From positions 1 to 64,000 of the forward strand of contig SIRU01000071.1 in the NCBI GenBank assembly GCA_004366385.1: a stretch of DNA of 64,000 nt. Reading direction: 5' to 3'. The notes under the pieces are model-generated. The model did not search any database. It was not told the origin of the DNA and saw only the letters and a program-made list of their open reading frames with translations. A program made the translations under genes and the position numbers. This document shows positions 1-64,000 of this stretch, one piece after another; positions within the stretch are counted from its first letter, which is position 1; every line of letters starts with the position of its first letter. Source of the DNA: Actinomycetota bacterium (GTDB taxonomy: Bacteria; Actinomycetota; Thermoleophilia; Gaiellales; Gaiellaceae).

Positions 1-388
1 GGTCGGTGTCGATCGTCTGCGGCACGCCGACGACCGGGTAGCCCTGCTCGACGTGGAGGCGGTGCGAGATCCGGAGCGTGCCCTCGCCCCCGATCACGAC
101 GACGCCGTCGAGCCCGAGCTCGCGCGTCCCCGCGAGCAGCGCGTCGAGCCCGCCCTCCTCGCGGTAGCAGTCGTAGCTGGACGTGCCGAGGATCGTCCCC
201 CCGCGCGGCAGGATCCCGGCCACCGCGCGCCGGTCGAGCGGCCGGACGTCGCGCTCGACGATCCCGCGCCAGCCGTGCCGGACACCGAGCGCCTCGTGGC
301 CCTCGGCGACGATCCCGCGCACGATCGCCCGGATCGCGGCGTTCAGACCGGGGCAGTCGCCTCCGCCGGTGAGGACGCCGAAGCGCAT
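1..388 (-). CDS. pfkA: 6-phosphofructokinase, N-terminal part (runs off the window)
   Basis: Glycolytic enzyme that phosphorylates fructose 6-phosphate. The first 129 residues are visible on the minus strand, starting at ATG 388. The nucleotide-binding GGGDCPGLN motif is at residues 8-16, GGEGT at 100-104, and PQTIDTD at 123-129, equivalent to the catalytic PKTIDND of the family. Glycine after the acidic residue in GGEGT, where PPi-dependent enzymes carry Asp, suggests an ATP-dependent enzyme; this is inference. The frame has no stop up to the window edge, so the gene continues beyond base 1. It is divergent from the membrane-protein gene at 454. Confidence 0.9.
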   Translation of the reverse strand, partial: MRFGVLTGGGDCPGLNAAIRAIVRGIVAEGHEALGVRHGWRGIVERDVRPLDRRAVAGILPRGGTILGTSSYDCYREEGGLDALLAGTRELGLDGVVVIGGEGTLRISHRLHVEQGYPVVGVPQTIDTD

Positions 389-441
389 CGGCGGTCAGCC
401 TAGCGTGGCTCTGTGCCCGAGGGCACCGGCGTTGCCAGGAC

Positions 442-447
442 TAGACT
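442..447 (+). promoter_or_regulatory. -10 hexamer TAGACT, leaderless promoter
   Basis: TAGACT lies 6 nt before the GTG start at 454. No ribosome binding site is present, so transcription probably starts at or next to the start codon. No good -35 hexamer is visible. Confidence 0.4.
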
Positions 448-453
448 CGACGG

Positions 454-1044
454 GTGAAGCCGGTCACGGACGAGCTCCTCCTGAACCTCGCCGTCATCGC
501 CGCCACGCTGCTCGGTCTGCTCGTCGTGGGCGTCCTCTTCTACGTCGAGACCGGCCTGCGGCGGCTCGAGCGCGCCCACGACGTCTTCGCGCCGTACGTC
601 CGGGCGGCCGCCCGGCTGACCATGGGCCTGTACGTCGTCGCGCTCGCGACCGCGCTCGCGCTCGTGGCGCTCGAGCCGGCGTGGTCGCGCGTCGTCTTCG
701 GCCTGACGGCGCTCGCCGTGCTCGCCTCGCTGGTCGATTTCACGCGTCAGGCGCGCGTCGTCGGGGGAGCGATGGGCTCGAGCGCGCGCGGGGCGATCAC
801 GATCCCCTCCGGCGAGGCCATCGCAGTCTGGTCGCGCCCGCAGGAGCTCGTCGTCTGGGCATCGGTGGGCGGCGCGCTCGCGCTCCCCTGGATCCTCGGC
901 GTCGCGACGCCCGAACGCGAGGACCTGACCTGGGGCGTCCTGCTGGCGCTCGGGCTCGGGCTCCTGAGCACGCTCAACATGCTGCTCTCGGTGTTCGACA
1001 TCGCGAAGTTCGAGCGCGCGCTCGAGCGGCCATCCGAAGACTGA
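454..1044 (+). CDS. conserved membrane protein, unknown function
   Basis: A 196-residue protein with an N-terminal membrane segment at about residues 9-28, followed by a charged loop and about four more hydrophobic segments (roughly 52-72, 76-92, 128-146, 153-172). No catalytic or transport motif is recognised. The start is GTG at 454, chosen because the hydrophobic N-terminus begins there and a TAGACT element sits just upstream. It lies between pfkA (divergent) and a convergent tRNA-Leu gene, which gives no functional hint. Confidence 0.7.
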   Translation: MKPVTDELLLNLAVIAATLLGLLVVGVLFYVETGLRRLERAHDVFAPYVRAAARLTMGLYVVALATALALVALEPAWSRVVFGLTALAVLASLVDFTRQARVVGGAMGSSARGAITIPSGEAIAVWSRPQELVVWASVGGALALPWILGVATPEREDLTWGVLLALGLGLLSTLNMLLSVFDIAKFERALERPSED

Positions 1045-1076
1045 GCGATCGAACGACGAGCCGATCGTGCGCTCGA

Positions 1077-1160
1077 TGCCGGAGGTGGGGGTCGAACCCA
1101 CACGTCCCGAGGGACACGGGATTTTGAGTCCCGCGCGTCTGCCAGTTCCGCCACTCCGGC
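1077..1160 (-). tRNA. tRNA-Leu (anticodon CAA)
   Basis: The minus strand folds into a class II tRNA. The acceptor stem is GCCGGAG/CTCCGGC, the anticodon stem CGGGA/TCCCG encloses the loop CTCAAAA with anticodon CAA, there is a long variable arm, and the T-arm contains GGTTCGACC. The discriminator base is A. The 3' CCA is not encoded. Confidence 0.95.
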
Positions 1161-1260
1161 GCCAGTCGATCGTAGCCTGGTGCTCGTCCAACCGATGTGT
1201 CCGCGTCGTCTCGCGCGGGTTTCCCGAATTGAGCGCAGGTTGCGCTGTGTTCAGTGCCGG

Positions 1261-1289
1261 TTGCGCCGGCGGACCGGAATACAGATACT
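1261..1289 (+). promoter_or_regulatory. predicted sigma-70-type promoter of livK
   Basis: TTGCGC at 1261-1266 and GATACT at 1284-1289 are separated by exactly 17 bp. The predicted start near 1296 gives a leader of about 50 nt ending in the AGGAGG of livK. Confidence 0.45.
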
Positions 1290-1347
1290 TGCCCGCACGC
1301 CGGCAGCGCCGGCGCGCAGTCACGCAATCCAAGGTGAGGAGGACAGG

Positions 1348-2697
1348 TTGACTGTGAGAATTCGAAGTGCGCTCGTCATCTTCGGGCTGCTGGTGGGCGT
1401 GCTCGCGCTGGTGGCCTCGGGCTGCGGGGGCGGTGACAGTGATCGTGCGGAGGTCACTGCGCTTCCGTCGTCGTCGTGCACCGGCATCGAGTACGAGGGC
1501 GAGGGCGACCCCGACTTCCTGATCGCGTCCGACTTCCCGCTCCAGGGCTCGTCGCGCACGCAGACGGAGCAGATCGTCGCGTCCATCCGCCTAGAGCTCG
1601 AGAACCGCGGCTACAAGGCGGGCGACTACAACATCGCCTACCAGTCCTGCGACGACGCGACGGCACAGGCCGGCAAGTGGGACACGGGCAAGTGCTCCGC
1701 GAACGGCAACGCGTACGCGGCGAACCCGTCGCTGATCGGCGTGGTCGGCACGTTCAACTCCGGGTGCGCGCAGATCATCGCCCCGCTGCTGAACCAGGCC
1801 CCGGACGGGGCGATCGCCATGGTCTCGCCGGCGAACACGTTCGTCTGCCTGACCGTCGGCGCTCCGGCGTGTGACGCGTCCGAGCCGGACAAGTACTTCC
1901 CGTCCGGCACGCGCAACTACGTGCGGCTCGTCGCGAACGACGCCTACCAGGGCGCCGCCGTCGCCGAGTTCGCGCAGAGCCTCGGCCTGAAGAACATCTA
2001 CGTCCTGAACGACAAGGAGTCCTACGGGCTCGGCGTCGCGACGAACTTCCGCGACGCGGCGCAGTCGCTCGGGATCGGGATCGCAGGCTTCGATGCCTGG
2101 GATCCGAAGGCGTCGAGCTATGAGGCGCTGATGAACAAGATCAAGGGCACCGGGGCCGACGCGGTCTTCCTCGGCGGCCTGATCGACGAGAACGGCGCCC
2201 AGGTGATCAAGGACAAGGTCGCCGTGCTCGGGCCGAACGACGGGGACGTCAAGCTGCTCGCACCCGACGGCTTCACGGCGCAGACGACGATCGACGAGTC
2301 GGCTGGGGCGGCGCGGGGCATGTACATGTCCGTCGCCGGCGTGCCGATCGACCAGTTCGCACCGCCTGCGCAGGAGTTCGTCGACCAGCTCCTGGCAGGA
2401 GCGCTCGCCGGGAAGAACATCGACCCGTACGCGATCTACGGCGCACAGTCGATCCAGGTGCTCCTGGATGCGATCGCGGCGTCCGACGGGACCCGTGAGA
2501 GCGTGATCGAGGAGCTGTTCGCGACCAGCGTCGAGGACGGGCTCCTCGGCACGTTCACGTTCAGCGAGGAAGGCGACCCGGTCGCGGAAGAGGGTGCGAC
2601 CGTCGCCATCGTGATCTACCGGGCCACGGACAAGCTCGAGACGGAGACGACGATCGCGCCGAGCCAGGCGGCGGTCGACGCCGCGCTCGGCAAGTAG
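1348..2697 (+). CDS. livK: branched-chain amino acid ABC transporter, substrate-binding lipoprotein
   Basis: Extracytoplasmic receptor (type I periplasmic-binding fold) that delivers leucine-type amino acids, or related small amides, to the LivHM permease. The TTG start at 1348 follows AGGAGG (1337-1342) by 5 nt; GTG 1354 is an alternative two codons on. Of 449 residues, a hydrophobic signal ends in the lipobox LVASGC near residue 28, followed by a short glycine linker, so the protein is lipid-anchored. The remaining sequence resembles Leu/Ile/Val-binding proteins. A strong hairpin directly after the stop separates it from livH, fitting higher expression of the binding protein than of the membrane components. 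Substrate specificity cannot be read from the sequence. Confidence 0.88.
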   Translation: MTVRIRSALVIFGLLVGVLALVASGCGGGDSDRAEVTALPSSSCTGIEYEGEGDPDFLIASDFPLQGSSRTQTEQIVASIRLELENRGYKAGDYNIAYQSCDDATAQAGKWDTGKCSANGNAYAANPSLIGVVGTFNSGCAQIIAPLLNQAPDGAIAMVSPANTFVCLTVGAPACDASEPDKYFPSGTRNYVRLVANDAYQGAAVAEFAQSLGLKNIYVLNDKESYGLGVATNFRDAAQSLGIGIAGFDAWDPKASSYEALMNKIKGTGADAVFLGGLIDENGAQVIKDKVAVLGPNDGDVKLLAPDGFTAQTTIDESAGAARGMYMSVAGVPIDQFAPPAQEFVDQLLAGALAGKNIDPYAIYGAQSIQVLLDAIAASDGTRESVIEELFATSVEDGLLGTFTFSEEGDPVAEEGATVAIVIYRATDKLETETTIAPSQAAVDAALGK

Positions 2698-2712
2698 CCC
2701 ACAGGTGGTTAC

Positions 2713-2753
2713 CACCACGGGGCGGGAGGGCATTGCCCTCCCGCCCCGTGGTG
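2713..2753 (+). terminator. strong hairpin between livK and livH
   Basis: Arms 2713-2731 and 2735-2753 form a perfect 19-bp stem with a 3-base loop (ATT), followed by TTTA. The uridine tail is weak. The hairpin should terminate or attenuate the livK transcript, or protect its 3' end. Confidence 0.75.
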
Positions 2754-2761
2754 TTTAGAGT
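2733..2761 (+). promoter_or_regulatory. predicted leaderless promoter of livHMGF
   Basis: TTGCCC (2733-2738) and TAGAGT (2756-2761) are separated by 17 bp. The ATG of livH follows the -10 hexamer by 8 nt. The -35 hexamer begins in the loop of the preceding hairpin, so termination of livK and initiation of livH share the same DNA. Confidence 0.5.
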
Positions 2762-2769
2762 CGCGCTCC

Positions 2770-3810
2770 ATGACCACGGCCGCGGCGACCCTCCAGCGCA
2801 TTCGCAGCTCGAGCCTGATCGACGCGATCGGGCTCCTGATCCTCGCCGCGTTCGTCGTCTGGCTGATCTACAAGTTCGGCGAGAACCCGACCCGCTTCCT
2901 CAACGTCGGGATCATCGGCGCGACGAACGGCGCGATCTACGGCCTGGTCGCGCTCGGGTACACGCTCGTGTACGGGATCCTCCAGCTGATCAACTTCGCC
3001 CACGGCGACGTGTTCGCACTCTCCGGGCTCGTCGCGAGCACCCTGATCATCTCGGTCTGGGGGCTCGAAGCGGACACGAACGTGATCCTCGTCGTCCTCG
3101 GCCTGCTCGCGACTCTGGCGATCACGGTCCCGCTGTTCGCCACGATCAACGCGACCATCGAGCGAGTCGCGTACAAGCCGCTCCGGCGAGCGCCGCGCCT
3201 CGCGGCGCTGATCACCGCGGTCGGCATGTCCTTCATCGTCCAGAACGTCTCGCTCGCGCTGTACGGCGTCGACTTCGAGTCCGTCCCGAACTTCATCCCG
3301 CGCACGAGCGCGATCGAGATCGGGGACGTGGCGATCCAGTGGAACAAGGTCGCGATCTTCCTCATCGTCATCCCGGTCCTCCTGGTGCTGACGTGGTTCG
3401 TCCGCACGACGCGGCAGGGCAAGGGTATGCGCGCGGTCGCCCAGGACACCGAGGCCGCCGCGATGATGGGCATCGACGTCAACCGGACGATCTCGGTGAC
3501 GTTCGTGCTCGCCGGCTCGCTGGCCGCGGTGGCCGGCCTCGTGTACCTGCTCCAGTTCAACATCCGCTACGACACCGGCTTCGAGCTCGGGCTCATCGCG
3601 TTCACCGCGGCGGTGCTCGGCGGGATCGGGAACCTCACCGGGGCGGTGCTCGGCGCGATGATGATCGGCATGGTGCAGGCCTTCAACGAGGGCCTGGACG
3701 GGACGCCCGGCAGCGACTGGACCCGCTCGATCGTATTCGGGATCCTGATCGCCGTGCTCGTCTTCCGCCCGCAGGGCATCCTCGGCGAGCGGACGCCGGA
3801 GGGAGCGTGA
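2770..3810 (+). CDS. livH: branched-chain amino acid ABC transporter permease LivH
   Basis: Integral membrane subunit of the high-affinity amino-acid importer. It has 346 residues with about eight to nine hydrophobic segments. The sequence after the first helix (NGAIYGLVALGYTLVYGI, then INFAHGD) is typical of LivH, and the GGIGNLTGAVLGA stretch near residue 280 matches the family's C-terminal half. The ATG start at 2770 is 8 nt after a -10-like hexamer and has no ribosome binding site. It overlaps livM by 4 bases (GTGA), so the two permease genes are translationally coupled. Confidence 0.92.
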   Translation: MTTAAATLQRIRSSSLIDAIGLLILAAFVVWLIYKFGENPTRFLNVGIIGATNGAIYGLVALGYTLVYGILQLINFAHGDVFALSGLVASTLIISVWGLEADTNVILVVLGLLATLAITVPLFATINATIERVAYKPLRRAPRLAALITAVGMSFIVQNVSLALYGVDFESVPNFIPRTSAIEIGDVAIQWNKVAIFLIVIPVLLVLTWFVRTTRQGKGMRAVAQDTEAAAMMGIDVNRTISVTFVLAGSLAAVAGLVYLLQFNIRYDTGFELGLIAFTAAVLGGIGNLTGAVLGAMMIGMVQAFNEGLDGTPGSDWTRSIVFGILIAVLVFRPQGILGERTPEGA

Positions 3811-5005
3811 CCGAGGTCGTCCAGGCGTTCGGCCAGCGGGCCCGGACCGAGCGCGCGTGGTGGCTTGCGGGCGCGCTCATCGTCGTCGGCGTGATCTACC
3901 CGTTCCTCGTGGACTCGCTCAAGGCCGTCCCCCTGCTCGGGGACTTCGTCCCCGGCACCGGCTCGATGGTCGTGATGCTCGTCTTCACGACGATGGCGCT
4001 CGGGCTGAACGTCGTCGTCGGCTACGCGGGGCTGCTCGACCTCGGGTACGTGGCGTTCTACGCAGCCGGAGCGTACGTCGCCGCGTGGCTGGCCTCGCTC
4101 CACTTCGAGGACATCTCGTTCCACCTCTGGTCCGCAGTGAGCGACGATCAGCCGGGCATCCACATCTCGATGTGGCTCGTGCTCATCGTCGCCGGCGTGT
4201 TCACGACGGTGGTCGGGATCCTCATCGGCCTGCCGACGCTGCGCCTGCGCGGCGACTACCTCGCGATCGTCACACTCGGGTTCGGGGAGATCGTCCCGCA
4301 GTTCGTGCGGAACGCGGACTCGATCGGCGGCTTCGACCTGACGAACGGCACCTTCGGGATCACGCCGATCGACTCGCTCGCGATCGGCGGCTTCGTGTTC
4401 CGGGAGCAGTCGAACCGCGCGGACCTGTACTACTGGTCGGCGATCGCGCTCATCCTGTTCACCGTCTTCTGCTGTATCCGCCTGCGCGACTCACGGCTCG
4501 GCCGCGCGTGGATCGCGATCCGCGAGGACGAGACCGCGGCCGCCGCGATGGGCGTCCCGCTCATGCGCACGAAGACGTGGTCGTACGCGATCGGCGCGTT
4601 CTTCGGCGGCATGGCGGGGGCGTTCTTCGCGAGCTTCAAGGCCGGCGCGTTCCCGGCGGACTTCTTCTTCAACATCTCGATCTTCCTGCTCTGCATGGTC
4701 ATCCTCGGCGGGATGGGCTCGATCTGGGGGGTCTTCCTCGGCGGCATGATCCTCGGCTACCTGAACATCGAGGGGCTCGCCACGATCGGGTCGAAGGTGC
4801 AGGACGCCGGGCTCCAGTTCGACCCGACGAAGTACCAGTTCGGGATCTACGGCTTCATCATCGTGCTGATGATGCTGTTGAGACCGACGGGGCTGATACC
4901 CGAGCGCCGCCACAAGATCGAGCTCGAGGAGGGCGTGCACGACACGCCGTTCTACGACGTGCAGCTCGAGGGCACGCTCACCGACCGCGACCCGTCGGAC
5001 GACTG

Positions 5006-5006
<1 letters not shown>
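3807..5006 (+). CDS. livM: branched-chain amino acid ABC transporter permease LivM
   Basis: Second transmembrane subunit of the importer, 399 residues from GTG 3807, which overlaps the livH stop. Family features include LNVVVGYAGLLDLGYVAFYA near residue 70, LPTLRLRGDYLAIVTLGFGE near 145, and RAWIAIREDETAAAAMG near 235. That last one is the conserved cytoplasmic loop that contacts the ATPases. About ten hydrophobic segments are present. The stop codon overlaps the ATG of livG by one base. The long open frame upstream of 3807 is an out-of-frame shadow of livH. Confidence 0.92.
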
Positions 5007-5787
<781 letters not shown>

Positions 5788-5791
<4 letters not shown>

Positions 5792-6528
5792 GCACCGGCG
5801 CGAGCGGACCGTCCGGGCCGGTCCTGGAGATCGCGGACGTCCACGTCTACTACGGCGCGATCCACGCGCTGAAGGGGATCTCGCTCGAGGTCGGCAGCGG
5901 CGAGATCGTCACGCTGATCGGGGCCAACGGCGCCGGGAAATCGACGACGCTGCGGGCGATCAACGGCCTGAACCGCCCCCGTCAGGGCTCGATCCGCTTC
6001 CAGGGGCAGGAGATCACCGGGACCCCGCCCCACGCGATCGTGAAGGGCGGCATCTCGCAGAGCCCCGAGGGCAGGCGCCTCTTCCCGCGCATGAGCGTCA
6101 CCGAGAACCTCGAGATGGGCGCCTTCCAGCGGGACGACAAGCAGAACTTCGCCGAGGACATGGAGCGCGTCTTCGAGCTCTTCCCCCGGCTCAAGGAGCG
6201 GCGGATGCAGAAGGCGGGGACGATGTCCGGCGGCGAGCAGCAGATGTGCGCGATCGGCCGCGCGCTCATGGCGCGCCCGAAGCTCCTCCTCCTCGACGAG
6301 CCCTCGATGGGCCTCGCGCCGATCTTCGTCGAGCGGATCTTCGAGACGATCGTGGAGGTCAACCGGCAGGGGACGCCGGTGCTCCTCGTCGAGCAGAACG
6401 CCCTCATGGCGCTCGACGTCGCGAACCGCGGCTACGTCATGGAGACGGGCCGGATCGCGCTCGAGGGCCCCGCCGCGGAGCTCAAGGTGAACGAGCGGGT
6501 CCGCGCGACGTATCTCGGCGAGGGTTGA
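5788..6528 (+). CDS. livF: branched-chain amino acid ABC transporter ATP-binding protein LivF
   Basis: Second ATPase subunit, 246 residues from GTG 5788 (GTGA overlap with livG). It shows Walker A GANGAGKST, the LivF-typical SPEGRRLFPRMSVTENLEMG stretch, signature MSGGEQQM, Walker B LLLLDEPSMGLAP and switch histidine replaced by VEQN (LLVEQNA), the usual form in LivF. It is the last gene of the livHMGF operon. The following 72 bp lead to lspA. Confidence 0.93.
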
Positions 6529-6600
6529 TCTTCTCGGGTTCGCGGGTACCCTTCTTCTTCTCCGGCTGGGAGATCGGAGAGCGAACGAGGGGAGAAGGCG

Positions 6601-7131
6601 ATGGGTGGAGCTCGGGAGGGGACGGTCGACCGTTCGCGGCCTGCGCAGCGCTGGCTCGCCCTGGGGGCGATCGCCGCGGCGGTGCTCGCCGTCGACCAGT
6701 TCACGAAGGAGGCCGTGCGTGCGTCGTTCGCGCCCGGCGAGGGCGTGCACGCGTTCGGCGAGTACTGGATCCAGCACTTCCAGAACTACGGCGTCTCCGG
6801 CGGCGGACTCGAAGGGCGGGCGCTTCCGCTCGCCGTGCTCTCGATGATCGGCGTCGTCCTGCTCTACGACTATCTCGCGCCTCGCGCGCGGGCGCGCCTG
6901 ACACTCGCGGTCGGGTTCGGCCTCCTCGTCGGCGGAGGGCTCGGAAACCTCGTCGACCGCTGGCGGCTCGGGCTCGTGACCGACTTCATCCGCACGGGCG
7001 AGCGGGCGTTCAACGTCGCCGATGTCGCCATCTTCGCCGGCGGGACGATCATCCTCGTCGCGCTCCTCGTCACGCTGGCCAGGATCCTCGTCCGCGGGCT
7101 TCCAGCTCAGTCGACGAGCAGCGGCGGGTAG
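6601..7131 (+). CDS. lspA: lipoprotein signal peptidase (signal peptidase II)
   Basis: Membrane aspartyl protease that removes signal peptides from prolipoproteins such as the LivK and GerMN lipoproteins in this window. It has 176 residues and four hydrophobic segments. The two catalytic aspartates lie in GGLGNLVDRWRLGLVTDFI and FNVADVAIF, the classic LspA motifs. The N-terminal DQFTKEAV motif is also present. The usual NxGAAFG loop reads NYGVSGG here. ATG 6601 is preceded by GGGGAGAAGG. The 3' end overlaps the convergent LarA-like gene by 25 bp. Confidence 0.9.
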   Translation: MGGAREGTVDRSRPAQRWLALGAIAAAVLAVDQFTKEAVRASFAPGEGVHAFGEYWIQHFQNYGVSGGGLEGRALPLAVLSMIGVVLLYDYLAPRARARLTLAVGFGLLVGGGLGNLVDRWRLGLVTDFIRTGERAFNVADVAIFAGGTIILVALLVTLARILVRGLPAQSTSSGG

Positions 7132-8594
7132 GGCGGCGCGAGCAGGACGCCGACGCGGGCGCGGCCGCCGGCCACGCCGTGGGCCATCTCGAGCGCGCTC
7201 CCGATCCCGTGGCTCGGCACGAATCCGAGTGTCCGCGCGGCCGAGGCATCGCGGCACCCGGCGACGACGACGCGCCCGACTCGTGTGAGCGCCGGTCCGC
7301 AGCCCGCCCAGTCGGCGTACGGCAGCAGCGGGTGGCACGTTCGGCCCGCGCGGTACTCGTCGAGCGCACGCTCGTCGCGGGCCGTCACGCGCTCGACGAC
7401 GGCGAGCTCGTCGGGCGTGTCGGTCGCGCCCAGCGCGTTGAACATCGCCGCGTACGGGGCCTGGGTACCGGCCTCGAAGGCGCGCGTCAGCGGATGGGCA
7501 ACGATGAGCGTCCCACCCTCCCTGATCGGGAAGGCGCCGCGGCGGAGCCTGAGCACGAGCCCGAGTGCGACCGCGGCGGCCGTGACCGGGTTCACGGCCT
7601 CGCGGGGGACGTGCGGCCCGGACCACGGGATGCCGACGACGAGCGTGTCGACCGGCTCGTCCAGCCTCGCGCCACGCCGGGCGACGCCGCGCAGCAGCGC
7701 CTCGGCGTGGGCGGCGGAGGGCAGGCCGGCGAACGCCGCCAGCGCCGCCAGCCGGCGGCTCTGCCCTGCGAGGAGCTCTCGGCGGACGCCGTCCGGGAGG
7801 AGCGACACCAGCCGGCGAAGCGGCGAGCCGGCGACGCGCTCGACCGCGGCGTCCGAGCTCGGGAACCCCGCGTAGCGCCCGACGAGGCGCGGCAGGTCGA
7901 GCGCGAGCGAGACGCCGGCGACTCCGACCCGCTCCGCGAGTGCTGTCTCCACCCGCAGGGCGAGCTCCCACGTCGGCGAGCCCGGCGCCTCGAGGAGCGA
8001 GGGCGCTCCCGCGGCGCGGCGCGCGGTGGCGGCGTCGGCGGCGGCGAGGAACGCCGCAGGTCCGCCGTGGAGGACGGACTCGGCGGCCGTCACAGTCAGT
8101 ACGACGTCGGTCTCGACCAGCTCGAGGCTCACGCGGACGTCGTCGACGAGCTCGACGAGGTCGCTCGCCTCGGCATCGTGGACGACGACACGACCGTGGA
8201 ATGCGCGGGCGCGGGGAGGGGAGAGGAGGCGCTCGAGGTCGTGCTGCCCGAAGCGGCGGCCGAGGCCGCCGGCGACGAGGATCGTCTGCCGCTCGTCGGG
8301 GATGCCGCAGCGCTCGAGCTCCTCGATCGCGATCGCGATGGAGGTCTGGCGGGCGTCGTGCGGACCGCCTGGGACGGGCAGCGACGCGGGCTCGACCACG
8401 ATCGTGGCGCGGCCGCCGCGTGGCGCCAGCTCCGCGAGCGGCGGCCCGGAGAGCGGGAAGCGGAGCGCGTCGCGCACCGCGCCCGCGACGTCGACGACGT
8501 GCTCCGGTGGCGGCGGCGGCCGGATGACGACGTCGTCGTCGCCGACAGGCGCGAGGACGACACGGGAGCCTGCGACCAGGGGGACGCGGCGCAT
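7107..8594 (-). CDS. LarA-like protein (DUF2088 / lactate racemase domain)
   Basis: A 495-residue protein from ATG 8594. The order of conserved segments follows the LarA superfamily: an N-terminal TIVVEPASLP strand, an ELERCGIPDERQTILVAGG segment, VVVHDAEASDLVEL, and C-terminal nucleotide-binding-like strands. LarA enzymes use a nickel-pincer cofactor and catalytic histidines. Here the GTHR-type motif after ILVA reads GGLGRRF, so that histidine is absent while the VVVHDA histidine remains. A racemase activity is therefore not assured. There is no larBCE neighbour. It is divergent from polA and convergent with lspA. Confidence 0.55.
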   Translation of the reverse strand: MRRVPLVAGSRVVLAPVGDDDVVIRPPPPPEHVVDVAGAVRDALRFPLSGPPLAELAPRGGRATIVVEPASLPVPGGPHDARQTSIAIAIEELERCGIPDERQTILVAGGLGRRFGQHDLERLLSPPRARAFHGRVVVHDAEASDLVELVDDVRVSLELVETDVVLTVTAAESVLHGGPAAFLAAADAATARRAAGAPSLLEAPGSPTWELALRVETALAERVGVAGVSLALDLPRLVGRYAGFPSSDAAVERVAGSPLRRLVSLLPDGVRRELLAGQSRRLAALAAFAGLPSAAHAEALLRGVARRGARLDEPVDTLVVGIPWSGPHVPREAVNPVTAAAVALGLVLRLRRGAFPIREGGTLIVAHPLTRAFEAGTQAPYAAMFNALGATDTPDELAVVERVTARDERALDEYRAGRTCHPLLPYADWAGCGPALTRVGRVVVAGCRDASAARTLGFVPSHGIGSALEMAHGVAGGRARVGVLLAPPYPPLLVD

Positions 8595-8640
8595 GGCGCT
8601 ATCCAACCGCACCACCGCGGTCGACCCGGCGGGTTCGCCG

Positions 8641-8646
8641 TAGAGT
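8641..8646 (+). promoter_or_regulatory. -10 hexamer TAGAGT, leaderless promoter of polA
   Basis: TAGAGT sits 6 nt before GTG 8653. There is no ribosome binding site. Confidence 0.4.
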
Positions 8647-8652
8647 GAAGGC

Positions 8653-11217
8653 GTGCCGAAGACGCTGACCGGCGAGGAGCTCGAGCTCGACGACGGGCCT
8701 GCGCGCGAGTCCGAGCTCTTTCTCGTCGACGGCAACAACCTCGCCTACCGTGCCTTCTTCGCGCTCCCGGAGGAGCTCCAGACGACGGACGGCCAGCCGA
8801 CGAACGCGCTGCTCGGCTTCACGAACATGCTCTTCAAGCTGCTCTCCGACTACGCGCCCCGCGGCGTCGCGGTCGCGTGGGACACGCGGCCGGTGCACAG
8901 AACCGAGATCTCGGCGGAGTACAAGTCCGAGCGCCGCCCGATGCCGGACCTCCTGCGCGAGCAGTTCCCGCACTTCCGGCCGATCGTGGAGGCGTTCGGC
9001 TACCGGAACCTCGAGTTCGAGGGCTGGGAGGCGGACGACGTCATCGCCACGCTCGCGACGCGCGCGGACGAGGCCGGGATCAGGCCGTGCGTGGTCTCGA
9101 CCGACCGCGACGCGTTCCGGCTCGTCTCCGAGACCGTCGCGCTCAATGAGCGGCCCCAGCCGTCACCGGCTCTGCGCCTCGAGCGCGCGCGGGCCCTCGA
9201 CCGACGGGAGCTCGATCCGGTAGCGAAGCCCGTCCGCGAAGCGCCCGTCGGTCAGCGGGCGAGCTTCGCCCATGGCGCGGGCGCCCGCAACCCGGACCCG
9301 ACCGCGGGGCAGCTGATTGCGCAGTACGGGTCGCTCGAGGAGGTCATCGAGCACGCCGGGGAGCTCTCGCCGGCGCGGTCGCGCTCGGTCACGGAGCACG
9401 CCGAGCAAGCGCGCGAGTCGAAGCTCCTTGCGACCATGCGCCGCGACCTCGAGCTCGACATCGACCTCGAGGACGTCGTCTCGCGCCCGCCCGATCGCTC
9501 GATGCTGAAGGAGATCTTTCGCCGCTTCGAGTTCCGCGGCCTGCTCTCGCGCGTGGACACGCTCGACGAGGCGCTCCCCGCGGCCGAGCGGCCGAAGGCG
9601 GAGTCGCAGTCGGTCCCGTGGCGGGAGAGCGAGCTTCCGAAGCTGCGCGGAGCCGTCGGCTTCGCGGCTGACGCCGACCGCGTCGCGATCGCGCTCGGAG
9701 ACGACGTGGTCGTCGCCCCGAGGCCAAGTTACAAGGTGTCACTAAGTCGGGACGCCGCTCTCGCGACGCACGACGCGAAGTCGCTCCGCGTCGACGCCGC
9801 CGACGACACGCTCCTCGCCGCGTACCTCATCGACCCGGGTCGCGCGGAGTACTCCCTCGACGATCTGTCGGCGGAGCACGGTCTCGAGCTCGAGCCCGAC
9901 CCGCCCGCCGAGGAGGAGACGGCGGCGCTCGTGCGCCACGCCGAGGCCGCGCGCCGCCTCGCGCCGATCCTCCGCGAGCGCGTCCGCGAGCGCGGGCTCG
10001 AGCGGCTCTACGACGAGGTGGAGCTCCCGCTGACGGAGGTGCTCGCGGCGATGGAGGACGCGGGCGTCAGGATCGACACGTACCGCATGGGCGAGATCAC
10101 CGCGCGCCTCGCCGACCGGATCGAGGAGCTGGAGGCGAAGGCGTACGAGCTCGCGGGCGAGGAGTTCGTCCTCGGCTCGCCGCAGCAGCTCGGGCGCATC
10201 CTCTTCGAGAAGCTCGGCCTCACGCCCGGCCGCAAGGGCAAGACCGGGTACTCGACCGACTCGAAGGTGCTCCGCGCGATCCGCGCCGACCACGAGATCG
10301 TCCCGGTGATCGAGGAGTGGCGCGAGCTGACGAAGCTCGTGAACACGTACCTCGGCCCGCTGCCGACGCTGATCGGCGAGGACGGCCGCCTGCACACGAC
10401 GTTCAACCAGCACGTCGCCGCCACCGGCCGTCTCTCGACGACCAACCCGAACCTGCAGTCGATCCCGATCCGCACCGAACTCGGGCACGAGATCCGCTCC
10501 GCGTTCGTCGCCGAGCCGGGCCACCGGCTGCTCTCGGCCGACTACTCGCAGATCGAGCTCCGCATCCTCGCGCACGTCTCCGGCGAGCCGAAGCTGCGCG
10601 AGGCGTTCCTGCGCGGCGAGGACATCCACACGGCGACCGCGGCCGAGGTGCTCGGCAAGGACCCGGCCACGCTCACCTCTGGCGAGCGCGCGATCGCGAA
10701 GATGATCAACTTCGGGATCGTCTACGGGATCTCGGCATTCGGGCTCTCCGAGAACCTCGACATCCCCAAGGAGCAGGCGCAGGAGTACATCGACTCGTAC
10801 CTCGCGCGCTTCCCGAAGGTGCAGGAGTTCATCGCGCGGACGATCGTCCAGGCCGGCGAGGACGGCTACTCGGCGACGCTGCTCGGACGGCGGCGGCCCG
10901 TGCCCGAGCTGCGCGCGTCCAACCGGCAGACGCGCGGCTTCGGCGAGCGCGTCGCCGTCAACTTCGTGATGCAGGGCTCGAACGCGGACATCATCAAGGT
11001 CGCGATGGTCGCGATCCACAAGCGGCTGCGCGAGGAGGGGAGAGGCGCGAAGCTCGTCCTCCAGGTGCACGACGAGCTGCTGCTCGAGGTGCCCGAGACC
11101 GAGGTGTCGGCTGTTCGCGAGCTCGTCCGCGAGGAGATGGTCAGGGCGTATCCGCTCGACCCGCCGCTCGCGGTCGACGTGGGCGTCGGCGACGACTGGG
11201 CCGAGGCGAAGGCCTAA
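8653..11217 (+). CDS. polA: DNA polymerase I
   Basis: Repair and Okazaki-processing polymerase, 854 residues, the normal length. The N-terminus is a 5' nuclease domain (FLVDGNNLAYRAF near residue 26, then EADDVIATLA). A degenerate 3'-5' exonuclease-like domain follows at about 340-430, then the polymerase domain with motif A DYSQIELR (Asp630), the O-helix near RAIAKMINFGIVYG, and motif C QVHDE (Asp807). Residues 165-216 do not look like PolA. The segment that should carry the conserved GLKGDTSDNIPG helix-hairpin-helix core is replaced by an unrelated arginine-rich stretch of the same length expected. The polymerase should work, but 5' nuclease function is doubtful if the sequence is real. GTG 8653 is chosen on the upstream -10 hexamer. 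Confidence 0.93.
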   Translation: MPKTLTGEELELDDGPARESELFLVDGNNLAYRAFFALPEELQTTDGQPTNALLGFTNMLFKLLSDYAPRGVAVAWDTRPVHRTEISAEYKSERRPMPDLLREQFPHFRPIVEAFGYRNLEFEGWEADDVIATLATRADEAGIRPCVVSTDRDAFRLVSETVALNERPQPSPALRLERARALDRRELDPVAKPVREAPVGQRASFAHGAGARNPDPTAGQLIAQYGSLEEVIEHAGELSPARSRSVTEHAEQARESKLLATMRRDLELDIDLEDVVSRPPDRSMLKEIFRRFEFRGLLSRVDTLDEALPAAERPKAESQSVPWRESELPKLRGAVGFAADADRVAIALGDDVVVAPRPSYKVSLSRDAALATHDAKSLRVDAADDTLLAAYLIDPGRAEYSLDDLSAEHGLELEPDPPAEEETAALVRHAEAARRLAPILRERVRERGLERLYDEVELPLTEVLAAMEDAGVRIDTYRMGEITARLADRIEELEAKAYELAGEEFVLGSPQQLGRILFEKLGLTPGRKGKTGYSTDSKVLRAIRADHEIVPVIEEWRELTKLVNTYLGPLPTLIGEDGRLHTTFNQHVAATGRLSTTNPNLQSIPIRTELGHEIRSAFVAEPGHRLLSADYSQIELRILAHVSGEPKLREAFLRGEDIHTATAAEVLGKDPATLTSGERAIAKMINFGIVYGISAFGLSENLDIPKEQAQEYIDSYLARFPKVQEFIARTIVQAGEDGYSATLLGRRRPVPELRASNRQTRGFGERVAVNFVMQGSNADIIKVAMVAIHKRLREEGRGAKLVLQVHDELLLEVPETEVSAVRELVREEMVRAYPLDPPLAVDVGVGDDWAEAKA
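9145..9300. other. foreign-looking 156-bp block inside polA
   Basis: The frame stays open, but the encoded 52 residues share nothing with PolA, whereas both flanks match it well (STDRDAFRLV before, TAGQLIAQYGS after). I compared it with my recollection of the family, in which about 52 residues including GLKGDTSDNIPG are expected here. Read on the minus strand, the block contains a gene-like start (ATG at about 9274, then RYRIELPSVEGPRALEA) that stops soon after. A chimeric assembly or a gene conversion are both possible. Confidence 0.6.
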
Positions 11218-11223
11218 TGGCGC

Positions 11224-11769
11224 CTACTGGTAGCTGACCGCGTGCCCGATCGCGCCTGCGAGCGCGAGGCTGCCGGCGACGACGGTGAACGTGGCGAGGA
11301 GGGCGAAGCTCCGTCTCCAGTCGAGGCCTGTGCGCCAGTCGGGGTAGTAGCGGTAGAGAGCAGAGAAGACGGCGCGCCCCGCGGCGAGGGCGGGGAACAG
11401 GACCGCAGCCGGCATTACCCAATCCGCGTCGGCTGCAGCCAGCTCGAGCACGACGATCAGCGCCACTCCGACGCCGCCGAGCAGAAGGCCCGCGACCCCG
11501 GCGCGCACGAGGACGTCGGCCGTGCCGGTCGCTCGCCCGAGGTAGCGTCTCCGCACCACGTAGCCGATGACCAGGAGGATGCCGCCGACAGGCCCGTAGG
11601 CGCCTGTCATCTCGTCGATCTCGTGCTCGTCGATCAGGAACAGCGGGAGGACGAAGCCGAGGACGACGGCACAGAAGGTGACGAAGACGCGCAGTGTCTC
11701 TACACCGAGCGCGTAGAACCGCTCGTCGTCGAAGGACTCGGTGCACTCGTTCTCGGGGTCGTGTGGCAA
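11224..11769 (-). CDS. membrane protein, unknown function
   Basis: A 181-residue protein from TTG 11769, preceded by GAGGAGG at good spacing. An acidic cytoplasm-like N-terminus is followed by about five hydrophobic segments (roughly 26-46, 60-72, 86-110, 116-136, 155-175). No known family is recognised. It is the downstream partner of the metallo-hydrolase gene at 11781 (11-bp gap, same strand), so the two may be co-transcribed. It ends 6 bp from polA, tail to tail. Confidence 0.65.
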   Translation of the reverse strand: MPHDPENECTESFDDERFYALGVETLRVFVTFCAVVLGFVLPLFLIDEHEIDEMTGAYGPVGGILLVIGYVVRRRYLGRATGTADVLVRAGVAGLLLGGVGVALIVVLELAAADADWVMPAAVLFPALAAGRAVFSALYRYYPDWRTGLDWRRSFALLATFTVVAGSLALAGAIGHAVSYQ

Positions 11770-11780
11770 GCGCGTCCTCC

Positions 11781-12494
11781 TCAGAGCTCGAGCGTCTGGC
11801 CGTCATCGGGGACGAGGACGCTCGGGAGGGCCTCCCGCAGCTCCGCGCGGCTCAGGAAGCAGTGGTTCAGCGCCTCCAGGTGCACCGCGACGACCGTCGG
11901 CACGCGTGCCGCCACCTCGCGCACGTCGTCGACCCCCATGACGATCAGCCCGCCCTCGAGGAACTCCGCACCGGCCGCGTTCACGACCGCGACCCGCGGG
12001 CGGTGGCGCGCGATCGTCTCCTCGACGCCCTCGAACCACACGGTGTCCCCGGCGAGGTAGAGGTCGTCGAGGACAAAGCCGCTGACGGGCCCGAGGAGCT
12101 CGCCCATGCGGCCGTGGCCGTGGCGCGCCGGCGTGCGCGCGATCGCGATCCCGTCCCACTCGAGCGCGTGCTCGACCGCCCGTGCGTCCAGCCCCAGCCC
12201 GCGCAGCGCCTCGTCGTCCTCCGGCTGGCAGAAGACCGGCACGTCGCGCGGCAGCAGCTCCTCCGCGCGCCCGTCGAGGTGGTCGCGGTGCCGGTGCGTG
12301 ACGATCACCGCGTCGATCCCGCGCACGACCTCCTCGGCCGGGAACGGCAGCGGCGCCGTCGGGTTGCGCACCGGGTTCGCCGTCTGCTCGATCGGCGGCC
12401 GCGTGCCCACGTCGTCGAGCATCGGGTCGACGAGGATCCGTCGCCCGCGCAGCTCCAGGATCACGGTCGCGCTCCGCACGAGAGTGAGCCGCAT
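11781..12494 (-). CDS. metallo-beta-lactamase-fold hydrolase (UPF0173/UlaG-like)
   Basis: A 237-residue MBL-fold protein. The metal-binding THRHRDHLDG motif puts His67, His69, Asp71 and His72 in the expected HxHxDH arrangement. A GDT motif near residue 150 gives the bridging aspartate, and HLEALNHC near the C-terminus resembles the final His region of the L-ascorbate-lactonase/UPF0173 group. The compact size without an inserted domain supports a small-molecule hydrolase rather than a nuclease; the substrate cannot be deduced. ATG 12494 lies 9 nt after TAGAAA with no ribosome binding site. Confidence 0.75.
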   Translation of the reverse strand: MRLTLVRSATVILELRGRRILVDPMLDDVGTRPPIEQTANPVRNPTAPLPFPAEEVVRGIDAVIVTHRHRDHLDGRAEELLPRDVPVFCQPEDDEALRGLGLDARAVEHALEWDGIAIARTPARHGHGRMGELLGPVSGFVLDDLYLAGDTVWFEGVEETIARHRPRVAVVNAAGAEFLEGGLIVMGVDDVREVAARVPTVVAVHLEALNHCFLSRAELREALPSVLVPDDGQTLEL

Positions 12495-12558
12495 AGCGGG
12501 GTGTTTCTACAGGATGAGGCTCGCCGAGCCCTGACCTTTCGCGCCGGGGATCCGTGGC

Positions 12559-12564
12559 TATACT
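12559..12564 (+). promoter_or_regulatory. -10 hexamer TATACT of rpsA
   Basis: A near-consensus TATACT ends 10 nt before the ATG at 12575. It predicts an almost leaderless rpsA mRNA and favours ATG 12575 over the in-frame GTG 12554, which would lie upstream of the transcription start. Confidence 0.5.
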
Positions 12565-12574
12565 CCGCGATCCG

Positions 12575-14029
12575 ATGGCGAACGACACCGTCGAGAAGAC
12601 GCCTGCAGTCGAGGAGGGAGTCTGGGTCACCGGCCCGGACGGCGAGCTCGTCCCCGACTACGACTCGGCCTTCCCCGAGATCAACGAGGGCGAGGTCGTG
12701 CACGGCACGGTCGTTCGCGTCGACAAGGACGAGGTGCTCGTGGACATCGGCTACAAGTCCGAGGGCGTCATCCCGGTCGCCGAGCTGACGATCCGCCGCT
12801 CGGTGAACCCGGCCGACGAGGTCTCGGTCGGCGACGAGATCGACGCACTGGTGCTCACGAAGGAGGACGCGGAGGGTCGCCTGATCCTCTCGAAGAAGCG
12901 CGCCCGCTTCGAGCTCGCGTGGAAGAAGATCGAGGAGGCCGCCGAGTCCGGCGAGCCGGTCGTCGGCAAGGTGATCGAGGTCGTCAAGGGCGGCCTCATC
13001 CTCGACCTCGGCGTGCGCGGCTTCCTGCCCGCGTCGCTCGTCGACATCCGCCGCGTGCAGGACCTCGACGAGTTCCTCGCCCGCGAGCTCCGCTGCAAGG
13101 TGATCGAGCTCAACCGCTCGCGGAACAACGTCGTCCTCTCGCGCCGCGCCGTCCTCGAGGACGAGCGCAAGGAGATGCGCCAGGCGATCCTCGACCGGCT
13201 CAGCCCCGGCGACGTGATCGAGGGCCAGATCTCGAACATCGTCGACTTCGGCGCGTTCGTCGACCTCGACGGCATGGACGGCCTCATCCACATCTCCGAG
13301 CTCTCGTGGAGCCACGTCAACCACCCCTCCGAGGTGCTCGACATCGGCCAGACCGTCAAGGTCAAGGTGCTCGACATCGACCGCGACCGCCAGCGGATCT
13401 CGCTCGGCCTCAAGCAGACGCAGTCGGACCCGTGGCAGCAGGTGCTCGACTCGTACGGTGAGGGCGACGTCGTCGAGGGCCGCGTCGCGAAGGTCGTCAC
13501 GTTCGGCGCCTTCGTGGAGATCCTCCCGGGCGTCGAGGGGCTCGTGCACATCTCCGAGCTCGCCCGGCACCACGTCGAGAACCCGCGCGAGGTCGTCTCG
13601 CAGGGCGAGGCCGTGAACGTGAAGATCCTCGAGATCGACGGCGAGCGCCGCCGGCTCTCGCTCTCGCTCAAGCAGGTCGAGGAGGGCGAGCTGCCCGTGC
13701 CGCGCGCCGACGGGGCCGAGTCCGTGCACGAGACGCCGGACCTCAAGCTCTCCGAGGAGGCGTTCCCGAGCGGAGGCGTCGCCGTCGCGGAGGCCGGGGA
13801 GGGCGAAGAGCTCGCGGAAGGCGAGGAGCCGGCGGAGAGCGTTGCCGAGCCCGAGGGCGGGAGCGAGCCCGAGGCCGCCGAGCCGACGGCCGAAGCCGAG
13901 GCTCCGGCTGCCGAGATGGAGGTGGAGGCTCCGGCCGTCGAGAACGAAGCCGAAGCACCGGCCGCCGAGGGCGTGGCCGCCGCGGAGCCGGCTGCCGACC
14001 AGCCGGCCGCCGAGGACGAGCCCGCGTAG
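12575..14029 (+). CDS. rpsA: 30S ribosomal protein S1
   Basis: mRNA-binding ribosomal protein, 484 residues. Four S1 (OB-fold) repeats lie at about 32-100, 118-185, 205-275 and 292-362. Repeats 3 and 4 carry the well-conserved FGAFVDL/FGAFVEI and GLIHISEL/GLVHISEL motifs, while repeats 1 and 2 are more diverged. The last 100 or so residues form an acidic Ala/Glu/Pro-rich tail with no recognisable domain. Four repeats plus a disordered tail is the actinobacterial form. coaE follows after 7 bp in the same direction, the usual neighbourhood in actinobacteria. Confidence 0.93.
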   Translation: MANDTVEKTPAVEEGVWVTGPDGELVPDYDSAFPEINEGEVVHGTVVRVDKDEVLVDIGYKSEGVIPVAELTIRRSVNPADEVSVGDEIDALVLTKEDAEGRLILSKKRARFELAWKKIEEAAESGEPVVGKVIEVVKGGLILDLGVRGFLPASLVDIRRVQDLDEFLARELRCKVIELNRSRNNVVLSRRAVLEDERKEMRQAILDRLSPGDVIEGQISNIVDFGAFVDLDGMDGLIHISELSWSHVNHPSEVLDIGQTVKVKVLDIDRDRQRISLGLKQTQSDPWQQVLDSYGEGDVVEGRVAKVVTFGAFVEILPGVEGLVHISELARHHVENPREVVSQGEAVNVKILEIDGERRRLSLSLKQVEEGELPVPRADGAESVHETPDLKLSEEAFPSGGVAVAEAGEGEELAEGEEPAESVAEPEGGSEPEAAEPTAEAEAPAAEMEVEAPAVENEAEAPAAEGVAAAEPAADQPAAEDEPA

Positions 14030-14036
14030 GACTGCC

Positions 14037-14645
14037 TTGCGCCCGCTCGCGGTCGCGATCACCGGAGGCATCGGCGCCGGCAAGTCCACCGCGCTCGCGA
14101 GCTTCCGCCGGCACGGCGCCGCCACGGTGTCGAGCGACGAGATCGTCCATCACCTGCTCGCGACCGACCCCGACGTGAAGCGTGCGCTCGTCGAGCGCCT
14201 CGGCGAGGGGATCCTGGGGGACGATGGAACGCCGGACCGCGAGCTGATCGCGTTCCGCGTCTTCAAGGACCGCGACGCGCTCGACTTCCTCGAGCAGCTC
14301 CTGCACCCGCTCGTCTCGCGGGAGTACCTGACCTGGCGCGAGCAGCTCTCGGCGCTGCCGAGCCCCCCGCAGGTCTGTGTCACCGAAGTCCCGCTCCTGT
14401 ACGAGGTCGGCGCGGACGAGCGCTTCGACAAGGTCGTCGTGATCACTGCACCCGCGAAGCTCCGCGAGGCTCGTCGCGGTGGCCGCACCGACGACCGCGA
14501 GGCCCGTCTCCTCCCCGACAAGGAGAAGGCGAAGCGCGCGGACTTCGTCTACGTCAACACCGGGACGCCCGAGCAGCTCGACGCCTGGGTCGCCGAGGTG
14601 ATGGAGACGCTGGCGGCCGAGTCGACCGCGCCGGCCGCCTCGTAG
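14037..14645 (+). CDS. coaE: dephospho-CoA kinase
   Basis: Last step of coenzyme A synthesis. The 202-residue protein begins at TTG 14037, immediately before the family N-terminus RPLAVAITGGIGAGKST with the P-loop at residues 10-17. Further CoaE marks are SSDEIVHHLL (DxD-like region), LHPLVSREY, VTEVPLLYEVGADERFDKVVVI, and the lid segment with LLPDKEKAKRADFVYVNTG. The C-terminus is a short Ala-rich tail. It is co-directional with rpsA, 7 bp downstream of its stop. Confidence 0.92.
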   Translation: MRPLAVAITGGIGAGKSTALASFRRHGAATVSSDEIVHHLLATDPDVKRALVERLGEGILGDDGTPDRELIAFRVFKDRDALDFLEQLLHPLVSREYLTWREQLSALPSPPQVCVTEVPLLYEVGADERFDKVVVITAPAKLREARRGGRTDDREARLLPDKEKAKRADFVYVNTGTPEQLDAWVAEVMETLAAESTAPAAS

Positions 14646-14658
14646 GCACCCTCTACGG

Positions 14659-15204
14659 GTGCGGCTTCTCACCGTCTCGGCGATCGTCCTCCTCGCGCTG
14701 GCCGCCGCGGCCGCGTGGGTGGTCGAGACGGAGCCGGACGTCTACCTGCGCGCGCGCTACCCGCTCGAGTACGAGGGGATCATCCGGACGCACGCGTCGA
14801 ACCACGGCCTCGACCCGGCGCTCGTGGCCGCAGTCGTGTACGTCGAGAGCCGCTTCGACCCGAACGCGAGCTCTGCCGCCGGCGCGGTCGGGCTCATGCA
14901 GCTCCTGCCGGACACTGCGAAGGGCATCGCGCTCCGGACCGGGGGAGACCGCTTCGTCGTCGCCGACCTTCGCGATCCCGAGATCAACGTGCGCTACGGG
15001 ACGTGGTACCTCGCGCACCTGCGCGACCGCTACCGCGGGATGGGGCTCGCGCTCGCCGCGTACCACGCCGGCCAGGGGAACGTCGACCACTGGCGGGAGC
15101 GGGGCCTCGGGATCGTCTTCCCGGAGACGCGCGCGTACGTCGACGAGGTGGAGCGCGTGCGGCGCGCGTACGCTCGCGCGTACCGCAACGAGCTCAGGCT
15201 GTAG
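14659..15204 (+). CDS. lytic transglycosylase (SLT domain)
   Basis: A 181-residue exported muramidase-like enzyme. Residues 2-22 are a signal or anchor helix. The SLT domain follows, with catalytic Glu63 in YVESRFDPNASS, GAVGLMQLLPDT at about 75-86, and AAYHAGQGNVDHW near 140. It would cleave peptidoglycan between MurNAc and GlcNAc. The start is GTG 14659, 14 bp after the coaE stop. The last 11 bp overlap the convergent TetR gene. Confidence 0.88.
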   Translation: MRLLTVSAIVLLALAAAAAWVVETEPDVYLRARYPLEYEGIIRTHASNHGLDPALVAAVVYVESRFDPNASSAAGAVGLMQLLPDTAKGIALRTGGDRFVVADLRDPEINVRYGTWYLAHLRDRYRGMGLALAAYHAGQGNVDHWRERGLGIVFPETRAYVDEVERVRRAYARAYRNELRL

Positions 15205-15760
15205 GCGGCTCGACCGCCGAGCGCACGAGCTCGACGAGGGCGTCCACGTTCCGGATCGGCTCGCCGTACGCGGTCTGGAACGCGACGCCGTTCGCCACCA
15301 GGCTGACGAAGCCGGCGAGGCGCTCGGGCGGGAGGTCGTCGCGGAGCGCGCCGCGCTGCTGGTCTGCGCGGACGTGCTCGATGAGACCGGGGGCGAGCTG
15401 TTCCTGCGTCCGCTCCTCGTGGCGGCGCGAGAACTCGGGGTCGGTCCGCGCCTTCCGCGTCAGCTCGAAGTAGACGCCCAGCCACTCGGGGTCCTCCTCG
15501 ACGATCGAGCGGAGCGTCTGCTCCCACCCCTCGTCGAGCCAGAGCCGGATCAGCCGCTCGCTGTCCCGCCACGCGAGCTCGAGGAAGATGTCCTCCTTCG
15601 AGCCGAAGTAGTTGAAGATGGCCCCGCGCGAGAGGCCGATCTCCTCCTCGAGGCGGGCGACGGTGGCGCCCTCGTAGCCGTGGCGGGAGAAGCAGCGGCG
15701 CGCGCCCGCGAGGATCTGCTCGCGGCGCTCGGCCTTCCGTTCCTCGGAGATCTTCGGCAT
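15194..15760 (-). CDS. TetR-family transcriptional repressor
   Basis: A 188-residue regulator with an N-terminal helix-turn-helix (residues 12-58: QILAGARRCFSRHGYEGATV, then GLSRGAIFNYFGSKEDIF). The ligand-binding C-terminus ends in the typical LVSLVANGVAF helix. It is divergent from an MFS exporter, and a palindrome lies exactly within the exporter's promoter, so it very likely represses the exporter and possibly itself. Confidence 0.9.
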   Translation of the reverse strand: MPKISEERKAERREQILAGARRCFSRHGYEGATVARLEEEIGLSRGAIFNYFGSKEDIFLELAWRDSERLIRLWLDEGWEQTLRSIVEEDPEWLGVYFELTRKARTDPEFSRRHEERTQEQLAPGLIEHVRADQQRGALRDDLPPERLAGFVSLVANGVAFQTAYGEPIRNVDALVELVRSAVEPPTA

Positions 15761-15774
15761 CGCGCATCTTCCAC

Positions 15775-15803
15775 TTTACAAAACCGTACGGACGTTTTAT
15801 ATT
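15775..15803 (+). promoter_or_regulatory. promoter of the MFS exporter
   Basis: TTTACA (15775-15780) and TATATT (15798-15803) are spaced by exactly 17 bp. The ATG of the exporter follows 8 nt later, so the transcript is predicted to be leaderless. The local A+T richness stands out from the surroundings. Confidence 0.7.
15780..15798. promoter_or_regulatory. TetR operator palindrome
   Basis: AAAACCGTACGGACGTTTT has outer arms AAAAC/GTTTT and an inner CCGTACGG palindrome. It fills the whole spacer between the -35 and -10 hexamers of the exporter promoter, so binding would block RNA polymerase directly. Confidence 0.65.
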
Positions 15804-15811
15804 ACTCCACC

Positions 15812-17074
15812 ATGAACGAGACCCAGCAGCCCTCAGGTGTGAAGCAGCGGTCGGTCGCAGCGCTCGTGGCGGCCGAGATCAGCTCCGTCTTCGGCACGAG
15901 CATGACCTACCTCGCGCTCCCCTGGTTCGTCCTCGTGACGACGGGGTCGCCCGGGAAGATGAGCATCGTCCTCGCGGCGGAGATCGCGCCGATGGCGATC
16001 CTCGGGATCCCGAGCGGGATGCTCGTGCAGCGCCTCGGCTCGCGGAACACGATGCTGCTCGCGGACTTCGCGCGCGCGCCGATCCTCGCGTCGATCCCGC
16101 TGCTGCACTCGGCGGGCCTGCTCTCGTTCCCGCTGCTGCTCGGGCTCGTGGCGCTCCTCGGCTGCTTCGCGCCGCCGTACTTCGCGGCGCAGCGGACGAT
16201 CCTGCCGGAGCTCGTCGGCGAGGACGAGCGGCGCATGTCGCAGGGCAACAGCCTCGTCGAGGGCGGGTCCGCGTTCGCGAGGCTGCTCGGCCCCGCGCTC
16301 GCGGGACTGCTCATCCCGATCATCGGCGCGCCGAACGTCCTCTACCTCGACGCGGCCACCTACCTCGTGGCGTTCACGCTCCTCCTCCTGTTCGTGCCGG
16401 GGCGGAAGCCGGTCGCCGCAGCCGCCCGGCAGAAGGTGCTCTCCGGCGTCCGCTTCCTCCTCGGCGACCGCCTCCTTGGGCCCGTCGCCGGCGTGGTGGT
16501 CGTGTTCGGCTTCCTGAGCGCCGGGCTGTCCGCCGGCCTCCCGTTCTACGCGTACCAGGAGTTCGACGGGAGCTCGCGGATCGCCGGGCTCTTCTACATG
16601 GCGCTCGGCGCGGGCGCGGTGGTCGGGAGCATCGTGGCGGTGGGCGCGGTGAAGAAGGTGGCGCCGCTCAGGCTCTCCGGCCTCGGGATCCTCGCCTTCG
16701 CCGCGCCGCTCTGGGTGATGCCCTTCCTGCCGCCGTGGCCCGTCGTGTTCGGGGCGCTCTTCGTCGCAACCTTCTTCACCCCGCTCATCAACGGGCCGCT
16801 CATCGCGGTGCTCACCGCCCGGACGCCGCAGGAGCTGCGCGCGCTCGTGATCACGGCCGTGATCACGATCAACACGCTCGCGATGCCGCTCGGGTTCCTC
16901 GTCGCCGGCCAGGTGCTCGAGCACTGGGGCGTCGCGCCGCTCTTCCTGGCGACGGTCGGCGGCGTGACGACGATGGCGCTGATCTACTCCGGGATCGCAC
17001 TCCGCTTCCGGGACGTGGACGCGTCGTTGGCCCAGCCGGCCGTGGTCGAGGAGCCGGCCGCCGCCGGCGCCTAG
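15812..17074 (+). CDS. MFS-family exporter
   Basis: A 420-residue transporter with about twelve hydrophobic segments. The first is preceded by a basic stretch (GVKQRSVAALVAAEISSVFG), and GSRNTMLLADFARAPILASI after helix 2 corresponds to the conserved cytoplasmic loop of the DHA3/enterobactin-exporter-like group. It probably exports a drug-like or siderophore-like compound by proton antiport. ATG 15812 is favoured over longer in-frame starts because the promoter and operator end 8 nt before it. Regulated by the divergent TetR gene. Confidence 0.85.
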   Translation: MNETQQPSGVKQRSVAALVAAEISSVFGTSMTYLALPWFVLVTTGSPGKMSIVLAAEIAPMAILGIPSGMLVQRLGSRNTMLLADFARAPILASIPLLHSAGLLSFPLLLGLVALLGCFAPPYFAAQRTILPELVGEDERRMSQGNSLVEGGSAFARLLGPALAGLLIPIIGAPNVLYLDAATYLVAFTLLLLFVPGRKPVAAAARQKVLSGVRFLLGDRLLGPVAGVVVVFGFLSAGLSAGLPFYAYQEFDGSSRIAGLFYMALGAGAVVGSIVAVGAVKKVAPLRLSGLGILAFAAPLWVMPFLPPWPVVFGALFVATFFTPLINGPLIAVLTARTPQELRALVITAVITINTLAMPLGFLVAGQVLEHWGVAPLFLATVGGVTTMALIYSGIALRFRDVDASLAQPAVVEEPAAAGA

Positions 17075-17101
17075 CGAAGCGCCGGCGGCGAGCGTGGGCT
17101 C

Positions 17102-17656
17102 TCAGCTGATGCAGGTTGCGCGGACGACCGCGCTTGCAGGGTTCGTGTCGTCCAGGTTGACGAGGTAGATGCTCCACTCGAGGCCGTTGGTGGACGGGAA
17201 CGAGTCGAGCGCGAGGATCGTGTCGTTCGACGAGAAGCCGCCGCCGAGCACCTTCAGCGGGTTGCACGAGATCGTGAAGCCCTTCTCCTCGCCGGCAGCG
17301 AGATTGACCGGTGCGGCCTTGACCTGAACGAGCCCGGCCGCCGTGCTCGCCGGCCTCGAGCCGGGCGGCGAGGCCACGAGCGCCTGCGCCGCGCCCGCCG
17401 CCGTCGCGCTGGCGACGATCTCGGACGCGGCCGACCCGTTCAGCTTGAGCGCGTTCTGCGCCGTCGTCGCGGTCTTCGCCACGTTCGCCGTCTTCGCGGT
17501 CGTCGCCACCTTCGCCTTGTCCGCCACGAGCGCGCGCTTCGCGAGCGGGACCGCGGCCGAGATCACCGCGTCCGCCGTGCCGCCGAGCGCCACGAAGAGG
17601 GCGATGACGGCGACCACGAGCGCGGGGCTCGGTCGCCTTGTGCGTCGAGAATCCAT
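17102..17656 (-). CDS. secreted or surface-anchored protein with paralog-type signal anchor
   Basis: A 184-residue protein from ATG 17656, preceded by AAGGAGG. The N-terminus (RRPSPALVVAVIALFVALGG, then TADA) is a signal or anchor segment nearly identical to that of the gene at 34271. Next comes a low-complexity stretch rich in Lys, Ala and Thr with a repeating KTAxxAKTA pattern (about residues 38-72), and then a globular C-terminal part with two cysteines. The C-terminal part has a beta-rich appearance. No known domain is recognised. A direct-repeat site (17725-17742) resembling SARP operators lies about 70 bp upstream. Confidence 0.7.
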   Translation of the reverse strand: MDSRRTRRPSPALVVAVIALFVALGGTADAVISAAVPLAKRALVADKAKVATTAKTANVAKTATTAQNALKLNGSAASEIVASATAAGAAQALVASPPGSRPASTAAGLVQVKAAPVNLAAGEEKGFTISCNPLKVLGGGFSSNDTILALDSFPSTNGLEWSIYLVNLDDTNPASAVVRATCIS

Positions 17657-17724
17657 TCCGAGCCTCCTTCCGAGCGCCGACCTCCCGGCGCGTCGCCGTT
17701 GACGGCGCAACGGTGGCCGACTCC

Positions 17725-17742
17725 GCTCAAGAAACGCTCAAG
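17725..17742. promoter_or_regulatory. SARP-type direct repeat, site 1
   Basis: Two copies of GCTCAAG are separated by AAAC, an 11-bp period. Established SARP activators bind heptamer repeats with this period. The site is upstream of the gene ending at 17102 and overlaps the 3' end of the gene ending at 17738. The same heptamers recur at 18174-18191. Confidence 0.5.
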
Positions 17743-18163
17743 GCTCGACGAACTCGATCGCCACGTCGCTCGTCAGCACGATCCGGCCCGCGACGTACCA
17801 GCGCCCGCTGAAGCGGTGCCATCCGGGTGAGAGGCCCGCCTGGAAGCTCGCCTGCGCGGATCGGCTGACGAGCCGGTCTCCTTCGCGCGTCTCGGTGACG
17901 TCGAGACGGACGGGCTCGCCGTCGACGTCGAGCTCGAACTTCGTTCCGCGGCCGTGGGAGATCGATGCCTCCAGATCGGTCTCCGGCCCCGAGGGTGCGA
18001 GCGCGTAGCCGATCCAGAACGGCTCCCGCGCTGCGAGCACCGCGGGGGTCGCCGAGCCGGGGAGGATGTCGAGCCGCGAGCCGGTCGCGGGAGAGTCGGC
18101 CGCTGTGACGAGCGTGGCCGGCGATCTCCCGTGTCTCGCTCGGCTGCCCACCTCGAAGAGCAT
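17738..18163 (-). CDS. hypothetical protein
   Basis: A 141-residue open frame from ATG 18163 with codon use typical of the genome. No signal peptide and no recognisable domain; the sequence is rich in alternating hydrophobic residues, suggesting a beta-sandwich. Family unknown. It lies between two copies of the GCTCAAG direct repeat and is divergent from the large SARP-type regulator at 18252, so it may be a target of it. Confidence 0.5.
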   Translation of the reverse strand: MLFEVGSRARHGRSPATLVTAADSPATGSRLDILPGSATPAVLAAREPFWIGYALAPSGPETDLEASISHGRGTKFELDVDGEPVRLDVTETREGDRLVSRSAQASFQAGLSPGWHRFSGRWYVAGRIVLTSDVAIEFVEP

Positions 18164-18173
18164 CGGCCTCGCC

Positions 18174-18191
18174 GCTCAAGAACGGCTCAAG
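18174..18191. promoter_or_regulatory. SARP-type direct repeat, site 2
   Basis: GCTCAAG, AACG, GCTCAAG: the same heptamer pair and the same 11-bp period as at 17725-17742. It lies in the divergent spacer, 61-78 bp upstream of the regulator's ATG. Confidence 0.5.
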
Positions 18192-18251
18192 ACGGTGGAC
18201 ACGACACGCGCGACGTGCGAAGCTCCGCGCCGCACGGAGCGAGGAGAGCAC

Positions 18252-21200
18252 ATGAGCGGATCGAGCCGGGCAGGCACCGACACGCTCGCGGTTCGGCTCC
18301 TCGGCCCGCTGGAGGTGTGGAGTGGCGCCCACGCGGTTGCGGTCGGGGGCCCGAAGCAGCGCACGCTCCTGGCTGCCCTCGCGCTCGAGGTCGGGCGTGT
18401 CGTGTCGGTCGACCGGCTGGTCGAGAGCCTCTGGCCCGGCGAGACGCCCGAGACCGCGGCGCACGCGGTCCAGGTACACGTCTCGCAGCTCCGCAAGGCG
18501 CTCGGGGCCGATGTCATCGCGACACGTCCGCCCGGCTACGCCCTCGAGCTGGAGCTGGAGCACGTGGACGTCCGTCGCTTCGCGCGGCTCGTCGGCGAAG
18601 GGCAGCTCGCGCTCGAGGCGGGCGATCCCGCCGTCGCAGCGCAGGCGCTGCGCGAGGCGCTCGCTCTCTGGCGCGGGCCTGCGCTCGCGGACTTCGCGTA
18701 CGAGCCGTTCGCGCAGACCGAGATCGCGCGGCTCGAGGAGCTCCGGCTCGCCGCGCTCGAGGGCCGGATCGAGGCGGATCTCGCGCTCGGACGGCACGCG
18801 GAGCTCGTCCCCGAGCTGGAGGCGCTCGTCGAGAGCCAGCCGCTGCGCGAGCGGCTCCGGGGACAGCTCATGCTCGCGCTCTACCGCTGCGGGAGGCAGG
18901 CCGATGCGCTCGCCGTGTACCGCTCCGGGCGCGAGCGGCTGGTCGGCGAGCTGGGGATCGAGCCAGGCCCCGACCTGAGGACGCTCGAGGCGGCTGTCCT
19001 GCGCCACGACAAGGCGCTCATGCTCGGGGACACGGCTCCCGCTCCGCCCGCGCTGCGGCACCGGCGCCTGGTGACGATCCTGTTCGTGGACGTCGTCGCC
19101 CCCGTCGCCCTCGCGGAGGCGCTCGACCCCGAGACGCTCGGGAACGTCCTCCGACGCTACTTCGAGGCCGCGTCCGAGGCCGTCGTCCGGCACGGCGGGA
19201 CGGTCGAGGCGCACGCAGGCGAGACGATCATGGCCGCGTTCGGGATCCCCGTCTCGCACGAGGACGACGCAGCCCGCGCGGCGCGCGCCGCGCTCGACGT
19301 CCGGGCCGCCGTCGCCGCCCTCGGCGACGAGCTCGAGCGCGAGCAAGGGCGACGGCTCGACGTGCGCATCGCCTTCGAGACCGGCGAGGTGGCGACGGCG
19401 GAGACCGCCTCGCGCGTTCGGCTCGTGACCGGCGAGGCGGTCGGGATCGCGGCGGAGCTCGAGCGGGCGGCCGGCGCGGGCGAGATTCTCGTCGGAGAGC
19501 TTGCCGGCAGGCTGATCGACCACGCGGCCACGCTCGCTCCGCTGGAGCCGCTCGAGATCGCGGGGAAGCGGGAGCCGGTGGCCCCGTTCCGCCTGCTCGA
19601 GCTGATCCCGGCCTCACCCGCGTTCGAGGAGCGGCTCGACGCTCCGCTCGTGGGACGCCGGAAAGAGTTGGCTGCCCTGCGCCGACTCCTGCGGCGCGCG
19701 ACCGAGACCGGCGCCGTGCAGGCGGCCCTCGTCGTCGGCTCGCCGGGCGTGGGCAAGTCGCGGCTCGCCGGGGAGCTCGTTCGTCGCGCGAAGGGCGTCA
19801 CCACGCTCCTGGGCCACTGTCTCCCGTACGGCGACGGCATCACGTTCTGGCCGCTCCGCGAAGTCGTCGGGCAGGCGCCGCCCGGCGAGGAGCGGGACGA
19901 GATCATCGCGTCCCTCGAGTCCGAGACCCCGCCGCCCGCGGCGGAGATCGCGCTGCTCTTCCGCCGGTTCTGCGAGGTGCTCTCGCGCGAGCGGCCCCTC
20001 GTGCTCGTCCTCGACGACCTCCACTGGGCCGAGCCCACGTTCCTCGACCTGGTCGAGCAGCTCGTCGACCGCGGAGTCGGTCCGATCTTCGTCGTGTGCC
20101 TGGCGCGCGAGGAGATCGACGTGGCCCGGCCCGGCTTCCTCGCCGGCCATGAACGTGCCTCGCGCAACGTGCTGGAGCCGCTCTCCGCCGAGGACACGGA
20201 CACGCTCCTCGACGGTCTCGGAGGGGGCGTGCTCGAGTCCGACCAGCGGACGCGCATCGTCGAGGGGGCCGAGGGCAACCCGTTCTTCCTCGAGCAGCTC
20301 GTCGCTCTCACGTACGAGGGCGGCCTGGGGCGCAGGCTTCCACCCACCGTCCAGGCGGTTCTCGCGGCGCGTCTCGACCGGCTCGGACCGGGCGAGCGCG
20401 CCGTGCTGGAGCGAGCGACCGTCATCGGGAAGCGGTTCCGCATAGCCGACGTCGTCGCGCTGCTCGAGCCCGCGGCTGTGCCCACGATCGACGCGCACGT
20501 GCGCGCTCTCGTGGCCGGGGGCTTCGTCCGGCCGACGGACGGCGACCGGTTCCGCTTTCGCCACGTCCTCGTCCAGGAGGCGGTCTACCGGTCGGCGCCG
20601 AAGCGACTGCGGGCGGAGCTGCACGAGCGCTTCGTCGACCTGTGCGAGCGCCGCACGGGAGAGGAGGGCGACGCCGACGAGCTCGCCGGCTACCACCTCG
20701 AGCAGGCGTACCGCCTCCGGACGGAGCTCGGCGAGTCCGACCGCCGGACCGAGAAGCTCGCCGAGGACGCGGGGCGGCGTCTCGGTGCCGCCGGCGTCCG
20801 TGCGCTCAAGCGCGGCGACGTGCCCGCCGCGGTGTCGCTGCTCCGACGCGCGAGCTCGCTCGAGCACCTGCCTGCACCGCTTCTCGGCGAGCTCCTGTGC
20901 GACATGGCGATCGTCCTGCACGCCGCGGGCGAGGTGGACGACGCGGGGGCCGCGCTGGAGCGGGCGCTCGCTGAGGCACGCGCCGCGGGCGACCGGAGGA
21001 TCGAAGCGCGCGCGCGGCTCGAGCTCGAGCACGTGCGGCTCCCCCGGACGCCGGGCTCACCGGCGCGTGGGCTGCTCGATGCCGCCGACGCGGCAATCCC
21101 CGTCTTCGAGGCCGCGGGCGACGACCGCTGCCTCGGGCGCGCGCTGCTCCTCGCGGGCTGGATCCACGGCGGCCGCTACGGCCGCCATCGCCTGCGCGAG

Positions 21201-22010
21201 GAGGCCGCCGAGCGGGCGTTGGAGCACTACCGGCGCTCGTCGTGGCCGACTGCGACCTGTCTCGGGGAGATCGCGAACGCGCTCTACTACGGGCCCACTC
21301 CGGCACCGGCCGCGATCGAGCGGTGCACGGCTCTGCTGCACGTGGAGAGGCCGGGCCGGCTCGGGCATGCCTTCGTCGACTCCTTCCTCGGCGGCCTCGT
21401 CGCCCAAAGCGGGGACTTCGACCAGGCACGATCGCTCGTCCGCTCGGCGCGGGCGGCGTTCGACGAGCTCGGGCACCGCGCGTCCGCCGTCACGGTCAGC
21501 GGCACGGTCATCGGTGACGTCGAGCTGCTCGCCGATGACGCGGCCGTGGCCGAGGAGACGCTGCGCTGGGTGTGCCACGAGCTGCTCGAGACGCGCGCGT
21601 TCAGTCACCTTGCGAGCAGGGCCGGGGACCTCGCCGAGGCTCTGTACAGGCAGGGCCGCTACGACGAGGCGGCCGAGTGGGTGGCGACGGCGGAGCCGTA
21701 CTCGGCGGAGGACGACCTCGACGCCCGGCTCCTGTGGATGCCCGTCCGTGCGAAGCTCACGGCGCGGCGAGGCGACGTCGACGAGGCCCTCGCGATCGCC
21801 TCGAGAGCGGTCGATCTCGTCGAGGCGACGGATGCGACGAACCGCCGCGCCGCGATCCAGGCCGACCTCGCGGAAGTGCTCCTGCTCGCGGGCCGAGTCG
21901 GGGATGCACGGGATGCGCTCGCGCGCGCCGTCTCGCTCTACGAGGAGAAGGGCAACGTCGCCGGCGCGGCGCGTGTGCGTGCGCTCCGGGACGACCCCGC
22001 CCTCGTGTAA
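18252..22010 (+). CDS. SARP-type regulator fused to cyclase-like and AAA ATPase domains
   Basis: A 1252-residue multidomain regulator. Residues 10-100 form an OmpR-like DNA-binding winged helix, about 105-255 the bacterial transcriptional activation (BTAD) domain, and about 270-440 a class III nucleotide-cyclase-like domain (TILFVDVV). A P-loop ATPase follows with Walker A GSPGVGKSR near 495 and Walker B LVLDDLHWAE near 585; TPR-like helices fill the rest. In the cyclase-like part the first metal aspartate is present, but the usual GD of the second metal site reads GE (AGETIMAAFG), so activity is uncertain. ATG 18252 follows GAGGAGAGCAC. Likely targets are the flanking genes that carry GCTCAAG direct repeats. 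Confidence 0.85.
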   Translation: MSGSSRAGTDTLAVRLLGPLEVWSGAHAVAVGGPKQRTLLAALALEVGRVVSVDRLVESLWPGETPETAAHAVQVHVSQLRKALGADVIATRPPGYALELELEHVDVRRFARLVGEGQLALEAGDPAVAAQALREALALWRGPALADFAYEPFAQTEIARLEELRLAALEGRIEADLALGRHAELVPELEALVESQPLRERLRGQLMLALYRCGRQADALAVYRSGRERLVGELGIEPGPDLRTLEAAVLRHDKALMLGDTAPAPPALRHRRLVTILFVDVVAPVALAEALDPETLGNVLRRYFEAASEAVVRHGGTVEAHAGETIMAAFGIPVSHEDDAARAARAALDVRAAVAALGDELEREQGRRLDVRIAFETGEVATAETASRVRLVTGEAVGIAAELERAAGAGEILVGELAGRLIDHAATLAPLEPLEIAGKREPVAPFRLLELIPASPAFEERLDAPLVGRRKELAALRRLLRRATETGAVQAALVVGSPGVGKSRLAGELVRRAKGVTTLLGHCLPYGDGITFWPLREVVGQAPPGEERDEIIASLESETPPPAAEIALLFRRFCEVLSRERPLVLVLDDLHWAEPTFLDLVEQLVDRGVGPIFVVCLAREEIDVARPGFLAGHERASRNVLEPLSAEDTDTLLDGLGGGVLESDQRTRIVEGAEGNPFFLEQLVALTYEGGLGRRLPPTVQAVLAARLDRLGPGERAVLERATVIGKRFRIADVVALLEPAAVPTIDAHVRALVAGGFVRPTDGDRFRFRHVLVQEAVYRSAPKRLRAELHERFVDLCERRTGEEGDADELAGYHLEQAYRLRTELGESDRRTEKLAEDAGRRLGAAGVRALKRGDVPAAVSLLRRASSLEHLPAPLLGELLCDMAIVLHAAGEVDDAGAALERALAEARAAGDRRIEARARLELEHVRLPRTPGSPARGLLDAADAAIPVFEAAGDDRCLGRALLLAGWIHGGRYGRHRLREEAAERALEHYRRSSWPTATCLGEIANALYYGPTPAPAAIERCTALLHVERPGRLGHAFVDSFLGGLVAQSGDFDQARSLVRSARAAFDELGHRASAVTVSGTVIGDVELLADDAAVAEETLRWVCHELLETRAFSHLASRAGDLAEALYRQGRYDEAAEWVATAEPYSAEDDLDARLLWMPVRAKLTARRGDVDEALAIASRAVDLVEATDATNRRAAIQADLAEVLLLAGRVGDARDALARAVSLYEEKGNVAGAARVRALRDDPALV

Positions 22011-22067
22011 CGGAGGGCCGCCCGAGCCGGCCTTGCGCAGAACAGGCGGCGTCGCCACGATCGAGTT

Positions 22068-23363
22068 GTGGAGATCAAGACCTTCGGCTCCGTCGACGAG
22101 CGCAGCCTCGCGCAGCTCCGGCGCTGCATGCAGGCCGGCGACGCCGAGTGGGGCGTTCTCTGCGCCGACCATCACCCCGGGTACTCGCAGCCGATTGGCG
22201 GCGGGATCGCGTACGAGGGCTACGTCTCACCCTCCGGCGTCGGCTTCGACATCGGGTGCGGGAACAAGGCGGCCGAGACGACTCTCACCCGGGCCGACCT
22301 CGACGCGCTCGGCGGCGTGGAGCCGGTCATGCGGGAGATCACGCGGCGGATCTCGTTCGGCGTGGGCGTGCCGGCGAAGGAGCGTGTCGACCATCCCGTG
22401 CTGGACAAGATCCGCACGGCCGACTTCTCGCCACAGCGCAAGCTCGCCAAGCTCGCCGCGGAGCAGCTCGGGACGGTGGGCGCCGGCAACCACTACGTGA
22501 ACCTCATGGAGGACGAGGAGGGGAGGATCTGGGTCGGCGTCCACTTCGGCTCGCGCGGGTTCGGCTACAAGACCGCGTCCGGGTTCCTCGCGCTCGCGCA
22601 GGGCCTTCCGTTCGACGCCCGCGCGCGCGAGGGCGGGATGGACGCGCCGCCGGTGCTCTTCCCGATCGACTCGGAACTCGGCAGCGCGTACGTCTCCGCC
22701 ATGCGGCTCGCGGGCGAGTACGCCCACGCCGGGCGTGACGTCGTCGTCTCGAAGGTGCTCGAGATCCTCGGCACCGAGGCCGTGTACGAGGTGCACAACC
22801 ACCACAACTTCGCCTGGGTGGAGGAGCACCGCGGCCGCCGCTACTGGGTCGTGCGGAAGGGCTGCACGCCCGCGTGGCCGGGGCAGGAGGGGTTCGTCGG
22901 GGGCTCGATGGGCGACGACTCCGTGATCCTCGAGGGCGTCGGCGGGGAGGAGGCCGAGGAGTCGCTCTACTCGACCGTGCACGGCGCCGGGCGCGTGATG
23001 AGCCGGACCCGGGCCGCCGGTCGCGTCCGCAGTCGACGCATGTGGTCGTGCCGGAACCGCGACTGCGAGCGAGTCTTCGAGAAGAAGCAGCCGTGCCCCG
23101 ACCACCCGGACGCGGGCGTCCGCCGGATCCGCGTCGAGCAGCAGGTGACGCCCGGCGTCGTCGACTGGCCCGCGGTGCAGGAGCGGCTGCGGAGGAAGGG
23201 GATCGTGCTGATCGGAGGTGCCGCGGACGAGGCGCCGGAGGTCTACAAGCGCCTCCCCGACGTACTCGCCGCGCACGCGGGCTCGATCCGCGTGCAGCAC
23301 ACGCTGCACCCGCTCGGCGTGGCGATGGCCGGTCCTGAGGTCGTCGACCCGTACAAGGACTGA
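22068..23363 (+). CDS. rtcB: RtcB-type RNA ligase with zinc-ribbon-like insertion
   Basis: RNA-splicing ligase family that joins 2',3'-cyclic-phosphate or 3'-phosphate RNA ends to 5'-OH ends using GTP and Mn. It has 431 residues. Conserved features are GVGFDIGCGN (metal cysteine), GAGNHYVNL, VHNHHNFAW, and HGAGR with the guanylylated histidine at about residue 305. Between HGAGRVMSR and the terminal RKGIVLIGG segment is a basic insert with Cys328, Cys333, Cys343 and His346 that could bind zinc. The C-terminal PLGVAMAG matches the family end. GTG 22068 is used. No tRNA or archease gene is adjacent. Confidence 0.88.
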   Translation: MEIKTFGSVDERSLAQLRRCMQAGDAEWGVLCADHHPGYSQPIGGGIAYEGYVSPSGVGFDIGCGNKAAETTLTRADLDALGGVEPVMREITRRISFGVGVPAKERVDHPVLDKIRTADFSPQRKLAKLAAEQLGTVGAGNHYVNLMEDEEGRIWVGVHFGSRGFGYKTASGFLALAQGLPFDARAREGGMDAPPVLFPIDSELGSAYVSAMRLAGEYAHAGRDVVVSKVLEILGTEAVYEVHNHHNFAWVEEHRGRRYWVVRKGCTPAWPGQEGFVGGSMGDDSVILEGVGGEEAEESLYSTVHGAGRVMSRTRAAGRVRSRRMWSCRNRDCERVFEKKQPCPDHPDAGVRRIRVEQQVTPGVVDWPAVQERLRRKGIVLIGGAADEAPEVYKRLPDVLAAHAGSIRVQHTLHPLGVAMAGPEVVDPYKD

Positions 23364-23380
23364 GCGCGGCTCAGCCGCGC

Positions 23381-23951
23381 TCAGTCCGTGGCGTCCGGGA
23401 ACGCCGTGACGACCGGCTGCCGCGTCCCGCTGCCGTCGGTCCGCACGACGTACAGGCGCATCTCCGAGTCGTCGACGTACGCGAGCCCTCGCGAGTCGGG
23501 CGACCAGGCGAGCGGCCCGAAGATGTTCGGTTGCACCGTCTGCGTTCCCCGCCGCGCGTCGACGACGAGGGCCTCGTACGGGCCGTCCCAGGTGTCGGCG
23601 CAACGCGTGAACGCGACGGAGCGTGCGTCGGGTGACCAGACGACCTGCGACGCGAAGCAGACGCCGGCCGTCCGGCGACCAGCGCGCCGCGAGCTCGTGC
23701 GAGCGCTTGGTCGTGAGCATGCGGAGGCCGCTGCCGTCGGGCTCGACGACGTGCAGCGCCTGTCTCGACTCGAACAGGATCAGCCTCCCGTCGGGCGACC
23801 ACTCCGGGCTCGCCGCGTCGAACTCGCCGGGGGTCAGCCTGGAGAGGCCCTTCCCGTCCGGGCGCACCACCCAGATCCCGCTGTTCTCCCCGAAGGGGCC
23901 GCCGCCGAACGCGATCAGGTCGCCTGTCGAAGACCAGGCGGGGTCGAACAT
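23381..23951 (-). pseudogene. TolB/PD40-type beta-propeller gene, frameshifted
   Basis: Four propeller repeats can be read on the minus strand: DPAWSSTGDLIAFGG, SPEWSPDGRLILFES, VVWSPDARSVAFTR and LAWSPDSRGLAYVD. The first two, up to AARWSPDGR, are in one frame and the last two, ending in PDATD and a stop at 23381, in another, so there is a shift near 23660-23690. The reading frame of the first part continues upstream of the ATG at 23951 with coding-like sequence towards the uvrB promoter, so the 5' end may also be truncated. A sequencing error could explain the shift, but a decayed gene is equally likely. Confidence 0.65.
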
Positions 23952-24041
23952 GAACTGATCGTCCGGCCGCGGCTCGACCTCCGTCTCCGTGTCGCCCAGC
24001 GGCGGCTCGAATCGCCGCCCGTCGGCCCGGGGTCCGGCCGC

Positions 24042-24047
24042 TACGCT
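24042..24047 (+). promoter_or_regulatory. -10 hexamer TACGCT of uvrB
   Basis: TACGCT ends 7 nt before GTG 24055, predicting a leaderless transcript and supporting this start. Confidence 0.4.
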
Positions 24048-24054
24048 GCGGCTC

Positions 24055-26061
<2,007 letters not shown>

Positions 26062-26062
26062 A

Positions 26063-26200
26063 TCAGAGCAGGTTGACGAACTCGTCGACCGTGAGACCGG
26101 CCTGGCGCAGGATCGATCGGAGAGTCCCACGAGCGAGCGCGCGGTGCATCGGGACCATGGCGGTGCCGGCTGATTCGCTGGAATCCACCAGGCGCTGCGA
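26063..26200 (-). pseudogene. hicA: hicA toxin remnant (C-terminal part)
   Basis: The minus strand ending at 26063 encodes the typical end of HicA mRNA interferases: VPMHRALARGTLRSILRQAG followed by LTVDEFVNLL. Upstream, RLVDSSESAG still resembles the family, but the N-terminal third with the catalytic His region is missing. The reading runs into the vapB remnant. No hicB is nearby. Confidence 0.6.
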
Positions 26201-26229
26201 CGGGCGCTCACGCCCGGCGAGGCGCCACG

Positions 26230-26343
26230 GCACGAGACATCGCGATCCCCACGTTTCGCGGCGACGGGCTCCAGCCCGGAGTCGACCTCGACGACTCCGC
26301 CTCGCTGCTCGACCTCATGGACGAGCGCGATGCTCGTCCCTGA
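26230..26343 (+). pseudogene. vapB: vapB antitoxin remnant (C-terminal part)
   Basis: The frame ending at TGA 26341-26343 encodes IPTFRGDGLQPGVDLDDSA followed by SLLDLMDE. This is the toxin-binding tail of VapB antitoxins of the type paired with this VapC. The N-terminal DNA-binding part is absent or in a different frame (an ALRRALTPGEAPR-like stretch just upstream). It overlaps the vapC start by 14 bp, as in intact vapBC pairs. Confidence 0.6.
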
Positions 26344-26757
26344 CGTCAACTTCCTCGTCTACGCGCACCGCGAGGAGCTGCCCGAGCACGACGGCTGCCG
26401 CTCGTGGCTCGAGGAGACGCTTCGCGCGCCGGCCGCGTTCGGCGTCTTCGACCTCGTTCTGAGCGGCTTTCTCCGGATCGTCACGCATCCGCGTGTCTTC
26501 ACGACGCCGACCCGCTCGAGGACGCGCTCGCGTCCACGACGGCGCTCCGGACGCAACCGAACTGCGTACGCGTCCAGCCGGGAGCGCGCCACTGGGAGAT
26601 CTTCGAAGGCCTGTGCCGTGCGGCGGTCGTCCGCGGCAACCTCGTCGCAGACGCGTACCTCGCCGCGCTCGCGATCGAGTCCGGCAGCGAGTGGGTGACG
26701 ACCGACCGCGACTACGCGCGGTTCGACGGGCTCCGCTGGCGAAGCCCGCTCGGCTAG
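26330..26757 (+). pseudogene. vapC: vapC toxin gene with a frameshift
   Basis: PIN-domain ribonuclease toxin. The first part (MLVPDVNFLVYAHREELPEH through FLRIVTHPRVF) and the second part (DPLEDALASTTALRTQPNC through DRDYARFDGLRW) both match VapC closely but lie in different frames. The shift is at about 26498-26505. The acidic residues of the active site (PDVN, VADAYLAA, TTDRDYARF) are all still encoded, so the loss looks recent. The stop codon TAG lies in the left end of the repeat element that follows. Confidence 0.75.
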
Positions 26758-26974
26758 ATGGTTGATGCCACGACCTCGCGCGTCCGGATGCGCGATCCGG
26801 CGCGTCGGGGCCGCTCCCGCAGCGGGCACGGCCGCGGCACGGCCATACCCGCTGCGTGCGCTTCGCGCCGGCAGAGCGGCCCCAAGGCGTCCAGCCTTGC
26901 AGCCGCTCTCCCGCCACGCCCCCGAGCGGCCGGCTCACGCCCCGGAGCAGGCGACCTCGTGGCATCAAATAATC
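26754..26974. repeat. TIR-bearing short element, copy A
   Basis: It begins with CTAGATGGTTGATGCCACGA and ends with the complementary TCGTGGCATCAA followed by ATAATC. The inner part is GC-rich with nested palindromes. The left inner part matches copy B (35624-35750, inverted) and the right half matches copy C (63069-63236), including GGCGTCCAGCCTTGCAGCC. No transposase is encoded. It fills the space between the vapC and sigma-factor stop codons and overlaps both. Confidence 0.75.
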
Positions 26975-28025
26975 AGGCGGCTTCGCGCTCCTCGAGCAGC
27001 TCGCGGTTGCGCGACAGCTGCTCGAGCGCCTCGACCTCCAACCGCTTCACGCGCTCGCGGGAGATCCCCAGCTCCCTCGCGACCTTCTCGATCGACGCCG
27101 GCGGCTCGCCGCCGAGGCCGAAGCGGAGCTCGAGGACGCGCCGCTCCTCAGGCATCAGCGCGGCCAGCGCGCCCGTGAGCGCGCTGCCGTCCAGGTTGAC
27201 GGCGACCTCTGCCGCCGGGTCGCCGTTCGGAGCGGCGACGAGGTCGCCGATCGTGGCGTCGCCCTCCTCGCCGATCGGGCGGTCGAGGCTCGTGATCGTG
27301 CGCACCGCCTCGCGCGCCTGGCGGAGCTTGTCGAGCGGGATCTTGGCCGCCTCCGAGATCTCCTCCTCCGTCGGATGCCGGCCGAGCTTCCCGGTCAGCT
27401 CGCGCTCCACTCGCGTCGCCTTGCGCTCGAGCTCGGCGACGTGCACCGGCACGCGGATCGTGCGGGAGCGGTTCTGGACGCCGCGTTGCACGGCCTGCCG
27501 GATCCACCAGGTCGCGTAGGTCGAGAACTTGAAGCCGCGGCGCCAGTCGAACTTCTCGACCGCGCGGATGAGCCCGAGCACGCCTTCCTGGATGAGGTCG
27601 AGCAGCGTGAGCTCGTGGCCCTGGTAGCGCTTCGCGATCGAGACGACGAGGCGCAGGTTCGAGTTGATCATGCGCTCCTTCGCCTCCAGGTCGCCGCGCT
27701 CGATCCGCTTCGCGAGCTCGACCTCCTCCTCGGCGGTCAGCAGCGGGTAGCGGCCGATCTCGTTCAGGAAGAGCTGGAGCGAGTCGGTGGTCGCGACGGC
27801 GAGCTCGCCGTTCGAGTACGCCGCGTACTCCGCGTCGCGGCGGATGCAGTCGTCCGTGACGTCGATCCCGCGCCGGTCGAGCTCGTCCTGAAGCGAGCCG
27901 ATCTCGTCCTCGGACAGCTCGAGCGTCTCGGCCAAGCCCTCGACCTCGGAGAGCATGACGCAGCCGTCCCGCTCCCCCTGCTCGAGGAGGAGCACGATCT
28001 CGGCCGGATGCGCGTCGACGGACAC
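26973..28025 (-). CDS. RNA polymerase sigma-70 family, RpoD/SigA-like
   Basis: Primary-type sigma factor, 350 residues. Region 1.2 is seen at about 85-110 ([20 protein letters not shown]). Region 2 has [40 protein letters not shown] and [13 protein letters not shown]. Region 3 is [20 protein letters not shown]. Region 4 has [15 protein letters not shown] and the helix-turn-helix [24 protein letters not shown]. It lacks a long region 1.1. GTG 28025 has its nearest GGAGGAG 16 nt away; an in-frame CTG at 28037 is 4 nt from the same site and may be the true start. The 3' end touches repeat copy A. Confidence 0.92.
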
Positions 28026-28352
28026 CTCGGTGCTCAGGTTACTCCTCCGCTTCGCGGCGGGCGTGTGCGACGGCTACCCACCGCCGCGTGCGCGGCTCAC
28101 GCGATCGAGCCGGTGGCGAGGAGCAGCGCGAAGAGCGCCCCGAGGACGGCTACCGCCGACGCTCCGGTGACGACGACCGCATACGCACGGTAGGGGTGAA
28201 CGGGACTCGAAGGGCTGCACGCAGAGCGGGTTTCCCGGTGCCCTGGAGCTTCACACGCCGACCGAGCTCTTCTTACCGAACCATTACCGGGAGAGAGGGG
28301 AGCCGCAGCGGGTGGTCCCCCGGCCACCCGCTGCAGCCCAGGAGCCGCGGCG
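28026..28352. other. gap with no convincing gene
   Basis: A minus-strand stretch ending at 28097 encodes a hydrophobic tail (AYAVVVTGASAVAVLGALFA) but has no usable start codon, so it may be a remnant of a small membrane protein. A sequence at 28191-28220 resembles a tRNA T-loop but has no partner acceptor arm. The promoter region of the sigma gene should lie near 28040-28100. Confidence 0.3.
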
Positions 28353-28490
28353 CTAGGCCGCGGGCCGACCGATCGCGCCGAAGAGCGCGAGGACGAGTGC
28401 CACGACGAGCAGCAGGAACAGGAACTTCGAGACTGCGACCCCGCCGCCGATCGCGAGTAGAAGGAGCAACAGGACGAGTAGCCAGACCAT
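28353..28490 (-). CDS. 45-residue single-span hydrophobic protein
   Basis: A very short gene with GGAGGTG (28498-28504) at ideal distance from ATG 28490. The protein is almost wholly hydrophobic (MVWLLVLLLLLLAIGGGVAV, then a KFLFLLLVVALVLALFGAIG stretch) with one lysine between two helices. It resembles small hydrophobic stress-type peptides of many bacteria. Function unknown. Confidence 0.6.
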   Translation of the reverse strand: MVWLLVLLLLLLAIGGGVAVSKFLFLLLVVALVLALFGAIGRPAA

Positions 28491-28681
28491 TCGCATTCAC
28501 CTCCGTGTCGAGCTGGTGCACGGAGGCTCGTACCCGAGATCGCCACGCCTCAACCATCCGCCGCCGGTGTTTCGGCCCGACCGCGCCCGGGTAGCACGGC
28601 GAGGGAGTGCCTCGGGGCCGCGAGACGACGTGCTGCGCGGGGCCATGCCGCGCGAAGCTCGCTCGGAGAGGGCGCAGGTCT

Positions 28682-29296
28682 CTACGTGCTTCGGCTCGTT
28701 CGGTCGCCGGCGAGCACGAGCTCGCCGATCCGGCGGGCGGCGACGGCGGCGTCGCGGTCGCCCTCCTGTGCCGCGACGATCGAGCCCTTCATCAGGATGT
28801 GCCACCTGCGCGCGAGCTCGCAGGGTCGCTCGCTGCCCGCCTCCTGGGCCAGCGCGGCGAGGAAGCTCCTGACCGTCTCGAGGTGACCCGCGCTCGCCTC
28901 GTACACTCGACTGGAGTGATCACGGGTCTCGAGCAAGACGTTGACGAAGGCGCAGCCTTCGAAGTCGTCACGCTGGAACCAGTCGTGGAGCACGTCGAAG
29001 ACGGTGAGCAGGCGCTGCTCGGCGTCGTCTGCGCGACGCTCGACCTCACGGGCGAGCCAGTTCTTCGTCCACCGCTCCTCGCGCAGGCGCAGGAACTCGA
29101 GCACGAGGTCGTCCTTCGAGGCGAAGTTCCGGTAGAGCGTCGCCTTCGCGACCCCCGAGTGCTCGATCAGGCGGTCGATCCCGACGGCGCGGACGCCGTG
29201 ACGCGAGAACAGGTCGTACGCGGCGTCCAGGATCCGCTGCCGTGCGGTGACAGCGGCAGGGGGCGTGCCTCCGAGTGTCGTGGCGGCGTCGCTCAT
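28682..29296 (-). CDS. TetR-family regulator
   Basis: A 204-residue regulator. The helix-turn-helix covers residues 20-65 (RILDAAYDLFSRHGVRAVGI, then GVAKATLYRNFASKDDLV). The C-terminal domain has the DFEGCAFVNVLLE motif of the AcrR-like group, with a cysteine that could sense ligand. It is divergent from the large GAF-SpoIIE gene at 29358 with a 61-bp spacer, and may regulate it or itself. Confidence 0.88.
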   Translation of the reverse strand: MSDAATTLGGTPPAAVTARQRILDAAYDLFSRHGVRAVGIDRLIEHSGVAKATLYRNFASKDDLVLEFLRLREERWTKNWLAREVERRADDAEQRLLTVFDVLHDWFQRDDFEGCAFVNVLLETRDHSSRVYEASAGHLETVRSFLAALAQEAGSERPCELARRWHILMKGSIVAAQEGDRDAAVAARRIGELVLAGDRTSRST

Positions 29297-29357
29297 CTTG
29301 GTGCGGATGCGCTCTTGATCGGAACCGGATGGTAACCGTCTGTCTACAAATCGCGAA

Positions 29358-32300
29358 GTGAGCGCTCAGCCGACCGAGGCCGTCGAGCTCGACGCAGGCC
29401 CGAGGCCGAGGGGGCGCCGGTACGGCGTCGCCGTGTTTCTCGCGGGCGCGTCGCTGCTCTTCGCGATCCTGCTCGAGGAGATCGCCGAGGCGCCGATCTA
29501 CGCTCCGCTCCTCGGGGCCGTGGCGGTCGCCGCGGTGTACGGAGGCCTCGGCCCGGCTCTCGTCACGACGGCGCTGACCTGGATCGCGGCCTGGGTGATC
29601 CTCGCCGAGTCCCAGAGCACGTTCGGCTTCGGCGAAACGGATCATCGCACGCGCTGGAGCGCGAACCTCGCCGTCGGGCTCGTCCTCGCCTGGGTGATCG
29701 TCGCCGTCCGGCAGGGGCGAGAGCGCGCGACGACCGAGGTTCAGGAGGTGCGGGCCTCCGTCCGGGAGCTCGAGAGCCTCCAGGCGTTGACGGCCGCGCT
29801 GGCCGCCGCGGTCACGCCGTCCGACGTCGCTCATGCCCTGCTCGAGGAGACACCGCCGCTCGTCGGCGCGCGCGGCGGCTCGCTCGGCCTCATCGACGGG
29901 AACGAGCTCGAGATCGTCGATCCGCAGGGCGTACGCGGGCAGACGCACCGGCCGGGGTTCCGGATGCCGCTCGCCGCCCGCGCTCCCATCGCAGAGGCCG
30001 CTCGCAGCGGGGACACGGTCGTCGTGCGCGACCGCGCGACGTTCGAGCTGGAGTACCCGGACGGCGCCGCGCTGAGCCTCTTCGCGCACGGCGCCCTCGC
30101 CGTCCCGCTCCGGGTCGCCGGCGAGGTCGCCGGGTCCCTGAGCATGCTCTTCTCGGAGGAGATGGCGATCGACCCCGGCGCAGAGTCGATCGCCGCGCTC
30201 GCCGCCGACCTCGGCGGCCAGGCGCTCGAGCGGGCGCAGCTGTACGAGGGCGAGCGGGACTCGCGTCAGGCGCTGGATCGCATCCTCCGTGTCGCTCCGC
30301 AGTTCCAGGCCGACACCGTCCCCGCCGCCGCCGACGCGATCTGCCTCGAGGCGTGCTCGACGTTCGGCGCCGACGTCGCGACTCTCTGGCGCGTCCAGGG
30401 CGAGCGGATGGCCCTCGTACGGGCGAGCCCGGGGCTCGCGCGTCTGGAGCCTGGCCTGGAGGCCGCGCTCGCAGACTTCCCCCAGCTCCGTGAAGCCGTC
30501 GCGAGCAGGGACATCTCGTTCGTCCCCGACCTCTTCGAGGAAGCCACCGGCGAGGGGCTCGAGCGCGTTCGGGAGCTCGGGTTGCGCTCGTCCGTGCGGA
30601 CTCCCATCGCCATCGGGGGCGCCGGAACCACGCTCGTGCTCGTGCTCTCGTGGCTGCGCGTGATCTCGGAGCCGGATCCCACGACGCTCGCCGTGCTCCG
30701 CCGCTTCACCGACCAGGCGGGGCTCGCCCTCGAGCAGGTCGAGCGGCGGCTCGCCGAGACCGAGGCGACGCGGCGCGCCGACGAGACGCGCCGGCTGCAG
30801 GAGATCACGGCGGCGCTGGCCGTCGCCTCCACGGCTGCCGACGTGAGCGCCGCCTGTCTCGAGCACGCGCTCGCGGCGGTCGGCGCCGATGCGGGGTTCG
30901 TCGTGCTCACGCACCCCGAGCGGGTTGCGGTCGAGCTCGTCGCGGGGAGCGGCTACGCGGAGGAGGCGCTCGCGCGCTGGGGTGGCGCGGCCCTGGACGA
31001 CGACGTGCCGTTCGCGCGCGCGATTGCGTCCGGTGAGCCCGTGTGGGCGCTCGGAGACGGCGACGTGTCGGGCTTCCCGGGCGCCGAGCCGGACGGGGAC
31101 GTGGGGTGGGTGGCGGTCCCGCTGATGACGGCGGCCGGTGTCCGCGGGGCGCTCCAGCTCGCCTTCCACACGCGCCGCGAGCTCGACGAGGGCGAGCGCC
31201 GGTGGCTCCAGGCGATCGTCTCGCAGTGCGCCCAGGCGCTCGAGCGAAGCCGGCTCTACGACGCCGAGCTGCTCCTCCGCCGCCGCTCCGAGCGGCTTCA
31301 GGGCATGACCGCGGCGCTGTCCAACGCGCGGACCCCCGCGGAGGTCGCGGCCGTGGTCGTCGACGAGATCGGAGGCGCGGTCGGGGCGGACGGCGCCGCG
31401 CTCCTCGGCCCAGGCGACGAGCGTCGCCACACGCAGCCGATCGCAGCGCGCGGGTACGCGGAGCACGACACGACGACCTGGCTCCAGGCGCTGCCCGGCG
31501 CGTCGACACCCGGAGGTCGCGCGCTCCGGCGGCGGGCGTCGGCGTTCTACGAGTCGGTCGAGGAGCTTGCGGGTGAGTTCCCGGACCTCGACGCCGATGT
31601 CCGCCGCTCGGGTCACGCGTCGTTCCTGTTCGTTCCACTCGTGCTCGGCCGCCGTACGACCGCGGTGCTCGTCCTCTCCTGGTCGAGCCCGTACGCGCTC
31701 TCACCCGAGGAGCGGCGCTTCGTCGAGGCGCTCGCCGGGCAGGCCGCACAGGCGCTCGACCGGGCTCGGAGCTACGAGACCGAGCAGACGATCGCGGAGA
31801 CGCTTCAGCGGAGCGTCCTCCCGGAGTCGCTGCCCGAGGTGGAGGGGGTCGAGCTGGCGGCGCGCTACCTGCCCGGCACCGCCGAGCTCGACGTCGGCGG
31901 CGACTGGTACGACGTGATCCGGCTGGTCGACGGGCGCCTCGGGCTCGTCGTGGGGGACGTGGTGGGCAAGGGCGTCGCGGCTGCCGCGACGATGGCGCAG
32001 CTCCGGAACGCGTTGCGGGCGTTCTCCCTCGACCGTTTGAAGCCGTCGTCGACTATGGCGCGGCTGAACCGGCTCGCCGAGGAGGTCGTCGAGGCCGCGT
32101 TCGCCACCGTCGTGTACGTGGTCGTCGACACCGCGGCCGGGGTCTGTCGCTACACGGCCGCCGGGCACCCGCCTCCGCTCGTCGCATACCCGGACGGGCG
32201 GGTCGAGCTCCTCGAAGGCGGCCGAGGCCTGCCGCTCGGGGCATCGCCGGACGCGCTCTACTCGCACGGAGTGGCTGAGCTCCCGGCCGGGAGCGTGCTC

Positions 32301-32888
32301 CTCCTGTACACGGACGGGCTGGTCGAGCGCCGCGACCGGCCGATCGACGACGGGCTCGAGCGGCTGCGGTCGGCCGTCCTCGAGGGGCGGCGCGCTCCCG
32401 AGCAGCTCGTGGAGCACGTGCTCGAGCGCCTGGTGGGCGAAGGTGAGCGTGGTGACGACATCGCCCTTCTCGCCGTCCGTCTGCTCGTCGTCGCCCCGCG
32501 CCCCCTCCGGCTCCGGGTTCCCGGCGACCTCGACTCGCTCGGCCTCGTTCGGGATGCCGTCCGCACCTGGTTGACGGGGACGACGTTGGATCGCGACGAG
32601 CGTCACGAGGTCGTGCTCGCCGTGTGGGAAGCGTGCGCGAACGCCGTCGAGCACGCCTTGCCGTCAGGCGACGGTCACGTCGACATCCGTGCCGAGACGA
32701 CTCCGTCGGGCGTGAAGGTCGTCGTCGCCGACGACGGTGCCTGGAGGGCGCCGACCACGCGTGCCGATCGCGGCCTGGGCCTCCGGCTCATGCACTCGAC
32801 GATGACCGCGGTGGACGTCGCGCCGGGGAGCTCGGGGACGCGCGTCACGCTCGAGAAGGTGTCCGGCGACGGCGACCGCCGGTCGTAG
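29358..32888 (+). CDS. multi-GAF SpoIIE-type phosphatase with C-terminal kinase-like ATPase domain
   Basis: A 1176-residue signal-integrating protein. Residues 22-120 contain membrane helices of a sensor-kinase-like N-terminal module. Four GAF-like domains follow at about 150-310, 310-460, 470-640 and 650-800. A PP2C/SpoIIE phosphatase domain starts near 813 (QRSVLPESLPEVEG, DVGGDWYDV, VGDVVGKGVAAA, LLLYTDGLVERR). The last 120 residues are an RsbW-like HATPase with N-box EACANAVEH near 1090 and G-box RGLGLRLM. It should dephosphorylate STAS anti-anti-sigma factors and might also phosphorylate them. Two STAS genes follow within 1.4 kb. Confidence 0.88.
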   Translation: MSAQPTEAVELDAGPRPRGRRYGVAVFLAGASLLFAILLEEIAEAPIYAPLLGAVAVAAVYGGLGPALVTTALTWIAAWVILAESQSTFGFGETDHRTRWSANLAVGLVLAWVIVAVRQGRERATTEVQEVRASVRELESLQALTAALAAAVTPSDVAHALLEETPPLVGARGGSLGLIDGNELEIVDPQGVRGQTHRPGFRMPLAARAPIAEAARSGDTVVVRDRATFELEYPDGAALSLFAHGALAVPLRVAGEVAGSLSMLFSEEMAIDPGAESIAALAADLGGQALERAQLYEGERDSRQALDRILRVAPQFQADTVPAAADAICLEACSTFGADVATLWRVQGERMALVRASPGLARLEPGLEAALADFPQLREAVASRDISFVPDLFEEATGEGLERVRELGLRSSVRTPIAIGGAGTTLVLVLSWLRVISEPDPTTLAVLRRFTDQAGLALEQVERRLAETEATRRADETRRLQEITAALAVASTAADVSAACLEHALAAVGADAGFVVLTHPERVAVELVAGSGYAEEALARWGGAALDDDVPFARAIASGEPVWALGDGDVSGFPGAEPDGDVGWVAVPLMTAAGVRGALQLAFHTRRELDEGERRWLQAIVSQCAQALERSRLYDAELLLRRRSERLQGMTAALSNARTPAEVAAVVVDEIGGAVGADGAALLGPGDERRHTQPIAARGYAEHDTTTWLQALPGASTPGGRALRRRASAFYESVEELAGEFPDLDADVRRSGHASFLFVPLVLGRRTTAVLVLSWSSPYALSPEERRFVEALAGQAAQALDRARSYETEQTIAETLQRSVLPESLPEVEGVELAARYLPGTAELDVGGDWYDVIRLVDGRLGLVVGDVVGKGVAAAATMAQLRNALRAFSLDRLKPSSTMARLNRLAEEVVEAAFATVVYVVVDTAAGVCRYTAAGHPPPLVAYPDGRVELLEGGRGLPLGASPDALYSHGVAELPAGSVLLLYTDGLVERRDRPIDDGLERLRSAVLEGRRAPEQLVEHVLERLVGEGERGDDIALLAVRLLVVAPRPLRLRVPGDLDSLGLVRDAVRTWLTGTTLDRDERHEVVLAVWEACANAVEHALPSGDGHVDIRAETTPSGVKVVVADDGAWRAPTTRADRGLGLRLMHSTMTAVDVAPGSSGTRVTLEKVSGDGDRRS

Positions 32889-32910
32889 GCCGCCGTTCCC
32901 CGGGCCGGCC

Positions 32911-32976
32911 CTAGAAGAGCCAGATCAACAGCAGGATGATCAGCACCAGAGTGAGGACGCCTCCGCCGATGTACAT
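32911..32976 (-). CDS. 21-residue hydrophobic peptide
   Basis: A tiny gene with a clear GGAAGGAG ribosome binding site before ATG 32976. The peptide is MYIGGGVLTLVLIILLLIWL plus a final phenylalanine: a glycine-rich start and one membrane-spanning stretch. Its good binding site and codon use argue that it is translated. Function unknown. Confidence 0.5.
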   Translation of the reverse strand: MYIGGGVLTLVLIILLLIWLF

Positions 32977-33139
32977 CGCGCTCCTTCCGTCGGTTGACCA
33001 CCTCCGAGTTCCACGAACGGCTCGCGCCGAAACACGGGTGGCGTCGCGGAGGCAGGTTTTCGCCGGCCGCCCGGCGGGTACTCAGGGTGCGCTGGCACGC
33101 AGACCTGGCGGCCGGCATCCCTTCGAACAAGGAGTTGAA

Positions 33140-33373
33140 ATGGGCATCAGTCTCAGCATCCTGCTCGTCGCGATCGGCGCGATCCTCACCTGGGCGGTCT
33201 CCGCCTCGGTGTCGGGCGTCGACATCACCGCGGTCGGCGTGATCCTCATGATCGTCGGCTCGATCGGGCTCCTGCTCTCGCTCGCGTTCTGGTCGACCTG
33301 GGGCGGCTTCGGCGCCCGCGACGGTGGCGGCGGCGGCCAGAACACGACCGTCGTCGAGCGCGACCGCGTCTAG
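33140..33373 (+). CDS. small two-span membrane protein (DUF6458-like)
   Basis: A 77-residue protein from ATG 33140, preceded by AAGGAG. Helix one is GISLSILLVAIGAILTWAV, helix two is TAVGVILMIVGSIGLLLSLA, followed by FWSTWGGFG and a glycine-rich hydrophilic tail. This pattern matches a small actinobacterial family often found near stress genes. Function unknown. Confidence 0.75.
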   Translation: MGISLSILLVAIGAILTWAVSASVSGVDITAVGVILMIVGSIGLLLSLAFWSTWGGFGARDGGGGGQNTTVVERDRV

Positions 33374-33461
33374 GTCGGAGCGCCCGCGACCGCCGCGGGC
33401 CCGCGAGCGGCCGGCTCGCCGGGGCGTGGCCCCCGGCGGGCCGAGCTGCTTTCCTCTCACC

Positions 33462-33809
33462 GTGCACCGGATCACCGTCGAGAACGACGGGCATCCCGTC
33501 CTCGTCATTGCGGAGGGCGAGATCGACGCATTCGTCGCCCCGGATCTCACGGCTGCCCTGGACGAGCTGCGCCGGGTGGCGGGCGCCGTCGTCGACCTCA
33601 CGCGCGTGTCGTTCCTCGACTCGACCGCACTCGGCCTCGTCGTCGGCGCCGTCCGCGAGATCGGCGAGCGCGGAGGGGAGGCGCGCGTCGTGCTGCCCGC
33701 CTCGACGGCGAGACGGATCTTCGAGATCACGATGCTCGACCGTGCGCTGCCGCTGGCCGAGTCGCGGGCCGAGGCGATCGCGGAGCTCGCGGGCACCGGC
33801 TCCGGCTGA
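33462..33809 (+). CDS. STAS-domain anti-sigma factor antagonist
   Basis: A 115-residue RsbV/SpoIIAA-like protein. The regulatory serine lies in VSFLDSTALGLVVGA (about residues 50-64), the phosphorylation site that decides binding to an anti-sigma factor. It starts at GTG 33462. Located downstream of the SpoIIE-type phosphatase at 29358, which may act on it, and convergent with a second STAS gene. Confidence 0.85.
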   Translation: MHRITVENDGHPVLVIAEGEIDAFVAPDLTAALDELRRVAGAVVDLTRVSFLDSTALGLVVGAVREIGERGGEARVVLPASTARRIFEITMLDRALPLAESRAEAIAELAGTGSG

Positions 33810-33822
33810 GGGCGCGCGAAGC

Positions 33823-34209
33823 CTAGAGAGCCGCGTCGAGCAACTCGTGGAGCTCGACCATGCTTTCGAGCGCAGCGATCTCGAGCACCCGCTTGACGCC
33901 GGGGTCGGAGACGACCACGGCGACCGCTCCACCCTCCTCGTGCGATGCGCGGGCGCGTGCGGCGAGCACGCGGAGTGCCGAGGAGTCGACGAACGTGCAG
34001 CCGCTGAGGTCGACCACGAGGCGATCGCCCGGGCGCGCCTGCCGGAGCGCCTGCTCGAACTGTGGGCTCGTGGCCAGATCCAGGTCTCCTGTCACGGCCG
34101 CGACGACGACGCCGCGCGCCGGCGCGTCGACCGTCACGCGGAACTCATGGGTCGCCTCCACCACCCGAGTGTAGGCAACGTGCTCGGAACCGTTCCGAAA
34201 GCGTGACAT
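33823..34209 (-). CDS. STAS-domain anti-sigma factor antagonist
   Basis: A 128-residue protein from ATG 34209, with GTG 34161 as a possible shorter start. The STAS core has GDLDLATSPQFEQAL and the phospho-acceptor motif VDLSGCTFVDSSALRVL. It lies tail to tail with the STAS gene at 33462 (13-bp gap). Two different antagonists close to one phosphatase suggest a branched partner-switching pathway. No anti-sigma kinase gene other than the HATPase domain at 29358 is seen. Confidence 0.85.
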   Translation of the reverse strand: MSRFRNGSEHVAYTRVVEATHEFRVTVDAPARGVVVAAVTGDLDLATSPQFEQALRQARPGDRLVVDLSGCTFVDSSALRVLAARARASHEEGGAVAVVVSDPGVKRVLEIAALESMVELHELLDAAL

Positions 34210-34270
34210 TTCTCTAACGGGACGAAAGTACGATCGTCCTCGTCCATTGTTCGGAAAAGGAGCTCCAGAG

Positions 34271-34855
34271 ATGAAAGCCCTCCGCGGGTTCAGGCCCTCC
34301 GCCGCGCTCGTCGTCGCGACGCTCGCGCTGCTCGTCGCCCTCGGCGAGACGAGCTGGGCCACCCTCTCCCAGCTCGCTCCTCGGAGCGTAGGCACACCCC
34401 AGCTCAAGACCGGCGCGGTGACGACCGCCAAGGTCCGGAACGGCGCGATCACGTCGGCCAAGATCAGAAACGGCTCGATCACGCGCTCCGACCTCGGGCC
34501 GAGCGCGAGGATCGCCGGCCCGCGCGGGCGCCAGGGCCCGGCCGGCCCGGCCGGCTCGGTCTCGAAGCTGTGGGCGGTCTCGACGTCCGCCGGAGCGCTC
34601 AACCGCTCGGCGGGGACAGTGTCCTCCGCCAGAGTCGGTGTCGGGCAGTACGAGGTGATCTTCAACCAGGACATCTCGAACTGCGTGTACGTCGCGTCGG
34701 TCGGCGGTTTCATCGACATCTCGAACGCCGCGGGCCAGCAGGGCTTCGCCGTGGTCGGAAAGAAGGCAGGCACCGCCAACGGGGTGCGCGTGAACACGCG
34801 CTCGCAGACGGGCGCCGCCGCAGACCGCTCCTTCCACCTGGTCGTGGTCTGCTGA
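34271..34855 (+). CDS. secreted protein with pentapeptide-like repeats and collagen-like segment
   Basis: A 194-residue protein from ATG 34271 with AAGGAG at good spacing. The signal segment (FRPSAALVVATLALLVALGE) is a paralog of that in the 17102-17656 protein. Residues about 38-78 contain short repeats (KTGAVTTAKVRNGAITSAKI). A short collagen-like stretch (GPRGRQGPAGPAGS, about 87-100) leads into a globular C-terminal domain that looks like the beta-sandwich domain often attached to collagen-like tails. It is probably exported and surface-exposed. Confidence 0.75.
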   Translation: MKALRGFRPSAALVVATLALLVALGETSWATLSQLAPRSVGTPQLKTGAVTTAKVRNGAITSAKIRNGSITRSDLGPSARIAGPRGRQGPAGPAGSVSKLWAVSTSAGALNRSAGTVSSARVGVGQYEVIFNQDISNCVYVASVGGFIDISNAAGQQGFAVVGKKAGTANGVRVNTRSQTGAAADRSFHLVVVC

Positions 34856-34946
34856 CGAGATCCCGCACCCGGGGCATACGCGGAGCCGCCGCGTCAGCAC
34901 CATGCGTAGGACGGCTGGGGACGACTCAGGACGAGGAGGTCTGCAC

Positions 34947-35627
34947 ATGCGACGGTTCACCACTCTCGCGCTCGTGGCGGTCACGGCCGCCTTCGGCGTG
35001 CTCGCGACGGGCGCGGTCGCCAAGGGGCCGCCGGCAGGGAAGGGGCCGAAGCACGCGAAGCACATGAACAACGGCGTCTGCAAGGGCTTGACGCCGACCC
35101 ACGTGGGAACATCGGGCAACGACGTCATCAACGGGACGGACGGTGACGACGTGATCGTCGCCGGCCCCGGAGACGACCAGGTGTGGGGCCACGGCGGGAA
35201 CGACGTCATCTGCGGCGGGCCCGGGAAGGACACGCTCCAGGGCGGCGCCGGGACCGACTTCCTCGCCGGCGAGCAGGGCGACGACCTCCTGGACGGCGGT
35301 GTGCTGGGGTGCTGCAGCGGCGCTGACACCGGGAACGACGTCCTGCGAGGAGGTCCCGGGAAAGACGTCTTGCACGCCAGCGACTTCGGCAACAACGTCC
35401 TCTACGGAGGGCCGGGCTCGGACGAGCTGAACGGCTGGCAGGGCAACGACGTGCTGAACGGCGGGCACGGCAACGACAAGCTCGCCGGCTTCACGGGGAA
35501 CGACACCCTGAGCGGCGGGAGAGGGAGGGACAGCCTCGACGGAGGAGACGGCACCGACGTCGTCGACGGTGGGCGCGGGAAGGACACCTGCGTCAACGGC
35601 GAGCTGACCGTTCGCTGTGACCCCTAG
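34947..35627 (+). CDS. secreted RTX-type calcium-binding repeat protein
   Basis: A 226-residue protein from ATG 34947 with AGGAGG upstream. A signal peptide (about residues 1-25, ending near GAVAKG) is followed by about eight nonapeptide repeats of the GGxGxDxLx type (for example GGPGKDTLQGGAGTDFLAG), which form a calcium-stabilised beta-roll. Four cysteines are scattered (NNGVCKG, VICGG, GCCSG, DTCVNG), unusual for RTX rolls and possibly disulfide-bonded. No catalytic domain is attached. The stop codon TAG is inside the left end of repeat copy B. Confidence 0.85.
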   Translation: MRRFTTLALVAVTAAFGVLATGAVAKGPPAGKGPKHAKHMNNGVCKGLTPTHVGTSGNDVINGTDGDDVIVAGPGDDQVWGHGGNDVICGGPGKDTLQGGAGTDFLAGEQGDDLLDGGVLGCCSGADTGNDVLRGGPGKDVLHASDFGNNVLYGGPGSDELNGWQGNDVLNGGHGNDKLAGFTGNDTLSGGRGRDSLDGGDGTDVVDGGRGKDTCVNGELTVRCDP

Positions 35628-35750
35628 ATGATTGATTCCACAGGCTCGCCACCTCCGGGGTGCGAGCTGGCCGCGCAGCCGCTGCGGGAGCGGCCCAGAC
35701 GCGCCAGATCGCGCAGTCGGACGCGCGAGAGTTTGGAATCAATCATCTAG
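35624..35750. repeat. TIR-bearing short element, copy B
   Basis: A 127-bp element with perfect 17-bp terminal inverted repeats, CTAGATGATTGATTCCA and its complement at 35734-35750. The inner part matches the left part of copy A in inverted orientation. No coding capacity. The RTX gene's stop codon lies within its left repeat. Confidence 0.8.
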
Positions 35751-35812
35751 ATGCGCTCGACGGCCGGGCCGCCCCGCGCGGCCCGGCCGTCACCAGCTCG
35801 CTGCGCGAGAGG

Positions 35813-35885
35813 CAGGGGCGACAGGACTCGAACCTGCAACCCCTGGTTTTGGAGACCAGTGCTCTACCAATTGAGCTACGCCCCT
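35813..35885 (-). tRNA. tRNA-Trp (anticodon CCA)
   Basis: The minus strand has acceptor stem AGGGGCG/CGCCCCT, anticodon stem CTGGT/ACCAG around CTCCAAA with anticodon CCA, and T-arm GGTTCGAGTCC. The 3' CCA end is not encoded. The secE-nusG genes that often follow tRNA-Trp are not here. Confidence 0.95.
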
Positions 35886-35948
35886 GGGCTGCCGGGCCAT
35901 CGTAGCGCCGGCGAGAACGAGGCAAGCCTCGCCCCCTACACTCGCGTG

Positions 35949-36113
35949 ATGCAGCGGCGCGCGCTCGGGCTCCTCTTCGCCGTGCTCGCCGCCGGTCTCG
36001 GCGCGATCGCCTTCTACTCCGCGTCGGCCGGCGGCGGTGCGTGGGTGCTCGCGGTCGCGGCGGGCGCCCTCGCCGTGTGGATGGGAAGCCTCGCCCTGCG
36101 CGCGCTCGCCTGA
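35949..36113 (+). CDS. 54-residue two-span membrane protein
   Basis: A short gene with TACACT (35937-35942) 6 nt before ATG 35949, a leaderless arrangement seen at several genes here. The protein has two hydrophobic segments (LGLLFAVLAAGLGAIAFYSA and AWVLAVAAGALAVWMGSLAL) joined by SAGGGA. Function unknown. Confidence 0.6.
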   Translation: MQRRALGLLFAVLAAGLGAIAFYSASAGGGAWVLAVAAGALAVWMGSLALRALA

Positions 36114-36155
36114 ACCGGACTGAGGAGTTCACCGCTCCCCGGCGTATTCTCTCTC

Positions 36156-36941
36156 GTGGCCGTGGCCAGCGAGACGCACGCTCTGTGGCACGAGTATCGG
36201 AAGACGAAGGACCGCGCCCTCCGGGATCGGCTCATCCTGACCTATGCACCGCTCGTGAAGTTCGTCGCCGGGCGGGTCGGCTCCAACCTGCCCTCGCACG
36301 TGGACGAGCAGGATCTCGTCTCCTACGGGCTGCTCGGCCTCATCGGCGCGATCGAGCGCTTCGACCCGGAGCGCGAGATCAAGTTCGAGACCTACGCGAT
36401 GGCGAGGATCCGGGGCGCGATCATCGACGAGCTGCGCTCGCTGGACTGGGTGCCCCGCTCGGTGAGGACGCGCGCGCGCCAGATCGAGCGTGCGATCGCG
36501 GCTCTCGAGAAAGAGCACATGCGCGCGCCGACCGACGAGGAGATCGCGAAGAAGCTCGGCGTGTCCCCGGAGGATCTCGAGGAGAGCCTGCACGAGATCT
36601 CGCGGACGTCCGTCGCGGCGCTCGACGAGCTCTGGTCGCCCTCGGGCAGCGGCGACCAGATCGCGCTGATCGACACGATCGAGGACGAGACGGGCCCCGA
36701 CCCCGAGATCTCGCTCGAGCAGACCGAGGTGAAGGAGGCGCTCGCGGAGGCGATCTCGGGGCTCCCGGAGCGCGAGAAGCTCGTCGTCACGCTCTACTAC
36801 TACGAGGAGCTGACGCTGCGCGAGATCGGCGAGGTGCTGGGCGTGACCGAGTCACGCGTCTCGCAGCTGCACACGAAGGCGATCCTCCGCCTGAAGGCGC
36901 ACATCGCGGGCGCGCAGGCCTCGCAGCCGGCCGAGACCTAG
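36156..36941 (+). CDS. whiG: WhiG/FliA-type alternative sigma factor
   Basis: A 261-residue group 3 sigma factor. Region 2 has RLILTYAPLVKFVAGRVG and EQDLVSYGLLGLIGAIERFD. The DWVPRSVRTRARQIERA stretch is the diagnostic region 3 of the FliA/WhiG group. Region 4 has LPEREKLVVTLYYYEELTLR and GVTESRVSQLHTKAILRLK. No flagellar genes are in view, so a developmental or stress role as in WhiG is more likely than motility; this is inference. GTG 36156 lies 5 nt after TATTCT. Confidence 0.9.
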   Translation: MAVASETHALWHEYRKTKDRALRDRLILTYAPLVKFVAGRVGSNLPSHVDEQDLVSYGLLGLIGAIERFDPEREIKFETYAMARIRGAIIDELRSLDWVPRSVRTRARQIERAIAALEKEHMRAPTDEEIAKKLGVSPEDLEESLHEISRTSVAALDELWSPSGSGDQIALIDTIEDETGPDPEISLEQTEVKEALAEAISGLPEREKLVVTLYYYEELTLREIGEVLGVTESRVSQLHTKAILRLKAHIAGAQASQPAET

Positions 36942-36989
36942 CCGACCCGCCGGCGGCTGCCGAGCCGCCGGCGAATCGACGAGATCCGG

Positions 36990-37931
36990 CTAGCTGCCGC
37001 CGCCTTGCGCGCGGTCGCGCGTGGCCAGGTAGATGTCGGACAACCCGGTTCCTCCCTCACCGGTCCCGGACGGGCCCGCTCGGCCGAAGAGGAGCTGCAG
37101 CGCGTCCCACGAGAGTGCGGGCCGCGACTCGCCCAGGGCCGTGTTGACGCTCGGGCCGAGGTTGACGGGCGCCGACCACGGGCCGTCGACGCTCGCACGC
37201 GTCGCGGACCAGATGTCCTGGCCTCCGGCGCCGCCCGCGCGGTTCGACGAGAAGACGAGCTCCCGCCCGTCCTTGCGGACGTTCGGCTGGATGTCGTTCG
37301 CGCCGGCGTCGTTCAGCTCGGCGATCGGCGCTGCGGGGCCGAAGCCGTCCCCGTGCTTCCTGCTCACGTAGAGCTCGCCCGGGACCACCCCGGAGCTGCG
37401 CGAGAAGTACAGGCGTGCCTGCGCGTACGAAGGCCCCTGCTCGTCGAGGGCGCTGTTCGGCCCCTCCGGGGCGCACGCGAGATGCTCCGGCTCGCTCCAG
37501 CCGTGCACCGGACTGCGGCGTGTCAGGTAGATGTCACCCAGTCCGCACGTCACGCCCTCGACGACCCTCCGGCTCACGAAGAAGAGGCCGTCCGCGTGGA
37601 GGGGCGTCGGACAGAAGTCGTCGGCCGCGGAGTTGATCGGCTCCGGCAGGTTCACCGGCTCCCCCCACGGCTCGCCCGTGCTCGCCCGTGTGGAGAACCA
37701 GATGTCGAGCCCGCCCCTGCCCCCGGGACGGTTGGAGGCCAGGTACAGGCTCAGCCCGTCCGGAGACTGGACCGGGCAGCCGTCCAGCGACGCCGTGTTG
37801 AGGTCGGCGTGGTTCGCGCCGAGCTCGTCGATCTTTGCGGAAGCTCCCCAGCCCGAGAACGCAGCGTGTGCAGTCAGAGGCAGGAGACCGAAGGCGACGA
37901 GGATCGCCGCCAGGTGGATGCGTGAGCGCAT
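36990..37931 (-). CDS. secreted PD40/WD40-like beta-propeller protein
   Basis: A 313-residue protein from ATG 37931 with GGGAGG upstream. A signal peptide (about residues 5-24) precedes at least five repeats ending in DIW/DIY/ELY motifs (for example DIWFSTRASTGEPWGEPVNL, GDIYLTRRSPVHGWSEP, ELYVSRKHGDGFGPAAPI). Each repeat contains SPDGxxLYxxSNR-type strands typical of extracellular propellers. It is divergent from a SARP gene, and three 12-bp-spaced repeats lie over its promoter region. Confidence 0.85.
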   Translation of the reverse strand: MRSRIHLAAILVAFGLLPLTAHAAFSGWGASAKIDELGANHADLNTASLDGCPVQSPDGLSLYLASNRPGGRGGLDIWFSTRASTGEPWGEPVNLPEPINSAADDFCPTPLHADGLFFVSRRVVEGVTCGLGDIYLTRRSPVHGWSEPEHLACAPEGPNSALDEQGPSYAQARLYFSRSSGVVPGELYVSRKHGDGFGPAAPIAELNDAGANDIQPNVRKDGRELVFSSNRAGGAGGQDIWSATRASVDGPWSAPVNLGPSVNTALGESRPALSWDALQLLFGRAGPSGTGEGGTGLSDIYLATRDRAQGGGS

Positions 37932-37989
37932 TGCGAGTACCTCCCGAGTCTGGTGTTGACGCTCAGGAGGCGCAGGCTCACAGTACGGC

Positions 37990-38019
37990 GTGTGAGGGAC
38001 CGTGTGACGGGTGGTGTGC
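37990..38019. promoter_or_regulatory. three 12-bp-spaced direct repeats
   Basis: GTGTGA, GTGTGA and GTGTGC start at 37990, 38002 and 38014. They lie between the divergent propeller and SARP genes. On the minus strand a possible promoter for the propeller gene (GTCACA, 17 bp, TACTGT) overlaps them. They are candidates for the SARP operator. Confidence 0.4.
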
Positions 38020-38020
38020 T

Positions 38021-39844
38021 CTGAGCACGCGAGTCCAGCTGCTCGGTCCACCGCGGATCGAGCAGGACGGGCGGCTGCTGGCGTCGCCGCGCGGGAACAA
38101 GACGTGGGGGCTGCTCACGTACTTCCTCTGCACGCGCCTGCCGACCTCGCGCGAGCGGATCGCGGGTCTGCTGTTCCCCGAGGCCGAGGACCCGCTTGCG
38201 GCGTTGCGCTGGACGCTCTCGGACTTGCGCAGGCTCGTCGCGGGGAGCTTCGTCGTCCAGCCGGAGCCGCTTCGGCTCGTGCCTGCGCCGGGAACGGTCG
38301 TCGACGTGGACGTGCTGCACCGTGGCTCCTGGCGGGAGGCGCTCGACCTGCCCGGTCTGGGTCACGACCTCCTCGACGGCCTCACGTTCTCGACGAGCGC
38401 CGGCTTCGAGCTCTGGCTGGAGGGCGAGCGGCGGCGTGTGGCAGGCGCGACGGGCGCGGTGTTGCACCAGGCCGCGCTGGCGCTCCTCGCCTACGGCGAC
38501 GCCGGCGCGGCAGCGCGCCACGCGTCGCAGCTCGTGGAGCTCGACCGCTTCGACGAGAACGCGCACGCGCTCCTCGTCCGCTGCCTCCGGGCGGCGGGCG
38601 GCCTCGACGCGGCGTCGCGGCAGATCGAGGCCTGCGAGGCTCTCTTCCGCCGCGAGCTCGGCATCGAGCCGAGCGCCGCCGTGCGATCCGCCGGGCTCAC
38701 GGCGGTGGGGGGCTCCGGCGGAGTGGTCACGGAGCGGGCCGCGGTTCTCGCGCAGATCGAGACAGGCGAGGCGATCGTCGCCGCCGGCTCGGTCGAGGCC
38801 GGCCTCGGGCGCCTTCGCGCGGCGTGCTCGTCGGCCCGGGCAGGAGGCCGGCCCGAGTTGCTCGCACGGTCGCTCATCGCGCTCGGCGGGGCGCTCGTGC
38901 ACGGTGCCCGGGGCACGGACGAGGAGGGTGCGGCCGCACTCCACGAGGGGGTCGCGCTCGCCGAGCGCTCGGGCGACTCGAAGCTCGCCGCGACGGGCTG
39001 GCGCGAGATCGCATGGGTTCAGTTCCTTCGTTCGGAGTACGCCCGCGCCGAGGAGTCCGTGTCGCGGACGGCGGCGCTGGCGGACGACGACGACGAGGAG
39101 CTGGGATGGGGCGACGTGATCGTCGGTACGGGACGGATGGACATGGGCGAGTACGCAGCGGCGGGGCCTCGGCTGCTCTCTGCGGTGGAGCGTTCGGGCC
39201 GCACGAGCTCGGCTCAGCTCCAGGCGTTCGCAGTGAGCATGTTGGGCCGGTTTCACCTTGCGCGCGACGACGTCGAGACCGCCTGCCGCGTGTTCGACGA
39301 GGCGCTCGCGATCGTCGACGCGCGTGGGCTCACCGCATTTCGCCCCTGGCCCGAGGCGTTCCGCGCCGAGATCGACCTCAGGCGCGGCGACGTGTCCAGG
39401 GCACGGGAGGGGTTCGAGCACGCGTTCGCCGTGGGTCGCGAGGTGGGCGACCCGTGCTGGGAGGGCATCGCGATGCGGGGGCTGGGCCTCGTCGCCGTCG
39501 CCGAGGGCGACGCGACTCGGGCGCTCGAGCGCCTGCTCGAAGCTCCTCGGCTCTGTCGACGCCTGCCGGACACCTACCTCTGGATCGAGGCGTACGCGCT
39601 CGACGCACTGTGCCAGGTCGGCCTCGAGCACGGAGCGGAGTCGGTCCCGCTGTGGATCGACGAGCTCGCGGCCGTTTCCGCCCGGAGAGGCATGCGCGAG
39701 CTCCTGCTTCGCGCGAGCCTGTACCGGGCGCGGCTGGGAGACGGCGGAGCGTTCTCCGTCGCTCGGTCTCTTGCCTCACAGGTGGACAATCCGGCGGTAA
39801 CGGGCCTGCTCGACGTGTCGCTGGCCGCCGCGCCCGTCCCGTGA
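38021..39844 (+). CDS. SARP-family regulator with TPR-like C-terminus
   Basis: A 607-residue regulator. An OmpR-like winged helix lies at residues 1-90 (VQLLGPPRIEQDGRLL, then LRWTLSDLRRLV), and a BTAD domain at about 100-230 (RYDENAHALLVR-like segment and ELGIEPSAAVR). The remainder is TPR-like helices without a P-loop. The family N-terminus begins exactly at a CTG codon (38021); there is no ATG, GTG or TTG nearby in frame. GTG 37922 and TTG 37931 would add about 30 unrelated residues and overlap the divergent gene. CTG is the likeliest start. Confidence 0.8.
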   Translation: MSTRVQLLGPPRIEQDGRLLASPRGNKTWGLLTYFLCTRLPTSRERIAGLLFPEAEDPLAALRWTLSDLRRLVAGSFVVQPEPLRLVPAPGTVVDVDVLHRGSWREALDLPGLGHDLLDGLTFSTSAGFELWLEGERRRVAGATGAVLHQAALALLAYGDAGAAARHASQLVELDRFDENAHALLVRCLRAAGGLDAASRQIEACEALFRRELGIEPSAAVRSAGLTAVGGSGGVVTERAAVLAQIETGEAIVAAGSVEAGLGRLRAACSSARAGGRPELLARSLIALGGALVHGARGTDEEGAAALHEGVALAERSGDSKLAATGWREIAWVQFLRSEYARAEESVSRTAALADDDDEELGWGDVIVGTGRMDMGEYAAAGPRLLSAVERSGRTSSAQLQAFAVSMLGRFHLARDDVETACRVFDEALAIVDARGLTAFRPWPEAFRAEIDLRRGDVSRAREGFEHAFAVGREVGDPCWEGIAMRGLGLVAVAEGDATRALERLLEAPRLCRRLPDTYLWIEAYALDALCQVGLEHGAESVPLWIDELAAVSARRGMRELLLRASLYRARLGDGGAFSVARSLASQVDNPAVTGLLDVSLAAAPVP

Positions 39845-39938
39845 TGCGGTGACCGACGCGCCATGAGCGGCCGGCCCACCGGCGCCGACTAAGCTTCCTG
39901 GCCGGACGTCGTACGAGCTGAGAAGGAGACACGAGCCC

Positions 39939-41978
39939 ATGCCCGAGCCCGCCAAGATCCGCAACGTCGCAGTCGTCGGACACCGCGGGACGGGGAAGAC
40001 GTCGCTCGTGGAGGCGCTGCTCTTCCAGTCGGGCGCGGTCAACCGCCTCGGCTCCGTCCAGGCCGGCACGACCGTCTCCGACTCGGACGAGGACGAGCAC
40101 GCGCGGCAGCTCTCGATCGCGATGTCCCTCTCGCACGTCCCGTGGCAGGAGCGGAAGCTGAACCTGCTCGACATCCCGGGCGACCCGAGCTTCCAGGGCG
40201 AGCTGCGCACCGCCGCGCGCGTCGTCGACGGGATGCTCGTGACCGTCTCCGCCGTCATGGGCGTCGAGGTCGGGACGTCGCGCGCCTGGAAGCTCGCGGA
40301 GGAGCTCGGCCTCGCGCGCGTCGTCTTCGTGAACATGCTCGACCGCGAGCGGGCCGACTTCTTCCGCACGCTCGAGGCGCTGCGCTCGCAGCTCTCGACG
40401 CAGTGCGTCGCGGTGCACATCCCCATCGGCTCCGAGCACGAGCTCACCGGCATCGTGGACGTGCTGCACATGTGCGCGTACACGAGCCCGGAGGGCGGCA
40501 AGGAGGGCGACCCGGTCCCGATCCCGGACGACATGACGGACGTCGTCGCCGAGTACCGCGAGAAGCTGCTCGACACGGTCGTCGAGACGGACGAGTCGCT
40601 CATGGAGCGCTACCTCGACGGGCAGGAGCTGGACGCGCACGAGGTTGCGGCCGCGCTCAAGACCGCGGTCACGAACGGGGAGGTCTTCCCGGTCGCCTGC
40701 GGCGTCGCGTCGAAGAACCTCGGCACGCACGCGCTCCTCGACCTTCTCGTCGAGGGCGTCCCGTCGCCGGCGAAGAAGGGCTCCCCGATCGACGTCGACG
40801 GCGCCTCGACCGCGGTCTTCGTCTTCAAGACCGTCGCCGACCCGTTCGCCGGCCGCATCAACCTCTTCCGGGTGCTCGCCGGCACGGTCACCGGCGAGAC
40901 GACGCTCGTGAACCTGCGGACGAAGGGCAAGGAGCGCATGGGCTCGCTGCTCGAGCTCCAGGGCAAGGAGCACAAGCCCGCACTCGACTACGTCGAGGGC
41001 GACCTGGGCGCCGTCGCGAAGCTGAAGGACGCGCAGACCGGCGACCTGCTCGCCGACAAGGACGTCGCGATCGAGGCGCCGGACTTCGGGTTCCCGGAGC
41101 CGGTGATGAGCTTCGCGATCACGCCGAAGGTCAAGGGCGACGAGGAGAAGGTCGCGACCGCGATCCGTCGCCTCGCAGAGGAGGACCAGACGCTGCGCCT
41201 CCGCCGTGACCCGCAGACGGGCGAGGAGATCCTCTCCGGCATGAGCCAGATGCACGTCGAGGTCGCGCTCGAGCGCGCGAAGCGCCGCTTCGGCGTCGAC
41301 GTCGAGCTGCACCCGCCGCGCGTCCCGTACCGCGAGACGATCCGTAAGGAGGCGCGCGCGCAGGGCCGGTACAAGAAGCAGACGGGCGGCCGCGGCCAGT
41401 TCGGCGACTGCCACATCGTCATCGCGCCCGCGGAGGGCGAGTACGAGTTCGTGGACAAGATCGTCGGCGGTGTCATCCCGCAGAGCTTCCGGCCGGCCGT
41501 CGACAAGGGCATCCAGGAGGCGATGCACCAGGGCGAGCTCGCCGGTGCGCCGGTGCAGGGCGTCAAGGTCGAGCTCGTGGACGGCTCGTACCACACGGTC
41601 GACTCCTCGGAGATGGCGTTCAAGATCGCCGGCTCGCTGGCGTGGAAGGACGCGTACATGAAGGCCGACCCGGTGCTCCTCGAGCCGATCATGGAGCTCG
41701 AGGTCACGGTGCCGGACGACGCGGTGGGCGCGGTGAACGGGGACCTCAACTCGCGCCGCGGCCGGCTCCAGGGGATGGAGCCGCTCGGCGGGATGACGAC
41801 GATCAAGGCCGAGGTGCCGATGTCCGAGCTCCTCACCTATGCGCAGTCGCTCACGTCGATGACCGGCGGCCGCGGCGACTACGCGATGCACTTCCTCCGC
41901 TACGAGGAGGTGCCGGCGCACGTCGCGCAGAAGATCATCGACGAGCGGAAGCGCGAGATGGAGGAAGCGCGGGCGTAG
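39939..41978 (+). CDS. fusA2: elongation factor G-like GTPase (EF-G2 type)
   Basis: A 679-residue translational GTPase-like protein with the EF-G domain order: G domain (residues 1-270, P-loop GHRGTGKTS, DIPG), domain II, III, IV (GGRGQFGDCHIVIAPA) and V (TTIKAEVPMSELLTYAQSLT). The switch I region reads DEDEHARQLSI rather than the RERGITI of true EF-G, and the guanine-specificity motif NKxD reads NMLD. It therefore belongs to the EF-G paralog group whose function is not settled. ATG 39939 follows GAGAAGGAG. Confidence 0.88.
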   Translation: MPEPAKIRNVAVVGHRGTGKTSLVEALLFQSGAVNRLGSVQAGTTVSDSDEDEHARQLSIAMSLSHVPWQERKLNLLDIPGDPSFQGELRTAARVVDGMLVTVSAVMGVEVGTSRAWKLAEELGLARVVFVNMLDRERADFFRTLEALRSQLSTQCVAVHIPIGSEHELTGIVDVLHMCAYTSPEGGKEGDPVPIPDDMTDVVAEYREKLLDTVVETDESLMERYLDGQELDAHEVAAALKTAVTNGEVFPVACGVASKNLGTHALLDLLVEGVPSPAKKGSPIDVDGASTAVFVFKTVADPFAGRINLFRVLAGTVTGETTLVNLRTKGKERMGSLLELQGKEHKPALDYVEGDLGAVAKLKDAQTGDLLADKDVAIEAPDFGFPEPVMSFAITPKVKGDEEKVATAIRRLAEEDQTLRLRRDPQTGEEILSGMSQMHVEVALERAKRRFGVDVELHPPRVPYRETIRKEARAQGRYKKQTGGRGQFGDCHIVIAPAEGEYEFVDKIVGGVIPQSFRPAVDKGIQEAMHQGELAGAPVQGVKVELVDGSYHTVDSSEMAFKIAGSLAWKDAYMKADPVLLEPIMELEVTVPDDAVGAVNGDLNSRRGRLQGMEPLGGMTTIKAEVPMSELLTYAQSLTSMTGGRGDYAMHFLRYEEVPAHVAQKIIDERKREMEEARA

Positions 41979-41993
41979 CGCGCGTTGCCCCGT

Positions 41994-42013
41994 TTGTCCA
42001 CAGCTGTGGATAA
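41994..42013. promoter_or_regulatory. palindromic pair of DnaA boxes
   Basis: TTGTCCACA and TGTGGATAA face each other across GC. TTGTCCACA is the consensus box of high-GC actinobacteria and the complement of the other is TTATCCACA. The pair lies 28-47 bp upstream of the gene at 42041 and downstream of EF-G2. Confidence 0.65.
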
Positions 42014-42040
42014 CTTCGGCGGCTGCTAGGGTCCGGCGTC

Positions 42041-42649
42041 ATGCGAGTGACGAAGGCAACCGTCATCCGCGAGTGCGCGGTCTGCGAGCGGACGCTGCTC
42101 CAGGGCGAGGTCACGGTCCGTTTCTCGCCCGACGGCGTCGAGTTCGTGGACGTGTGCCCGCTCTGCCAGGAGGCCGCCCTCGACTACGGCTGGGTTCGCG
42201 AAGGCGGGCCCATGTCCCGTGCGCTGTCGCCACACCAACGCCGGAAGCGGCCGCGCTGGGCGCAGCTGCTCGGCGTCGGGACGGAGGACGTCGCCCAGCC
42301 GGTCGTGCCGGAGCCCGTCCTGCGGCGGCTCTCCGACTCCGAGGCCGCCCTCGTCGAGGCGGCCGACCTCTTCAACGCGAGCCTCTTCCGCCGCACGATC
42401 GAAGGTGTCGCGCGCGCGCTCGGCGAGCCGTTCGTCTCCGTCGTCCCGCTCTCCGGCGTGAACGGCGAGGTCGTGCTCACGTTCGCGTGGGAGATCACCT
42501 GGTACCAGTACCGCGTCACGCCCGAGGCCTCGCAGCCGATCCGCCTCGCCGACCGCGGCGCCGACATCTCCGAGATCGAGCCCGTGTTCCAGGAGTGGAA
42601 CGCGGAGCTCGACGACCAGGGCCGCGTCGTCCCCTCGGTCGCGACCTAA
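42041..42649 (+). CDS. conserved protein with N-terminal zinc-ribbon-like motif
   Basis: A 202-residue protein. Two CxxC pairs near the N-terminus (ECAVCERTL at about 11-19 and DVCPLCQEA at about 38-46) suggest a zinc ribbon. The rest is a mixed alpha/beta domain with a VVLTFAWEITWYQYRV segment. The family is unknown to me. The start ATG 42041 lies 8 nt after TAGGGT with DnaA boxes just upstream, so it may respond to DnaA. Confidence 0.6.
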   Translation: MRVTKATVIRECAVCERTLLQGEVTVRFSPDGVEFVDVCPLCQEAALDYGWVREGGPMSRALSPHQRRKRPRWAQLLGVGTEDVAQPVVPEPVLRRLSDSEAALVEAADLFNASLFRRTIEGVARALGEPFVSVVPLSGVNGEVVLTFAWEITWYQYRVTPEASQPIRLADRGADISEIEPVFQEWNAELDDQGRVVPSVAT

Positions 42650-42679
42650 CGCCTCCCTCGTCCGCCTAGAATCGGCCGC

Positions 42680-44176
42680 ATGGCTACCACAGGCGTACGC
42701 GAGTTCCAGAACTACATCGGCGGCGAGTGGGTCGGCGCTGCCTCCGGCGAGACGTTCGAGTCCACGAGCCCGGCCGACGGCGAGACGATCGGCGTCTTCC
42801 CGAAGTCCGCCGCCGAGGACGTCGACCGCGCGGTCGCGGCCGCGAAGGCCGCGTACGAGGACTGGCGCCTCGTCCCGGCTCCGAAGCGCGGCGAGATCCT
42901 CTTCCGCTTCGCGCAGCTCCTCGTCGAGGCGAAGGACGAGCTGACCGAGCTCATGACCCACGAGATGGGGAAGGTGTGGGCCGAGGCGGGCGGCGACGTC
43001 CAGGAAGCGATCGACATGAGCTACTACATGGGCGGCGAGGGCAGGCGGCTCTTCGGCCAGACGACGCCCTCCGAGCTGCGCGACAAGTTCCAGATGTCGG
43101 TGCGCATGCCGATCGGGGTCATCGGCGTGATCACGCCGTGGAACTTCCCGATCGCGATTCCCTCCTGGAAGATCGCGCCCGCGCTCGTCGCCGGGAACAC
43201 GGTCGTCTTCAAACCGGCGACCGACACGCCTGCGCTCGGGCAGCGCTTCGTCGAGCTGCTCGACGAGGCCGGCGTCCCGAAGGGCGTCGTCAACGTCGTC
43301 CACGGCGGCGGCGGCGCGGTCGGGGAACGGCTGGTCGCGCACCCGGATGTCCGCGTGATCTCCTTGACCGGCTCGAGAGAGACCGGCGTGAGGGTGCTCC
43401 AGGCTGCGGCGGAGGGGCTGAAGCACGTCCACCTCGAGCTCGGCGGCAAGAACGCCATCATCGTGATGGAGGACGCCGACCTCGACATCGCGGTCGACGG
43501 GATCGTCTGGTCGGCCTTCGGCACGTCCGGCCAGCGCTGCACGGCGGCGAGCCGCGTCATCGCGCACGAGAGCGTGTACGGCGAGCTCGCGACGCGGATC
43601 GTCGAGCGGGCGGAGGCGATGCGCCTGGGGCCGGGCTGGGAGGACGACACCGACGTCGGCCCAGTGATCAACAAGCCCGCGCTCGAGAAGATCCACTCGT
43701 ACACCGAGATCGGGCAGGGCGAGGGCGCCGAGCTGCTCACGGGCGGCGAGATCGCGGCGGACGGGGACCTCGCGAAGGGCTTCTACTACCGCCCGACCGT
43801 GTTCGGCGGCGTCGAGCCCGACATGCGGATCGCGCAGGAGGAGATCTTCGGCCCCGTGCTCTCGCTGATCTCCGTCAAGGACGAGGCCGAGGCGGTGCGC
43901 GTCTCGAACGGGATCCGCTACGGGCTCTCCTCCTCGATCTTCACGCGTGACGTGAACCGCGCCTTCCGCGCGCTGCGCGACCTCGAGGCCGGGATCACGT
44001 ACGTCAACGCGGGCACGATCGGCGCCGAGGTGCACCTCCCCTTCGGCGGGACGAAGGACACGGGCAACGGCCACCGCGAGGCGGGCCAGGCGGCGCTCGA
44101 CGTCTTCACGGAGTGGAAGTCGGTGTACGTCGACTACTCGGGGACGCTCCAGCGCGCGCAGATCGACAACACGTGA
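42680..44176 (+). CDS. aldehyde dehydrogenase (NAD(P)+-dependent)
   Basis: A 498-residue member of the aldehyde dehydrogenase superfamily. It shows the TPWNFPIAIPSWKIAPALVA NAD-binding stretch, general-base glutamate in LELGGKN, catalytic cysteine in GQRCTAASR (about residue 290), and EEIFGPVLS. It is closest in style to alpha-ketoglutaric semialdehyde or aminoadipate semialdehyde dehydrogenases, but the substrate is not fixed. ATG 42680 lies 7 nt after TAGAAT. The stop overlaps the following gene (GTGA), and the next two genes are also coupled. Confidence 0.9.
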   Translation: MATTGVREFQNYIGGEWVGAASGETFESTSPADGETIGVFPKSAAEDVDRAVAAAKAAYEDWRLVPAPKRGEILFRFAQLLVEAKDELTELMTHEMGKVWAEAGGDVQEAIDMSYYMGGEGRRLFGQTTPSELRDKFQMSVRMPIGVIGVITPWNFPIAIPSWKIAPALVAGNTVVFKPATDTPALGQRFVELLDEAGVPKGVVNVVHGGGGAVGERLVAHPDVRVISLTGSRETGVRVLQAAAEGLKHVHLELGGKNAIIVMEDADLDIAVDGIVWSAFGTSGQRCTAASRVIAHESVYGELATRIVERAEAMRLGPGWEDDTDVGPVINKPALEKIHSYTEIGQGEGAELLTGGEIAADGDLAKGFYYRPTVFGGVEPDMRIAQEEIFGPVLSLISVKDEAEAVRVSNGIRYGLSSSIFTRDVNRAFRALRDLEAGITYVNAGTIGAEVHLPFGGTKDTGNGHREAGQAALDVFTEWKSVYVDYSGTLQRAQIDNT

Positions 44177-44487
44177 GCTACAAGCTCGTGTGGTTCGTCC
44201 CCGAGGACTCGCTCGACGCGACGCGCTCGGCGGTGTTCGAGGCGGGCGCGGGCCGGATCGGCGAGTACGAGCGCTGCTCCTGGTACGCGGCCGGGACGGG
44301 CACGTTCCTCGGCGGCGCGGGCACGGATCCCGCGGTCGGCGAGCGCGGGGTGGAGGAGCGCGTGCCCGAGCTCCGGGTCGAGACCGTCGTGCCTGGCGAG
44401 GCGCTGGAGGCGGTCGTCGCGGCGCTCCGCGACGCGCATCCGTACGAGGAGCCCGCGTACGACCTCTACCTGCTCGCGGTCGCGTGA
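44173..44487 (+). CDS. NIF3/YqfO insert-domain-like protein
   Basis: A 104-residue protein matching the CutA-like domain found inside NIF3 proteins (YKLVWFVPEDSLDATRSAVF, GAGRIGEYERCSWYAAGTGT, and the C-terminal HPYEEPAYDLY). It exists here as a free-standing domain. Start GTG 44173 overlaps the dehydrogenase stop, and its stop overlaps the RNase H start. It may bind metal or a small ligand; the function is unknown. Confidence 0.75.
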   Translation: MSYKLVWFVPEDSLDATRSAVFEAGAGRIGEYERCSWYAAGTGTFLGGAGTDPAVGERGVEERVPELRVETVVPGEALEAVVAALRDAHPYEEPAYDLYLLAVA

Positions 44488-44888
44488 AGGCGACGCTCTA
44501 CACGGACGGCGGCTCGCGCGGGAACCCCGGCCCGGCGGCCTCGGCGTTCGTGCTCGAGGCCGAGGACGGCACTGTGCTGGACGCACGCGGCGACGCGATC
44601 GGCGTCGCGACCAACAACGTCGCCGAGTACCGCGCGCTGCTCGCGGGCCTCACGCGCGCGCTCGAAGCCGGCGTCGACGAGCTCGAGGTCGTCTCCGACT
44701 CCGAGCTCCTCGTGAAGCAGATGCGCGGCGAGTACAAGGTGAAGAACGCTGCGCTGCGCGAGCTGTCGCTCGAGGCCGCGCGTCTCGCGCACGAGCTGGG
44801 GACGGTCACGTATCGCGCGGTGCGCCGCGAGCACAACGAGCTCGCGGACAGCCTCGTGAACGAGGCGCTCGACCGCGCCAGGTCCTGA
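44484..44888 (+). CDS. rnhA: ribonuclease HI
   Basis: Removes RNA from RNA-DNA hybrids. A 134-residue enzyme of the short bacterial/archaeal type. The catalytic acids are visible: Asp in YTDGGSRGNPG (residue 8), Glu in NNVAEYRALLAGL, Asp in VVSDSELLVKQM, and Asp in HNELADSLVNEAL. Start GTG 44484 overlaps the previous gene. Typical length for this family without an N-terminal hybrid-binding domain. Confidence 0.9.
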   Translation: MKATLYTDGGSRGNPGPAASAFVLEAEDGTVLDARGDAIGVATNNVAEYRALLAGLTRALEAGVDELEVVSDSELLVKQMRGEYKVKNAALRELSLEAARLAHELGTVTYRAVRREHNELADSLVNEALDRARS

Positions 44889-44968
44889 ACGGACATCTTG
44901 CGGGGCGTTGGCGCTCCCGGCACGATCGGTGGCGGTCGGAGGGTGAAGTCGTAGGGTGCGGCGCGCAT

Positions 44969-45125
44969 GGTTGACACCCAGTGCGTCCGGTCGCCACCGG
45001 ATCCGGTTCGACTCCGGCGCCCTCCGCCCATGCGAGGCAGAGCGGGTCGCCGCAGGTGGCATCTGCGAGTGTCGACGGCCCGCTCGAGCCTCGCGAGAGC
45101 TACGATCTGGGGCGGGTGTCAACCA
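44969..45125. repeat. short element with 12-bp terminal inverted repeats
   Basis: Ends TGGTTGACACCC (44969-44980) and its exact complement GGGTGTCAACCA (45114-45125). The termini share ATGGTTGA with copies A-C, but the inner sequence is not clearly related. No coding potential. Confidence 0.5.
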
Positions 45126-45248
45126 CGCGCAGTGCGGTCTCATCAGCGGCTCGCTTCGGCGGGCCGCTTCCTTGCCGGCATGCGAACGCGGCTCTCCCGC
45201 CGCCAGAGACGTAAGAGCCGCAGCTTGACCCACAGAACGGGGCCGCCC

Positions 45249-45289
45249 TTCACGACACGCCCCCGGATCCGCTCCCGGCGTGTCGTGAA
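45249..45289. repeat. 13-bp inverted repeat
   Basis: TTCACGACACGCC and GGCGTGTCGTGAA are separated by 15 bp containing GGATCC. No poly-T follows. It could be an operator or a processing hairpin. Confidence 0.4.
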
Positions 45290-45407
45290 CCCGAATCCCG
45301 ATGTGGAGTCTGCCGCGTGTCGCCAGCCACGGAACCGCCCGCGCGGGCGGTTCGGGCAGGACCGAGGTCTGGTCCGCGCGGCCGGGAAGGGGCGCTACGA
45401 GGGTGGC

Positions 45408-45413
45408 TATACT
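45408..45413 (+). promoter_or_regulatory. -10 hexamer TATACT of tRNA-Gly
   Basis: TATACT ends 10 nt before the mature tRNA 5' end. No consensus -35 element is seen at 16-18 bp. Confidence 0.4.
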
Positions 45414-45423
45414 TGCCCCCCTC

Positions 45424-45497
45424 GCGGATGTAGCTCAGTTGGCTAGAGCGTCTGCTTGCCATGCAGAAGGTCGTGGGTTCGAGTCCCATCATCCGCT
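45424..45497 (+). tRNA. tRNA-Gly (anticodon GCC)
   Basis: The acceptor stem is GCGGATG/CATCCGC. The anticodon stem TCTGC/GCAGA holds the loop TTGCCAT with anticodon GCC. The T-arm carries GGTTCGAGTCC. CCA is not encoded. The next protein gene starts only 14 bp downstream. Confidence 0.95.
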
Positions 45498-45511
45498 CTC
45501 TCCGCTCGCCG

Positions 45512-46396
45512 ATGAACCTCGACCGCCAGACGCTCAAGGAGAAGATCCACGAGCTCTACCGCGCCGAGCACGCGGCGCTCGGGGAGCGCGGGACGCTCGA
45601 GCTGCTGGAGCGCGGCCGGGAGTGGGACCTCGCGCCGACGCTGGCCGCCGGAGGCGTCGTCGTCTTCCCGCATGCCGGCGTCGCCGACTGCGGGCACCAG
45701 ATCGCGGCCGCGGTCCACGGCTGCCTCGACTCGGGCGCCGACCGCGTCGTCGTGATCAGCGTCCTGCACGCGTTCACCGACGAGATGGACGAGGCTCGCC
45801 GGCGCGTCTCGGCCGGGGAGGCGGAGCCGTCCGCGTTCGCGTTCTGGGGCGTCCAGGGCCCGGGGCTCGACGGACGCGACGAGTGGATGCACGACCACGC
45901 GCTCGTCTCGTGGCGGCACCTCTGGGCGGCGGAGGTGAAGCGGCGCGGGATCCGCGGCCCGGAGGTCGCCGAGCGCTACCCGTACCTCGCGGGCGGCCAC
46001 CCCGAGCGGCTGCCGGGTATCGAGGAGCTCGCCGCGCTCGCCGAGGACGGGGTGGTCGTGTCCACCGCCGACCCGTTCCACCACGGGATCGGCTACGGCG
46101 ACTCGGCGGAGCGCTCGCTCGCGCCGCACGAGGGCGGGCTCGACCTCGCACGCGCCACGATCGAGGAGGGCATCGCGCTCCTCGAGCGCGGCGATTACGC
46201 CGGCTACGACCGGCACTGCGTCGACGCGAAGAGCGACGCGCGCGACGCCGGCCAGGTCTTCCGATTCCTCCGCGGGGAGCTCCGCGGCGAGATCGTCGAC
46301 CTGGCATACACCGACGCCGGGGAGCTGTACGAGGCGCCGGACCCGACCTGGGTCGCGGCCCCGCTCGTCGAGTGGCGAGCCGCCGCGGCGGCGTAA
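45512..46396 (+). CDS. MEMO1-like / AmmeMemoRadiSam-B-type protein
   Basis: A 294-residue protein. The segments VVVFPHAGVADCGHQIAAAV, RVVVISVLHAFTDEM and VVVSTADPFHHGIGYGDSAE follow the order of the three histidine-containing strands of the MEMO family, which shares a fold with class III extradiol dioxygenases. Family length is similar. The AMMECR1 and radical SAM partners are not in view. ATG 45512 has no ribosome binding site and sits 14 bp after tRNA-Gly, suggesting co-transcription and tRNA processing. The family call is moderate. Confidence 0.5.
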   Translation: MNLDRQTLKEKIHELYRAEHAALGERGTLELLERGREWDLAPTLAAGGVVVFPHAGVADCGHQIAAAVHGCLDSGADRVVVISVLHAFTDEMDEARRRVSAGEAEPSAFAFWGVQGPGLDGRDEWMHDHALVSWRHLWAAEVKRRGIRGPEVAERYPYLAGGHPERLPGIEELAALAEDGVVVSTADPFHHGIGYGDSAERSLAPHEGGLDLARATIEEGIALLERGDYAGYDRHCVDAKSDARDAGQVFRFLRGELRGEIVDLAYTDAGELYEAPDPTWVAAPLVEWRAAAAA

Positions 46397-46427
46397 GCGC
46401 GCAGGCCGGGCGACGTGACTTCACCGT

Positions 46428-47114
46428 GTGACCACCTTCACGGAAGTCGACGTCCGCTGCGCGATCTGCGGCCGGCTGAGCCGCATCGCGGAGCTCACGA
46501 GCACGAGCTCGTTCGGCCCGCCCGACCTCGACCTGCGCCCGCAGGGGCCGGCCCGCTGGGCGCTCGCGCTCGGCATCCAGCGCTGCGCCGCGTGCGGGTT
46601 CTGCGCCGCCGAGCTGGGCAAGGCGCCGCCCGGCGCGGCCGAGGTCGTCCGCTCGGCGCTCTTCGAGACCGCCCGCGCCCGCTCGGAGCTCCCGCCGACG
46701 GCGCGCGACTACGTCTGCGACGCGCTCGTGCACGAAGGCGTCGGGAGTCCCAGCCGCGCGGCGCACTCGTTCCTGCGGGCGGCCTGGGCATGTGACGACG
46801 CGCAGGCCGTGACCGAGGCGCGGATCTGCCGCGAGCGCGCCTCCGAGCTGCTCCGGCTCTCGATCTCCCGCGGCGAGGCCGGGATGCCGCGCGAGGTCGC
46901 CTTCGCGGTCCTCGCCGACGTCGAGCGCCGCGCTCGCCGCTTCGACGAGGCGCTGGCCGCGTGCGACGAGGCGGAGTGGGCGCTCGAGGGCGTGGACGCC
47001 GACGACGAGGACCGCGCGTCGACCTGGGCTGTCGTCGCGTATCTTCGCGAGCTGGCCGAGGCGGAGGACGACGCGTGCCACAGCGCCGCCGAGGCGTTCG
47101 CGACGGGCGAGTAG
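46428..47114 (+). CDS. DUF2225-like zinc-ribbon and TPR-type protein
   Basis: A 228-residue protein from GTG 46428. Two CxxC pairs near the N-terminus (VRCAICGRLS and RCAACGFCAAE) suggest a zinc-binding module. The remainder consists of helical TPR-like repeats (RAAHSFLRAAWACDD, RAARRFDEALAACDEAE-like segment). The arrangement resembles DUF2225 proteins, but the call is tentative. It precedes a two-component operon by 33 bp. Confidence 0.55.
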   Translation: MTTFTEVDVRCAICGRLSRIAELTSTSSFGPPDLDLRPQGPARWALALGIQRCAACGFCAAELGKAPPGAAEVVRSALFETARARSELPPTARDYVCDALVHEGVGSPSRAAHSFLRAAWACDDAQAVTEARICRERASELLRLSISRGEAGMPREVAFAVLADVERRARRFDEALAACDEAEWALEGVDADDEDRASTWAVVAYLRELAEAEDDACHSAAEAFATGE

Positions 47115-47147
47115 GCCTCCCGCCGCGGCGCGGCCTACAGTCCGCGC

Positions 47148-47828
47148 ATGGACGAACGCGTGCTCCTCGTCGAGGACGACGCCTCGATCCGCGAGCTGGC
47201 GGCCGCGGGCCTCGCCGCGGCCGGGCTGCGCGTGGACACGGCCGCGGACGGCCGGGAGGCGCTCGAGCGCTTCGCCGCTGCGCCGCCGGACGTCGTCGTC
47301 CTCGACCTGATGCTCCCCGAGGTGGACGGCTACGAGGTCTGCCGCCGGATCCGGGCGACGAGCCAGGTGCCGATCGTGATGCTCTCGGCGCGCGCGGACA
47401 CCGTGGACGTCGTCGTCGGGCTCGAGCTCGGCGCGGACGACTACGTGACCAAGCCGTTCGAGGTCGCCGAGCTGGTCGCACGCATCCGCGCGGTGCTGCG
47501 ACGGAGCGCGCCGGGTGGCGGCGACGGGGTGCTCCGCGTGCGAGACCTCGAGATCGACCCGGCCGCGTTCCGCGTGCGCAAGGGCGGAGAGGAGGTAACG
47601 CTCACGGCCACCGAGCTCCGGCTCCTGCTCGAGCTCGCCCGGCGCCCGGACCAGGTCTTCACGCGCGAGCTCCTGCTCGAGCTCGTGTGGAACTACGACT
47701 ACCTCGGCGACTCGCGCCTCGTGGACGTCGCGGTGCAGCGGCTGCGGGCGAAGGTCGAGGACGACCCGCACGCGCCCGCGCTCATCCAGACCGTGCGCGG
47801 CGTCGGCTACCGGCTCGATCCCGGCTGA
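47148..47828 (+). CDS. OmpR-type response regulator
   Basis: A 226-residue regulator with receiver domain (DD at 10-11, phospho-acceptor Asp53 in VVVLDLMLPE, Lys in VTKPFEVAEL) and a C-terminal winged helix (LTATELRLLLELARRPDQVF, RLVDVAVQRLRAKVEDD). ATG 47148 follows TACAGT by 6 nt. Its stop overlaps the histidine kinase start (TGATG). Together with the kinase and a GerMN lipoprotein the operon resembles MtrA-MtrB-LpqB of actinobacteria. Confidence 0.92.
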   Translation: MDERVLLVEDDASIRELAAAGLAAAGLRVDTAADGREALERFAAAPPDVVVLDLMLPEVDGYEVCRRIRATSQVPIVMLSARADTVDVVVGLELGADDYVTKPFEVAELVARIRAVLRRSAPGGGDGVLRVRDLEIDPAAFRVRKGGEEVTLTATELRLLLELARRPDQVFTRELLLELVWNYDYLGDSRLVDVAVQRLRAKVEDDPHAPALIQTVRGVGYRLDPG

Positions 47829-49273
47829 TGGCGTCGCGGGTTGCACCGGTGCGGTTCCGGCGGCGGCTCACGGTCGCGTTCGCGCTCGTGGGCGGGCTCG
47901 CGGCGCTCGTGCTCGCGGTCGGCTCGTACCTCGTCGTGCGCGACGCGCGGCTCGACGCGTCGACGGAGGCCGCGCTCGAGCAGGCGCGCTTCAACCTCGT
48001 GCTCGCGCAGGAGGTCGGCGCCGAGCCGGAGGAGCTGTTGGAGGCACTGGCGCGGCGCGGCGCGTTCACGACTGTGGGCGTGAGCGGAGGCGAGACGTTC
48101 TCGTCGAGCGTGTCGCTCGGTCTCGAGCAAGTGCCGCAGGACGTGAAGGCGCTCGTCGCCGAGGGCCAGCTCGCGTACAACCGGGTCGAGGTCGGCGGCG
48201 CGCGCTACCTGCTCACGGGTGGGAACGTGGCCGGGACGGACGCCGACCTCTACTTCTTCTTCCCCGAGGACGAGCTGTGGGACGACCTCGCGCAGCTCCG
48301 CAACGTCCTGCTCGCCGGGACGGTGCTCGTCGCGCTGCTCGCCGGCGCGGTCGGTTGGTTCGTCGCGCGGCGCACGCTGGCGCCGGTCGCGCGCGCGAGC
48401 GAGGCGGCCCGCTCGGTGGCCGAGGGGATGCTCGAGACCCGGCTCCCAGTGGAGCGCGAGGACGAGTTCGGCGCGTGGGCGGCCTCCTTCAACGAGATGG
48501 CGGACGCGCTCGCCGCGAAGATCTCCGCGCTCGCGGCGGCGCAGGAGCGCGAGCGGCGGTTCACGTCCGACGTCGCGCACGAGCTGCGCACGCCGCTCAC
48601 CGCGCTCGTGGCCGAGGCGGAGGCGCTGCGGACTCATCTCGACGCGCTGCCTCAGGAGGCGCGGCGGGCGGCGGAGCTCCTGGTGGGCGACGTCGCGCGG
48701 CTGCGGCGGCTCGTGGAGGAGCTGATGGAGATCTCGCGGCTGGACGCCTCGGCGGAGGCGGTCGTGGTGGAGCCGGTGAAGCTGCGCGCGCTCGTGGACG
48801 CGTCCGCGCGCGCGCGGGGTTGGGGCGGGCGCGTGGCGGCCGAGGGCGAGGACGTGGTCGTGGAGAGCGACCGCCGGCGGCTGGAACGGATCATCGGGAA
48901 CCTCGTCGAGAACGCGCTCGAGCACGGGGGCGGGGAGGCGCGTGTGGTGGTGTCCGCGAACGGGGACGAGGCGTGCGTCGCGGTTTCCGACACGGGGGCC
49001 GGGATCCCGCAGGAGGACCTCGCGCACGTCTTCGAGCGGTTCTACAAGGCCGACCCGGCGCGCGGCGGCTCCGGGAGCGGGCTCGGGCTCGCGATCGCGC
49101 GGGAGCACGCGCGCGCGCTCGGTGGCGACATCGAGGTCGAGAGCGAGGCGGACGTCGGAAGCACGTTCACGCTGCGCCTGCCGATCGTGTCCGAATCGTT
49201 ACGCGGGCGTGACGAGGGCGTTTCGGGCGGGAGCGACGATCGAGGTGGAACCGAAGAGGAGGGATCACCATGA
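47828..49273 (+). CDS. sensor histidine kinase (MtrB-like operon position)
   Basis: A 481-residue membrane kinase. Transmembrane segments lie at about residues 13-35 and 156-180, enclosing an extracytoplasmic sensor domain. A HAMP linker (ARRTLAPVARASEAARSV) is followed by the dimerisation domain with His251 in DVAHELRTPL, then HATPase motifs NLVENALEHGG, DTGAGI and GSGLGLAIAREHA. The last 30 or so residues form a hydrophilic tail. ATG 47828 overlaps the regulator stop, and the stop overlaps the lipoprotein start (ATGA). Confidence 0.92.
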   Translation: MASRVAPVRFRRRLTVAFALVGGLAALVLAVGSYLVVRDARLDASTEAALEQARFNLVLAQEVGAEPEELLEALARRGAFTTVGVSGGETFSSSVSLGLEQVPQDVKALVAEGQLAYNRVEVGGARYLLTGGNVAGTDADLYFFFPEDELWDDLAQLRNVLLAGTVLVALLAGAVGWFVARRTLAPVARASEAARSVAEGMLETRLPVEREDEFGAWAASFNEMADALAAKISALAAAQERERRFTSDVAHELRTPLTALVAEAEALRTHLDALPQEARRAAELLVGDVARLRRLVEELMEISRLDASAEAVVVEPVKLRALVDASARARGWGGRVAAEGEDVVVESDRRRLERIIGNLVENALEHGGGEARVVVSANGDEACVAVSDTGAGIPQEDLAHVFERFYKADPARGGSGSGLGLAIAREHARALGGDIEVESEADVGSTFTLRLPIVSESLRGRDEGVSGGSDDRGGTEEEGSP

Positions 49274-50139
49274 AGCTCCTGACCATTTCGATCGGCGTCC
49301 TGGTGGCCGCGGCGCTCCTCGCGAGCGGGTGCGGCGGCGGGGAGGCCCAGACCGCCGGCGACGTCCCGTCCGACACCGGGATCACCGAGACGGGGCCCGG
49401 GGACGTCAAGCAGTACAGGGTGTGGCTGACGCGCGGCGAGCACCTCTTCGCCGTCACTCGCGAGGCCCGCGCGGTTCCCGAGCTTCCTCTCGGAGAGACG
49501 ATGCTGGCCGTGCAGGAGCTGCTCGAGGGCCCGACCGCAGCCGAGGCGGCGGCGGGCGTCGGCACGGCGATCCCGTCCGGCACGCGCTTCCTCGAGGGCA
49601 AGCTCGACAACGGCACTTTCACCGTGGACCTCACCTCCGAGTACGAGTCGGGCGGCGGGTCGGCGTCGATGTTCGCGCGGCTCGCGCAGGTCGTGTACAC
49701 GCTCACCGAGCTCCCGACCGTGGAGCGGGTGAGCTTCATGCTCGACGGCAAGCCGGTGGACGTCTTCTCGGGCGAGGGGATCGTGCTCCGGAAGCCGGTC
49801 ACCCGCGCGGACTACGAGGAGCTCCTGCCGCCGATCCTCGTCGAGACGCCGGGGATCGGAGACACCGTCTCGAGCCCCGTCGAGGTGAGCGGCACGGCGA
49901 ACGTGTACGAGGCGAACGTGACCGCCGAGCTGCTCGACGCGAACGGGAAGGAGCTCGTCAGCCGCTTCACGACCGCGACCTGCGGCACGGGGTGCCGCGG
50001 CGAGTTCTCGGTGAAGCTGCCGTACCAGTCGGCGATCGAGCAGAGAGGTACGCTCGTCGTGCACGACGACGACGCGGACGGCGACGGGAAGCCAGGCTAC
50101 GAGACGCGGATCCCGCTGACGTTGACGGCCACCGGGTAG
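49270..50139 (+). CDS. GerMN-domain lipoprotein (LpqB-like)
   Basis: A 289-residue lipoprotein with lipobox LLASGC at about residues 16-21. A GerMN domain follows (about 45-180: QYRVWLTRGEHLFAVTREA, ELLEGPTAAE, GTFTVDLTSEY), then an immunoglobulin-like Gmad2 domain (about 190-285: ETPGIGDTVSSPVEVSGTA). Its place behind a response regulator and sensor kinase matches LpqB, which modulates MtrB signalling in Mycobacterium; the same role here is inference. The gene is translationally coupled to the kinase. A strong hairpin ends the operon. Confidence 0.82.
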   Translation: MKLLTISIGVLVAAALLASGCGGGEAQTAGDVPSDTGITETGPGDVKQYRVWLTRGEHLFAVTREARAVPELPLGETMLAVQELLEGPTAAEAAAGVGTAIPSGTRFLEGKLDNGTFTVDLTSEYESGGGSASMFARLAQVVYTLTELPTVERVSFMLDGKPVDVFSGEGIVLRKPVTRADYEELLPPILVETPGIGDTVSSPVEVSGTANVYEANVTAELLDANGKELVSRFTTATCGTGCRGEFSVKLPYQSAIEQRGTLVVHDDDADGDGKPGYETRIPLTLTATG

Positions 50140-50150
50140 GCGAACGGACG

Positions 50151-50189
50151 ACGACGAGCGCGGCCCGGCGGCCGGGTCGCGCTCGTCGT
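50151..50189 (+). terminator. hairpin after the two-component operon
   Basis: Arms 50151-50168 and 50172-50189 pair over 18 positions with one mismatch (G:T), with a CGG loop. No T-run follows. Confidence 0.55.
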
Positions 50190-50237
50190 GCAGGCCGGAG
50201 GCCGCCGTGGGGGGTAGGCTCGCAGCCTCCCCGAGCG

Positions 50238-51884
50238 ATGACCCGGCCGACGGATCAGATCGACCGCCTGCGCGTGCTCGTCGACGCGGGCATCGCCATG
50301 AGCTCCGAGCTCTCGCTGGACACGCTGCTCCAGACGATCGTCGAGACGGCCGCGGAGCTGGCCGGCGCGCGATACGCCGCGCTCGGCGTGGTCGACCGCT
50401 CCGGCCAGAGCCTCGAGCGCTTCCTCACGACCGGGGTCGACGAGGAGACGCGCGCGGCGATCGGCGAGCTGCCGCGCGGACGCGGGCTCCTCGGCGCGGT
50501 GATCCGCGAAGGGAAGCCCGTCCGTCTGCACGAGATCTCCGACGACCCGCGCTCGGCCGGGTTCCCGCGGCACCACCCGCCCATGCACACCTTCCTCGGT
50601 GTCCCGATCCTCACGAGGGGGGTCGTCTTCGGGAACCTCTACCTCTCCGAGAAGGAGGGCGGAGGAGACTTCACCGAGGAGGACGAGGACCTCACGCAGC
50701 TGCTCGCCGCGCAGGCGGCGGTCGCGATCGACAACGCGCGGCTGTACGAGTCCTCCACGCGCTGGCTCCGGCAGCTCGAGTCGTTGCACGAGATCGGGAA
50801 CGCGCTGGCGGAGGAGCTCGAGCTGGAGCCGCTGCTCGCGATCGTGGCCGCGCGGCTGCGGGAGCTCGTGGACGCACGGATCGTGCTCGTCGCGACGCCG
50901 GACACGCCGGGCACGCTGCGCGTCGCGGCCGCGGACGGGGACGGGGTCGACGAGCTCGTGGGCATGCGCCTCGAGCTCGGCGGCTCGAAGGTGGGAAGGG
51001 TGCTCGAGCGGGCGCGCAGCGAGCGCGTCGACTCGCTCCTCGACGATCCCGAGGCCGACCAGCAGGCCGTGCGGACGCTCGGCGTGACGACGGCGCTGTA
51101 CGTGCCGCTCGTCGTCCACGGCCGTGCGGTCGGCGTCGTCGCCGCCCACGACAAGCAAGGCGCCGACCCGCGCTTCGCGGACGAGGACGTGCGCCTCGGC
51201 GAGTCGCTGGCGACGCGGGCGGCGATCGCCCTCGACCTCTCGGAGCGCGTGAGCCGGGACGCGGTGCGGCGCGTCGTCGACGCGCAGGAGCAGGAGCGAA
51301 CACGGCTCGCGCGCGAGCTCCACGACGAGACCGGGCAGGCGCTCACGTCCATCCTCCTCGGGCTCAAGTCGGTGGAGCAGGAGAGCGTCGCCGAGGAGGA
51401 CCGCGAGCGCGTCGCGGCGCTGCGCGAGCTCGTCGTCTCCACGCTCCAGGACGTGCGGAGGCTCGCGGTCGAGCTGCGGCCGGCCGCGCTCGACGACTTC
51501 GGCCTCGCGCCCGCGCTGGAGCGGCTCGCGGAGACGCACCGGACGCACGACGGCGTCGCAGTCGACGTCGAGGTGCGACTGGGAGACGACCGCCTGCCCG
51601 CGGAGGTCGAGACGACGGTCTACCGGATCGTCCAGGAGGCGCTGACGAACGTCGCCCGACACGCGAATGCTGCGAGGATCAGCATTCTCGTGGCGCGCAA
51701 GAACGGCAACGTGGTGGCGGTGATCGAGGACGACGGCTCCGGGTTCGACCCCGGGAGCGTCGGCGACGACAGCCTCGGGCTCGCGGGGATCCGGGAGCGG
51801 GTCGCGCTCGTCGGCGGGCGGCTGCGGCTGGAGACGGCGCCGGGGAAGGGGACGACGCTCGCCGCCGAGGTGCCGCTCCGGTGA
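50238..51884 (+). CDS. GAF-domain histidine kinase, DevS/NarX type
   Basis: A 548-residue soluble sensor kinase. Two GAF domains (about 15-165 and 185-330) are followed by a HisKA_3 dimerisation domain with His362 in RELHDETGQALTSIL and a HATPase domain (VQEALTNVARHANA, EDDGSGFDP, GLAGIRERV). The layout is that of DevS/DosT, whose first GAF binds heme; the first GAF here has histidines (RHHPPMH) but heme binding cannot be judged. ATG 50238 is used. Its stop overlaps the response regulator start (GTGA). Members of a stress-type gene set lie directly downstream. Confidence 0.88.
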   Translation: MTRPTDQIDRLRVLVDAGIAMSSELSLDTLLQTIVETAAELAGARYAALGVVDRSGQSLERFLTTGVDEETRAAIGELPRGRGLLGAVIREGKPVRLHEISDDPRSAGFPRHHPPMHTFLGVPILTRGVVFGNLYLSEKEGGGDFTEEDEDLTQLLAAQAAVAIDNARLYESSTRWLRQLESLHEIGNALAEELELEPLLAIVAARLRELVDARIVLVATPDTPGTLRVAAADGDGVDELVGMRLELGGSKVGRVLERARSERVDSLLDDPEADQQAVRTLGVTTALYVPLVVHGRAVGVVAAHDKQGADPRFADEDVRLGESLATRAAIALDLSERVSRDAVRRVVDAQEQERTRLARELHDETGQALTSILLGLKSVEQESVAEEDRERVAALRELVVSTLQDVRRLAVELRPAALDDFGLAPALERLAETHRTHDGVAVDVEVRLGDDRLPAEVETTVYRIVQEALTNVARHANAARISILVARKNGNVVAVIEDDGSGFDPGSVGDDSLGLAGIRERVALVGGRLRLETAPGKGTTLAAEVPLR

Positions 51885-52519
51885 GCATCAAGGTTCTCGT
51901 CGTGGACGACCACGCGGTCGTCCGCGCGGGCCTGCGCCGCGTGCTCGACGCGGAGGACGGCATCGAGACCGTCGGCGAGGCCCCGAACGCCGAGCGCGCC
52001 GTGTTCGAGGCCCTCGAGGCGAAGCCGGACGTCGTGCTCCTCGACATCGTCATGCCGGGGAAGAGCGGGATCGAGGGCATGCCCGCGCTCCTCCAGGCCG
52101 TGCCGGCGGCGAAGGTGCTCGTGCTCTCGATGCAGGACGACCCCCGGTACGTGCGCGAGGCGTTCGAGGCCGGGGCGAGCGGCTACGTGCTCAAGGAAGC
52201 GGCGGACACGGAGGTCGTGGACGCGGTGCGGGCGGTCGCGAACGGCGAGCGGTACCTGCACCCGGCGCTCGGCGCGCAGCTCGTCGCGGCGGAGGCCGAG
52301 GAGCGCAAGCGCGCAGAGTCGGATCCGCTGTCCGACCGCGAGCGCGAGGTGCTGAAGCTGCTCGCGCTCGGGCACACGAACCAGGAGATCGCCTCGCTCC
52401 TCTTCATCTCGGTCCGGACGGCCGAGACGCACCGGGCGCACATCATGCAGAAGCTCGGGCTGTCCTCCCGGGCCGAGCTCGTGCGCTACGCGCTCGACCA
52501 GGGGCTCATCGAGAGGTAG
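51881..52519 (+). CDS. NarL/DevR-type response regulator
   Basis: A 212-residue regulator. The receiver domain has DDHAVVR at 8-14 and the phospho-acceptor Asp55 in VVLLDIVMPG; Lys in YVLKEAADTE. The C-terminal LuxR-type helix-turn-helix reads LSDREREVLKLLALGHTNQE and SVRTAETHRAHIMQKLGLSS. It is translationally coupled to the kinase. It is the best candidate to bind the GTAGTTYCCCG motif found before three nearby genes, because DevR operators have similar GGGAC/GTCCC half sites. Confidence 0.9.
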   Translation: MSIKVLVVDDHAVVRAGLRRVLDAEDGIETVGEAPNAERAVFEALEAKPDVVLLDIVMPGKSGIEGMPALLQAVPAAKVLVLSMQDDPRYVREAFEAGASGYVLKEAADTEVVDAVRAVANGERYLHPALGAQLVAAEAEERKRAESDPLSDREREVLKLLALGHTNQEIASLLFISVRTAETHRAHIMQKLGLSSRAELVRYALDQGLIER

Positions 52520-52528
52520 CCCTCCGGA

Positions 52529-52891
52529 CTACGCCACGACGAGGACGTCCATCTCGGCGAGGCGGAGGAGCTCGGACGAGACGGAGTCGGGCGTGGGCGG
52601 CTCGCGGCGCCCGACGACGACGAGATCGGCCTCCAGCGAGCGGGCGGCTTCGAGGATCTCGGCGGCCGGCTCGCCGGCGCGCTCGACGTACGTCGCCTGG
52701 ACGTGCCGTCCGAGCAGGCGCTCGCGCGCGGCCGTGAGCCGCGCGCGGGCGTCGTCGTCCGCCGTGGTGGCGACGGCGACGACCGTGAGTGTCGAGCCGT
52801 AGCCGACGAGCCCGGAGGCCGTGTCGAGCGCTCGCAGCGCGGCTTCCGAGCCGTCGAAGCCGACGACGATCGTCCTGGGCTGCGCGGCCAT
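52529..52891 (-). CDS. universal stress protein (UspA family)
   Basis: A 120-residue single-domain Usp. The first strand carries TIVVGFDGSEAALRALD, and the C-terminal part has ADLVVVGRREPPTPDS. The usual ATP-binding GxxGxxGS(V) motif after VGRR is degenerate (EPPTPDSVSSELL), so nucleotide binding is doubtful. It is tail to tail with the DevR-like gene (9-bp gap). The shared regulatory motif lies 60-70 bp before the start, and an 11-bp hairpin (52918-52942) follows in the leader. Confidence 0.82.
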   Translation of the reverse strand: MAAQPRTIVVGFDGSEAALRALDTASGLVGYGSTLTVVAVATTADDDARARLTAARERLLGRHVQATYVERAGEPAAEILEAARSLEADLVVVGRREPPTPDSVSSELLRLAEMDVLVVA

Positions 52892-52917
52892 CTCGGCATG
52901 GTGGAGCGCCGGCGCGC

Positions 52918-52942
52918 GTCCGGCCTCCGGAGGAGGCCGGAC
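52918..52942 (-). other. hairpin in the universal stress gene leader
   Basis: GTCCGGCCTCC and its exact complement are separated by GGA. It lies 27-51 bp upstream of the ATG and would form in the 5' UTR if transcription starts near the upstream motif. Confidence 0.45.
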
Positions 52943-52950
52943 GCCCGGCG

Positions 52951-52961
52951 CGGGAAACTAC
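52951..52961 (-). promoter_or_regulatory. shared motif GTAGTTTCCCG before the universal stress gene
   Basis: The minus strand reads GTAGTTTCCCG from 52961 to 52951, 70 to 60 bp before ATG 52891. Near-identical motifs occur at 69 and 70 bp before the CBS and FNT genes. Confidence 0.55.
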
Positions 52962-53000
52962 GCAAGTGGCGCGGGCCGGAGGCATGCTCGTCCTGCATGT

Positions 53001-53026
53001 GAAGGGGGCGGTCTCCCGCCCCCTTC
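53001..53026 (-). terminator. hairpin after the membrane protein gene
   Basis: GAAGGGGGCGG and CCGCCCCCTTC pair over 11 bp with a TCTC loop, 62 bp past the stop of the minus-strand gene at 53088. It has no T-run. Confidence 0.45.
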
Positions 53027-53087
53027 GCTGCTCCGGGAGGTCGGAGCATTCGGTGTCCCGGGGCCTCCCGGCTTCGTTCCCCGGGCG

Positions 53088-53693
53088 CTAGCTCGTGATG
53101 GCCGTAGTCGTCGGCTTGTGGGCCGGTGCCGTCGCCTCCGCCTCGCGGCCGAAGACCGCGAAGGCGACGATGACGAGCCCGACGCCTGTGAGCAGGAGCG
53201 CGACGCCGACCACGAGGCCGAAGATCGACAGCTGCTCGGCCATGTAGCTCATGTTCAGCGCCGTGGTGATCGCGACCGCGGTCACCCAGCTCTGGCGGGC
53301 GAAGTTCGAGACCGGCTCGCCGTTCTCGTCCTTGAGCGCCGCCTCCTCGTCGCTCGTGCCCGCCGGATCGCTCGGATCCGCGGCAGATGCGTACCGGCCC
53401 ATCTCGGCGTACGTGAGGCCGCCGGTCCGCTCGAGCTGGTGCGAGCGCATGATCTTCGCGAACGCGCGGGCCTGCTCGCCGCTCGTGACCTGCTCGCCGT
53501 ACCACTGCGACGCGTACTGCGCCGTGGCCTCGTCGCCCGCGTCCTCGGTCGAGAAGAAGATCTGCTCGTCCTTGATCGAGTCGCGGACGGTCGTCATGCC
53601 GTTGATGCCCATGAAGATCGCGACTGCGCCGAAGACGATCAGCACGCCGCCGGCGACGAACCCGCCGATCTCCCAGAACCTTCTGCCCTTCAT
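53088..53693 (-). CDS. conserved actinobacterial membrane protein
   Basis: A 201-residue protein from ATG 53693 with GGGAGGTGG upstream. One helix near the N-terminus (GGFVAGGVLIVFGAVAIFMG) is followed by a long hydrophilic region with conserved-looking GEQARAFAKIMRSHQ and TYAEMGRY motifs, then two helices near the C-terminus (about 125-180). It resembles a family of unknown function found in many actinobacteria. A CCATC/GATGG palindrome about 70-80 bp upstream resembles the local regulatory motif only loosely. Confidence 0.7.
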   Translation of the reverse strand: MKGRRFWEIGGFVAGGVLIVFGAVAIFMGINGMTTVRDSIKDEQIFFSTEDAGDEATAQYASQWYGEQVTSGEQARAFAKIMRSHQLERTGGLTYAEMGRYASAADPSDPAGTSDEEAALKDENGEPVSNFARQSWVTAVAITTALNMSYMAEQLSIFGLVVGVALLLTGVGLVIVAFAVFGREAEATAPAHKPTTTAITS

Positions 53694-53837
53694 CGCTCCA
53701 CCTCCCGGTAGGAACTCTTGGTGTCGATGCGCAGAGGTTCGCCGGAGAGGCGACGCCGGCCATCGGGGGATGGCACCGCCGTCGTCGGGTGAAGCCGCCG
53801 TCGTGGTACGGGTTTGTACGGAGTCGTGGCGCGCGCG

Positions 53838-53874
53838 GACAACACTTTGTGGCTCAGAGCCACAAAGTGTTGTC
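53838..53874. repeat. 37-bp near-perfect palindrome (GTGGCTCAGAGCCAC core)
   Basis: Arms of 18 bp are perfectly complementary around a single A, with ACAACACTTTGTGGCTC on the left. It lies 8 bp after the stop of the acyl-CoA synthetase gene (minus strand) and could act as its terminator. The core recurs at 63238-63252. Confidence 0.75.
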
Positions 53875-53881
53875 GGGCGCG

Positions 53882-56560
53882 CTACCAGGTCTTGGCGCGG
53901 ACGACGACGTCGGGCCGCCGGGCGCGCACGCGCGCGTCGACGGCGACGCAGCGGTCGGGCAGCGCGAGCACCGGGTTCAGGTCGAGCTCCGCCAGCGCGT
54001 GCACATCCTCGCCGAGCCGGGCGAGGCGGAGGACGAGGTCGACGAGCGCGTCCGCGTCGGCGGGCGGCGCTCCGCGAAAGCCGGCGACGAGGCGACCCGC
54101 CTTCCCGGTCGTGACCAGCTCTCGCGCATCGACGTCGGTGAGCGGCGCGATCCGGAACGAGGCCTCGCCGATGAGCTCCGCGAGCACGCCTCCAGGCCCG
54201 AATGCGACGAGCGGGCCGAAGGTGGGGTCCTCGACGATGCCGGCGAGCAACTCGGCGCCTGCGTGGAGCATCGGCTGGACGACCACCGGCGTCCCGATCC
54301 GATCGACCGCCGCGCGGACGGCGTCCTCGTCGCGGAGGTCGAGCGCGATCCCGCCGGTCTCCGTCTTGTGCGCGCCGGGCGTCGCCGTCTTGACGACTGC
54401 CGGCAGGCCGAGGTCACGGGCGGCGGCGATCGCGTCGTCGGCGGTCTCCGCGACCCGCTCGGGGACGAGCGGGATCCCGTACGCGAGCAGGAGATCCCGC
54501 GTGTCGGCGGGATCGAGCCAGGCGTCGTCGCCCGAGGCGAGCGCGCGCTCGACGATCGCCTCCGCCGCCGCGCGGTCGATGCCGTCGAGCTCGGGCACCG
54601 TGCCCTGCGGCCGGCGGAGCCAGTCCGCCCGCTCGGCCGCGCGGCCGAGGGCGCGTGCGGCTGACTCGGGGTACGAGAACGCGGCCACGCGACCCGGCCC
54701 GTCGCGCAGGCCGTCCGGCACGCCCTCCGACGTCATCACGACCGCGAGCACGGGCTTGGCCGTGTCGGAGGCGGCGGCCGCGCGGTCGACGGCCTCGGCC
54801 ACCTCCTCCGCGGTCGCGCTCACCGCGGGCACGAAGAGCACGATGGCGGCGTCGACGTGCGGGTCGGCGAGGAGGAGCGGGACGGCGGCTTCGTACGTTG
54901 CGGCCGTCGCGCCGCCGAGCATGTCGACCGGGTTCGCGACGCTCGCTTCCGCCGGCAGGAACGCGCGCAGCGCGGCCTCCGTCTCGGGTGACAGGGACGG
55001 AAGGTCGAGACCGGCCGCGTCGCACGCGTCCGCGGCGAGGATCCCGAGCCCGCCCGCGTTCGTGACCAGCGCGACGCTGCGGCCCGCGAGGCGCGGCTGC
55101 GTCGAGAGCAGGGTCGCGACGTCGATGAGCTCCTCGAGCGTCTGCGCGCGGATGACGCCGGCCTGGTGGAAGAGCGCGTCCACGGCCGCCTCCGACCCCG
55201 CGAGCGCGGCCGTGTGCGAGCTCGCCGCGCGCTGGCCGCTCGCCGACGTCCCGCTCTTCAGCGCGAGGATCGGCTTCCGGCGCGCGACGCGACGCGCGAG
55301 CCGGCCGAAGCGGCGCGGGTTCCCGAAGGACTCGACGTAGAGGAGGATCGCCTCGGTCTCCTCGTCGTCCTCCCACCACTCGAGGAGGTCGTTCGAGGAC
55401 ACGTCGGCCTTGTTCCCGATCGAGACGAACGCGGACAGCCCGAGCCCGCGCGAGTCGGCCGCCTCGAGTAGCGCGAGGCCGAGCGCGCCCGACTGCGAGG
55501 AGAAGCCGATGTTTCCCGGCGCCGCCGCCCGCGCGGCGAAGGTCGCGTTGAGCCCGCGGCCGGGGACGGCGATCCCGAGGCAGTTCGGCCCGATGAGCCT
55601 GGCACCGTGCGCGCGGACGAGCGCGAGCAGCTGCTCCTGCCGCTCGACGCCCTCGCTCCCGATCTCCGCGAAGCCGGCCGAGATGACGACGAGCGCGCGC
55701 ACGCCTCGCCGCAGTGCCACGTCGGCCGCGTCGTTCACGAGGGCGGCCGGCAGCGAGATCACTGCGAGGTCGAGCTCACCCGGGATCTCGTCGACGGACG
55801 AGTAGCCACGCACGCCGGCGACCGCCTCGCCCTCGCGGTTCACGGGGTAGGCGGCCCCCTGGAAGTCGGCCGCGAGGATGTTGCGGAAGAGCTCGCCGCC
55901 GATCGATCCGCGTCGGCGCGAGGCGCCGATCACCGCGACGCTCTCGGGCTCGAAGAACGGCCGGAGCGACGCCCTCACCGCGACGTGGTCGCGCTCGTCC
56001 ACGCGCTCCTCGAAGCGCTCGGTGGGCGCGATCGGGAACCGCACCTCGACCTCGCCGCCCGCGAGCTCGCGCGTCAGCTCGTAGCCGGCCGCCTCGAAGA
56101 CGCCGAGCATGTCGCGGTTGTCGGCGAGCACCTCGGCGAGGAAGGACTCGATCCCGACCTCGGCCGCCCGCCGGGCGAGCTGCTCGAGCAGGCGCGTCCC
56201 GATCCCGCGGCGCTGGTACTCGTCCGCGACGCTGAAGGCCGCCTCCGCGACCGTCGGGTCGCGCAGCCGCTCGTAGCTCGCGACCGCGACGACGTGCTCG
56301 TCCGCGCCGTCCTCGGCGAACGCGCCGAGCAGCGCGCCGCGCTCGACCCAGTCGGGCTCGAGCAGCCGCTCCACCAGCTCCGGCCGGATCGACGGCATCC
56401 CGTGGAAGCGCTGGTACAGGCTGCGGGGCGAGAGCCCGGCGAAGAACGCGAGCAGCGCGTCGGTGTCCTCGCGGCGGGGCGGGCGCAGGCGGAGCGAGCG
56501 CCCGTCCCGGAGGATGACGTCGACGACGTCGGAGGCCGCGGCCGTGTCGGGCTGGCTCAT
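53882..56560 (-). CDS. GNAT acetyltransferase fused to ADP-forming acyl-CoA synthetase-like domains
   Basis: An 892-residue Pat-type protein with the GNAT domain first (residues 10-165: VADEYQRRGIGTRLLEQL is the acetyl-CoA loop). A CoA-binding domain (about 205-330: SVAVIGASRRRGSIGGE), two ligase-type domains with the phospho-histidine His449 in SSHTAALAGSE, and an ATP-grasp domain (about 680-890) follow. The histidine is intact, so synthetase activity is possible, unlike many Pat proteins. The likely role is acyl-CoA metabolism or lysine acetylation of acyl-CoA synthetases. It lies 13 bp after the CBS gene, in the same operon. Confidence 0.87.
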   Translation of the reverse strand: MSQPDTAAASDVVDVILRDGRSLRLRPPRREDTDALLAFFAGLSPRSLYQRFHGMPSIRPELVERLLEPDWVERGALLGAFAEDGADEHVVAVASYERLRDPTVAEAAFSVADEYQRRGIGTRLLEQLARRAAEVGIESFLAEVLADNRDMLGVFEAAGYELTRELAGGEVEVRFPIAPTERFEERVDERDHVAVRASLRPFFEPESVAVIGASRRRGSIGGELFRNILAADFQGAAYPVNREGEAVAGVRGYSSVDEIPGELDLAVISLPAALVNDAADVALRRGVRALVVISAGFAEIGSEGVERQEQLLALVRAHGARLIGPNCLGIAVPGRGLNATFAARAAAPGNIGFSSQSGALGLALLEAADSRGLGLSAFVSIGNKADVSSNDLLEWWEDDEETEAILLYVESFGNPRRFGRLARRVARRKPILALKSGTSASGQRAASSHTAALAGSEAAVDALFHQAGVIRAQTLEELIDVATLLSTQPRLAGRSVALVTNAGGLGILAADACDAAGLDLPSLSPETEAALRAFLPAEASVANPVDMLGGATAATYEAAVPLLLADPHVDAAIVLFVPAVSATAEEVAEAVDRAAAASDTAKPVLAVVMTSEGVPDGLRDGPGRVAAFSYPESAARALGRAAERADWLRRPQGTVPELDGIDRAAAEAIVERALASGDDAWLDPADTRDLLLAYGIPLVPERVAETADDAIAAARDLGLPAVVKTATPGAHKTETGGIALDLRDEDAVRAAVDRIGTPVVVQPMLHAGAELLAGIVEDPTFGPLVAFGPGGVLAELIGEASFRIAPLTDVDARELVTTGKAGRLVAGFRGAPPADADALVDLVLRLARLGEDVHALAELDLNPVLALPDRCVAVDARVRARRPDVVVRAKTW

Positions 56561-56573
56561 CGCGGGTTTCGTA

Positions 56574-56996
56574 TCAGACGCCCGCGAGCGCGTTCACGAT
56601 GTCGAGCGTCGAGAGCACGCCCGCCGGCCTCCCGGTGCCCGGCTCCACGACGACGAGGTGCGACACGCCGTAGCGCGTCATGAGCCTCGCGGCGAGCTCG
56701 AGCGTGTCTCCGGGATGGACTGTCAGCGCGGTGCCGCCGGCCGAGCCGCCGGCCACCTGCGATTCGAGGTCGCGCACCGTCGCCGCGGCGATGAGGTCGA
56801 GGTCGGAGATGAGGCCGGCCACCTCCGGGCTCGCGCCGTCCGCCTCCCCGTGCACGACGACCGCGTGGACGTGGCGCGCGGCCATGAGCTCCGCGACCTC
56901 CGAGAGCGTCGCCTCGGGCGGGCACGAGAACACTCCCGGGTGCATCGCCTCCGCGACGGTCTTGCTCACCAGGGCGTGCGTGCCCGCGCCGATCAT
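56574..56996 (-). CDS. two-CBS-domain protein (Hrp1-like)
   Basis: A 140-residue protein made of two CBS domains (about 13-68: VAEAMHPGVFSCPPEATLSE; about 85-138: ALTVHPGDTLELAARLMTRY). Such stand-alone pairs bind adenine nucleotides. Mycobacterium Hrp1 of the DosR regulon has the same layout. ATG 56996 follows GGTGAAGG. The shared GTAGTTCCCCGAA motif lies 57-69 bp upstream, inside the 3' end of the P-type ATPase gene, giving the CBS-Pat pair its own possible promoter. Confidence 0.88.
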   Translation of the reverse strand: MIGAGTHALVSKTVAEAMHPGVFSCPPEATLSEVAELMAARHVHAVVVHGEADGASPEVAGLISDLDLIAAATVRDLESQVAGGSAGGTALTVHPGDTLELAARLMTRYGVSHLVVVEPGTGRPAGVLSTLDIVNALAGV

Positions 56997-57000
56997 GCCT

Positions 57001-59685
57001 TCACCTTCCCGTCGCCGCGGCGCGGGCACGTCCGCGCACGACCCGATCCGGCTTCGGGGAACTACGGCTCGCACGCCGCCGCGCGACCGCCTTGCGCGCC
57101 TCCTCCGCGCCGAAGACGACGAACGGGATGGGCGCGAGCACGAGCCAGTGCCACCCGTCGATCGGCGCCTGGTGGAAGGCCGAGTTCAGCCCGGGGACAT
57201 AGATCAGCGCCGCGGCGAGCGCGAGCTCGAGGGCGATCGCCACGAGCAGGAAGCGGTTCGAGAGCAGGCCGATCGAGAAGACCGAGCGGCGGTTCGTCCG
57301 CATCGACATCCCAGCGCCGACCTGGCCCATGACGATGCCGGTCTGCGTCATCGTGGTCGCCTGCACGTACGCGAGGCCGCTCGCCGGGAGCGACGACCCG
57401 GGCCGCCAGCCGCCGAGCAGGAAGGACACGAAGAAGGCGCCGAGCGCGAGCACGCCCTCGAGCGGGCCGACGAAGGCGTAGGCGCGTGAGAGCACGCGCG
57501 GGCCGAGCAGGCGCTCGCCTCGGGGCCGCGGCGGCCGGGTCATCGTCCCCGGCTCCGCCCGTTCGGTTCCGAGTGCGATCGCGGGGAGCATGTCCGTGCC
57601 GAGGTCGATCGCGAGCACCTGCATGACGGTCAGCGGCAGCGGGATCTCGCCCCCCGAGAGCCCCCACGCGACGAACGGGAGCAGCTCCGCGACGTTCGAG
57701 CAGAAGTGGTAGACGGCGAAGCGGCGGATGTTGTCGTACACCGCGCGTCCCTCCTCGACCGCCGTGACGACGGTCGCGAAGTCGTCGTCGAGGAGGATCA
57801 TGTCGGCGGCCTCCTTCGCGACGTCCGTCCCGCGCCGGCCCATGGCGACGCCGATGTCGGCCTCGCGGAGCGCGGGCGCGTCGTTCACGCCGTCGCCGGT
57901 CATCGCGACGACCTCGCCGGACTCCCGGAGCACGCGCGCGAGGCGCAGCTTCTGCTCGGGCGCGATGCGGGCGAAGACGACGTCGTGCTCGTCGAGGAGC
58001 CCGCGCAGGCGCGTGTCGTCGATCCCGTCGAGAGCGTGGCCGTCGACGACGTGCGCGCGGTTGCGGACGAGGCCGATCCGCTTCGCGATCGCCGCGGCCG
58101 TCGTGCCGGCGTCGCCGGTGGCCATGAGCACGCGGATCCCGGCGGCGTGGCAGCGCGCGATCGCCTGTGGCACCTCCGGGCGCGGCGGGTCGTGCATCCC
58201 GACGAGGCCGAGCAGCTCCAGGCCGTCCTCGAGCTCGAGCGCGTGCGCGTCCCCCTCGGGGAGGCTCTTGCGAGCGAGCGCCAGGACGCGGAGGGCGTCC
58301 GCCTCGAGCGCGCGTGCGGCCGCCTCCGCCCGCTCCCGCTCCCGCTCGGAGAGCGAGCACGCCTGGATCACGTCCTCGGGCGCTCCCTTCACGTAGGCGA
58401 CGAGGCCGGCGCCGGTCGCGTGCACGGTCGTCATCCGCCGCCGCTTCGCGTCGAACGGGATCTCGCGGACGCGCGGGAGGTGCGCGACCTCCTGCTCCTG
58501 GCGCAGCCCGCCCTTCTCCGCGAGCACGACGAGCGCGCCCTCGGTCGGGTCGCCGAGCACGCCCCAGCCCTCCGGGGTCGAGACCAGGCGGCTGTCGTTG
58601 CAGAGGAGCCCTGCGCGCAGCAGCTCTGCCACCGGCTGCGGCTGGACGACGCGCCCGGCCGCGCGGAAGCGCCCGAACGGCTCGTAGCCCGCGCCCTCCA
58701 CCTCGAGCTCGAGCTCGGGCGTCCAGACCCGGACGGCCGTGAGCTCGTTCTCGGTGAGCGTGCCGGTCTTGTCCGTGCAGATGACCGTCGTCTCGCCGAG
58801 CGTCTCCACGGACGAGAGCCCGCGGACGAGCGCGTTCCGCCGCGCCATCCGCTGCGTCGCGAGCGCGAGCGCGAGCGTCACCGTCGGGAGCAGTCCCTCG
58901 GGGACGTTCGCGACCATCACGCCGACGGCGAACACGAACCGCTCCTCGAGACCCATCCCGAGCCAGCCGGCGACGAAGAAGAACGCGGTGCCGATGCCGG
59001 CGGAGGCGACCGCGACCAGGCGCGTGACGTGCTTCAGCTCGACCTCGAGCGGGCTCGGCTTCTCGCGCGTGCGGTGCGTGAGCTCGGCGATGCGGCCGAA
59101 CTCCGTCCGCATCCCCGTCTCCGTGACGAGCCCCTCGCCGCGGCCCGACACGACGTACGTGCCTGCGTACACCTTCTCCTCGGGCGCGACCGGCCACGAC
59201 TCGCCGGTGAGGGTCGAGTTGTCGACGCGCAGCTCGACGACCTCGAGCAGGTCGGCGTCGGCGCTCACACGGTCGCCTTCCTCGAGCAAGAGCACGTCGC
59301 CCGGGACGAGCTCCTCTGCCGGGATCTCGACCGGCTCCCCGTCGCGCCGGACGCGCGCCGCCTGCGGGAGCATCTGCCGGAGCGCCTCGGCGGCGCGCTC
59401 GGCCCGGTACTCCTGGGCGAACGCGAAGCCCGCGTTCACGAGCACGACGACGACGATCGCGATCGACAGCTCGGGCATCCCGGCCAGCCACGCGAGCCCC
59501 GCCCCGGCCCAGAGGAGCAGCGCGAAGAGGTGCCCGAGCTGCGCGAGAAAGCGGCGGACGTGCGACGGCCGCTCCGGCTCAGCGAGGGCGTTCGGGCCGA
59601 CCTCGGCGAGACGTTGCCGCGCCTCGGCGGCGGTGAGGCCGGAGGCGCCCTCCGGCGTGCGGAGTGCTTCGGCCGTGCCGATCAT
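57001..59685 (-). CDS. P-type cation-transporting ATPase (P2 type, CtpF/PMA1-like)
   Basis: An 894-residue cation pump. Motifs are the actuator LTGES, the phosphorylated Asp305 in CTDKTGTLTEN, and the hinge TGDGVNDAPALREADIGVAMG. The transmembrane segment VANVPEGLLPTVTLALALAT (PEGL) marks the P2A/P2B/P2C group, suggesting calcium or other cations. Ten hydrophobic segments are visible including the C-terminal block. The start is ATG 59685, with GGAGGTG close upstream. The stop is 4 bp from the CBS start. The gene is divergent from the MacB-like permease. Confidence 0.88.
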   Translation of the reverse strand: MIGTAEALRTPEGASGLTAAEARQRLAEVGPNALAEPERPSHVRRFLAQLGHLFALLLWAGAGLAWLAGMPELSIAIVVVVLVNAGFAFAQEYRAERAAEALRQMLPQAARVRRDGEPVEIPAEELVPGDVLLLEEGDRVSADADLLEVVELRVDNSTLTGESWPVAPEEKVYAGTYVVSGRGEGLVTETGMRTEFGRIAELTHRTREKPSPLEVELKHVTRLVAVASAGIGTAFFFVAGWLGMGLEERFVFAVGVMVANVPEGLLPTVTLALALATQRMARRNALVRGLSSVETLGETTVICTDKTGTLTENELTAVRVWTPELELEVEGAGYEPFGRFRAAGRVVQPQPVAELLRAGLLCNDSRLVSTPEGWGVLGDPTEGALVVLAEKGGLRQEQEVAHLPRVREIPFDAKRRRMTTVHATGAGLVAYVKGAPEDVIQACSLSERERERAEAAARALEADALRVLALARKSLPEGDAHALELEDGLELLGLVGMHDPPRPEVPQAIARCHAAGIRVLMATGDAGTTAAAIAKRIGLVRNRAHVVDGHALDGIDDTRLRGLLDEHDVVFARIAPEQKLRLARVLRESGEVVAMTGDGVNDAPALREADIGVAMGRRGTDVAKEAADMILLDDDFATVVTAVEEGRAVYDNIRRFAVYHFCSNVAELLPFVAWGLSGGEIPLPLTVMQVLAIDLGTDMLPAIALGTERAEPGTMTRPPRPRGERLLGPRVLSRAYAFVGPLEGVLALGAFFVSFLLGGWRPGSSLPASGLAYVQATTMTQTGIVMGQVGAGMSMRTNRRSVFSIGLLSNRFLLVAIALELALAAALIYVPGLNSAFHQAPIDGWHWLVLAPIPFVVFGAEEARKAVARRRASRSSPKPDRVVRGRARAAATGR
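57053..57065 (-). promoter_or_regulatory. shared motif GTAGTTCCCCGAA before the CBS gene
   Basis: The minus strand reads GTAGTTCCCCGAA from 57065 to 57053, 69 to 57 bp before ATG 56996. The same 13-mer, in the same orientation to its gene, lies before FNT. Confidence 0.6.
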
Positions 59686-59828
59686 CACCTCCAGCGTCCC
59701 GCCGGCCCTGCTCGGGCGCATCCGCGCGCGGACGGACCGGTGTGCGGCTACCCCGCAGCGCCGCTCGGGGCACCCCCCGACGCGCCCGTACGGCCCCGGC
59801 CGGAACATCGGTAGAGACGGAGGCCACC

Positions 59829-60935
59829 GTGTTCCGAGCGATCGTCCTCAAGAACCTCGTCCGCCAGCGCGTCCGCACGAGCCTCACCGCGCTCGGGATC
59901 GCGATCGGCATCGCGACCGTGCTCGCGCTCGGCGTCATCACGAGCGGGCTCAAGGCCTCGCTCGGGGAGTTCGTGACTGCGGGCGGCGCCGACTTCATGG
60001 TCGCCCAGAAGGGCGCGTCCGACCTCAGCTTCAGCGCCGTCCCCGAGGAGACCGTCGCCGCGCTCGCCCGGCGGGACGACGTCGCCCGCGCAGACGGGTT
60101 CGAGCTGAAGATCACGACCCTCGGGTCGAACCCGTACTTCATCCTCTACGGCTTCGAGGCCGACGCGCTCGGGGCGCAGGGGCTCGAGCTGCGTGAGGGC
60201 GAGCTGCCCGCGGCTGCGGACGAGATCGCGCTGGGCGTCGACGCGGCCGCCTCGAACGCGCTCGCGGCCGGCGACACCGTCGTCTTCGAGCACCGGACCT
60301 TCCGCGTCTCCGGCGTGTACGAGGTAGCGGACACGCTGCGCCGCTCGGGTGGCGTGGCGCTCCTCGCCACGGTCCAGGAGCTCGGGAACCGGCCGGGCGT
60401 CGTGACCGCCGCCTACGTCACCGTCGCCCCGGGCGAGGACCCCGTCGCGGTCGCGGAGGCGATCGAGCGGGATCTCCCGACACTGGCGGCGATCGCGGAC
60501 GTCGACGACTACGGCGAGGTCGACCAGGGCGTCCGGATCATGGACGCGGTGAACCTCGCGATCTCGCTCCTCGCGGTCGGGATCGGCGCGATCGGCGTGA
60601 TGAACACGATGATCATGTCCGTCTTCGAGCGCACGCGCGAGATCGGGATCCTGCGCGCGGTCGGGTGGCGCGGGTCGCGGATCGTGCGGATGGTGCTGCT
60701 CGAGTCGCTCGCGCTGTGCGGGATCGCCGCGGTCGTGGGGATCGCGCTCGGCCTGCTCGCGACGCGCGCGGTGCTGGCCATACCCACGGTGTCGTCCTTC
60801 CTCGTCCCCTCCTACGCGCCCGAGGTGTTCATCCGCGCGCTCGCCGTCGGGGTCGTCGTGGCGCTGATCGGCGCTGCGTACCCGGCGGTGCGCGCGGTGC
60901 GGCTCTCGCCGATGGAGGCGCTGCGCCATGAGTGA
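59829..60935 (+). CDS. MacB/FtsX-type ABC transporter permease
   Basis: A 368-residue permease with an N-terminal helix (LTALGIAIGIATVLALGVIT), a large extracytoplasmic MacB_PCD-like domain (about 40-235), and three C-terminal helices forming the FtsX domain. The signature stretch FERTREIGILRAVGWRGSRI is present, as is the family-typical end RAVRLSPMEALRHE. GTG 59829 follows GGAGG. The ATPase gene overlaps it by 8 bp (ATGAGTGA). It probably acts in lipoprotein, peptide or drug export, or in envelope mechanotransmission. Confidence 0.88.
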   Translation: MFRAIVLKNLVRQRVRTSLTALGIAIGIATVLALGVITSGLKASLGEFVTAGGADFMVAQKGASDLSFSAVPEETVAALARRDDVARADGFELKITTLGSNPYFILYGFEADALGAQGLELREGELPAAADEIALGVDAAASNALAAGDTVVFEHRTFRVSGVYEVADTLRRSGGVALLATVQELGNRPGVVTAAYVTVAPGEDPVAVAEAIERDLPTLAAIADVDDYGEVDQGVRIMDAVNLAISLLAVGIGAIGVMNTMIMSVFERTREIGILRAVGWRGSRIVRMVLLESLALCGIAAVVGIALGLLATRAVLAIPTVSSFLVPSYAPEVFIRALAVGVVVALIGAAYPAVRAVRLSPMEALRHE

Positions 60936-61662
60936 GCCCGTGATCTCCGTCCGCGGCGTGCGCAAGAGCTTCGAGGACGGGCGCATCGTCGCGCTGCGCG
61001 GGATGGATCTCGAGGTCGCGGAGGGCGAGTTCGTCGCGCTCGTGGGGCCGTCCGGGTGCGGAAAGTCGACGCTCCTCCACTTGATCGCAGCGCTCGACCG
61101 CCCGGACGAGGGCGCGATCCGGGTGGCCGGTCGCGCGCTCGAGGAGGCGAACGACCTCAGCGCGCACCGCGCGCACGAGGTCGGGCTGATCTTCCAGCTG
61201 CACAACCTCATGCCTGCGCTGACGGCGAGCGAGAACGTGCAGGTGCCGATGTTCGAGCTCGGGCTCCCGGGGCGCGAGCGGCGCGAGCGCGCGCACGCGC
61301 TGCTCGCGGCGGTGGGGCTCGAGGGGCGCGAGCGGAACCGCCCGCCGCAGCTCTCCGGCGGCGAGCGGCAGCGCGTCGCGGTCGCGCGGGCGCTCGCGAA
61401 CGAGCCGCCGATCCTGCTCGCCGACGAGCCGACCGGGAGCCTCGACTCCGAGGCCGGGGCGACCGTGCTCGACCTGATCGAGCGCCTGCGGCGCGAGCGG
61501 GGGCTCACCGTCGTCCTCGTCACGCACGATACGGGCGTGGCCGCGCGCGCCGACCGGATCGTGACCATGCTCGACGGCCACGTGGTCGGTAGTTCCCCGA
61601 ACGACCGCTCCGCGGCGGCGCCGACGACCCGGCTCGCAGCTTCCACGAGGGTGACGCCATGA
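60928..61662 (+). CDS. MacB/LolD-type ABC transporter ATP-binding protein
   Basis: A 244-residue ATPase with Walker A GPSGCGKST, Q-loop in GLIFQLHNLMPALTASENV, signature [15 protein letters not shown], Walker B ILLADEPTGSLDS and H-loop VLVTHD. The VFQ..NL-type and DEPTGxLDS motifs are typical for the MacB/LolD group. It pairs with the permease upstream. Its 3' end contains the motif at 61589-61601 upstream of FNT. Confidence 0.92.
   Translation: MSEPVISVRGVRKSFEDGRIVALRGMDLEVAEGEFVALVGPSGCGKSTLLHLIAALDRPDEGAIRVAGRALEEANDLSAHRAHEVGLIFQLHNLMPALTASENVQVPMFELGLPGRERRERAHALLAAVGLEGRERNRPPQLSGGERQRVAVARALANEPPILLADEPTGSLDSEAGATVLDLIERLRRERGLTVVLVTHDTGVAARADRIVTMLDGHVVGSSPNDRSAAAPTTRLAASTRVTP
61589..61601 (+). 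promoter_or_regulatory. shared motif GTAGTTCCCCGAA before the FNT gene
   Basis: GTAGTTCCCCGAA lies 70 to 58 bp before ATG 61659, inside the 3' end of the ATPase gene. It is identical to the motif before the CBS gene. Just outside, GGTCG and CGACC form an additional inverted pair. Confidence 0.6.
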
Positions 61663-62558
61663 CGGCGGTCGAGACGCGCGACGACGGGCCGGAGACTCCC
61701 TCGACGCTGTTCACGCCGACCGGGCTCGACGCGCTCGCCCCGGCGGACGTCGCGCGCAAGGCGGAGACGATCGGCGTCGCGAAGGCCGGGATGCCGGCGG
61801 TGACCGTGTTCGTCCTCGCCGTGCTCGCGGGCGCGTTCATCGCGCTCGGGGCGATCTTCGCGACGACGGTGGCGGCAGGCGGGGCCGACCTGCCCTACGG
61901 CGTCGTGCGGCTGCTCGCCGGCCTCACCTTCACCCTCGGCCTGATCCTCGTCGTCGTCGCGGGCGCCGAGCTGTTCACCGGCAACAACCTCATCGTCATG
62001 GCCTGGGCCGGGCGGCGCGTCACCACGGCCCGCCTCGCCGGGAACTGGACGCTCGTCTGGATCGGGAACTTCGTCGGCGCGCTCGCGACCGCGCTGCTCG
62101 TCTTCGTGAGCAGGCAGTACGAGTTCGGCGGCGGTGCAGTGGGCGAGACTGCGCTCGCGATCGCGGCCGCGAAGACGAACCTCGGGTTCGTGCAGGCGGT
62201 CGCGCTCGGGATGCTCTGCAACGCGCTCGTCTGCCTCGCCGTCTGGCTCACCTACGGCGCGCACACGACCACGGACAAGATCATCGCGGTGATCCCGCCG
62301 ATCGCCGCCTTCGTCGCGGCCGGCTTCGAGCACTCGATCGCGAACATGTACTTCATCTCGATCGGGCTCCTCGTGAAGGCCGACGACGGGTTCGTCGCCG
62401 GCCTCGACTCCCCGCCCGACCTCTCGACCCTGGATTTGGACGGCTTCCTCCTGGGCAACCTCCTCCCCGTGACGATCGGCAACGTCATCGGCGGCGCGGT
62501 GATGGTGGGCGCCGTGTACTGGTTCGTGTACCTGCGCCCCCGAGAGGAGGAGCGATGA
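61659..62558 (+). CDS. formate/nitrite transporter (FNT family)
   Basis: A 299-residue pentameric-type channel with six hydrophobic segments. FNT marks include ELFTGNNLIVMAWAGRR near residue 104, NWTLVWIGNFVGAL, LGMLCNALVCLAVWL and GFEHSIANMYFISIGLL (with the central pore histidine). Transport of formate, nitrite or hydrosulfide cannot be told apart. It is coupled to the upstream ATPase (4-base overlap) and to the flavodoxin-like gene downstream (ATGA). Confidence 0.9.
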   Translation: MTAVETRDDGPETPSTLFTPTGLDALAPADVARKAETIGVAKAGMPAVTVFVLAVLAGAFIALGAIFATTVAAGGADLPYGVVRLLAGLTFTLGLILVVVAGAELFTGNNLIVMAWAGRRVTTARLAGNWTLVWIGNFVGALATALLVFVSRQYEFGGGAVGETALAIAAAKTNLGFVQAVALGMLCNALVCLAVWLTYGAHTTTDKIIAVIPPIAAFVAAGFEHSIANMYFISIGLLVKADDGFVAGLDSPPDLSTLDLDGFLLGNLLPVTIGNVIGGAVMVGAVYWFVYLRPREEER

Positions 62559-63049
62559 GGGTCCTGGTGGCGGCGGCGAGCCGGCACGGCGCGACCTCGG
62601 AGATCGGAGAGACGATCGCCGAGGCGCTCCGCGAGCACGGCCTCGAGGCCGACGCGAAGCCTCCCGAGGAGGTGCACGACCTCGCCGGCTACGACGCGGT
62701 CGTGCTCGGGAGCGCCGTCTACGTCGGCAAGTGGCTCGACCCGGCGCGCGACCTGGTCGAGCGGCGCGCGGACGAGCTCTGCACGAAGCCGGTCTGGCTC
62801 TTCTCCAGCGGGCCGATCGGCGAGCCGCTGCGCCCGTCGCCGGAGGACGCCGTCGACGTCGAGAGCCTCGTCTCCGCGACCCGTGCCCGCGGCCACCGCC
62901 TCTTCGGCGGCAAGCTGGACAAGGGCCGCCTCGGCTTCGGCGAGAAGGCGGTCGTGCTCGCCTTCCGCGCGCCCGAGGGCGACTTCCGCGACTGGGACGA
63001 GATCCGGTCCTGGGCCGCGGAGATCGCCGCCGCGCTCGCACCCGCCTGA
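62555..63049 (+). CDS. flavodoxin-domain protein (HemG/menaquinone-dependent oxidase-like)
   Basis: A 164-residue flavodoxin-fold protein. The FMN phosphate loop is in AAASRHGATSEIGETIAEAL near the N-terminus, followed by YDAVVLGSAVYVGKWLDPAR and a VWLFSSGPIGEPL strand. The same order occurs in HemG-type protoporphyrinogen oxidases and related quinone reductases. It is the last gene in the ABC-FNT operon. No other heme genes are nearby, so the role may be general redox. Confidence 0.8.
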   Translation: MRVLVAAASRHGATSEIGETIAEALREHGLEADAKPPEEVHDLAGYDAVVLGSAVYVGKWLDPARDLVERRADELCTKPVWLFSSGPIGEPLRPSPEDAVDVESLVSATRARGHRLFGGKLDKGRLGFGEKAVVLAFRAPEGDFRDWDEIRSWAAEIAAALAPA

Positions 63050-63068
63050 CACCGACGGAGAGCACCTC

Positions 63069-63236
63069 GATGATTCGATGCCACGATCTCGCGCGTCCGG
63101 ATGCGCCATCCGCCGCGTCCGCTTCGCGCCGGAAGATCGGCCCCAAGGCGTCCAGCCTTGCAGCCGCTCTCCCGCCACGCCCCCGAGCGGCCGGCCCGCG
63201 CCCCGGAGCAGGCGATCTCGGTGGCATCAACCATCT
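63069..63236. repeat. TIR-bearing short element, copy C
   Basis: Left end GATGATTCGATGCCACGATC; right end GTGGCATCAACCATCTAG (complement CTAGATGGTTGATGCCAC, the same as copy A's left end). The right half is nearly identical to copy A. No transposase. It ends directly next to the GTGGCTCAGAGCCAC palindrome. Confidence 0.75.
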
Positions 63237-63237
63237 A

Positions 63238-63252
63238 GTGGCTCAGAGCCAC
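63238..63252. repeat. GTGGCTCAGAGCCAC palindrome core
   Basis: The 15-bp core is identical to the centre of the 53838-53874 palindrome. The right flank (GAAGTGCTCTGTCC) also resembles it, but the left flank is replaced by the end of copy C. Confidence 0.6.
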
Positions 63253-63285
63253 GAAGTGCTCTGTCCCGCGGATGGTGCCGCCGCC

Positions 63286-63301
63286 TTCGGGAAACCCCCG
63301 A
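63286..63301. promoter_or_regulatory. inverted repeat TTCGGGAAACCCCCGA
   Basis: TCGGG and CCCGA face each other 78-93 bp upstream of ATG 63379. It resembles the complement of the shared motif (TTCGGGGAACTAC) but is not identical. Confidence 0.3.
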
Positions 63302-63378
63302 CGCCGGATCCGGCGGCGCGCTGATGGCGCGGCTCGCGGGCTCGGCGACGCTGCACGGAGAGACACGAGGAGGCGCTC

Positions 63379-64000
63379 ATGGCTGCAATCGCTCCCCCGA
63401 TCGTCGAGGCCCGGGCAGTGCACAAGACGTACGACACGGGCGTCGTCAAGGTCGCTGCGCTCCGAGGCGTCGATCTCGCCCTCGAGGCGGGCGAGATGGT
63501 CGCGATCATGGGCCCGAGCGGGTGCGGGAAGACGACTCTGCTCAACTGCCTGTCCGGGCTGGACGCGATCGACGGCGGCCAGGTGCTCGTCGAGGGCACG
63601 CCGCTCGAGGAGATGTCCGACCGCGAGCGCACCGACACCCGTGCCCGGCGCATGGGGTTCGTGTTCCAGTTCTACAACCTGATCCCGGTCCTGACCTCGG
63701 TCGAGAACGTCGAGCTGCCGCTGCTCGTCTCGCGGGTCGACGGCGACGAGGCGCGCGAGCGCGCGCTCGCGTCGCTCGACCTCGTCGGCCTCGCCGGGCG
63801 GGCGCACCACGTCCCCGACGAGCTCTCGGGCGGCGAGCGCCAGCGCGTCACCATCGCGCGCTCGCTCGTGAACGACCCGGCGATCGTGTGGGCCGACGAG
63901 CCGACCGGCGACCTCGACTCGGAGAACGCAGAGGAGATCGTCGCCCTCATGCGCCGGCTCAACCTCGAGCGCGGGCTCACGTTCCTGATCGTCACCCACG
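63379..64000 (+). CDS. ABC transporter ATP-binding protein, MacB/LolD type (cut by window end)
   Basis: The first 207 residues of an ATPase from ATG 63379, with GAGGAGG upstream. Walker [11 protein letters not shown]-loop [19 protein letters not shown], signature [15 protein letters not shown], Walker [14 protein letters not shown] and H-loop IVTH are all present. It is a second member of the group already represented at 60928, probably serving a separate permease beyond the window. Confidence 0.9.

Follow-up and report, generated by a model that had tools for sequence, protein, structure and literature searches.

The targets of DosR in Mycobacterium include CBS proteins such as Hrp1, and the sites of NarL-type regulators have a 7-2-7 spacing. 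DevR (DosR) promoters are described as carrying tightly packed boxes, of which the start-proximal one lies over the -35 region, with a secondary site that is bound cooperatively (PMC3029386). Recognition of the site by DosR depends chiefly on Lys182, with Lys179 and Asn183 in addition (PMC5999986). In Streptomyces coelicolor, a 16-nt palindromic site of the OsdK/OsdR pair stands before USP (universal stress protein), nitroreductase and other genes, and many USP genes lie close to the pair itself (PMC5069765). A literature search that left most subscription papers outside its reach returned nothing on Thermoleophilia with DosR, or with two-component systems and hypoxia; under broader terms it gave two papers in which the class is named once each.

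The two-component pair and the sites in the window

The window, by which we mean the whole stretch of 64,000 nucleotides analysed here, contains at 50238-52519 a two-component pair that the sequence-only reading had recognised as DevS/DevR-like (Table 1). Our comparison agrees and defines the pair as a DosS-type haem GAF kinase and a NarL/DosR-type regulator. The N-terminal GAF domain of the kinase is closest to PDB entry 2vzw, which we take to be DosT (E = 1e-49), and matches the GAF domain of DevS with E values of 2e-41 to 3e-40 (2.4e-41 for 2y8h). His113 and Tyr135 of the kinase have the same 22-residue spacing as the proximal His149 and distal Tyr171 of DosS. Homology to haem GAF-A, this His/Tyr pair and the HisKA_3 and HATPase_c domains thus occur together, as in DosS/DosT-type kinases.

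The best overall PDB match of the regulator is VraR (7.5e-44), and DevR (3c3w) is matched at 3.7e-30. Arg179, Glu182 and Thr183 stand where DosR has its contact residues Lys179, Lys182 and Asn183, in a pairing based on the near-zero offset of the PDB match and on the letters of the DosR helix as we assume them to be. Glu182 is present in 53/53 aligned regulator rows with a residue at that position.

Three genes of the window, encoding a USP, a CBS-pair protein and a formate/nitrite-type (FNT) channel, are preceded by the 11-mer GTAGTTYCCCG in the same orientation. The sequence-only reading had drawn attention to the common motif and spacing, and indeed all three copies are exact and lie 70, 69 and 70 bp, respectively, before the ATG. 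It was also right that two of them overlap the coding 3' ends of upstream neighbours, namely those before the CBS and FNT genes. A degraded candidate operator precedes the small membrane protein gene, and a -10 match is absent there; 5/7 sites of the orthologues of this gene lie at 124-128 bp, close to the distance found in the window. Before the kinase and regulator genes of the window, the operator site is absent.

Table 1. Genes and predicted regulatory elements of the two-component locus and its candidate targets in the window. Signed positions are counted from the 11-mer GTAGTTYCCCG.
Feature	Position	Strand	Sequence	Remarks
DosS/DosT-like sensor histidine kinase gene	50238..51884	+		Pfam: GAF (haem type), second GAF, HisKA_3, HATPase
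NarL/DosR-type response regulator gene	51881..52519	+		GTG start; PF00072 receiver, Asp55; PF00196 GerE
Universal stress protein gene	52529..52891	-		Pfam Usp; start at +70
USP candidate -10 hexamer	52898..52903	-	CACCAT	xAnnnT at +58, position rule
USP proximal operator (predicted)	52926..52941	-	TCCGGCCTCCTCCGGA	23 bp downstream of distal
USP distal operator (predicted)	52949..52964	-	TGCGTAGTTTCCCGCG	exact 11-mer match, 52951-52961
Small membrane protein gene	53088..53693	-		DUF3185-like, below Pfam cut-off
Degraded candidate operator	53807..53822	-	TCCGTACAAACCCGTA	126 bp before ATG 53693
GNAT-acyl-CoA synthetase gene	53882..56560	-		after CBS gene, same strand
CBS-pair protein gene	56574..56996	-		start at +69
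CBS candidate -10 hexamer	57003..57008	-	GAAGGT	+57, position rule
CBS proximal operator (predicted)	57031..57046	-	TCGGGTCGTGCGCGGA	22 bp downstream of distal
CBS distal operator (predicted)	57053..57068	-	GCCGTAGTTCCCCGAA	exact 11-mer match, 57055-57065
FNT distal operator (predicted)	61586..61601	+	TCGGTAGTTCCCCGAA	exact 11-mer match, 61589-61599
FNT proximal operator (predicted)	61609..61624	+	TCCGCGGCGGCGCCGA	23 bp downstream of distal
FNT candidate -10 hexamer	61647..61652	+	GAGGGT	+58
Formate/nitrite-type channel gene	61659..62558	+		Pfam PF01226; start at +70
Flavodoxin gene	62555..63049	+		Pfam PF12724; overlaps FNT gene end

The genome from which the window derives comprises 2.73 Mb in 63 contigs and is 97% complete. 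GTAGTTYCCCG occurs in it five times exactly, against no occurrence of the reversed pattern, and three of these five points fall within 8.65 kb (p = 3e-4 under random placement). With at most one mismatch, however, there are 82 matches, the five exact ones included, against 30 for the control, and the bare 11-mer is for this reason mildly special genome-wide and alone not decisive. The weight of the motif lies in its surroundings, that is, the second box, the -10 hexamer and the recurrence in other genomes.

The fourth exact copy (L001) is found 91 bp upstream of an SQR-like gene, with a proximal box TCCGGTCACGTGCGGA. The fifth (L002) is antisense within an oxidoreductase ORF and is most likely background. 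Among the 12 USP-family matches of this genome, the exact motif is absent before the 10 other loci examined. Strong sites number four only, and sites with two mismatches are barely above the control; the latter were rejected as named targets, their excess being too small. A further palindrome, GTGGCTCNGAGCCAC, was rejected as a component of the system, since it is a genome-wide repeat.

Anatomy of the proposed operator and promoter

The sequence-only reading had likened the motif to one half-site of the DosR operator with one extra base. Instead, the 11-mer makes up the core of an imperfect palindrome of 16 bp, TSCGTASTTYYCCGCA, with the outer segments TSCG and CGCA, and this distal box is the upstream one of two boxes in tandem. 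The proximal box, TCSG-N8-CSGA, is weaker, lies 22-23 bp downstream of the distal one and is often followed by TG. Distal box, proximal box and -10 hexamer are present at all three window sites. TCSG-N8-CSGA matches the 64-kb window at 34 places against 26 expected, and it stands at offset 22 or 23 in 3/3 window promoters. When the position weight matrix (PWM) of the distal box is used to locate a second copy, the best offset is 23, followed by 24 and 22.

The spacing of these elements is fixed well beyond the window. CSGAYG, retested separately in held-out loci, occurs among 45 held-out sites at +32 in 11 and at +31 in 9, with a mean of 0.39 per offset. The -10 pattern xAnnnT is found in 45 kinase-neighbourhood sites at +58 in 14 and at +57 in 11, against about one per offset otherwise; of 71 places from across the class, 56 have it at +58 and 8 at +59, and these bases are outside the search pattern. 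An alignment of 19 sites has T at -3 in 15/19, C at +11 in 14/19 and A at +12 in 12/19; these three positions alone were unselected, as the sites were hand-picked partly for CSGATG, a block that is exact at +31/+32 in 10/19 and had influenced the picking.

Three other assignments were considered for these blocks. CSGATG as the -10 was rejected once the separate -10 hexamer emerged, the ATG within CSGATG as a start codon because it is out of the gene frame in several sites, and the 11-mer as a -35 because of its distance from the start.

A downstream start was called for 60 of the 71 places and lies precisely at +70 in 11 of them, within 69-73 in 16 and within 85-106 in 20; the list of distances holds 57 values and omits three at 682 bp or more, and distances above about 110 bp may represent wrong starts, since a simple codon-usage caller was employed. 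The starts at 85-106 leave room for a leader. From the position of the -10 we infer a transcript start near +70, which would coincide with the start codons of the USP, CBS and FNT genes and make their mRNAs leaderless. For the USP gene, this holds if the -10 assignment is correct. If the promoter geometry is fixed and the starts are leaderless, the shared motif-ATG distance of 69/70 bp is explained. Relative to the start so placed, the distal box is centred at about -65 and the proximal box at about -42.

This arrangement suggests how the system may work. The haem-GAF kinase would sense low oxygen, NO/CO or the redox state through its DosS/DosT-type haem pocket and phosphorylate the adjacent regulator. 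Phosphorylated dimers would bind the strong distal palindrome and, cooperatively, the weaker proximal one, which overlaps the -35 region. Once bound, the dimers would bring RNA polymerase to a promoter whose -10 is xAnnnT, and the USP, CBS and FNT mRNAs would begin at their own ATG.

The fixed spacing to the start, together with a CSGATG block near -35 whose conservation extends past the palindrome into the TG, could also be expected if the two blocks were promoter elements of an alternative sigma factor and not activator operators. We regard this as very unlikely, because the 11-mer, about 60-70 bp ahead of the presumed start, is too distant for a -35, the two blocks are similar to each other and palindrome-like, and a separate -10 is present.

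Recurrence in the class and association with the kinase

We surveyed 101 genomes, our own and 100 relatives, and the 11-mer is present in 64 of them. Of 95 distinct exact sites in the family, 63 run antisense within called ORFs, almost always in the single frame that codes for Gly-Asn-Tyr, and these look like background. Many of the other family sites precede stress genes, among them Hsp20 genes (L299 at 93 bp, L291 at 96 bp), a USP gene (L300, 89 bp), a CBS gene (L316, 104 bp) and the gene of a DevR-like regulator (L332, 69 bp).

Of the 399 genomes of the class, 79 contain the tandem pattern with at most one mismatch, while its reversed form is found in none. The class is named Thermoleophilia on the basis of G037, in which the stretch upstream of the FNT gene is identical to that of record JAHDVS010000002.1, a Thermoleophilia MAG. 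By our own count the tandem pattern has 132 places in total and is present in 36/103 genomes of the same family and 43/296 of other families. Seven of twelve family groups are represented (f1, f2, f5, f8, f10, f11 and f12); in the genomes sampled from f3, f4, f6, f7 and f9 the pattern is absent. The 71 places examined out of 132 are those of 30 loci plus 40 of the 74 outside the family, hand-chosen.

A Pfam scan was performed on 40 of the 52 downstream proteins encoded within 400 bp. It yielded four USPs, four Pyr_redox_2 proteins (SQR/NADH-type), two cytochrome bd subunits I and two cytochromes b, with called starts at 221 and 301 bp. Single members are Hsp20, CBS-BON, flavodoxin, OsmC, ornithine carbamoyltransferase, GNAT-acyl-CoA ligase, a DevR-like regulator and, among others, an amino acid permease, an MMPL protein and a GGDEF protein. 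No Pfam family was assigned to 7/40. We read these genes as mainly a low-oxygen/redox set.

Retention at individual orthologues is patchy, and the conservation anticipated by the sequence-only reading holds for some targets and fails for the FNT channel. Sites of at least 10 bits precede the orthologues of the USP in 3/3 cases, the small membrane protein in 7/25, the acyl-CoA synthetase in 4/26, the CBS protein in 1/7, the SQR-like protein in 1/2 and the ABC ATPase in 2/10, compared with 16/554 for the remaining gene families of these loci. These values were obtained with a PWM that contains six sites from the same loci, including the sole regulator match and one synthetase match. P-type ATPase orthologues have a site in 0/2.

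FNT orthologues of the genus and family have a site in 0/7 with sufficient upstream DNA; these are 7 of the 11 matches in genomes other than our own, leaving aside L123, where no upstream DNA is available, and three fragments. The FNT target is thus lineage-specific, and the set of regulon members seems to change from species to species. Regulator genes are preceded by a site in 1/59 loci and kinase genes in 0/54. Given these regulator counts and the pair without a site in the window, autoregulation is not general.

The abundance of one-mismatch copies in our own genome, the background-like antisense majority of the family sites and the FNT orthologues without a motif are what one would see if an 11-mer had simply been spotted by eye in three upstream regions. 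As an account of the element, chance nevertheless has next to no probability: positions that were never searched for are conserved (T at -3, the second box in the held-out loci, and the -10 at +58), and none of the 399 genomes matches the reversed tandem pattern. For the element as such this reading is refuted, and it can be argued only for a single window site, the FNT site above all.

The element is associated with the DosS/DosT-type kinase. A PWM trained on 12 sites, none within the test loci, was applied to 59 loci around kinase orthologues. It gave 36 matches scoring 16 bits or more, spread over 24 loci; 60 column-permuted PWMs averaged 3.2 such matches with a maximum of 12, and the reversed PWM gave 2. 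At this threshold, 35/59 kinase neighbourhoods are without a match. At 14 bits or more, 42/48 matches are intergenic, though 78% of the tested DNA was called coding.

Presence of the site and of the kinase also coincide across genomes. Counting exact sites that carry two or more of four additional features, 13/32 family genomes with a kinase orthologue have one, against 0/29 without (p = 5e-5); the four-feature score was built partly on the same sites, and the kinase link is the independent part. Within the family, the tandem pattern is found in 32/61 genomes with a kinase orthologue and in 4/42 without (p = 4e-6), where an orthologue is defined from the match table by a best E of at most 7e-70, with the addition of a fragment in G123 that is 71% identical and lies at the end of a contig.

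Outside the family, we compared two hand-chosen sets, 17 genomes with tandem matches (mostly at least two) and 17 very complete ones without. A match to the GAF kinase, in some cases split or partial, is present in 17/17 operator-positive and 3/17 operator-negative genomes (p = 5e-7). With the GAF-only match in G191 included, the latter count is four. By coordinates, 11 of the 17 operator-positive genomes have a site within 10 kb of the kinase on the same contig. In G060 and G248, a site lies 69 and 73 bp, respectively, before a DevR-like regulator gene that adjoins the kinase (L332, L440).

The exceptions deserve attention, as the tandem-box regulon could be real and yet belong to another regulator, NarL/LuxR-type or otherwise dimeric, which merely co-occurs with the DosS-like pair. 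The four family genomes that match the pattern without a kinase orthologue would fit such a regulator, as would the rarity of the site at regulator genes. The operator-negative genomes with a similar kinase also count against our main reading. We consider a different regulator unlikely in view of the enrichment of PWM matches around the kinase, its co-occurrence with the operator in two samples and the placement of the site in G060 and G248.

Comparative evidence thus strongly favours the earlier proposal of a regulon with a new type of operator. That the pair in the window controls it, as a DosR-like hypoxia/redox regulon with a tandem-box operator code of its own, is in our judgement highly probable from the sequence comparisons.

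Relation to known systems

Thermoleophilia are known mostly from uncultured members. It is reasonably likely that the regulon is widespread in this class, combining a DosS/DosT-type kinase, a Glu182 regulator and the new tandem operator TSCGTASTTYYCCGCA plus TCSG-N8-CSGATG, and serving respiration (cytochrome bd, cytochrome b, SQR-like) and dormancy-type genes, many of them leaderless. If so, a dormancy switch of the DosR kind would extend to another actinobacterial class. The promoter code, with two boxes, a fixed -10 and an often leaderless start, would allow low-oxygen genes to be predicted in many genomes, and the paired difference in recognition residues and operator would offer a natural experiment on the evolution of specificity in the NarL family.

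With NarL/VraR-type regulators the regulator shares the GerE domain, VraR being its best overall match, and the box can be read as a NarL-like 7-2-7 inverted repeat. Here, however, the partner kinase is of DosS/DosT type and the targets are of hypoxia/stress type. The OsdK/OsdR system is alike in that its pair is DosR-like and its palindromic site, of 16 nt, precedes USP genes, but the OsdR consensus is AGGGCCGATCGGCCCT, as opposed to TSCGTASTTYYCCGCA in our locus; in relaxed form the OsdR consensus shows no enrichment in the window (56 matches against 92 expected).

The closest likeness is to DosS/DosT-DosR (DevR) of Mycobacterium, in which a haem-GAF kinase likewise carries a proximal His and a distal Tyr and works with a NarL-type regulator. 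USP, Hsp20, CBS and redox proteins are the DosR-type target classes found here. USP, Hsp20 and redox-type targets are shared with the Mycobacterium DosR regulon (PMC3029386, PMC4082495, PMC5069765). The geometry of DevR promoters likewise recurs, with the offset of 22-23 and the proximal centre near -42 from the inferred start. In contrast, the DosR operator, in the form given in the sequence-only reading, is TTSGGGACTWWAGTCCCSAA, and a search of the window for this 20-mer gave no match even with three mismatches allowed. Lys182 of DosR is replaced by Glu182 in the window regulator, under the residue pairing assumed above. The system thus appears to work like DosR, yet it should not be filed as DosR, because both the letters of its operator and its recognition residues differ.

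A repeated palindrome

Within one mismatch, the palindrome GTGGCTCNGAGCCAC occurs at 59 places in the genome containing the window, against 2 for the reversed control. It is therefore a genome-wide repeat, and we rejected it as a member of the proposed DosR-like regulon. Its arms are often longer, reaching AACACTTTGTGGCTCAGAGCCACAAAGTGTT at the first of the two window copies, and some copies in this genome are paired at a spacing of 60-110 bp. Half of the 10 distinct sites examined are intergenic according to a simple codon-usage gene caller. The palindrome is a REP-like element or a terminator.

Features discussed in this section (window coordinates unless a contig is named)
Feature	Coordinates	Position
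Palindrome GTGGCTCNGAGCCAC, two copies	53849-53863; 63238-63252	
GNAT-acyl-CoA synthetase fusion	53882-56560	downstream of the CBS gene, same strand
Paralogous ABC ATPase genes	61275-61528; 63747-64000	either side of the FNT/flavodoxin pair
Divergent tandem-box promoters (L373)	G057:C91:3197-3280	back to back

Paralogous genes and a possible duplication

The ABC ATPase paralogues flanking the FNT/flavodoxin pair share 71% identity across 254 nt. In the window's own assembly, contigs C18 and C34 both carry a segment with universal stress protein and kinase matches of identical scores, which is a duplication or an assembly overlap.

Promoter arrangements in other genomes

At locus L373, in another genome of the class, one of the two promoters precedes an SQR-like gene and the other a protein without a Pfam family. 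Orthologues of the GNAT-acyl-CoA synthetase have a candidate operator 70 bp upstream in three other genomes, whereas in the window the gene lies behind the CBS gene.
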